A stretch of DNA of 28,562 bases from Dermatophilus congolensis (GTDB lineage Bacteria > Actinomycetota > Actinomycetes > Actinomycetales > Dermatophilaceae), in NCBI GenBank assembly GCA_030538115.1, contig JAUNUP010000036.1, forward strand, positions 1 through 28,562. Reading direction: 5' to 3'. Positions 1 to 28,562 of the stretch are shown here, piece by piece. The notes beneath the pieces were generated by a model. The model did not search any database. It had not been told where the DNA came from and worked only from the letters and a program-made list of their open reading frames with translations. Every line of letters begins with the position of its first letter. The stretch's first letter is position 1. The position numbers were made by a program, and so were the translations under genes.

Positions 1-290
1 CGTGGCACTGCTGCCGGTAGGCGAGATGTGCAGGGACATGTGCCACGGCACCTCCCAGCAGAAGTGCCACGGCACGGCGAGTCGGTCGCCGACCACCCCG
101 ACACAGGAGAAGCGCGTGCGCATCTGGTAGGTCCACACCACCCCGCACCCCGTACCCCGTGCCGTGGCACTGCTGCCGGTAGGCGAGATGTGCAGGGACA
201 TGTGCCACGGCACCTCCCAGCAGAAGTGCCACGGCACGGCGAGTCGGTCGCCGACCACCCCGACACAGGAGAAGCGCGTGCGCATCTGGT
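1..290 (+). repeat. Perfect 128-bp direct repeat, two copies
   Basis: Bases 1-128 and 163-290 are identical, with period 162 and a 34-base C-rich spacer (129-162). The left copy starts at the window edge, so more copies may lie outside. Each copy holds two GTGCCACGGCAC palindrome cores (40-51, 64-75; 202-213, 226-237). A core in opposite orientation heads the second copy (159-170) and is cut by the window edge in the first. Each copy ends with a good ribosome-binding sequence AGGAG, six bases, then GTG CGC ATC TGG and an immediate stop codon. The translated repeat in the forward frame is not protein-like. There is no gene here; this is the intergenic region downstream of the minus-strand gene that ends at 299. 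Confidence 0.95.
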
Positions 291-298
291 GAATCTGG

Positions 299-2746
299 TC
301 ACTCCCGAGTGGCGGGGATGGCGCCGATGAGCCGGTGCACCGAGAAGGTGCGCTGCTCGTCGGAGCCTTCCACGGTCCCGCGCACGCGGCCCGCCTCCAC
401 GTGAGCCGGGTGGAAGAGCAGGCGTGAGGTGCTGCCGTCGCCTGCAGCGAGCCCGATCCACACGGGCGTGGCGGTGGCGGTGGCCTCGCGGAGAACGTCG
501 AGGGTGACGGTCGGGTCGGTGGCCGAGATCCGGGGGCTGGTGGCGTCGGCGTTTTCGCGGCGGCTCAGGTGCTCGTCTCCGAGACGGAGCGCGATCACCG
601 CCCGCATCGCGTCTTCGCTGGTCACCTGGGTTGCATACAGGCGCGATGAGGGGCTCCAGGAGTGGCCGAGCCGGGCGTCGTTCGCCCGAACGGCCTTGGG
701 GCCGTCTGCCTCCACCCCGCCGCCGGCCCCTTCCGCCACGGGCGCGTGCCCGGCCTTGCGCAGGGTGGCGACGACGGTGCGTTTCGCTGCCGGCGAGGCG
801 AGCACGGTCGGGGCGAGGCGACGCAGGTGCAGGTCGCGCACGGCCTTGTCGTGCTCGGCCGCGTCGAGGGCGGAGACGTCGTCGCTGACGATGAACGTGC
901 TTAACGACCCGACCCGCAGGCGGCCGTGGCGTCGAGACACGTCGCGGACGAGGTACTCGAGCGGTTGAGGCACGCCCGCTGGTGCGCGGCGTTCGAGTGT
1001 GGCGAGCAGTTCGTCGGCGGTGGCGCCCGTGTCGAGGTGACGCCGCACGCTGTCGGCCGAGAACCGGAACACGGTTGCGCCACCGCGTGATTCGAGGTCG
1101 GCGGACGATCGGAGCAGGTCGGCGAGAGATCCGTCGAGGCGTCCGGGGACGACGGCGGTGAGGTCGGCCTGCAGCAGCAACTCGTGTGCGGCACGGGGCA
1201 GCGCGGACTCGAGGCCGGCGAGGGTGTCGGCGGCGTCGCGTAGCTCCGGCGGGTCCTGTTCGTCGGGGTGCGACAGGGTCTCTGCGGAGGTGTCGCCGGG
1301 GTTGCTCCGCCAGGCGCGCCACAACGCGGCCCCGGCGTCCGTGATGGCGACATTGCGCAGAACGCCTGCGGTGTCACCGAGATCCGCGGAGACACCGGTA
1401 TCCACGGAGACAAGGCCGAGCGCCGCGGCTTCACGAACCGCCATGCTCACCCCGTCGCGCAGTATCGCGGGGTCGCGACGCGGTTGCCGCCACGTGACCA
1501 GACTGAGCAGGTCATCGGAGCGGAGGGAGACGTCTCCGTGCTCGGCGCGCAGGCCCGCAAGTACGTGCAGCACCCCGTGGCGCACCGCCCGCACCATCGC
1601 CGACGACGCGGTTCTGCCGAACACGGCAGGCGGGATCACTGTGCTCTTCGACCCGGCGGAGGGTGGCGTGTCGCCGATGAGGCCGGGAGCCCGGTCGGTG
1701 CCGAACCACGCGAGCGCGAGCGAAGCCCAGCGCAGGGGTGCGTCGAGGCGGCGCCAGGCGTCGAAGGCCTGGGTGGGGGCGTAGACGAGGTCGTCGGAGC
1801 GGGAACCGCCGATCTCCACAGTGCCGACCAGCCCCGCTGCCCAGGCGAGTTCGAGCAGGATGATCGCATCGTCGCGCTCGAGGTCGAGGTGGGTGGCGAT
1901 GCGGCGCAGCTCGCGCACCCCGAGCGCGTCGGCCCGCAGCACCTTGGGTGGCTCCGCGCCGAGGTGGTGCCCGAGTTCGTCGACGCGTTCCAGCAGACCG
2001 TTCACGGCCGCGAGCGTCGAGGCGCGGGCCGCGTCGGTGACGGGGGTGAGCCGGGGAACGGGCGGCGACAGCGGAGTGCCTGGCGCGATGCGGCCACCGC
2101 GCAGAACGAGCGCGACGTGCCGGGGGAGTTGCACCCGGGTGCCACTGACGGGATCGAGCAGGTCGCGGGTCACGAGGGAGTCGACGGCCCGACGGAGTTC
2201 GTGGGGCGCTTCGGCCGTGAGCTCGCCGACCGGGGGGCCCCAGGTCATCGACTCCAGCAGGTGCCGCGCCTCGGGGGTGATGTCGCGCAGGAGGGCCTGG
2301 ACCTCGCGCGCGTCGTGCGCCGGCGTGGTGCCTGATGCGGGCGCGAGGCCGGCGACGTACGGGCCCAGCGCCTGCACCGTTGTGCCGGAGAACCGGTACC
2401 GCGCGCCTGCCTGCCAGACGAGTGCGAGTCGCCACAGGTGGTCGGCGACGGCGGTGAACTCGGCGCGGTCGACTCCGCACAGGGCGGCCGCATCGTCGAT
2501 GTCACCGTCGGCGACGACGAGGGCTTGCAGCGCTGTCAGGGCCCTTCCGTCGAGGGTGTCGAGGGCTCGGGCCACGCTCGCCGGGTTCGACGCCCGAGAA
2601 GCGAGCGTCGGGATATCGGACGACGGCGGCCGAGCCAAATCCGGCCGGGCGAGCAGCAGGTCGACGAGCTGAGCGTCGGTCCGAGCACGCAGGTCGTCGG
2701 AGAAAACCCCCCGCTTGTCGCCCCCCGATGTCTTCCGCGCACCCAC
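299..2746 (-). CDS. Helicase-associated domain protein (XPB/Ssl2 N-terminal-like)
   Basis: This 815-residue protein matches the actinobacterial family annotated as helicase-associated (Helicase_C_3, XPB/Ssl2 N-terminal-like), which often sits beside the DNA-repair helicase XPB. The best support is the segment around residues 520-650, starting LLLQADLTAVVPGRL and running into a winged-helix-like stretch (STFIVSDD near its end). The N-terminal half is helical and Leu/Ala/Arg-rich (RTDAQLVDLLLARPDL near the start). No Walker motif is visible, so it is not itself a helicase. The GTG at 2744-2746 is the first start after an in-frame TAG. A GGAGG lies only one base before it, too close to be ideal, so the true start may differ slightly. 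The family is known, but its molecular role is not established; a DNA-repair link is an inference from family context. Confidence 0.8.
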   Translation of the reverse strand: MGARKTSGGDKRGVFSDDLRARTDAQLVDLLLARPDLARPPSSDIPTLASRASNPASVARALDTLDGRALTALQALVVADGDIDDAAALCGVDRAEFTAVADHLWRLALVWQAGARYRFSGTTVQALGPYVAGLAPASGTTPAHDAREVQALLRDITPEARHLLESMTWGPPVGELTAEAPHELRRAVDSLVTRDLLDPVSGTRVQLPRHVALVLRGGRIAPGTPLSPPVPRLTPVTDAARASTLAAVNGLLERVDELGHHLGAEPPKVLRADALGVRELRRIATHLDLERDDAIILLELAWAAGLVGTVEIGGSRSDDLVYAPTQAFDAWRRLDAPLRWASLALAWFGTDRAPGLIGDTPPSAGSKSTVIPPAVFGRTASSAMVRAVRHGVLHVLAGLRAEHGDVSLRSDDLLSLVTWRQPRRDPAILRDGVSMAVREAAALGLVSVDTGVSADLGDTAGVLRNVAITDAGAALWRAWRSNPGDTSAETLSHPDEQDPPELRDAADTLAGLESALPRAAHELLLQADLTAVVPGRLDGSLADLLRSSADLESRGGATVFRFSADSVRRHLDTGATADELLATLERRAPAGVPQPLEYLVRDVSRRHGRLRVGSLSTFIVSDDVSALDAAEHDKAVRDLHLRRLAPTVLASPAAKRTVVATLRKAGHAPVAEGAGGGVEADGPKAVRANDARLGHSWSPSSRLYATQVTSEDAMRAVIALRLGDEHLSRRENADATSPRISATDPTVTLDVLREATATATPVWIGLAAGDGSTSRLLFHPAHVEAGRVRGTVEGSDEQRTFSVHRLIGAIPATRE

Positions 2747-2796
2747 ACCTCCACGCTACGGGAGGGTCGGGGCGTCATGTGATGGCGTCCCGGACA

Positions 2797-3004
2797 GTCC
2801 CGTGGCGTGCCCGCTCGCCCTGTCCCGTGGCACCTTCGCTGGAGGTGCGGTGATGCGATCACATGTGCCACGGGACGCCTACGGATCTGGTGCGGTTCTC
2901 CCGGTGGGGGTGCCGTGGCACATGTTCTTTCCGTGATGTCCGGGTTCGGACGGAGGTGCCACGGCACAGACTCCCGGGCGGGGGTCACCCCTGTGCCGTG
3001 GCGC
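2797..3004 (+). repeat. Cluster of GTGCCACGGCAC-type palindromic repeats
   Basis: Six copies of a 12-base element lie in the 302-base gap between the 299-2746 gene and deoR. They are at 2797-2808 (degenerate), 2822-2833, 2865-2876, 2910-2921, 2956-2967 and 2993-3004 (last bases changed). Forms GTGCCGTGGCAC and GTGCCACGGCAC occur in both orientations. The pair 2822-2833/2865-2876 has the variant GTCCCGTGGCAC and its exact reverse complement, so the substitution is compensated and the arms could pair around a 31-base loop. No gene is visible in this gap. The copies lie downstream of deoR and upstream of the helicase-associated gene. Confidence 0.85.
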
Positions 3005-3048
3005 GCCCGCTTACAGTCCCAAGGAACTCCCCGGTTACTTGATCGCAA

Positions 3049-3990
3049 CTATTGCGCTTCCGCTTCCAGGATCAGTTGGGCCGTCGTGCGGTCCGTTACC
3101 AGGTGGGTTGCGTAGCCGGCCCGGAGCGCTACGCCCAGTCCGCGGAGTTTCGTTGCTCCTCCCGCGACCAGGATTCGGGTTCGTTTCAGCCGCAGGTCGG
3201 CCAGCGAGATCCCCACTGTGCGGGAGTCGAGTTCGGGCAGGGCGACCGCGCCGGAGTCGTCGAAGAAGCGTGAGCAGATGTCTCCCGCGGCGTGTTCGAG
3301 CAGGTGGTCGCATTCGGCATCGGAGAGGTAGCCGAGGTTGAAGAGCATCGCCGACGGGTTCACCGCGCCGACCGTGAAGATCGCGACCTGCGCCTCCACG
3401 CCGAGGTCGATGACGTGCCGGATGTGCCGCTCCTTCTCGACGATCTGCTTGGCGAGCACGTCGTCGAAGATCACCGGAAGCGGCAGCGTGCGCGCGTGGG
3501 CGTGGAAGGCGTCGCAGAACAGCCCGATGGTCTCGGCGTCGCCGGTCGAGCGGGAGGTGAGCGACGACCCTCCCTTGAGCGCGATCATCTCCACGCCCGT
3601 ACGGGGTTGGGGAGTGAGGTGGCGCGCGACGGCGTACATGGTTTCGCCCCAGGTCACGCCCACGAGGTCGCCGTCGTGTACCTGCTCGGAGAGCACCTCG
3701 GCTCCGACGCGGCCGAGCTCGGCGAGTGTCGCCGCGTCGTCGTCGAAGGTTCGCCCGAGCCGTACCTCGGTGAGTCCGAAGGTGCGTCGTAGGGCGTCGG
3801 CGAGGGCGGAGTCGTCTTCGCGCGGATCGTGAATGGCCACGGTGACGAACCCGCGATCCTTCGCGTGCTGGATGAGCTTCGACACCGTCGGCCGTGACAC
3901 GCCCAGGCTGCGTGCGACCTCCGCCTGCGAAAGCCCCTGCTCGTAGTACAGGCGCGCGGCGTCGATGGCGGAGGTGTCGCGGGGATTCAT
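3049..3990 (-). CDS. deoR: Deoxyribonucleoside regulator, SorC/DeoR sugar-binding family
   Basis: A 313-residue transcriptional regulator. It has an N-terminal helix-turn-helix (about residues 8-45, LSQAEVARSLGVSRPTVSKL) followed by a SorC-type sugar-phosphate-binding domain to the C-terminus. Landmarks are VTWGETMYAVARHL, VEMIALKGG and the family-typical GGATKLRGLGVALRAGYA near the end. The start at 3990 is chosen because GGGAG lies six bases upstream; an in-frame ATG at 4035 has no comparable signal. It is the last gene of the cdd-nupC-deoR arm. B. subtilis DeoR, of this same SorC family, represses nucleoside catabolism and responds to deoxyribose-5-phosphate. The deo neighbourhood makes the same role likely, but that is inference. 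Confidence 0.85.
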   Translation of the reverse strand: MNPRDTSAIDAARLYYEQGLSQAEVARSLGVSRPTVSKLIQHAKDRGFVTVAIHDPREDDSALADALRRTFGLTEVRLGRTFDDDAATLAELGRVGAEVLSEQVHDGDLVGVTWGETMYAVARHLTPQPRTGVEMIALKGGSSLTSRSTGDAETIGLFCDAFHAHARTLPLPVIFDDVLAKQIVEKERHIRHVIDLGVEAQVAIFTVGAVNPSAMLFNLGYLSDAECDHLLEHAAGDICSRFFDDSGAVALPELDSRTVGISLADLRLKRTRILVAGGATKLRGLGVALRAGYATHLVTDRTTAQLILEAEAQ

Positions 3991-4040
3991 GTCCGACTCC
4001 CGGAGGTCGTGTTGCGGAGGGGCGAGGGAATGCACCGCAG

Positions 4041-4079
4041 CCCTCCCTCCCCGACTCCGAAGAGACCGGGGCGGGAGGG
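4041..4079 (-). terminator. GC-rich hairpin between nupC and deoR
   Basis: A 13-base arm (4041-4053) pairs with 4067-4079 with one mismatch and a 13-base loop. It lies in the 105-base gap after the nupC stop and before the deoR ribosome-binding site. No T-run follows on the minus strand, so it may be a leaky terminator or an RNA-stability element lowering deoR expression relative to cdd-nupC. Confidence 0.5.
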
Positions 4080-4095
4080 CGACGGGCGCGCGGCG

Positions 4096-5310
4096 CTAGA
4101 AGGCGACGACGCCGACGATGGCCGCGTTGAGCAGGTTGGTGCACGTGCCGGCGAGCAGCGCGAGCATGCCGAGTTTGGCCACGTCGCCGCGGCGTTCGGG
4201 GCACAGGCCGCCGAAGGCGCCGATCTGGATGGCGATGGAGGCGAAGTTCGCGAACCCGGCGAGGGCGAAGGTCGAGACCATGATCGCCTTGGGCGAGAGG
4301 TTGCCGACCTCCTGGCTGAACGCGGTGAAGCCGACGAACTCGTTGAGCACGGTCTTCTGGCCGATGAAGTTGCCGACCGTCATCGCTTCGTTCCAGGGCG
4401 TGCCGATGAGCCACGCGATGGGCGCGAAAATGAGGCCGAAGAGGCCTTCGAGTGACCAGTTGTCCTGGCCGAACCAGCCGCCGATGCCGCCGATGATCGC
4501 GGAGAAGAAGGCGATGAGGGCGACGAACGCGATGAGCAGGCAGCCGACGATGACGGCGATCTTGCCGCCGTTCATGGCGCCGGCGCCGAGGGCGTCGATG
4601 ACGTTGCGGGATTCGGTGTCGCGCACGTCGCGCACGCCGGCGTCATTGGTGGGCTCTTCGGTCTCGGGGTAGAAGGCCTTGGCCATGATGAGCGAGCCAG
4701 GCGCGTTCATGACGCTGGCGGCGAGCAGGTAGGGCAGGGGCGCGCCGAGGAGCGAGTAGCCGATGAGGGTCGACCCGGCCACGGCGGCGAATCCGCCTGT
4801 CATGCAGGTGAACAGTTCGGCTTTTGTGAGGCGCTTGATGTAGGGCGCGATCATCAGCGGGGCTTCGCTCTGGCCGAGGAAGATGACGGTCGATGCCCAG
4901 ACGCCCTCGATCTTGCTGGTGCCGAGCAGCTTCTGCAGGGCGGTGCCGAGAATGTCGACGAAGATCTGGATGACGCGCAGGTAGTACAGCGCGCCGATGA
5001 TGGCGCCGAGGAAGATGATGACGGGCAGCACGTTGAGCGCGAAAACGAACCCGTTGTCCTTGGGCAGCAGTCCGCCGAACACGAATTCGGTGCCGCGGTC
5101 GGTGAACTTGATCGCGTCGGTGATGCGCAGGGCGATCCATTCGAGAGCCTTGAAGCCCGGCTCCCACTTGATGACGAGCAGCGCGAACGCGACCTGCAGC
5201 AGCAGGCCGACGCCGAGGGTGCGCCAGTTGATGCGGGTGCGGTGCCGCGAGAACGCGATGGCGATCGCGAAGATCGCGATGATGCCGAGCAGGCCTTGGA
5301 AGCGTTCCAT
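4096..5310 (-). CDS. nupC: Concentrative nucleoside transporter, NupC/CNT family
   Basis: A 404-residue integral membrane protein, the normal length for bacterial CNT transporters, which import nucleosides using a cation gradient. It begins with a hydrophobic segment (LLGIIAIFAIAIAF). It carries the family signatures LGQSEAPLMIAPY (CNT GQ[ST]E motif) about residues 145-157 and NEFVGF about residues 325-330, with many membrane segments between. The start at 5310 is one base after the cdd stop (TGACATG arrangement) with GGAG in the end of cdd, so the two are translationally linked. Its place between cdd and deoR indicates uptake of (deoxy)nucleosides, including cytidine/deoxycytidine, for breakdown. 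Confidence 0.93.
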   Translation of the reverse strand: MERFQGLLGIIAIFAIAIAFSRHRTRINWRTLGVGLLLQVAFALLVIKWEPGFKALEWIALRITDAIKFTDRGTEFVFGGLLPKDNGFVFALNVLPVIIFLGAIIGALYYLRVIQIFVDILGTALQKLLGTSKIEGVWASTVIFLGQSEAPLMIAPYIKRLTKAELFTCMTGGFAAVAGSTLIGYSLLGAPLPYLLAASVMNAPGSLIMAKAFYPETEEPTNDAGVRDVRDTESRNVIDALGAGAMNGGKIAVIVGCLLIAFVALIAFFSAIIGGIGGWFGQDNWSLEGLFGLIFAPIAWLIGTPWNEAMTVGNFIGQKTVLNEFVGFTAFSQEVGNLSPKAIMVSTFALAGFANFASIAIQIGAFGGLCPERRGDVAKLGMLALLAGTCTNLLNAAIVGVVAF

Positions 5311-5311
5311 G

Positions 5312-5734
5312 TCAGTTCTCCAGATCGGACGGGCCGAAGCTGTGCGGGAGGATCTGCTCGAACGGGTAGGTCTCGGGGCCGTTCTCGCCCTCGACGATCA
5401 CCTGCTCGCATGCGAATTCGTTGAGCACCTGGCGGCAGGCGCCGCACGGGAAGCAGGGCTTGGCCTTCAGGCCGATGACGGCGGCCTTGACGATGCGCCG
5501 GTCGCCGCCCTGTACGACCATGCGGGTCGCGGCGGTGCGTTCGGCGCAGATGGCCAGGCCGTACGAGGCGTTCTCGACATTGCACCCGGTCACGACGGTG
5601 CCGTCGGAGAGGAGGAGCGCGGCCCCGACCTGAAAGTCGCTGTACGGGGCGTAGGCGTTGCGGGCGGCCTCGCGGGCGAGTTCGAGCAGGCCCGCGTCAT
5701 CGGGTGGCGTCACTGTCGGCGGCTTTGTCGACAT
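5312..5734 (-). CDS. cdd: Cytidine deaminase
   Basis: A 140-residue cytidine deaminase of the small, homotetrameric class, converting cytidine and deoxycytidine to uridine and deoxyuridine. The zinc/catalytic motif CAE is at residues 63-65 (Cys63 zinc ligand, Glu65 proton shuttle) and PCGAC at 96-100 gives the other two cysteines. The substrate-binding segment around VGAALLLSDGTVVTGCNVENASYG is intact. The start at 5734 is preferred: GGAAGG lies eight bases upstream, while the ATG at 5740 is too close to it. It heads the minus-strand arm cdd-nupC-deoR and feeds deoxyuridine to deoA, which lies divergently. Confidence 0.95.
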   Translation of the reverse strand: MSTKPPTVTPPDDAGLLELAREAARNAYAPYSDFQVGAALLLSDGTVVTGCNVENASYGLAICAERTAATRMVVQGGDRRIVKAAVIGLKAKPCFPCGACRQVLNEFACEQVIVEGENGPETYPFEQILPHSFGPSDLEN

Positions 5735-5842
5735 GATCATGTCCTTCCAGCCGTCGGAGCCAGCTCGACGGCCTTGTCGAGGTCGTGGCCGCTGTGCGTG
5801 AGCGGTGCGGCCCGTGAGGGTGAACGGATGTGCGCTGAGGCG

Positions 5843-5873
5843 TTGACAGACGTTCGTGGCTGCAGCATAGGAT
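5843..5873 (+). promoter_or_regulatory. deoA promoter
   Basis: A consensus -35 TTGACA (5843-5848) and a -10 TAGGAT (5868-5873) are separated by 19 bases, slightly long. They lie about 100 bases upstream of deoA in the divergent cdd/deoA gap. The spacing is the main weakness of the call. Confidence 0.55.
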
Positions 5874-5893
5874 GATGCACATCTGTTCCACAA
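5864..5893 (-). promoter_or_regulatory. cdd-nupC-deoR promoter, overlapping deoA promoter
   Basis: On the minus strand a -10 TATGCT (5869-5864) sits 18 bases downstream of a partial -35 TTGTGG (5893-5888). The -10 overlaps the deoA -10 on the other strand, so polymerase binding at one promoter should exclude the other. Start-site mapping has not been done. Confidence 0.4.
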
Positions 5894-5902
5894 GAGCGAA
5901 CA
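5884..5902. promoter_or_regulatory. Candidate DeoR operator (inverted repeat)
   Basis: TGTTC (5884-5888) and GAACA (5898-5902) form an inverted repeat with a 9-base spacer. It covers the -35 region of the cdd promoter and lies just after the expected deoA start site. A direct repeat with core TTCGTG also flanks the region (5853-5858, 5903-5908). Position fits repression of both arms; assignment to DeoR is inference. Confidence 0.4.
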
Positions 5903-5976
5903 TTCGTGCCTCTGCTGAATCCGTGCCAGGGGCACCCGAGCCGCCCGACGCAGCGCGGCACGAAAGGGGAGATCCC

Positions 5977-7278
5977 ATGTCAGAGCAGTTCGACGCCGTC
6001 GATGTCATCAAGGCGAAGCGCGACCGAAACCGCCTGTCCGACAACGAGATCGACTGGGTCATCGACGCCTACACCCGCGGGGTCGTCGCCGACGAGCAGA
6101 TGGCCGCCCTCGCGATGGCCATCTTCCTCAACGGCATGGACCGCGCCGAGATCGCCCGCTGGACCCACGCGATGATCGAATCCGGCGAGCGGATGAGCTT
6201 CGCCTCCCTGAGCAAGACCACGACCGACAAGCACTCCACCGGCGGTGTCGGCGACAAGATCACGCTGCCGCTCGCGCCGCTCGTCGCCTCCTACGGAGTC
6301 GCCGTGCCGCAGCTCTCGGGCCGCGGCCTCGGCCACACGGGCGGCACGCTCGACAAGCTCGAGGCCATCCCCGGCTGGCAGGCCGACCTCAGCAATGAGC
6401 GGATGATGCAGATCCTCGACGACGTGGGCGCGGTCATCTGCGCCGCCGGAGCGGGGCTCGCGCCGGCCGATAAGAAGCTGTACGCCTTGCGCGACATCAC
6501 GAGCACGGTCGACTGCATCCCGCTCATCGCGAGCTCGATCATGAGTAAGAAGATCGCCGAGGGCACGGGCGCGCTCGTGCTCGACGTGAAGGTCGGCTCG
6601 GGCGCGTTCATGAAAGACCTCGACATCGCCCGCGAACTCGCGCAGACGATGGTCGACCTCGGCACCGACGCGGGTGTGCGCACGGTGGCGCTGCTCACCG
6701 ACATGTCGCGCCCCCTCGGCCGCAAGGTCGGAAACGCCCTCGAGGTGGCCGAGTCGGTCGAGGTTCTCTCCGGAGGCGGCCCGCGCGACGTCGTCGACCT
6801 CACCGTCGCCCTCGCGGAGCAGATGCTCCGCCTCGCCGACGTCGAGACCACCCCCGACGAACTGCGCGAACGTCTCGCCGACGGCCGTGCGATGGACTCC
6901 TGGCGCGGCATGATCGCAGCCCAGGGCGGCGACCCCGACGCTCCGTTGCCGGTGGCGGCTCACCAGCAGGAGGTCGTGGCGCAGAGTGACGGCGTGCTCA
7001 CCCGCCTCGACGCCCTCGCGGTCGGCGTGGCGAGCTGGCGCCTCGGCGCCGGCCGCGCGCGCAAGGAAGACCCGGTGCAGGCAGGCGCGGGCATCGAGAT
7101 CCACGTCGAGCCCGGCGAGCGCGTCACCGCAGGCCAGAAGCTCATGACCCTGCACACCGACATCCCCGAGCGCTTCGAGCGCGCGATCGCCTCCCTCGAC
7201 GGCGGCTTCGACATCGACCCGTCGGCCGCCGACGGCACCGGCGCCCGCGGCGACGTGGTGCTCGACCGCGTCGGCTGA
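5977..7278 (+). CDS. deoA: Thymidine phosphorylase
   Basis: A 433-residue pyrimidine-nucleoside phosphorylase that splits thymidine or deoxyuridine with phosphate to base plus 2-deoxyribose-1-phosphate. The phosphate-binding segment KHSTGGVGDK (85-94) and the family signature SGRGLGHTGGTLDKLE (114-129) are intact, followed by the long alpha/beta domain and a C-terminal beta-rich domain ending near IEIHVEPGERVTAGQ. The start at 5977 has GGGGAG six bases upstream. It opens the plus-strand arm deoA-deoC-phosphomutase, divergent from cdd. The product is processed by the mutase and deoC downstream. Uridine-specific pyrimidine phosphorylase (pdp) is a near alternative that motifs alone do not exclude. 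Confidence 0.93.
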   Translation: MSEQFDAVDVIKAKRDRNRLSDNEIDWVIDAYTRGVVADEQMAALAMAIFLNGMDRAEIARWTHAMIESGERMSFASLSKTTTDKHSTGGVGDKITLPLAPLVASYGVAVPQLSGRGLGHTGGTLDKLEAIPGWQADLSNERMMQILDDVGAVICAAGAGLAPADKKLYALRDITSTVDCIPLIASSIMSKKIAEGTGALVLDVKVGSGAFMKDLDIARELAQTMVDLGTDAGVRTVALLTDMSRPLGRKVGNALEVAESVEVLSGGGPRDVVDLTVALAEQMLRLADVETTPDELRERLADGRAMDSWRGMIAAQGGDPDAPLPVAAHQQEVVAQSDGVLTRLDALAVGVASWRLGAGRARKEDPVQAGAGIEIHVEPGERVTAGQKLMTLHTDIPERFERAIASLDGGFDIDPSAADGTGARGDVVLDRVG

Positions 7279-7299
7279 ACCCGCGCGACCTCGGATCCC

Positions 7300-7423
7300 G
7301 TGCCGTGGCACAGGTGCTGGGAGGCGACGTCGGCGAGGGCATGTGCCACGGCAGAACCACCGACGAAGGTGCCGTGGCACAAGACCCCCGCCACCTCACC
7401 TACCAGCAGAAGTGCCACGGCAC
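7300..7423 (+). repeat. Cluster of GTGCCACGGCAC-type palindromic repeats
   Basis: Four copies at 7300-7311, 7343-7354 (one base changed), 7369-7380 and 7412-7423 alternate in orientation in the 249-base gap between deoA and deoC. The last copy is preceded by CAGCAGAA, exactly as the second core of the 128-bp repeat at the window start. Adjacent inverted copies could fold into hairpins within a deoA-deoC transcript. Confidence 0.88.
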
Positions 7424-7459
7424 GGGGGCTGGTCGCCGGACTCGCCGGTCACGAAAACC

Positions 7460-7513
7460 ACAGCGACACCCCGACAACCTCGTCACACAGCGACACCCCG
7501 ACAACCCCGTCAC
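7460..7513 (+). repeat. Two 27-bp tandem repeats before deoC
   Basis: Bases 7460-7486 and 7487-7513 are identical except for one T/C change. They end immediately before the deoC ribosome-binding site (AGGAG at 7517-7521). They are poor in G runs and predicted to be unstructured; role unknown. Confidence 0.85.
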
Positions 7514-7527
7514 ACCAGGAGAAAACA

Positions 7528-8193
7528 ATGTCCAAGCCTTCCCGCTCCGATGTCGCCCGCATGGTCGATCACACCCTGCTCAAGCCCGAGTCGACCCCGG
7601 CTCAGGTGGCCGAGCTCGCCCGTGAGGCAACCGAACTCGGCGCGTACTCGATCTGTGTCTCGCCGAACCTGCTGCCCGTGCAGGTGCCCGAAGGGGTCAA
7701 GGTCGCCACGGTCTGCGGCTTCCCCTCCGGCGCCCACCACGCCGAGGTCAAGGCGGCAGAGGCGGCCCGCTCCGTGCGCGACGGCGTCGACGAGGTCGAC
7801 ATGGTGGTGAACCTCGCGTTCGCCACGACCGACCGGTTCGACGAGGTCGAGGCCGACATCCGCGCGGTCCGCGAGGCCTGCACGGCCGATGATCGAGCCG
7901 TCGTGCTCAAGGTGATCATCGAGTCGGCGGCGCTCACCGACCGCCAGATCGTCGGCTGCTGCGAGGCCGCCGAGCGCGCGGGCGCCGACTTCGTCAAGAC
8001 CTCCACCGGTTTCCACCCCGCGGGTGGGGCCTCGGTCGAGGCAGTCGCGCTCATGGCCCGCACGGTCGGCGGACGGCTCGGGGTCAAGGCCTCCGGCGGC
8101 ATCCGCACGACGGAGGCCGCGCTCGCGATGATCGAGGCCGGCGCCACCCGCCTGGGTCTTTCGGGCACTCGCGCGGTACTCGAAGGCCTGTGA
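7528..8193 (+). CDS. deoC: Deoxyribose-phosphate aldolase
   Basis: A 221-residue class I aldolase of the usual TIM-barrel size, cleaving 2-deoxyribose-5-phosphate to glyceraldehyde-3-phosphate and acetaldehyde. The Schiff-base lysine lies in FVKTSTGF (Lys157), with the accessory lysine in VKASGGIRT (Lys188) and aspartate in VDMVVN (Asp91), the E. coli DeoC catalytic set. The start ATG 7528 follows AGGAG with six bases between. Its stop overlaps the GTG start of the downstream phosphomutase (GTGA), so the pair is co-translated. Removing deoxyribose-5-phosphate should also end the induction signal for DeoR. Confidence 0.95.
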
Positions 8194-9935
8194 CCGGCAT
8201 GTGCGACGCACCTGACGTAGCTGCGCTGGTCGCGAGGGCGGAGGAGTGGATCGCCCACGACCCGGCCGAAGCGACCCGCACCGAACTGTCGGCAGTCGTG
8301 GAGGCCGCCCGACGCGGTGACGAGGCCGCCGCGGCCGTTCTCGCCTCCCGATTCTCCGGCCCGCTCACGTTCGGCACGGCGGGCCTGCGGGGAGCCGTGG
8401 GAGCAGGGGAGTCCCGCATGAACACCGCGGTGGTGGCCCGCGCGACTGCGGGCCTCGTGCGCTACCTGCACGACTCGCTGGGCGAGGCGGGCAGGCCGGT
8501 GGTCGTGCTCGGGTGCGACGCGCGGCACGGCTCCACGGAATTCGTGCGCGACGCGGCGCGCGTGGTCAGCGGCGCCGGAGCCGAGGCGATCGTTCTCCCC
8601 GAACGCCTGCCCACTCCTGTGTTGGCGTTCGCGGTGCGTCACCTTGGTGCCGACGCGGGGGTCATGGTCACCGCCTCGCACAACCCGCCCGCCGACAACG
8701 GCTACAAGGTCTACCTCGGCGGCCGCCTCGCGAACAACGAGGCGTGCGGCGTGCAGATCGTGCCTCCGGCCGACGCCGACATCGCCTCCCGCATCGCCCA
8801 GGCGCCTCCCGCTGACGTGATCGCCCGTTCGAGTGAATTCGTCACGCCCGCAGGGGATGACGTGCTGCGTCGCTACCTCGATCGCGCCTCCGGCCTACGG
8901 GGAAGCAACGAATCCTCGCCCATCCGCATCGTGCTCACGCCTATGCACGGTGTCGGCGGTGAGACGGCCGTGACCGCCCTGGCCGCAGCGGGCTTCACCG
9001 ACGTGCACCTCGTACCCGAACAGGCCGACCCCGACCCGGACTTCCCGACCGTCGCCTTTCCGAACCCCGAAGAGCCGGGCGCCCTCGACCTCGCGCTGGC
9101 GCTCGCGAAGCGGGTGAGCGCCGACGTCGTCATCGCCCTCGACCCCGACGCCGACCGCTGCTCGGTCGCGATCCCGGTGGCGGACGGCGATCCCGAATCC
9201 GCATCCGAATCCGCCGGCGGATGGCGGCAGCTCAGCGGAGACGAACTCGGCGCCCTCCTAGGCGAGCAGGCTGCGAGCCGAGCCGAGCGAGATGGCCGCA
9301 CGGGTGCCCTGGCGTGCTCGGTCGTCTCCGGCCGACTGCTGGCCCGAATCGCCGCAGCCCACGGGCTCGAGCACGCGACGACGCTCACAGGTTTCAAGTG
9401 GATCGCCCGCACTCCCGACCTGCTGTTCGGCTACGAAGAGGCGATCGGCTACTGCAGCGACCCCGACTCGGTGCGAGACAAAGACGGCATCAGCGCAGCC
9501 GTTCTCGTGGCCACGCTGGTAGACGACCTGCGCCGCGAGGGCCGCACCCTGCACAACGCCCTCGACGACCTCGCCCGCGCCCACGGACTGCACGCCACCG
9601 CTCCGCTGACCTTCCGCGTCGACGACGTGAGCATCATCTCCGACGCCATGGCTCGCCTCCGCGCGAACCCGCCGACTCACCTGGCCGGGGCGAGCGTGAC
9701 CAGCGTCGTCGACCTGGCTGAGGGGCACGACGGCCTCCCGCCCACCGACGGGGTCCTGCTGCTCACCGACGCCGACGACCGCGTGATCGTGCGCCCCTCC
9801 GGCACCGAGCCCAAGCTCAAGTGCTACTTGGAGGTCGTACTCGACTGTCCGCCGCACGGCACGCCTCCGCGCGCGCAGGCCGAGGCGAGGCTCGCGGCGC
9901 TGCGTGAGGACGTCGCCGATTCGCTGGCCATCTGA
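8190..9935 (+). CDS. Phospho-sugar mutase (PGM2-like, probable phosphopentomutase)
   Basis: A 581-residue alpha-D-phosphohexomutase-superfamily enzyme. It has the entry motif FGTAGLRG (61-68), the phosphoserine loop [13 protein letters not shown] (Ser163), the metal loop DPDADR (318-323), a sugar loop [10 protein letters not shown] and the C-terminal phosphate loop RPSGTEPK (about 534-541). The GYEEAIGY variant and length resemble the PGM2/phosphopentomutase branch rather than classical GlmM or phosphoglucomutase. No deoB is seen in the window, and the gene is overlapped by the end of deoC. Interconverting deoxyribose-1-phosphate and deoxyribose-5-phosphate is therefore the most likely job (inference). 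The GTG at 8190 is used; an ATG at 8199 is an alternative. Confidence 0.9.
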
Positions 9936-10029
9936 ATCCCGGGGGCATCCCGCGATAAGGGGGCGCGGCGGACGGGTATCGCTGAGTAGCGCTGGCATGG
10001 ATGGGTGTCGACGGGGGTGACAAGGCCGG

Positions 10030-10035
10030 TAGGCT
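10030..10035 (+). promoter_or_regulatory. Cold-shock gene promoter (-10 box)
   Basis: A TAGGCT -10 box lies about 80 bases before the cold-shock gene, with a weak -35 (TGTCGA at 10006-10011, 18-base spacer). The implied 5' leader holds a perfect 8-bp hairpin (10081-10088 with 10092-10099), ending just before the ribosome-binding site. Confidence 0.4.
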
Positions 10036-10117
10036 GGTCACAGGCAGGGCGGGCATCCGTCGCTGCCTTTTCCGCCGAGACGGCCGGTCGCACCGGCCGG
10101 TGACGAGGGTGATCTCT

Positions 10118-10516
10118 GTGCCGACTGGCAAGGTCAAGTGGTACGACGCCGACAAGGGGTTCGGCTTCGTCACCGACGACGCCGGGGGAGACGTGTTCTT
10201 GCACGCGAATTCGCTCCCCGAAGGCACGGCCACGGTTCGCCCCGGTACCCGGATCGAGTTCTCCGTGGCGCAGGGTCGCCGCGGGGCCCAGGCCATGCAG
10301 GTCACGATCGTGTCGGAGCCGCCCTCTGTGGCGCAGGCCCAGCACGCGAAGCACCGGCCCGATCCGGAGAAGATGACCGTCATCGTCGAAGATCTCATCA
10401 AGCTGCTCGACGGTGTGTCGACGCAGTTGCACAAGGGGCGTTACCCCGACAAGGCCGTGGCGGGCAAGGTCGCCGCGGTGCTGCGTGCTGTCGCCGACGA
10501 CCTCGATGGAGGGTGA
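10118..10516 (+). CDS. Cold-shock domain protein with C-terminal extension
   Basis: A 132-residue protein. Residues 1-66 are a cold-shock (OB-fold) nucleic-acid-binding domain with RNP1 KGFGFV and RNP2 DVFLH; this part binds single-stranded RNA or DNA. Residues 67-132 are an extra helical tail (MTVIVEDLIKLLDGVSTQL), absent from classic 67-residue CspA proteins. The start is the GTG at 10118 (VPTGKVKWYD), the family-typical N-terminus, with AGGG upstream. The longer in-frame reading back to 10001 has no family similarity. It is two bases from the DUF3027 gene, an arrangement recurrent in actinobacteria. Confidence 0.9.
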   Translation: MPTGKVKWYDADKGFGFVTDDAGGDVFLHANSLPEGTATVRPGTRIEFSVAQGRRGAQAMQVTIVSEPPSVAQAQHAKHRPDPEKMTVIVEDLIKLLDGVSTQLHKGRYPDKAVAGKVAAVLRAVADDLDGG

Positions 10517-10518
10517 TC

Positions 10519-11262
10519 ATGGCCGCTGTGAAGAAAGACGCGACCCTGTGCGCATCGGAGGCCGTCGACCTGGCCCGTGAGGTGGCTCAGGAGATCGCCG
10601 AGCCGGGCACGGTGGGTGACCACCTCGCCGCCGTGATGGAGAGCGACCGCCTGGCGACCCACACGTTCGACTGCACCGCGCGCGCCTACCGCGGGTGGCG
10701 CTGGTCGGTGACCCTCGCGCGCGCGCCGCGGAGCCGCAAGGTGACGGTGTGCGAGGCGGGCCTCGTGCCTGGCGACGAGGCGATCCTCTCGCCCGACTGG
10801 GTGCCGTACGCCGAGCGCCTCGCCCCCGGCGACCTGCGCGCGGGTGACGTACTCCCGTTCCGCGAGGACGACCCGTTGCTCGAGCACGGCTTCGAGGCCA
10901 CGGGCGAAGAAGACGTCGACCGCATGGCGATCTGGGAGCTCGGGCTGGGCCGCGAGCGCGTGCTGTCGGCCGAGGGCCGCGACGCCGCTGCTCAGCGCTG
11001 GTATGACGGCGACCACGGCCCCACGGCCGATGTCGCGGTCGCCTCGAAGGCGTCGTGCACGTCGTGCGGCTACTTCCTGCCGCTGGCGGGTGCGCTGAGG
11101 GCCGTATTCGGTGTCTGCGCGTGCCCGTGGTCGCCCTCCGACGGGGCTGTCGTCAGCCTCGATCACGGCTGCGGTGCCCACAGCCAAACCGATGTTGCGC
11201 GAGCCTCGTCTCCGGCGGTCTCGCGGCCGGTCGTCGACGACCTCGCGGTCGACCTCGTCTGA
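10519..11262 (+). CDS. DUF3027 family protein
   Basis: A 247-residue protein of the actinobacterial DUF3027 family, function unknown. The body shows family features WRWSVTLARAPR and VTVCEAGLVPGDEAILSPDWVPY. A cysteine-rich zinc-finger-like part near residues 180-225 contains CTSCGYFLPL, then CACPWSPSDG and HGCGAHS. The start at 10519 has GGAGG six bases upstream and follows the cold-shock stop by two bases, so both are in one operon. The putative metal site and cold-shock partner suggest a nucleic-acid-related role, which is inference only. Confidence 0.88.
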   Translation: MAAVKKDATLCASEAVDLAREVAQEIAEPGTVGDHLAAVMESDRLATHTFDCTARAYRGWRWSVTLARAPRSRKVTVCEAGLVPGDEAILSPDWVPYAERLAPGDLRAGDVLPFREDDPLLEHGFEATGEEDVDRMAIWELGLGRERVLSAEGRDAAAQRWYDGDHGPTADVAVASKASCTSCGYFLPLAGALRAVFGVCACPWSPSDGAVVSLDHGCGAHSQTDVARASSPAVSRPVVDDLAVDLV

Positions 11263-11270
11263 ATTCCGCT

Positions 11271-11304
11271 GGCAGCGAGCCCGCGTCGAAGCGGGTGGGC
11301 TGCC
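11271..11304 (+). terminator. Imperfect hairpin after the DUF3027 gene
   Basis: GGCAGC (11271-11276) pairs with GCTGCC (11299-11304), and an inner CCCGC pairs with GCGGG across a 6-base loop, with short bulges. There is no U tract. It is probably a factor-assisted terminator of the csp-DUF3027 unit. Confidence 0.45.
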
Positions 11305-11389
11305 GTCGCTCCGTTGGCGCGCTCGGTGACCGTTCGAGACGGAACCGAGCGCAGTCTGAGCCGGTTCTGAGTGCCACCTGGGTTATGGC

Positions 11390-11405
11390 TAGTGTTTGGC
11401 CCATG
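11390..11405 (+). promoter_or_regulatory. Putative leaderless promoter of the purine permease
   Basis: A TAGTGT -10 box (11390-11395) is followed by seven bases and then the ATG at 11403. No ribosome-binding sequence precedes the ATG, so the transcript probably starts at or next to the start codon. The -35 is weak (TTCTGA, 11365-11370). Confidence 0.45.
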
Positions 11406-12884
11406 CCGACAGCCCCACCCTCACAACAGGCCGTTGCCCGCGGTCCGATCGACCGCTACTTCCGCATCACCGAGCGTGGCTCGTCGATGTCGCGGGAGGT
11501 CCGAGGCGGCCTGGCCACGTTCTTCACGATGGCGTACATCGTCGTTCTCAACCCCTTGATCATCGGCCTGGTGCAAGACGGCACCGGCCAGTTCCTCGGA
11601 GGCGGTGGCGCGCCCGACCTCGGCAAGGTCGCGGCAGCCACGGCGCTGGTCGCGGGGGTGATGACGATCCTCATGGGTGTCGTCGCCAACTTCCCGCTCG
11701 CGCTCGCGGCGGGGCTGGGGCTCAACGCCTTCGTCGCCTTCTCGCTGGCCGCGCTACCAGGCATGACCTGGGCCGACGCGATGGGCCTGGTCGTACTCGA
11801 GGGTCTGGTCATCCTGCTACTGGTGCTCACCGGCTTCCGCGAGGCGGTCTTCCACGCGATCCCGGCGCAGCTCAAGACCGCGATCAGCGTGGGCATCGGC
11901 CTGTTCATCACACTGGTCGGCCTGTACGACGCGGGCATCGTGCGTAAGGCCCCGGCGACGCCGGTGCAGCTCGGCCCGGGTGGCTTCCTCGCGGGCTGGC
12001 CGAGCCTCGTGTTCGTGCTGGGCTTGCTGGCCATCGTCGTGATGATGGTGCGCCAGGTGAAGGGCGCGATTCTGTACGGCATAACGGGCGCCACCGTGCT
12101 GGCGATCGTCGTCGAGGCGATCTTCAAGGTCGGCGGACAGACCGATTCGACGGGCGAGGTCGTCAACCCCACCGGGTGGGGCCTGAACATCCCGCGCCTG
12201 CCCGACTCCGTCGTCGCGATGCCCGACTTCGGCCTTCTCGGCCACTTCAACCTGCTCGGCTCGATCGAGAAGATCGGCATCGTCTCGGTCGTGCTGCTCG
12301 TGTTCACGCTCATGCTCGCCGACTTCTTCGACACGATGGGCACGATGGTCGCCATCGGCGCCGAGGCCGACCTTCTCGACGAGGAGGGTAACCCGCCGAA
12401 CACCCGCGCGATCCTCGTCATCGACTCCTGTGCCGCCATCGCCGGTGGCGCAGCGGGCACCAGCAGCAACACGGCCTACATCGAATCGACCTCCGGTGTC
12501 GCCGAGGGCGCTCGCACGGGCTTCGCCTCCGTCGTCACGGGCCTGATGTTCTTGCTCGCCACGTTCGCGTCGCCCCTGGTCGAGATCGTGCCCTACGAGG
12601 CCGCCACACCTGCCCTCGTCATCGTCGGCTTCCTGATGATGCAGCAGGTCACGGGCATCGACTGGCAGGACATGGAGATCGCGATCCCCGCCTTCCTGAC
12701 GATCGTGCTCATGCCGTTCACGTACTCGATCACCGCGGGCATCGGCGCCGGGTTCGTGGCCTACGTCGCGATCAAGGTCGCCCGTGGCAAAGCAGGCACG
12801 CTGCACCCGCTCATGTGGCTGGTCTCGCTGCTGTTCATCGTCTACTTCGCCATGGACCCGATCCAGAACGCTTTCGGCGTCTGA
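11403..12884 (+). CDS. NCS2 purine permease (AzgA/GhxP type)
   Basis: A 493-residue transporter of the nucleobase-cation symporter-2 superfamily, AzgA-like branch, expected to import hypoxanthine, guanine or adenine. It has many membrane segments. Signature parts include GLATFFTMAYIVVLNPLI (first helix), ALAAGLGLNAFVAFS, DFFDTMGTMVAIGAEADL (substrate-binding helix region) and GTSSNTAYIESTSGVAEGARTG. Its length fits the family. The start at 11403 is supported by the -10 box close upstream and by the typical N-terminal IDRYFRITERGSSMSREVRGG; an open frame upstream runs through DUF3027 in another frame and is not used. Substrate cannot be fixed from sequence. Confidence 0.92.
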   Translation: MPTAPPSQQAVARGPIDRYFRITERGSSMSREVRGGLATFFTMAYIVVLNPLIIGLVQDGTGQFLGGGGAPDLGKVAAATALVAGVMTILMGVVANFPLALAAGLGLNAFVAFSLAALPGMTWADAMGLVVLEGLVILLLVLTGFREAVFHAIPAQLKTAISVGIGLFITLVGLYDAGIVRKAPATPVQLGPGGFLAGWPSLVFVLGLLAIVVMMVRQVKGAILYGITGATVLAIVVEAIFKVGGQTDSTGEVVNPTGWGLNIPRLPDSVVAMPDFGLLGHFNLLGSIEKIGIVSVVLLVFTLMLADFFDTMGTMVAIGAEADLLDEEGNPPNTRAILVIDSCAAIAGGAAGTSSNTAYIESTSGVAEGARTGFASVVTGLMFLLATFASPLVEIVPYEAATPALVIVGFLMMQQVTGIDWQDMEIAIPAFLTIVLMPFTYSITAGIGAGFVAYVAIKVARGKAGTLHPLMWLVSLLFIVYFAMDPIQNAFGV

Positions 12885-12904
12885 CCTGGCGTTTCGCCCG
12901 CTGT

Positions 12905-12941
12905 CTCCGCCCGTATCCCGGCACTTCGGGTGCGGGCGGAG
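12905..12941 (+). terminator. Permease terminator hairpin
   Basis: CTCCGCCCG (12905-12913) pairs perfectly with CGGGCGGAG (12933-12941), with an inner CCCG/CGGG stem. It starts 20 bases after the permease stop codon. Confidence 0.7.
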
Positions 12942-12954
12942 GCGTACCCGGGAC

Positions 12955-12960
12955 TAGGCT
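12955..12960 (+). promoter_or_regulatory. -10 box of the microprotein gene
   Basis: TAGGCT lies 53 bases upstream of the microprotein ATG and after the permease terminator. No clear -35 is seen. Confidence 0.35.
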
Positions 12961-13013
12961 GGGGCGCAGTGCCGGCAACGATTTGCTCTCGAATCGCTCA
13001 AGAGAGGTGTCAC

Positions 13014-13097
13014 ATGACCCCGAAGACCCGCAGAGTCGTCGTCATCGTCGCGCTCGTGGCGATGCTGGGCGCCGTGATTATTGCGCCGATGTTCTGA
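13014..13097 (+). CDS. 27-residue membrane microprotein
   Basis: A short gene for MTPKTRRVVVIVALVAML plus nine further residues (GAVIIAPMF). It has a positively charged start (Lys4, Arg6, Arg7) followed by one continuous hydrophobic helix, so it should insert with the N-terminus inside. AGAGG lies six to seven bases before the ATG. It sits between the permease terminator and a convergent hypothetical gene, with its own TAGGCT box upstream. The combination of ribosome-binding site, membrane-helix pattern and isolated position makes it credible. No function is recognised; small single-helix proteins often modulate larger membrane complexes. Confidence 0.6.
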   Translation: MTPKTRRVVVIVALVAMLGAVIIAPMF

Positions 13098-13103
13098 CGC
13101 AGC

Positions 13104-13703
13104 TCAGCGCTGGGGCGGATTCTTCTGCGTCGGCGGCTCGGTAGGCCAGGTGGCGTTGCGGCGCACCGTGGGCAGATCGGAGACGGGCGGCAGGTCGTCG
13201 AAGCCACGCGCCGGGGAGTCCTGAGTACTCGACATGGGTTTGCCAGGCTTGCTGAGCTTGCCCGGCTTGCGCCGCAGGGGCCCACGGCCGGCCAGCCGCT
13301 GCTTCCACATACCCGCCCGGTCAGGCGTGGGCGGGATGTGCCGGGTAGGGGGCTCGTCCGCGATGTCAGCGCCCGCGGCGTCGGGGCGCAGTCGCCGCGA
13401 CAGGTCGTAGTGCGCGAGCAGTCTGTCCATCGGGGTGCGCACGACCGGATGCGTGGCCACCGGCGCGGAGCCGCTGAACACCACGTACACGCGGGTGTCG
13501 CCGTCGAACACCGGCAGAACCGAGCCGTCGATGAGCTGACCTGCGTGTTCGAAGGCCATCGCGCGGTGATTGCGCTGGTGCATCTGGCGACGAGTCAACT
13601 CCTGCACGGCGCCCTTGTTCTTGAGCAGGCCCTGATAGGCAATCGGCCCGTACGTGATGCCGAGGCGAACGAGCTGGCGAATGAGCGCGTTGCGGTTGGC
13701 CAA
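13104..13703 (-). CDS. Conserved actinobacterial hypothetical protein
   Basis: A 199-residue protein without a recognised domain. Residues 1-110 look folded (GITYGPIAYQGLLKNK, then DGSVLPVFDGDTRVYVVFSG and PMDRLLAHYDLSRR). Residues 110-199 are Pro/Arg/Lys-rich and probably disordered and basic. The start is TTG at 13703, with GGAG eight bases upstream; a nearby ATG at 13717 is in another frame. It converges on the microprotein gene, with stops six bases apart. The ordered first half resembles proteins seen widely in actinomycetes, but no role can be given. Confidence 0.75.
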   Translation of the reverse strand: MANRNALIRQLVRLGITYGPIAYQGLLKNKGAVQELTRRQMHQRNHRAMAFEHAGQLIDGSVLPVFDGDTRVYVVFSGSAPVATHPVVRTPMDRLLAHYDLSRRLRPDAAGADIADEPPTRHIPPTPDRAGMWKQRLAGRGPLRRKPGKLSKPGKPMSSTQDSPARGFDDLPPVSDLPTVRRNATWPTEPPTQKNPPQR

Positions 13704-13809
13704 CGGGGCGGCTCCATCCTGTGACTCGTGGGTGTGAATGGCTGTCGACGTCCGCCGACGGCCTCGACGGTACCGGACGTCGCCGGTGTTCGCCTGCGCC
13801 CGGTGCGTC

Positions 13810-13824
13810 TACTGTCTTGTCATG
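13810..13824 (+). promoter_or_regulatory. Putative leaderless promoter of pdxH
   Basis: TACTGT (13810-13815) followed by six bases and the pdxH ATG. No ribosome-binding site is present. The upstream -35 is weak (GTGTTC-like). Geometry matches leaderless actinobacterial genes. Confidence 0.5.
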
Positions 13825-14496
13825 AGTGCAGCATCGAGCCCCCGCTGGGACTACCGAGGCGTCGGCATCGACGACGGCGGAGTTCCGGCCACGCCGTGGC
13901 CGCTGTTCGCCGACTGGGTCGACCTGGTCGTGAGTTCGGTCGGAGTCGACCCCGCTCTCCATGAGCCCCTCGCGATGGCTGTCGCGACAGTCGACGCCGA
14001 CGGTGTGCCCGACGTGCGCGAGGTGCTCATGCGCTTCTTCGACCCGTCGGGGCCCGGGTTCGTCTCGAGCGAACGCTCCGCCAAGCTGCGGCAACTGCGT
14101 GCGACGGGCGTGATCGCAGCCTCGCTCACCTGGACCCCGCTGTTCCGCGCCGTGCGCCTGCGCGGGGTGCCGGTCGACATCGACCGAAGCACCTCGGAGG
14201 AGTACTGGCACAACCGGCCCTGGGGAGCCAAGATCGCCGCGCTGGCGTCGAGCCAGTCGTCGCCGGTGGCCTCGCGCGCCGAGTTGGAGACCGCCTTCGA
14301 GCGCGCTGCGGAGCGGTGGCCCGAGGGAGGCGAGGTGCCGGTGCCCGACGACTGGGCAGCGATCCGCGTGCACCCGAGATCGGTGGAGTTCTGGGTCGGG
14401 CGGCCCGACCGTCTGCATGACAGGTTCAGGTACGTGCGTGACGAGCCCGGCGACCTCGACGCCCCCGGGTGGACGCACGAGCGCCTACAGCCCTGA
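13822..14496 (+). CDS. pdxH: Pyridoxamine 5'-phosphate oxidase
   Basis: A 224-residue FMN enzyme that oxidises pyridoxamine/pyridoxine 5'-phosphate to pyridoxal 5'-phosphate. The FMN-binding split-barrel features are clear: REVLMRFFDPSGPGFVSSER then SAKLRQL (residues about 55-80), RAVRLRGVPVDI, SEEYWHNRPWGAKIAA with the ASSQSSPV segment, and the C-terminal substrate-binding dimerisation part VEFWVGRPDRLHDRFRY. Length and order match the family. The ATG at 13822 is used; reading back to 13738 has no support. It probably starts on a leaderless transcript and ends at a strong palindromic terminator. Confidence 0.93.
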   Translation: MSAASSPRWDYRGVGIDDGGVPATPWPLFADWVDLVVSSVGVDPALHEPLAMAVATVDADGVPDVREVLMRFFDPSGPGFVSSERSAKLRQLRATGVIAASLTWTPLFRAVRLRGVPVDIDRSTSEEYWHNRPWGAKIAALASSQSSPVASRAELETAFERAAERWPEGGEVPVPDDWAAIRVHPRSVEFWVGRPDRLHDRFRYVRDEPGDLDAPGWTHERLQP

Positions 14497-14813
14497 CGCG
14501 CGCTGTCTGCACAGTCCGCGACTGCGCGAGGGCAGCGTTTGGGCGCTGCGAGGGCATGCGCATGAGGGCGTACGCGAGAGGGCGGTGTGAGGGCATAAAG
14601 GGAGGCGGGGCCGTGCACGGCCCCGCCTCCGATGGCCGGCGACACAGGGGGGATCGCCGGCGGGGTCGTCTCGAGCACGACCCGGGTGGCGTCACCTTCG
14701 GCGGTCGGGGATCCGCTCGGTGATCGCTCTAGAAACTCTAGTGCCGCAGAATTACTCCCGCAACGGTAGCGGCGCTCTGGTTCTGTCGCGGACCGAATGA
14801 GAGGGTGGCCTGT
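14497..14813 (+). other. 317-base intergenic region before the DtxR gene
   Basis: No gene is seen. It holds five GAGGGC hexamers (14528, 14550, 14564, 14578, 14589), then a 30-base perfect palindrome (14601-14630), then a 13-base inverted repeat CTAGA-AAC-TCTAG (14729-14741), and the ribosome-binding site of the regulator gene (GAGAGGG). Confidence 0.8.
14601..14630 (+). terminator. 30-bp perfect palindrome, pdxH terminator
   Basis: Two 15-base arms beginning GGAGGCGGGGCC meet with no unpaired loop beyond the turn. It follows pdxH by about 100 bases. Very stable hairpin, no U tract. Confidence 0.7.
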
Positions 14814-15539
14814 GTGAGCAATCTGATCGATACCACCGAGATGTACCTGCGTACGATCCTCGAACTCGAAGAAGAGGGCGTGCCGGCGCTTCGGGCGCGC
14901 ATCGCCGAACGTCTCGACCATTCCGGCCCCACCGTCTCGCAGACCGTGGCCCGCATGGAACGTGACGGTCTGCTCACGGTTCTCGGCGATCGGACCCTCG
15001 AGCTCTCGACTTCGGGGCGCGAGCGGGCCACGCGCGTGATGCGTAAACACCGCATCGCCGAGCGGCTCCTCATCGAGGTCATCGGGCTCGAATACGAGCA
15101 CGTGCACGAAGAGGCGTGCAGGTGGGAGCACGTGATGAGCGACAGGGTCGAGGCCAAGATCCTCGCCCTTCTCGGCGATCACGCGCACAGCCCGTACGGC
15201 AACCCGATTCCGGGCCTCGGCCAGTTCGGTGGCCAAGACAGGCCCCCCGCGCCGCTCACGCGCGTCGCAGCGGTGCCTGACGGCTCCGTGGTGGTTCTCG
15301 CCAGCATCGGTGAGCCGCTGCAGTCGGAGCAAGACATCCTCACCCAGATGGCGCAGGCCGGAGTCGTACCGGGCGCCTCGATAACGACCCGCCGCGAAGG
15401 CTCCGGGGTCGTCGTGCATGGCGTGGATACGCCCGCCGACCAGGCGCTCTGGCTCGACGGCGAACTCGCAGGCTTCCTCTTCGTCGACCCCGTCGACGGT
15501 GCGCGCGCCGACAGCGATGCCGCCGGGGCCTCTGCCTGA
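14814..15539 (+). CDS. ideR: DtxR/IdeR-type iron-dependent regulator
   Basis: A 241-residue metal-activated repressor. It has an N-terminal winged helix (residues 1-73, DHSGPTVSQTVARMERDGLL), a dimerisation and metal domain (74-140) and a C-terminal SH3-like domain (about 155-230). The residues known as metal ligands in Corynebacterium diphtheriae DtxR fall on the same numbers here: Met10, His79, Glu83, His98, Cys102, Glu105 and His106. The cysteine at 102 argues for the iron-type DtxR/IdeR rather than the manganese-type MntR. The start is the GTG at 14814, seven bases after GAGAGGG. No iron-uptake gene is near, so it probably acts genome-wide. Confidence 0.92.
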   Translation: MSNLIDTTEMYLRTILELEEEGVPALRARIAERLDHSGPTVSQTVARMERDGLLTVLGDRTLELSTSGRERATRVMRKHRIAERLLIEVIGLEYEHVHEEACRWEHVMSDRVEAKILALLGDHAHSPYGNPIPGLGQFGGQDRPPAPLTRVAAVPDGSVVVLASIGEPLQSEQDILTQMAQAGVVPGASITTRREGSGVVVHGVDTPADQALWLDGELAGFLFVDPVDGARADSDAAGASA

Positions 15540-15665
15540 GAGGGTTTTCCACAACCCTGCCTTTCTGCTGCAGATGTCAAGACTTCTGTGGGTGACGCCT
15601 GCAGGGTGAGCTCAACATCGGCAAGCCTTCACGCATCCGATTCGTGATGTCGAAAGGGCTGCGTG

Positions 15666-16959
15666 ATGTCGTGCTCGACCTTTGCTCGCTACCAGGGCCG
15701 CCACCGGGACACCCGGTGCGGTCCCACCTCCACCACCGGCGACGTAGCGCGTCTGGCGCTCACCTCCACCGGGCTAGTGCTCACCGGCGGGCTCGTGCTG
15801 GCCGCCGCTGCGCCCGCCACCGCGCACATGCCCTCGCCCGAGGGGCCGCAGTGGCGCGGGACAGACCTGACCAAACAGTCGGTGCTGCTCCGGGCTTCGG
15901 CCGTCGCGGAGGGCGCGCGCTCGAACGTGGCCGGGCCGTGGACCCCGTCTCAGGAGCCGCGGGACGAGTCTCACGGGCGGCAGGACCATCGTGGCTCTCT
16001 GGATCCGCGGGGCGAGGGCGACGAGCGGGAGCCGCGGGACGAGGGGAGCGACTCGGATCACTGGTCGGACTCGGAGGGCGACGAACAGCGTGAACGTCAC
16101 AGACACCGGAGCCACCGCGGAAGCGGCGAACACCGCCACGACGACGGGCAAGCCGGGCATGTCAGCCACAGTCCGCACAGGGACGACACCGAGGACAGGG
16201 AGAACAGCGAGGGCGGCAGTGACGATGGCTCGGTAGACGACTATGACCAAGGCCGTGAGCAGGACCGTGAGCAAGACCATGCTCACGGCCGGGGTGACGG
16301 CGGAAGCGACGAGGCCTCGGATGCGCGCCGGTCAGGAAGGGCCGGAGCTCGGGAGGTGGCCGGAGTTCCGGTGGCGCCGATGCCGAGTAAGCAGGCCAAC
16401 CCGGCGGAAGGACCGGAGCCGAGCCGTCCGGTGACGAGTGCTCCCGAAAAGAGGCTCACACCGAAGACCACCCCCACAGCGCAACCGAAGACGACACCGA
16501 CAGCCCCAACCGAGTGCCACACCGAGTTCCAAGTCGACAGTCGTGCCGAAGCCCGCGCCCGAGCGGAACAAGGCTGCTCCGAAGCCGCGGGCGACCCCGG
16601 CTCCGAAGACGGCCGAGCAGAAGGCGTCTTCGGGGGTCGTCGGGATCGCGAGCGGGCTGCAGGGGATTCCGTACGTGTGGGGCGGCACGAGCACCAAGGG
16701 GTTCGACTGCTCGGGGTTCACTCAGCACGTGTACGGCAAGGCGGGCATCACCCTCCCGCGCACGGCGGCGCAGCAGCAGCGGGCAACGAAGAAGGTGTCC
16801 GACCCGAAGCCGGGTGATCTGGTCTTCTTCGGCTCACCGGCGTACCACGTCGGGGTCTACGCGGGCGAGGGGCGCATGTACGACGCTCCGCGACGCGGCA
16901 AGACAACGGGGCTGCGCACGATCTGGTCGTCGAACGTCACGTATGGCCGGGCCGCGTGA
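15666..16959 (+). pseudogene. Secreted NlpC/P60 peptidoglycan hydrolase, frameshifted
   Basis: One gene split in two frames. Frame one (from ATG 15666, AAAGGG seven bases upstream) gives an N-terminal signal peptide with hydrophobic core LVLTGGLVLAAAAPATA, then a long low-complexity region rich in Asp, Arg, His, Glu and Ser, then Thr/Pro repeats TPTAQP. Frame two (to 16959) continues the Pro/Lys linker and the catalytic NlpC/P60 domain: FDCSGF (Cys nucleophile), DPKPGDLVFF and YHVGVYAG (His). The frames join if one C is removed from CCCC at 16504-16507; the linker then reads TPTAQPKTTPTAQPSAT. Restored length is 430 residues. This is a mutation, a sequencing error or, less likely, a slippery control. 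Function: cleaving D-glutamyl-diamino acid peptide bonds outside the cell. Confidence 0.8.
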
Positions 16960-17131
16960 CCGCTGCCGGGTGCGAGGCGACGCGCGCGCCGTCGGGGTTT
17001 CGCGGGGGTCGTGCTGCGGATAGGCGACTCTGTCGGTGCCCGCTTGTAGGTTGGCGCGACGGTCGGCCCGTTGAGTGTTCGGGTCGGTCTCGAACGCATC
17101 CGACCAGCTCCGGTAGGTGAGAGGCGGCATC
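16960..17131 (+). other. 172-base gap before sbcD, possible promoter
   Basis: A TAGGTT box (17047-17052) could be a -10 for the sbcD-sbcC pair, but no good -35 is visible. The ribosome-binding site AGAGG lies seven bases before the GTG at 17132. Nothing else is recognised. Confidence 0.4.
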
Positions 17132-18274
17132 GTGAGGTTCGTGCACACGAGCGATTGGCAGCTCGGCATGACGCGGCATTTTCTCGCCGGCGAGGCGCAG
17201 GCGCGCTACACGGCGGCGCGTATCGACGCGATCCGTGCGATCGGAGAACTCGCGCGTGCCGACGCAGCCGACATGGTCGTCGTGGCGGGCGACGTGTTCG
17301 ACTCCAACCTCGTCTCGCCCGCCACCGTGCAGCGCGCTCTCGACGCGATGGCGAGCATCGGGGTGCCGGTCTACCTGCTGGCCGGCAACCACGACGCGCT
17401 CGACGCGGTGTCGATCTACACGTCGGCCGTGTGGCGGCGGCACTGTCCGCCGAACGTGCACGTGCTCGAACAGGGGCTCAACGTCACCGAATGCGGCGCG
17501 CAGATCGTTGCAGCACCTCTGCGCTCCAACGACCCGCGGGCCGATCTGCTCGGCCGTGAACTCGACGAACTCACCGAGCCTGCAACCGTGCCCCGCATCG
17601 CGGTGGGGCACGGCATCGTCGACGTGCTCGACCCGAGCGGCGCCAACGCGGCGGCCATGCGTCTCGACAGGATCGAGCGGGCGATCAGCGAAGGGCGCGT
17701 GCACTACGTCGCGCTCGGCGACAAGCACACGAGGCTGGCGGTCGGCACCACGGGCAGGGTGCACTACAGCGGCGCGAGCGAGGTCACCTCGTTCCGTGAA
17801 GAACTGCCGGGCGAGGTTCTGCTAGTCGACGTGACGGCCGACGGCGGTATCGGCAGAGTCGAGGTCGAGCCGCGTCACGTGGGCACCTGGGCGTTTCGCG
17901 AGGTCGAGCAGCGGCTACTCGGCGAGGCAGATGTCGAGGCGCTCGACCGCACGCTCACCGCGCTCGACCCCAAAGACCGCACGGTGGTGCGCACCAAGCT
18001 CGTCGGCACCCTCACGCTCCGCGAGCGGGCGTTGCTCGACGAGGTGCTCGAACGGCACGGGCACGCGTTCGCCGCGCTGTTCGCCTGGCAACGGCACGAA
18101 GACATCGCGGTGACGATGAGCGGTGACGACATCGAGAACATGCACGTCTCGGGTTTCGTCGAGAGCGCGGCTCGCGAACTGGCCGAGGCGGCCGCCTCAC
18201 CGGCCGACGATTCCGCAGCGGCTCGCGATGCGCTCTCGCTGCTCTTCCGCCTCGCCGGAGGTGTGCGGCGATGA
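17132..18274 (+). CDS. sbcD: SbcD/Mre11-like DNA repair nuclease
   Basis: A 380-residue calcineurin-like metallophosphoesterase of the SbcD/Mre11/YhaO group. Metal motifs: HTSDWQLG (5-12), GDVFD (53-57), GNHD (85-88), VGHGIVD and LGDKHTR. The first motif reads Asp-Trp-Gln where E. coli SbcD has Asp-x-His, so one metal ligand is changed. The start is the GTG at 17132 (VRFVHTSDW); the in-frame GTG at 17117 lacks a signal. Its last bases overlap the start of the SbcC-like ATPase (ATGA), so the two are made together and should form a complex processing DNA ends or hairpins. Nuclease activity is inferred from family. Confidence 0.88.
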   Translation: MRFVHTSDWQLGMTRHFLAGEAQARYTAARIDAIRAIGELARADAADMVVVAGDVFDSNLVSPATVQRALDAMASIGVPVYLLAGNHDALDAVSIYTSAVWRRHCPPNVHVLEQGLNVTECGAQIVAAPLRSNDPRADLLGRELDELTEPATVPRIAVGHGIVDVLDPSGANAAAMRLDRIERAISEGRVHYVALGDKHTRLAVGTTGRVHYSGASEVTSFREELPGEVLLVDVTADGGIGRVEVEPRHVGTWAFREVEQRLLGEADVEALDRTLTALDPKDRTVVRTKLVGTLTLRERALLDEVLERHGHAFAALFAWQRHEDIAVTMSGDDIENMHVSGFVESAARELAEAAASPADDSAAARDALSLLFRLAGGVRR

Positions 18275-20988
18275 GGTTTCACCGGCTGGTCGTGCGCGAT
18301 TTCAAGGGCATCGGCGAGACTCCTGCGCTGGTCTTTCCCGAGACCGGCGTGCTCGTCGTCGAGGGCCCCAACGAGGCGGGCAAGTCGAGTCTCATGGAGG
18401 CGATCGATCTGCTCTTCGAGTACAAAGACTCGTCGTCGCACCGGCGCGTGCTCGAGGCGCACCCGATCGGGCGTGACGAGGCGCCGTTCGTCGAACTCGA
18501 GATGACCAGCGGCCCGTATCGATTCGTGTACGCCAAGCGGTGGGCTCGCAAGGGCGACGGCAGCTCGCGCGGGCGCGGCGGGCAGACGACACTGCGTGTG
18601 CTCGAACCGTACGAGCGGGCGTTCACGGGTGCCGAAGCGGCCGCCAAGGCGACCGAGATCCTCGACGAGACCCTTGACCGGCCCCTGTGGGAGGCCCTTC
18701 GGCTCATGCAGGCGACCACCTTGTCTCCGGTGACGCTGTCGGGCAGCTCCCAACTGCGGGCCGCGCTCGACGCAGCCGCCGGGGCGGGGGGAACGAGCGA
18801 CGCGTCGGGCGATGACGGCGAGTCGGTGCTCGCGGCGGCCGAGGCCGAGTACCGCCGGTACCACACGCCGACCACCGGCAAGCCGACCGGCGATTACGAC
18901 AAGGCGCTGCGCGCGGTCGGCACAGCGAGGGCCGATGCGCAGGCGGCCGAGCGGGCGGTGGCCGAGGTCGAGGGCCACGTGGCCAGGCACGCATCGGTGA
19001 GCGCCGAGATCGAGCAGGCCGCGACGCGACTGGCCGACGCGCGCGCAAAACGCGACGAGCTGGCCGTGCAGCGGCAGGAGGCCGAGCGGCTACGCGGACT
19101 GCTGGCCACCGCCGACGACGCGTTGGGGCGCGCGAGGCGCGCCGAGAGCGATGCCTCGACCGCGCTGGCCGCTCGTCAGGCAATGGTGGCCGAGGTCGAA
19201 CAGCGCACCGTCGCCTGCGACGAGGCAGACGCGCAGGTGACGGAGCTGAACCTCGCGGTGGAACTCGCGGTCACCGAGGCCGAGCGTGCGCACGAGGCGC
19301 TGGTCGAGGCCGCAGACGAGGCAGACAGCTCCCGAAAGGCCCTCGATGAGGCACGCGAACAGCTCGAACGTGCGGCGTGGCGGGCCGAGCACGCGCGCCT
19401 GGCCGAGAGGTTGGCGCGCGTGGACGAACTCTCGCAGCAGATCGCCGCAGTGAAGGCCACGCTCGCGTCGATGCGGGTGGGCGAGCAGGAGCGCAAGCGC
19501 GTCGAGTCGGCCGAACGGGCTCTCGACCGGGCGCTGGTCGCTCAGCGTTCGGCCTCTGCGACGGTGCAGGCCTCACCGCTGGCCTCCGATGTCAACGTCG
19601 TGGTCGACGGGGAGCTGCGGGCGTTGCAGGCCGATCGCTCCTGGGCGCTCACCGAGACGATGACGCTCGAGGTGCCGGGTGTCGTTCGGGTGCGCTTGGT
19701 ACCGGAGGCCGGGGCGAGCGACCGCGCGGCCGAGGTCGAATCGGCGCGCCAGGCGTTGACGAGCCTGCTGGGTGCGCTTGGCGTCGCTGACCCTGCGCAG
19801 GCGTACGCCCAGGCCGACGCGCGACGTGAGGCCGAGGCGTCACGAGCACAGCTCGAAGCGGCCCGCACTGGCGTGCTCGGCGGCGACGACCTCGGGGTGC
19901 TCCGCGACCGCTTCGGCGAGTTGGAGCAGCTCGTGACGTCTATTGCAGACCTCGAACCAGGCACAGGCAGCGCAGGCAGCGCAGCCGACGAAACCGGCGA
20001 GACCGGCGAGCTTGACGAATCCGACGCGGCTGTCGAGATCTCGCCGGCGCGCCGCGCCGAACTCGAAGCGGCGGAGGCGGAATCGCGGGCACGCCTGGGC
20101 CGGGCACGCGAGATCGCCGACAAGGCGCGGGCCGACGTCGACAGACGCCGTCTCAAGGCCGCCGCTGCGGAGGCTGACGCGAAGGCGAGCCGCAGAGAAC
20201 TCACCTCGCGCGTCCAGGCGCTGGCGGCAGCGAGAGAAACCGTAGGCGACGACGACCTGCGCGGTCGCCTCACCGATGCGGCCGCGTCGCTGGCGCTCGC
20301 CCTGCGCGAGCGCGACGAACTCGCCGGCCAGGTCGAGATTGCGGTCGGGCATCAGCTCTTCGAGGCGGCCGAGCGTGCCGCGACCGCAGCGGCCGAACGT
20401 CTGCGGCAGGCCGAGACCGAACTCAACCGCATCGAGGCCGTTCTCGACGAGGTCGGTGGTCAGGGCCGGGCCGAGCGACTCGACCACGCGGCCACCGCGC
20501 TGGAGGCGGCCGAGCGCGCCGCCGCCGACATCACGCGCCATGCCGAGGCGGCGCGCGTGCTGTTCGAGACCCTCCGCCGGCACAGCGATGCCGCCAAGGC
20601 CGCGTACGTGGCGCCGTTCACGGCAGCGGTCGAGAGGTTGGGGCGCCTGGTCTACGGATCGTCGTTCGGTGTCGTCGTGGCGCCCGACCTCACGATCGAG
20701 GAGCGGGCGCTCGACGGGGTGCACGTGCCTTACGGGTCACTGTCGACCGGGGCGAAGGAGCAGTTGGCGATTCTCGTGCGGCTGGCCTGCGCGCAGCTCG
20801 TCGACCCGGCCGAGGGCGTGCCGGTCGTCATCGACGACGCGCTCGGCTACTCCGACCCCGACCGGATTCTCGCGACCTCGGCGGCGTTCGAGCACGTCGG
20901 CGAGCACGCTCAGGTGGTGATGCTCACGTGTACCCCGGGTCGGTACGACGGGGTGCGGGGCGCGGCCACCGTGAGCCTCGCGCAGTAA
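18271..20988 (+). CDS. sbcC: SbcC/Rad50-like AAA ATPase without zinc hook
   Basis: A 905-residue SMC-type ATPase. Residues 1-180 hold the N-terminal nucleotide-binding lobe with Walker A GPNEAGKS (32-39). Long Ala/Glu/Arg-rich coiled coils follow. The C-terminal lobe has the ABC signature LSTGAKEQL (about 825-833) and Walker B VPVVIDDALG (about 850-859). At the midpoint, where SbcC and Rad50 carry a CxxC hook, there is no cysteine pair. Instead a short beta-like segment occurs (SDVNVVVDGEL, SWALTETMTLEVPG). The gene overlaps sbcD by four bases. At 905 residues it is shorter than E. coli SbcC (about 1,050). Resembles B. subtilis YhaN in outline. Confidence 0.87.
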   Translation: MRFHRLVVRDFKGIGETPALVFPETGVLVVEGPNEAGKSSLMEAIDLLFEYKDSSSHRRVLEAHPIGRDEAPFVELEMTSGPYRFVYAKRWARKGDGSSRGRGGQTTLRVLEPYERAFTGAEAAAKATEILDETLDRPLWEALRLMQATTLSPVTLSGSSQLRAALDAAAGAGGTSDASGDDGESVLAAAEAEYRRYHTPTTGKPTGDYDKALRAVGTARADAQAAERAVAEVEGHVARHASVSAEIEQAATRLADARAKRDELAVQRQEAERLRGLLATADDALGRARRAESDASTALAARQAMVAEVEQRTVACDEADAQVTELNLAVELAVTEAERAHEALVEAADEADSSRKALDEAREQLERAAWRAEHARLAERLARVDELSQQIAAVKATLASMRVGEQERKRVESAERALDRALVAQRSASATVQASPLASDVNVVVDGELRALQADRSWALTETMTLEVPGVVRVRLVPEAGASDRAAEVESARQALTSLLGALGVADPAQAYAQADARREAEASRAQLEAARTGVLGGDDLGVLRDRFGELEQLVTSIADLEPGTGSAGSAADETGETGELDESDAAVEISPARRAELEAAEAESRARLGRAREIADKARADVDRRRLKAAAAEADAKASRRELTSRVQALAAARETVGDDDLRGRLTDAAASLALALRERDELAGQVEIAVGHQLFEAAERAATAAAERLRQAETELNRIEAVLDEVGGQGRAERLDHAATALEAAERAAADITRHAEAARVLFETLRRHSDAAKAAYVAPFTAAVERLGRLVYGSSFGVVVAPDLTIEERALDGVHVPYGSLSTGAKEQLAILVRLACAQLVDPAEGVPVVIDDALGYSDPDRILATSAAFEHVGEHAQVVMLTCTPGRYDGVRGAATVSLAQ

Positions 20989-21309
20989 CAGTGAGCCTCT
21001 GGCAGTGACTTTTCGCAGTGACGACGACACGCCCGGCCGTCCGAGTGGTGTGCGAATTCTTGGTGCCACAACGCGAGACGCGATCACGGGCGTTCACGCA
21101 GCGTGAAATCGGGTTATCCCCAGATGATTACATGGACGATCGTCCAGAAAGATGGTGCGGTGGCCCTCTTCCGTTTTCCGGCACGTCACTTCGGCTGGTT
21201 AGGGTGAGCGCCGACTGCTCCGCAGGGGAGGGGCAATAGCGCGTTTCGGCGTGCCCGTGTGCCTCCTTCAGAGCGAGCTCACCACTTGTAGCTAGCGAAG
21301 GATCGACCG
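20989..21309 (+). other. 321-base intergenic region before the amidase gene
   Basis: No gene is supported. It starts with three spaced CAGTGA copies. It contains a palindrome TTCACG-CAG-CGTGAA (21093-21107), a perfect 14-base palindrome TGGACGATCGTCCA (21133-21146) and a possible -10 TAGGGT (21200-21205). These look like control sites for the downstream secreted amidase. Confidence 0.7.
21133..21146. promoter_or_regulatory. 14-bp perfect palindrome, putative operator
   Basis: TGGACGATCGTCCA is fully self-complementary and lies 54 bases before a TAGGGT -10-like box. Its size and symmetry resemble TetR-class operators; no regulator is assigned. Confidence 0.45.
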
Positions 21310-22560
21310 ATGCGCTCCAGACCGATGACCCTCACCGTGTCTGCCCTCGTTCTCGCCCCCGGCTTGGCGCTGACGCCTCCGGGGGCCTCGTTTGCCTTCT
21401 CCGAGGCCCCGTCAGCGGCGCAGCCGGCGGCAGGGCTCGTGCAGGCCGTGCCGGGTCTGCCCAAGGCCGACGGCGTAGTGGGGGAGCGGCGGATCCCGTT
21501 CACCGCCGCCGCAGGTGCCCAGGCCACGGGCGGCGCGCTCTCCGGTGGCGTCGCGGCCGCGGCGCGGGCCAAGAAGGTCATCGCCACCACGGCGACGGTC
21601 GCGATCTCGCGTGAGCTGGCCGTGGTCGGCGCCTCGTGGGCGAAGGACTCGGCTCCGGGCGCGGTGCTCCAGTACCGCCTCGAGTCGAACGGAAAGTGGG
21701 GCGCGTGGGAGACCAGCGACTCCGACCCGGCCATCGACGAGAGCAGTCGCAAGGGGGCCCGCGACGGCTCCGACGCGATCCCGGTGACCGGCGCCTCCCG
21801 CATCCAGGCACGCCTGGTGGGCACGACGGCGTCGCCGAAGGACGCGCGCCTGTCGATCCTGAGCCCCAGCGCCAGCGGCGACGACGCGTCTGCGGTCGCA
21901 GCGGCCTCGTCCGGCCGCGTGGCTGCAGCCGGTCTGCGCAGCGCCGCGGGCATGTCGGGCGGCGCAGCCGTCGCGGCGGTCATGCCGTCGCGCGATGCGG
22001 ACTTCCCGCCGATCCGCTCGCGGGGCATGTGGAAGGCGAACGAGAAGATCACGAAGAAGACCGAGGAGATGGAGGACCCGATCGGGTTCACCATCCACCA
22101 CACGGCGGGCACGAACGCCTACACCCAGTCGCAGGTGCCGCGGATTCTGCGCGGGATCCAGCAGTTCCACGTGAGAGACCGTGGTTGGAGCGACATCGGC
22201 TACAACTACCTCGTCGACAAGTGGGGCGGTATCTGGGAGGGGCGTAAGGGCAGCTTCGACGGCACCCCGCGCGGCGCCCACACCGCCCGCATGAACGACC
22301 AGCTGGTCGGCATCTCGCTCATCGGTGACTACCAGAAGGTCCGCCCGTCGGCCGCGGCCGTCGAGCGCATCGCGAAGATCGTGGCGTGGAAGTCGCGGGT
22401 CATCGATGTCGACCCGACCGGCACGATGGAGCTCAACGACCGCGAGCGTCCCGTGGTGGTCGGTCACCGCGACGTCAACCCGACGACCTGCCCCGGCCGG
22501 TACCTGTACGCGAAGCTGCCCACGATTCGCGAGCGGGCGGCTGAACTGCGCGAAGACTGA
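21310..22560 (+). CDS. Secreted PGRP/N-acetylmuramoyl-L-alanine amidase
   Basis: A 416-residue exported protein. The N-terminus is a short basic region followed by hydrophobic LTVSALVLAPGLALTPPGASFA, a signal peptide. Residues 35-250 form an Ala/Gly/Ser-rich part that includes a beta-like segment (AVLQYRLESNGKWGAWETSD), seen in corynebacterial-type cell-wall amidases. The catalytic PGRP/amidase-2 domain occupies about 250-405, with zinc ligands in IHHTAG (His263 region), GHRDVN and TTCPG (Cys about 393). It should cut the bond between N-acetylmuramic acid and L-alanine. The start has AAGGA seven bases upstream. It ends at a strong terminator and is the last chromosomal gene before the integrated element. 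Confidence 0.93.
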   Translation: MRSRPMTLTVSALVLAPGLALTPPGASFAFSEAPSAAQPAAGLVQAVPGLPKADGVVGERRIPFTAAAGAQATGGALSGGVAAAARAKKVIATTATVAISRELAVVGASWAKDSAPGAVLQYRLESNGKWGAWETSDSDPAIDESSRKGARDGSDAIPVTGASRIQARLVGTTASPKDARLSILSPSASGDDASAVAAASSGRVAAAGLRSAAGMSGGAAVAAVMPSRDADFPPIRSRGMWKANEKITKKTEEMEDPIGFTIHHTAGTNAYTQSQVPRILRGIQQFHVRDRGWSDIGYNYLVDKWGGIWEGRKGSFDGTPRGAHTARMNDQLVGISLIGDYQKVRPSAAAVERIAKIVAWKSRVIDVDPTGTMELNDRERPVVVGHRDVNPTTCPGRYLYAKLPTIRERAAELRED

Positions 22561-22592
22561 CCGCGACTCGCGGATGACCTGCGGACTCGACG

Positions 22593-22622
22593 AAGGCCCC
22601 GACTCGATGGAGTCGGGGCCTT
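22593..22622 (+). terminator. Amidase terminator, perfect 12-bp stem
   Basis: AAGGCCCCGACT (22593-22604) pairs with AGTCGGGGCCTT (22611-22622) around a 6-base loop. It lies between the amidase stop and the tRNA-Arg remnant and can serve transcripts from both sides. Confidence 0.88.
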
Positions 22623-22631
22623 CGGTGTCGG

Positions 22632-22678
22632 CGCCCCCGGCAGGATTCGAACCTGCGCTCCCGCCTCCGGAGGGCGGG
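22632..22678 (-). other. attachment site: 3' part of tRNA-Arg(CCG)
   Basis: Read on the minus strand, this is the 3' portion of a tRNA: anticodon stem-loop (22677-22661, anticodon CCG at 22670-22668), variable loop, T arm with TTCGAAT loop (22656-22640) and acceptor strand CGGGGGC (22639-22633). Upstream, where the D arm and 5' acceptor strand should be, the sequence is unrelated. It is therefore a remnant left by site-specific integration, with the crossover near the anticodon. The core is about 45 bases, a usual length for AICE att sites. Confidence 0.85.
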
Positions 22679-22810
22679 TTGCGGTGCAGTTCAGTCGGTC
22701 TGACTCGAAAGGATTTCGAACTGGTGCTCAACCGCTTCATGCGGGAGCTGCGGGTGGGGCTTACCCGATTTGTCTGATGGGTGCCGGGGTTCGCTTACGT
22801 GGGGAGAAAA

Positions 22811-22843
22811 GCGGCGAGGTCCCAACCCGAGGGACCTCGCCGC
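22811..22843 (-). terminator. Terminator of the 110-residue cargo gene
   Basis: GCGGCGAGGTCCC (22811-22823) pairs perfectly with GGGACCTCGCCGC (22831-22843) around a 7-base loop, and on the minus strand it is followed by TTTTC. It starts eight bases after the cargo gene stop. Confidence 0.9.
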
Positions 22844-22850
22844 GTCTGGC

Positions 22851-23183
22851 CTAGTCGAGTAGTCCTGCCCTGAGCGCTGCCAGGGCCACATCGATCCGGA
22901 CGAAGATCTCCGCGTTCTCGCGCGTCTGATCGTCGCTCGGTTCGACTCCGATCGCTCCGCCCTTCGGGTCGGCTCGCTTCAAGAAGTCCTCAACGTCCCT
23001 CAGCTCCGCTCGTGTGACGCTCTGCGGGTCCAAGTTGTATGCCTTCTGGATGTCCTGCTTGGCCTTGTAGAGCCACAGATACCCCACCTTTGGGTCGGTC
23101 TTGACGCTTGCCCCAAGCACGAGAGCGCGAAGCATGCGCCAGTCGGACGGGGAGAAGTGGGAGAACGAAAATTCGGTCGTCAT
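22851..23183 (-). CDS. AICE cargo protein of unknown function
   Basis: A 110-residue acidic protein with no recognised domain. It is mostly helical by composition: WRMLRALVLGASVK, YLWLYKAKQDIQKAYNL, VTRAELRDVEDFLKRA and ENAEIFVRIDVALAALRAGLLD. No signal peptide, membrane segment or metal motif is seen. The start at 23183 has AGGAG about seven bases upstream. It is separated from the integrase gene by its own promoter region and ends in a strong terminator, so it is a stand-alone unit beside the att site. In that spot, AICEs often carry accessory functions such as defence or regulation, but nothing here identifies one. Confidence 0.75.
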   Translation of the reverse strand: MTTEFSFSHFSPSDWRMLRALVLGASVKTDPKVGYLWLYKAKQDIQKAYNLDPQSVTRAELRDVEDFLKRADPKGGAIGVEPSDDQTRENAEIFVRIDVALAALRAGLLD

Positions 23184-23241
23184 TCAAGCGCTCCTGCTCT
23201 GACCTGGTGAGACCGATTTCTCGGCCGCACTGTCTTGCTGA

Positions 23242-23278
23242 CATCGGTTAGCCTAGCCCACGCAGAGCCGGATGGCTA
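23242..23278 (-). promoter_or_regulatory. Promoter P2 of the cargo gene, twin of P1
   Basis: On the minus strand: TAGCCA (23278-23273), 17 bases, TAGGCT (23255-23250), five bases, ATG (23244-23242). Three blocks match P1 of the HTH operon: GCCATCC at the -35, TAG[A/G]CT at the -10, and GATGTCAGCAA at the start region. Part of it (GGCTAGGCTAACC) also resembles the DtxR/IdeR box. Confidence 0.7.
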
Positions 23279-23311
23279 CATGTAGTTCAGGCACATATTG
23301 AGTGATCCGCG

Positions 23312-24451
23312 TCACGTTTCCTTGTGAGTCGTAGATGGCGGCGGGGGGACGCGGACTCCCGCTGTCGCGTCGCCGACTGCGCGGCGCGCGAGATCGTCGA
23401 GAGTCGGTGCGAGAGCGAGTGCGTCCCGAGCGGCGACGTATGCCGTGAGCGTCTGAGACGGGTGGCTGTGGCCCAGGAGGGACTGAACGTCTTTCAGGGT
23501 CATGCCGCCCTGCAGGGCTAATGTCGCGGCCGTTCGTCTGAGAACGTGCCAGCCGGTGCAGTCCGGCACGCTCGCTGCATCGCTAGCCTTGATGAGCGCC
23601 CTTCGGCTGCTGTGATAGTTCAATCGCTGCCCAGACGCTGTGGTGAACAACGGGCCTTGCCGACCTCGGCTGATGCGCCCGAGTAAGGGCCTCAATGCGA
23701 GCGGCAGAGCGACTGCTCGTGCCCCCGCCGTGCTCTTCGGAGCCTTGACGACATAGGTGCCTTGGCCGCGCGCGAGCGACGTACGGACGTGGACCAGACC
23801 ATTGCCGAGATCGAGGTCGCCGACGTTGAGTGCGGCGATCTCTCCCCATCGAAGCCCTAGCACGCCTCCAAAAAGGAACTGAGCACGAAGTGCATCGTTG
23901 TCGCCGGTGGTGGCGACGAGCCTCGCCAGCTCATCCGTGCTGAGAGTTCGCCCCATGCGCCAGGCAGCCTTTCTGACTGAGACGCCGACCGACGGGTCGG
24001 GGGCATCGGTCAAGCCGGAGCGTTGCGCCTCGATCCACGTCGCGCGGAAGACCGCTAGAGCCTTGACCTGGGTGCTTGGGCCGACGTGGTTGGTGTGCAT
24101 CTCGGTCATCCAGTCGAGAACCGCACTGCGGTTGATCTCATCGAAAGACCAGACTTCCCAGCGACCGAGGTAGTTAGCGGCGACGCCCTCGAAGCGAGCT
24201 GCGCTTCCAGGAGACCAGCGAAGACGGCCAAGGGCCAACGCGGCGGGAAGTGCGTCGCCGAACGTGGGGCGCGGGGCGGGGGCGACGCCCGCTACTTCGC
24301 GAGTCTGGTTGCGTCCGTCCCGACCTGCGTCAAGGACGCTGCGCGTCGCTGCGCGATGGCCTGCGGCCACCCTTGACCCAGGCCGTGCCGCACGCTGGGG
24401 GCTGGATATCGGCCGTCGCCCCCTTCCTGGCATCACCGGGTTCGAGGTCAT
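23312..24451 (-). CDS. int: Tyrosine site-specific integrase
   Basis: A 379-residue phage-type integrase that recombines the element with the tRNA-Arg site. The catalytic set is complete: Arg201 (GLRWGEIAAL), a lysine in VVKAPKS (236 or 239), His302 and Arg305 (WHVLRR), His328 (LLGHSHPSQT) and nucleophile Tyr338 (LTAYVAARD). Residues 62-160 form the SAM-like core-binding domain; the first 60 residues are an Arg/Pro-rich extension. Its ATG overlaps the stop of the 58-residue gene (ATGA), so it is the last member of the coupled operon. It lies about 650 bases from the att site, with only the cargo gene between. Confidence 0.93.
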   Translation of the reverse strand: MTSNPVMPGRGRRPISSPQRAARPGSRVAAGHRAATRSVLDAGRDGRNQTREVAGVAPAPRPTFGDALPAALALGRLRWSPGSAARFEGVAANYLGRWEVWSFDEINRSAVLDWMTEMHTNHVGPSTQVKALAVFRATWIEAQRSGLTDAPDPSVGVSVRKAAWRMGRTLSTDELARLVATTGDNDALRAQFLFGGVLGLRWGEIAALNVGDLDLGNGLVHVRTSLARGQGTYVVKAPKSTAGARAVALPLALRPLLGRISRGRQGPLFTTASGQRLNYHSSRRALIKASDAASVPDCTGWHVLRRTAATLALQGGMTLKDVQSLLGHSHPSQTLTAYVAARDALALAPTLDDLARRAVGDATAGVRVPPPPSTTHKET

Positions 24452-24624
24452 CGGCCCTCCTCGTGGTATTCGTCTTCGGTGAGAGCGGTGATCTGGATCG
24501 TGAGGTAGGTGTCTCCGGTCGGGAGAAAGTCGGTCAGGTCTGGGTATTCCGGCAGGTCGATGAGCGTCACCCCGCGTTGGAGTGGGGACACGTAGGCGCG
24601 TCCGTCGTAGGCGAATGTGTTCAT
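24448..24624 (-). CDS. 58-residue AICE protein in the xis position
   Basis: A small acidic protein beginning MNTFAYDGRAYVSPLQRG and ending LTEDEYHEEGR, with a beta-like middle (YLTIQITALTED). It overlaps both neighbours by ATGA junctions, transfer ATPase before and integrase after, and has AAGGGG upstream. In pSAM2-like elements this slot usually holds the excisionase, but no helix-turn-helix or basic wing is visible. An unrelated small protein, or an excisionase partner that does not bind DNA itself, is possible. Longer readings to 24735 lack a start signal. Confidence 0.7.
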   Translation of the reverse strand: MNTFAYDGRAYVSPLQRGVTLIDLPEYPDLTDFLPTGDTYLTIQITALTEDEYHEEGR

Positions 24625-25970
24625 GTCACATCCCCTTCCAGGGTGATAAGGCGTGGTGGGAGGAGTTGTTCGAGGTCGGTGGCGAGACCGCGATGGCGTG
24701 TGGCGAGGTCTTTGCGGACCTCCTCTGGCACCCACCAGGCGCGAACGAATTCCGGGCCGTCGCCGCAGTCAGTGACGGCCACCCCTCGCTGCTCGCGGCG
24801 GATGCGAGTGGGCGTGATCTGTTCGTCCTCTCGAGCGCTGTCGCCGAGAGACGCCCTCGCCTGCTCGTCGGTGGCGCAGCGGAATGCGATTTTTCCGGGG
24901 CACGCATCTCGAATTTGCGTCGGCACGGCATCCGCCGTGGGTTTCTGAGTGCCGGGCACCATGACGATCCCGGCGGCGCGGCCTAGTCGTGCGAGCCGCG
25001 ATAGCAGGCGAACCCGTTCGGCTGCGAGATCCTTGTCTTCCTTGCTTGGGCTTTCGGGGGTGCAGACTTCGGCGACCTCATCGACCACGGTGAGAAGCAA
25101 CGGCCGGAACCGGCTGTAACCGAGATCCCGCGCGCTCACGAGTCCTGCGGCTCGGAGTTCGCTCATGCGGCGCACGCGGATCTCTTCCAGCGCGCGGAGA
25201 ACCTGCGTCGCCTCGTCGGTGGTCTCGGCGAATGCCGACGCTCTCGGTTCCCACACGCCGAGTTCGACGCCGCCCTTCATGTCGAGTAGGACGAGTGCGA
25301 CCTCGGGTCGAGAGATAACGGAGCCGATGAGCGCCGCCAGAAAGCTGCTCTTTCCAGAGCCAGGCTCGCCGCCGACGAAAACGGATCGATCGAGCGGGAC
25401 GAGCCATCGGCTGCCGTCTTCGCGGATGCCGACGACCGCTTGCAGGTCGTCATCGGCAACCTGCACCTGGTCTGCTCCGGCGATGAAGTTGCTGCTCGCC
25501 CACGGGTCACGAAGGAGCGCCCTGAGTTCGACTTTTCCTGCGTCTGCCTCTCGAATGCGTACCGGCGCACGCCACGCACATCCGATCGCTTCCCCTGCCC
25601 TTCGGTAGTCCTTTACCGAGGTTCCGGCAACGGGGCGGACCAACACCGAAGCCGCTGCTTTGGTTCCGCGAACCTGGATTCGGGGAACCTGGATCTCGCC
25701 GCTTGGTCGCTTCTCAACGAGGTCGCATCCGCGGGCGAGCCGAGGCCAGGTCCAAAGCCACAACCAAGCGCGGAAGCTGCCAGCAAGCCGGAGCGACCAG
25801 GCAGTGATGAGCGCGAGCACAATGCCACTCATCAGTAGGATTGCCGTGATCGTTTCGTGGTATTCGACTACGACCGCGATCAGCCCGAGGACCGCCACCG
25901 CATGCGCCTGCCAGGGAACGGCGGTGGCGGTCCTCTTCGCTATCGCGGCGATCTGTCTCGCCGCTGACAT
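24621..25970 (-). CDS. FtsK/SpoIIIE-type DNA transfer ATPase (TraSA-like)
   Basis: A 449-residue motor of the FtsK-HerA family. Two membrane helices lie at about residues 22-37 and 41-60, then the ATPase domain: Walker A GEPGSGKS (201-208), Walker B VLLDMKG (228-234), a second acidic site VVDEVAE (295-301) and TQKPTADAVPTQIRD (341-355), all FtsK-typical. It lacks the long N-terminal membrane domain of chromosomal FtsK, fitting the AICE transfer protein that moves double-stranded DNA between mycelial or clumped cells. The 62-residue gene stop overlaps its start (TGATG). It should be essential for conjugative transfer. Confidence 0.92.
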   Translation of the reverse strand: MSAARQIAAIAKRTATAVPWQAHAVAVLGLIAVVVEYHETITAILLMSGIVLALITAWSLRLAGSFRAWLWLWTWPRLARGCDLVEKRPSGEIQVPRIQVRGTKAAASVLVRPVAGTSVKDYRRAGEAIGCAWRAPVRIREADAGKVELRALLRDPWASSNFIAGADQVQVADDDLQAVVGIREDGSRWLVPLDRSVFVGGEPGSGKSSFLAALIGSVISRPEVALVLLDMKGGVELGVWEPRASAFAETTDEATQVLRALEEIRVRRMSELRAAGLVSARDLGYSRFRPLLLTVVDEVAEVCTPESPSKEDKDLAAERVRLLSRLARLGRAAGIVMVPGTQKPTADAVPTQIRDACPGKIAFRCATDEQARASLGDSAREDEQITPTRIRREQRGVAVTDCGDGPEFVRAWWVPEEVRKDLATRHRGLATDLEQLLPPRLITLEGDVT

Positions 25971-26158
25971 CAGTTCTCCGCAGAGGTGGCGAGGTCGATG
26001 TCCTCGCGCATCTGCCGTGCGATGCGTGCCAGGCCCTCGGTGTCAGGGCCAAGCCCGTCCGCCATTAGCGCGAGTTCCTCGAAAGTCGCGAGGACCGTGC
26101 GGAGGAATCTCACTCCATTCGGCGGAAGTGTGATCGTCAGTCCTGCATCGTCGCTCAT
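25970..26158 (-). CDS. 62-residue AICE protein of unknown function
   Basis: A small acidic protein. It begins MSDDAGLTITLPPNGVRFL and then appears all-helical (RTVLATFEELALMADGL, then GLARIARQMREDIDLA). Start overlaps the Pra-like gene stop (ATGA) and its stop overlaps the transfer ATPase start (TGATG), so it is co-translated with both. No domain is recognised. Its position suggests an accessory role in transfer or replication. Confidence 0.72.
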   Translation of the reverse strand: MSDDAGLTITLPPNGVRFLRTVLATFEELALMADGLGPDTEGLARIARQMREDIDLATSAEN

Positions 26159-26490
26159 GCCGCGCTCCTCTCTGGTCGCTGTGTGGCGGGCTCGACTGCT
26201 TCCGCGCTCCAGGCGAGACCGCTTCGTCCGTTCGTGTCCCAGTGCATGACTCGGCAGCCGATGAGGCGAACGAGCGTGCCTTGCGGAATCTCGAGAACGG
26301 CGGTGCCCGGCACGGTGATCCGGACCATGCCGCTCTCGCCAGCGGCTTCGTCACTGATGTACACGTCAGCCGTGGATTTCTCCACGCCGTTCGCGTCTCG
26401 TTGCACTTCGCCTGTGAGGCGATTGGCCTTCGGTTCTGCCTTGAGCAGAAAAACCGTGCAACCACTCAGGTCGACCTTTGGGCGCCTCAT
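26155..26490 (-). CDS. Pra-like replication/excision activator (putative)
   Basis: A 111-residue protein. Order of features: a short beta start (VDLSGCTVFLLKAEPKA), TGEVQRDANGVEKSTADVYI, then VRITVPGTAV, GTLVRLIGCRVMHWDT and GLAWSAEAVEPA. The pattern of a small beta-barrel with TGE-x-x-D-x-x-G near the front resembles proteins annotated as plasmid replication, integration and excision activator (Pra) in pSAM2-type elements; the match is by eye and weak. The ATG at 26490 overlaps the HTH gene stop (ATGA). A longer reading to 26880 lies inside the HTH gene in another frame and is not real. Confidence 0.7.
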   Translation of the reverse strand: MRRPKVDLSGCTVFLLKAEPKANRLTGEVQRDANGVEKSTADVYISDEAAGESGMVRITVPGTAVLEIPQGTLVRLIGCRVMHWDTNGRSGLAWSAEAVEPATQRPERSAA

Positions 26491-27137
26491 GACGATTTCC
26501 CGGCGATGAACGGCGACGTGTTGACGGTGGGGAACGTCGGCCAGAACGTGCTGCGTGGTCCGCCTCCGGCGTTCAGCCGGGACTTCGCGAAAGGTGCTGC
26601 CCACCACGGGTTTACGTTTGCGAGAGTGAAGCTCACGTCTCGGGAGTCCGTCTCGCGGTGAATCTCCACGATTTCGGCCGCGAAGCCGACGAGTCCGCGA
26701 ACCGTTACCAAGAAGGGCATGCCTCCTTCGCGCTGGATGATGTCCCGCATGCCGACCTCTGCCCGGTCGGAGATCGTCCACCAGCGATCGAAGCCGCGCC
26801 AGTCGCCGTTGGCCGCTGTCTGAGCGTTGAAGCCCATCGGGCCTGTCTCCGGTGTGGGGCGAGGTGTCTCCGGTCGGCATCGCGCCACGAACACGGGGGA
26901 GCGTTGCAGGTAGTCGCCGACGTTGCGAGGTATGTCGGCGATGGTCTCGATGACCTTCGTGTTCGCGAGTTCGTGTGTGGCTTCATCGCTGATGAAGATG
27001 CCGGACGGTGTGTTGGTGGTCTCGCCTGCGAGTCCTGCTGCGACCCAGGATTCGATGATGGGCCGACTCATGCCGACTGCCTTGGCGACGGACCTGAGAC
27101 TCTGCATTCCTGCCTCCCTGATCGTCTTTGCTGACAT
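26487..27137 (-). CDS. HTH protein heading the AICE operon
   Basis: A 216-residue protein with an excisionase/MerR-type helix-turn-helix near residues 14-38 (SLRSVAKAVGMSRPIIESWV, then AAGL) and a short wing (SGIFISDEA). The rest (about 60-216) is unfamiliar: Trp-rich segments FDRWWTISDRAE and NPWWAAPFAKSR, plus VTVRGLVGFAAEIVEIH. The HTH slot could be a regulator or a large excisionase. The ATG at 27137 comes five bases after a -10 box without a ribosome-binding site, so it is probably leaderless. It heads the coupled run to int, which makes self-regulation through P1/P2 plausible. Confidence 0.8.
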   Translation of the reverse strand: MSAKTIREAGMQSLRSVAKAVGMSRPIIESWVAAGLAGETTNTPSGIFISDEATHELANTKVIETIADIPRNVGDYLQRSPVFVARCRPETPRPTPETGPMGFNAQTAANGDWRGFDRWWTISDRAEVGMRDIIQREGGMPFLVTVRGLVGFAAEIVEIHRETDSRDVSFTLANVNPWWAAPFAKSRLNAGGGPRSTFWPTFPTVNTSPFIAGKSS

Positions 27138-27171
27138 CAGTGAGTCTAGTCTGGCTAGTGAAGGATGGCAA
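27135..27171 (-). promoter_or_regulatory. Promoter P1 of the AICE operon, leaderless
   Basis: On the minus strand: TTGCCA (27171-27166), exactly 17 bases, TAGACT (27148-27143), five bases, ATG (27137-27135). No ribosome-binding site is present, so the message should start at the ATG. An inverted repeat GATGGC-AATA-GCCATC (27164-27179) overlaps the -35 and may be an operator. Confidence 0.75.
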
Positions 27172-27216
27172 TAGCCATCGACGACACGTTTTAGATCTTG
27201 ATCTCGCGCTCGGCCT

Positions 27217-28536
27217 TCACAGGAGCCGTCCAGCCGAGTGGCACCAGCGCCGCACTGCGGCTGTCGCCGCGTCTAGTGGTTCACCTGTGGCGAGAGGGGG
27301 AGGGGTTTCTGCGTCGATGAGGTGGGACAGCAGGGCATCGGTTGTTCCGTCGTATCCCTGGTTGAGGAAGGTCCACACTCGCGGAGAGCATGCGTGATCT
27401 TGTTCTCCATGCCAGGCGCGGCGAGCCGCGCGACATGTGGTGAACGTGACCGTGGACCACGAGCGCGAGCGTCGGAGTGGCCAGCCCGAGTAGCCGAGAG
27501 CGCGATGGCGAGGTGAGCGGCAGGGATGTCGCGGCGGGTTCTCGGGGTCATCGGTGCCACAGCGGGGGCAGGAGATGTCCGCTGCCACCTGACAGTCAAC
27601 GATGTGATCCGACGAGTCGCCGTCGCCGGTGAGCAGGTCTTTCGTGACGTACGCGAGCGATTTCTTGATGTAACCGATCGTGCGACGCGCATGGCGGTGG
27701 TCATCGCCGGGCGTCACGATGATCTCGGCGATGCACTGAGCGCCCCAGGCCATCTCGCGCCCCTGGAATCGTGTTGAAGAGGCCGCGACCTCCTTCTCGA
27801 TCACGCGGGAGCGACGGCGCTCCGAGCTGTCGGTGTAGAGGTCGAGCGTCACCCAGCCCGGCAGGCGAACGAGCAGGTGGAAGTGGACTGCGCCGCGCGA
27901 CTGCATCTCGGCCACGCCCGCGTACGCCAATCTGCCCTCTAGGCCGAGTGAGCGTGTAAGGCGGGTCGCGGTCCTGTTCCACAGGCGACCGGTCCCGCTG
28001 TTCCACGCGGCTTGTCCCTGGTAGTCGTAGGCCGCGACATCGAGCGGCGTGCCCGCGATGGAGTCACCGGGCTCGTGTCGAACGCCGCAACGGCAGGCTG
28101 ACCGAGCAGCGCGGATGCGCCAGGCGCGCTGCGCCGAAGCCGACAGGCGCGGAGACGCCTCCGGCTTCGGAACCCGATGCACTCGTCCGAACGACGGCGC
28201 GGTGAGCGTGAGCATGACGACCACCGCCGTCTTATCTACGTCGAGTGCGCCAGATCTCAGGATCGCCGCAGCGTCGCCGCCATACAGTGCCGCACAACTT
28301 GGACACGCTGCGCGCCTGCGAGACCCACAGCGAACCTCGATGGTCTCTCCGCTCTCATCCCTGAGTCGGAGCGGGCGTGAACAGGGGAGAGAGATCCCGA
28401 GCTTTTCTAGGTCTGCATAAGACTTCTTTACCGGGTCAAGAGCGTCGGCCTCACCGGCGCTCCGGGCTCCGCCCTGCCCGCCGGCCCAGGCCGCCGCCGG
28501 CCCCGCCGGGGGCGCGTTGGAGCTTCGCCTGGCCAC
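27217..28536 (-). CDS. RepSA-like rolling-circle replication initiator
   Basis: A protein of at least 439 residues. From the N-terminus: a Gly/Ala-rich start, PCSRPLRLR and CPSCAALYGGDAA (zinc-like cysteines), ARSACRCGVRHEPGD then GTPLDVAAYDYQGQAAWN, the metal motif AVHFHLLVRL (HxH of the HUH class) and GYIKKSLAYVTKDL carrying the conserved Lys/Tyr region with the probable nicking tyrosine. Near the end, HRALGYSGWP and AARRAWHGEQ match the family tail. RepSA of pSAM2 nicks a double-strand origin to start rolling-circle replication after excision. The GTG at 28536 is the earliest start in the window, but the frame stays open to the edge, so the true start may lie outside. Confidence 0.88.
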   Translation of the reverse strand: MARRSSNAPPAGPAAAWAGGQGGARSAGEADALDPVKKSYADLEKLGISLPCSRPLRLRDESGETIEVRCGSRRRAACPSCAALYGGDAAAILRSGALDVDKTAVVVMLTLTAPSFGRVHRVPKPEASPRLSASAQRAWRIRAARSACRCGVRHEPGDSIAGTPLDVAAYDYQGQAAWNSGTGRLWNRTATRLTRSLGLEGRLAYAGVAEMQSRGAVHFHLLVRLPGWVTLDLYTDSSERRRSRVIEKEVAASSTRFQGREMAWGAQCIAEIIVTPGDDHRHARRTIGYIKKSLAYVTKDLLTGDGDSSDHIVDCQVAADISCPRCGTDDPENPPRHPCRSPRHRALGYSGWPLRRSRSWSTVTFTTCRAARRAWHGEQDHACSPRVWTFLNQGYDGTTDALLSHLIDAETPPPLATGEPLDAATAAVRRWCHSAGRLL

Positions 28537-28562
28537 ACCTGCACTCTCAGGGGTCAGACCGC

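What the first reader, a model, noticed from the sequence alone, without database searches (positions are those of the whole stretch)
23242..27171. Twin promoters for the AICE operon and the cargo gene
P1 and P2 share a -35 with GCCATCC, an exact 17-base spacer, TAG[A/G]CT, an exact 5-base gap and GATGTCAGCAA running past the ATG, though 3.9 kb apart and otherwise unrelated. Conservation downstream of the start argues for a shared operator rather than chance. The cargo protein is thus probably expressed together with excision and transfer, or repressed with them. This could mark an unknown element-linked function.
Basis: partly seen in the sequence, partly recalled or inferred. Interest (0 to 1): 0.72.

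Follow-up and report, generated by a model that had tools for sequence, protein, structure and literature searches.

The report
Matching promoters for transfer and cargo
In a small mobile DNA element of an actinobacterium, the promoter of the transfer genes and the promoter of an unknown passenger gene share the same short sequence over the predicted transcription start, which suggests that one switch controls both, although this has not been tested at the bench.

Summary
P1 (27171-27128) and P2 (23278-23235), both on the minus strand, match at 30 of 42 positions, in three blocks (GCCATCC, TAGNCT, GATGTCAGCAA) at identical spacing; the spacer is at background. Between the two promoter regions 0 of 6000 shuffles reach this; searched over the whole 5.9 kb element it is weaker (2 of 60).

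The element is a pSAM2-type AICE. P1 heads a tightly overlapping operon: 216-aa orphan, Pra-like regulator (not noted in the finding), 62 aa, Tra, 58 aa, Int. P2 and a strong terminator enclose one 110-aa orphan gene.

One premise is corrected: P2's ATG is not the cargo start. The cargo begins 61 nt downstream behind its own Shine-Dalgarno, so the shared block is probably DNA around +1, not protein code.

Best reading (0.5): a common Kor-type operator over both start sites puts the cargo in the element's regulon; in Streptomyces a KorSA-like regulator's site covers the pra start site. No binder is identified: the 216-aa protein matches no HTH family, and the composite was found in none of 25 other AICE-region loci, with one partial echo (L211). 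Interesting, but an ordinary kind of regulon.

The parts
27143..27171 (-). P1 promoter: TTGCCA, 17-nt spacer, TAGACT
   Evidence: only sigma-70-like hit in 22560-28562, 0.3 expected in shuffles; sequence
27128..27138 (-). P1 shared block GATGTCAGCAA over the predicted transcription start (candidate operator)
   Evidence: exact 11-mer match to P2 at the same distance from -10
26487..27137 (-). 216-aa orphan ORF, first gene of the P1 operon; likelier start ATG 27107, behind GGGAGG 27118-27113; in the position of korSA
   Evidence: only its own contig's protein found; no family match; HTH-like N-terminus judged by eye only
26155..26490 (-). 111-aa Pra-like regulator (SCO3933 family)
   Evidence: NF051478 E 1e-15, 57.8 bits, below the curated cut-off of 80
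25970..26158 (-). 62-aa ORF; its stop overlaps the tra start as TGATG
   Evidence: translation and coordinates; no NCBIfam match
24621..25970 (-). Tra: FtsK/SpoIIIE-type transfer protein
   Evidence: PF01580 46.5 bits; NF041214 TraB E 5e-13, below its cut-off
25963..25972 (-). third TGATGTCAGC, at the tra start
24448..24624 (-). 58-aa ORF between tra and int
   Evidence: no family match
23312..24451 (-). tyrosine integrase, last gene of the P1 operon
   Evidence: PF00589 57.7 bits; phrog_1 E 2e-37
23250..23278 (-). P2 promoter: TAGCCA, 17-nt spacer, TAGGCT
   Evidence: matched to P1; below the scan threshold
23235..23245 (-). P2 shared block GATGTCAGCAA (candidate operator)
22851..23183 (-). 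cargo: 110-aa orphan protein, AGGAG 23195-23191 ahead of ATG
   Evidence: coding-like GC by position 0.62/0.41/0.80; only itself found; model unusable, pLDDT 45
22811..22843 (-). intrinsic terminator after the cargo (13-pair stem, then TTTT)
22632..22690 (-). 3' part of a tRNA-Arg (extent approximate, anticodon CCG read by eye): left attachment site of the element
   Evidence: Rfam tRNA match 22632-22748, 27.3 bits against a gathering score of 29; ARAGORN finds no intact tRNA
27217..28560 (-). RepSA-type replication initiator, upstream of P1, cut by the contig end
   Evidence: PF20199 186 bits; NF041486 E 2e-34, below its cut-off

Best explanation
P1 and P2 are two promoters of one pSAM2-type AICE carrying copies of the same operator, which lies over the predicted transcription start (GATGTCAGCAA, about -2 to +9), perhaps with a second contact at GCCATCC next to the -35. 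A Kor-type repressor of the element, either the 216-aa first gene of the P1 operon or one encoded beyond the contig end, sits there while the element is quiet and blocks both the operon that carries the Pra-like activator, Tra and Int, and the single-gene cargo unit. When repression lifts, the cargo is expressed together with excision and transfer; read-through from int into the cargo could add to this, since no terminator was found between them. Shown: the matched sequences and spacing, the two units and the terminator as sequence features, the Pra-like gene. Inferred: transcription start sites, the repressor, the repression.
For: Matched blocks at identical spacing with a background spacer; beyond chance between the two promoter regions. 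P2's ATG does not start the cargo and its frame is not coding-like, so the block is conserved as DNA or 5' UTR. Every junction of the P1 operon overlaps by 1 to 4 bases (216 aa-Pra-62 aa-Tra-58 aa-Int; coordinates), so P1 can serve one transcript. A Pra-like gene is in that operon. In Streptomyces the KorSA-like SCO3932 binds its own promoter and that of pra (SCO3933), and its site K2 covers the start site of pra; KorSA of pSAM2 binds its own and the pra promoter (PMC8584621, passages and section 6 read). The AICE L211, with the same gene order, has TTGCTT-17-TACAGT-GAAC-GTGTCAGC before its HTH/pra operon, with the SD-led ATG 37 nt on.
Against: No binder identified: the 216-aa protein matches no HTH family. 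The block is not a clear dyad (CTGA/TCAG in P1, imperfect in P2; by eye). The footprinted SCO3932 motif, allowing 2 mismatches, is not at P1 or P2. The composite TAGNCT-N4-GATGTCAGC occurs in 1 of 392 sampled genomes of the order, as often as its reversed control (1), and in 0 of 25 AICE-region loci; 72 viral stretches with it carry at most 4 of 7 letters of the GCCATCC block. Among the 25 loci the looser TANNNT-N4-7-TGTCAGC is in L211 alone, and L211's promoter region as a whole aligns with P1 or P2 no better than shuffles. GATGTCAGC also sits at the tra start.
Confidence: 0.5

Rival explanations
1. Diverged duplication: the cargo got its promoter by copying the P1 region, and the two still resemble each other without a shared regulator being needed today.
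For: Same strand, same order of blocks, and a gapped alignment extends a few letters past the block.
Against: A plain old duplication should decay evenly; here the spacer is at background (5/14) while the outer blocks are 7/7 and 11/11, which needs selection on the blocks. Block edges were chosen after the fact.
Confidence: 0.17
2. Chance plus the ordinary shape of actinobacterial promoters: a -35, 17 nt and TANNNT followed by a coincidental 11-mer.
For: Searched over the whole element, 2 of 60 shuffles reach the same identity. GATGTCAGC occurs a third time at tra, and ATGTCAGC twice in the 22.6 kb of chromosome here. P2's hexamers are weak.
Against: 0 of 6000 shuffles and 3 of 12000 real upstream pairs reach it between promoter regions; the next best profile score listed in the window is 15 of 23.
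Confidence: 0.18
3. Leaderless starts: the shared block is a 5' start codon plus Met-Ser-Ala codons at the very end of the mRNA, so the resemblance is about translation.
For: TANNNT boxes peak just ahead of ATG in a related genome, and more than twenty percent of actinobacterial genes are predicted leaderless (PMC3160421, passages). P1's ATG is in frame with the 216-aa ORF. L211 has GTG-TCA-GCT at the same place. M. tuberculosis boxes centre 7-12 bp from the start site (PMC3898074, passages), which allows a start at this A.
Against: The box-to-ATG distance is 5 nt at both sites, while the peak in Mobilicoccus is 6-7 (22 of 200 candidate starts; 1 of 200 at 5). P2's frame is not coding-like and is out of frame with the cargo; in L211 the GTG is out of frame with the SD-led gene. 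Both genes have SD-led starts downstream.
Confidence: 0.12
4. A binding site for another element protein (integrase arm, excisionase, Rep or Tra) that happens to overlap promoters.
For: P1 lies just downstream of rep and has an inverted repeat GATGGC-TATT-GCCATC over the -35 (by eye, sequence).
Against: P2 is about 0.6 kb and P1 about 4.5 kb from the attachment site; that inverted repeat is not at P2.
Confidence: 0.03

Closest known systems
KorSA/Pra control of pSAM2 (Streptomyces ambofaciens) and SCO3932/SCO3933 of S. coelicolor
   Same: One AICE, Pra-type gene, more than one promoter of the element bound by one regulator, and in S. coelicolor a site over the pra start site (PMC8584621, passages and section 6).
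   Different: The gene ahead of pra here is not GntR by any model tried; the SCO3932 motif is absent at P1 and P2; here int and tra lie in the same operon as the Pra-like gene, whereas in pSAM2 Pra activates a repSA-xis-int operon; the second target is a passenger gene.
   Same: rep - HTH gene - Pra-like - small ORF - tra - small ORF - int order; RTGTCAGC 4-5 nt after a TANNNT box before the HTH/pra operon.
   Different: Rep, Tra and Int about 31-34 percent identical where they match; the HTH gene is unrelated in sequence; no gene found between int and the att repeat; no twin promoter seen.

Membership tests
pSAM2-type AICE | RepSA-type replication initiator | tested here: met
   PF20199 186 bits over a cut-off of 34; NCBIfam RepSA equivalog below its cut-off (119 of 700)
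pSAM2-type AICE | single FtsK/SpoIIIE-type transfer protein | tested here: met
   PF01580 46.5 bits over a cut-off of 24
pSAM2-type AICE | tyrosine integrase and insertion at a tRNA gene | tested here: met
   PF00589; truncated tRNA at 22632, below Rfam's gathering score. The other end is outside the contig.
pSAM2-type AICE | Pra regulator | tested here: inconclusive
   NF051478 E 1e-15 over the full model, but 57.8 bits against a cut-off of 80
pSAM2-type AICE | excisionase (Xis) | tested here: inconclusive
   No Xis recognised among the element ORFs scanned; the element is cut by the contig end
KorSA-type repressor circuit | GntR-family repressor gene in the element | tested here: not met
   No GntR match in the window part of the element; the rest of the element is not held
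KorSA-type repressor circuit | repressor bound at the pra promoter start site | not testable with these tools
   Needs footprinting; only sequence matching was done
Leaderless transcript start | TANNNT 6-7 nt ahead of a genuine start codon | tested here: not met
   5 nt at both sites; P2's ATG opens a frame that is not coding-like. A start at that A is not excluded by other data

The most novel reading that the evidence does not exclude
The element uses a new, non-GntR Kor-type repressor (the 216-aa orphan), with an operator over the start site, to lock an orphan passenger gene into the same on/off state as its own excision and transfer, so the passenger acts only in cells where the element is active or has just arrived, for example as an entry or incompatibility factor.
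Probability: 0.15. Interest if true: 0.55.

Novelty: new member of a known kind. Interest (0 to 1): 0.36.

Why it matters
What passenger genes of small AICEs do is mostly unknown (my own judgement, not from a call). A passenger that shares an operator with the transfer operon would be predicted to work during excision or transfer rather than for the resting host, which narrows the tests. It would also give an example, outside the GntR family, of one repressor over several promoters of an AICE.

Tried and rejected
Relatives of the 216-aa protein and of the cargo: none in 5.8 billion proteins except the window's own (the search needs shared 5-residue words). The one genome match of the 216-aa protein (1 of 186 genomes, E 3.6e-5, L164, a stop inside) was dropped after listing its ORFs. 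Rep as query found nothing in genome contigs or viral contigs. Tra by alignment gave 80 distant viral loci at 22-30 percent, not used further. Structure models of both orphans are unusable (pLDDT 45 and 33), so no fold search was run. PDB sequence matches were noise. A second copy of L211's HTH family in G332 (L277, 48 percent) has TACCAT-TAAC-GTGCCACGG ahead of its gene, only partly like L211. Of the 7 genomes with a Pra-like match, all of whose regions were fetched, only G332 (L211) has TANNNT-N4-7-TGTCAGC. RNA fold of the P2 leader: z -1.8, nothing notable.

My first pattern scans carried one N too many and so did not match P1 or P2 themselves: 2 of 396 genomes against 3 control hits, and 32 viral stretches. 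Found on checking, and repeated with the right spacing: 1 of 392 genomes against 1 control hit, 72 viral stretches; 17 of the 73 matches open a frame of 60 codons or more at the ATG, 7 lie in loci of at least 55 percent GC, 54 of the cores are distinct, and none has the GCCATCC block. The conclusion did not change, nor did the odds.

Literature: no paper held 4 of 5 terms on a shared cargo operator in an ICE, and none held Mobilicoccus with 'integrative and conjugative'; that is all I searched on novelty. PMC8584621: passages and section 6 read. PMC3218068, PMC3160421, PMC3898074: passages. Other papers were seen in search listings only. The pSAM2 primary papers were not read.
Full report
What is there. 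From about 22632 to the contig end lies the left part of an integrated AICE. A truncated tRNA marks its left edge (Rfam 27.3 bits at 22632-22748, below the gathering score of 29; no intact tRNA by ARAGORN). On the minus strand, from the contig end inward, it carries a RepSA-type initiator, a 216-aa ORF, a 111-aa ORF, a 62-aa ORF, an FtsK-type Tra, a 58-aa ORF, a tyrosine integrase and a 110-aa 'cargo' ORF. The chromosome belongs to a relative of Mobilicoccus: its thymidine phosphorylase is 82 percent identical to those of two Mobilicoccus species, the best of the 80 loci kept. The Pfam identities are RepSA PF20199 186 bits, FtsK PF01580 46.5 bits and Phage_integrase PF00589 57.7 bits. The 111-aa ORF, not mentioned in the finding, matches the SCO3933 family of regulators over the full model (E 1e-15, 57.8 bits, below the curated cut-off of 80). 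SCO3933 is called pra in an AICE remnant of S. coelicolor (PMC8584621, passages read).

The two promoters. P1 reads TTGCCA-17-TAGACT-CACT-GATGTCAGCAA, P2 TAGCCA-17-TAGGCT-AACC-GATGTCAGCAA. P1 is the only sigma-70-like hit in 22560-28562, where 0.3 are expected; P2 falls below that threshold. Over 42 positions 30 match, in blocks: 7/7, spacer 5/14, -10 5/6, gap 2/4, start block 11/11; flanks of 60 nt match 17 and 10 times.

Is it chance? Against all of the 5.9 kb element, 2 of 60 shuffles produce a pair as good, so as an unprompted repeat it is only moderately unusual. Between the two promoter regions it is strong: 0 of 6000 shuffles (largest 28), 3 of 12000 sampled pairs of real upstream regions of a related genome, 0 and 1 of 2000 with gaps under two scorings. 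TAGNCT-N4-GATGTCAGC is in the window twice and in none of 100 shuffles. A profile of the 23 shared letters scores at most 15 elsewhere among the listed places of the window and at most 16 in 0.55 Mb, both strands, of control stretches and AICE loci. All these patterns were drawn up after seeing the pair.

What the block is not. At P2 this fails: the frame opened by that ATG has GC 0.74/0.55/0.46 by codon position, against 0.62/0.41/0.80 for the cargo, which starts 61 nt later behind AGGAG. At P1 a better start (27107) also lies downstream, behind GGGAGG. A leaderless start is a serious alternative in Actinobacteria (PMC3160421 and PMC3898074, passages). In 20 stretches of a Mobilicoccus genome, TANNNT boxes peak 6-7 nt ahead of ATG (14 and 8 of 200 candidate starts), with 1 of 200 at the 5 nt seen here. 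The M. tuberculosis data place the box centre 7-12 bp from the start site, so a start at that A is not excluded. I take the block to be DNA around +1 and the start of a 5' UTR.

A third GATGTCAGC lies at the tra start (25972-25963), within the TGATG that joins the 62-aa ORF to tra, with no promoter found upstream. ATGTCAGC occurs 3 times in the element and twice in the 22.6 kb of chromosome in the window, but never in 400 kb of Mobilicoccus. So the short word is not rare in this genome and is weak evidence alone; the composite carries the weight.

Transcription units. All five junctions from the 216-aa ORF to int overlap by 1 to 4 bases (coordinates), so P1 can give one transcript through int. 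A strong terminator (13-pair stem then TTTT, 22843-22811) follows the cargo, and none is found between int and P2. The cargo is therefore a unit of its own that could also receive read-through from P1.

Mechanism. In pSAM2 KorSA binds its own promoter and that of pra; in S. coelicolor the KorSA-like SCO3932 has a site (K2) over the pra start site (PMC8584621). Here P1 precedes an operon with a Pra-like gene, and the gene in the korSA position is the 216-aa orphan. The simplest reading is a Kor-type operator over both start sites, so that the cargo is silenced and released with the transfer operon. This is inference: the 216-aa protein has no family match and no usable model, its HTH look is by eye, the SCO3932 motif is at neither site, and a repressor could also lie beyond the contig end.

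Relatives. Tra matches at E 1e-12 or better in 23 of 396 genomes of the order, at 28-38 percent identity; Pra-like genes in 7 of 392. The composite pattern is in 1 of 392 genomes, with 1 hit for its reversed control; two earlier scans with one N too many are told under Tried and rejected. It is in 0 of 25 AICE-region loci (444 kb; all 9 and all 16). In the same loci TANNNT-N4-7-TGTCAGC occurs once, in L211, against a mean of 0.29 for 105 permuted words, so one hit as such is not remarkable. Its place is: ahead of the HTH/pra operon of an AICE with the same gene order, TTGCTT-17-TACAGT-GAAC-GTGTCAGC. I noticed it by eye before running the scan. The L211 region as a whole aligns with P1 or P2 no better than shuffles. 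L211 has no gene found between int and the att repeat, so the cargo looks like an addition in our element. I count L211 as a hint, not a footprint.

Verdict. The shared-operator reading is the best supported at about 0.5. The setting is ordinary for AICEs, and the unusual part is a passenger gene apparently tied to the transfer operon.

Noticed in passing
window 26155-26490 (-): Pra-like regulator (NF051478, 57.8 bits, below cut-off) inside the P1 operon, without a Pfam match.
   Followed up: yes
window 25963-25972 (-): Third TGATGTCAGC at the tra start, in a TGATG stop/start overlap.
   Followed up: yes
L211 6817-12136: Small AICE bounded by an exact 45-nt repeat, rep-HTH-pra-tra-71aa-int, with GTGTCAGC after a TANNNT box ahead of the HTH gene.
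   Followed up: partly
L277 (G332:C18, near 1775): Second gene of the L211 HTH family (48 percent) in the same genome, promoter TTGACA-18-TACCAT-TAAC-GTGCCACGG.
   Followed up: partly
window 1-330 and 7286-7424: Close direct repeats in the chromosomal part (42/42 between windows starting at 1 and 163; 35/42 between 197 and 7383).
   Followed up: no
window 27164-27179 (-): Inverted repeat GATGGC-TATT-GCCATC over the P1 -35; P2 has the palindrome CTACATGTAG there instead (by eye).
   Followed up: no
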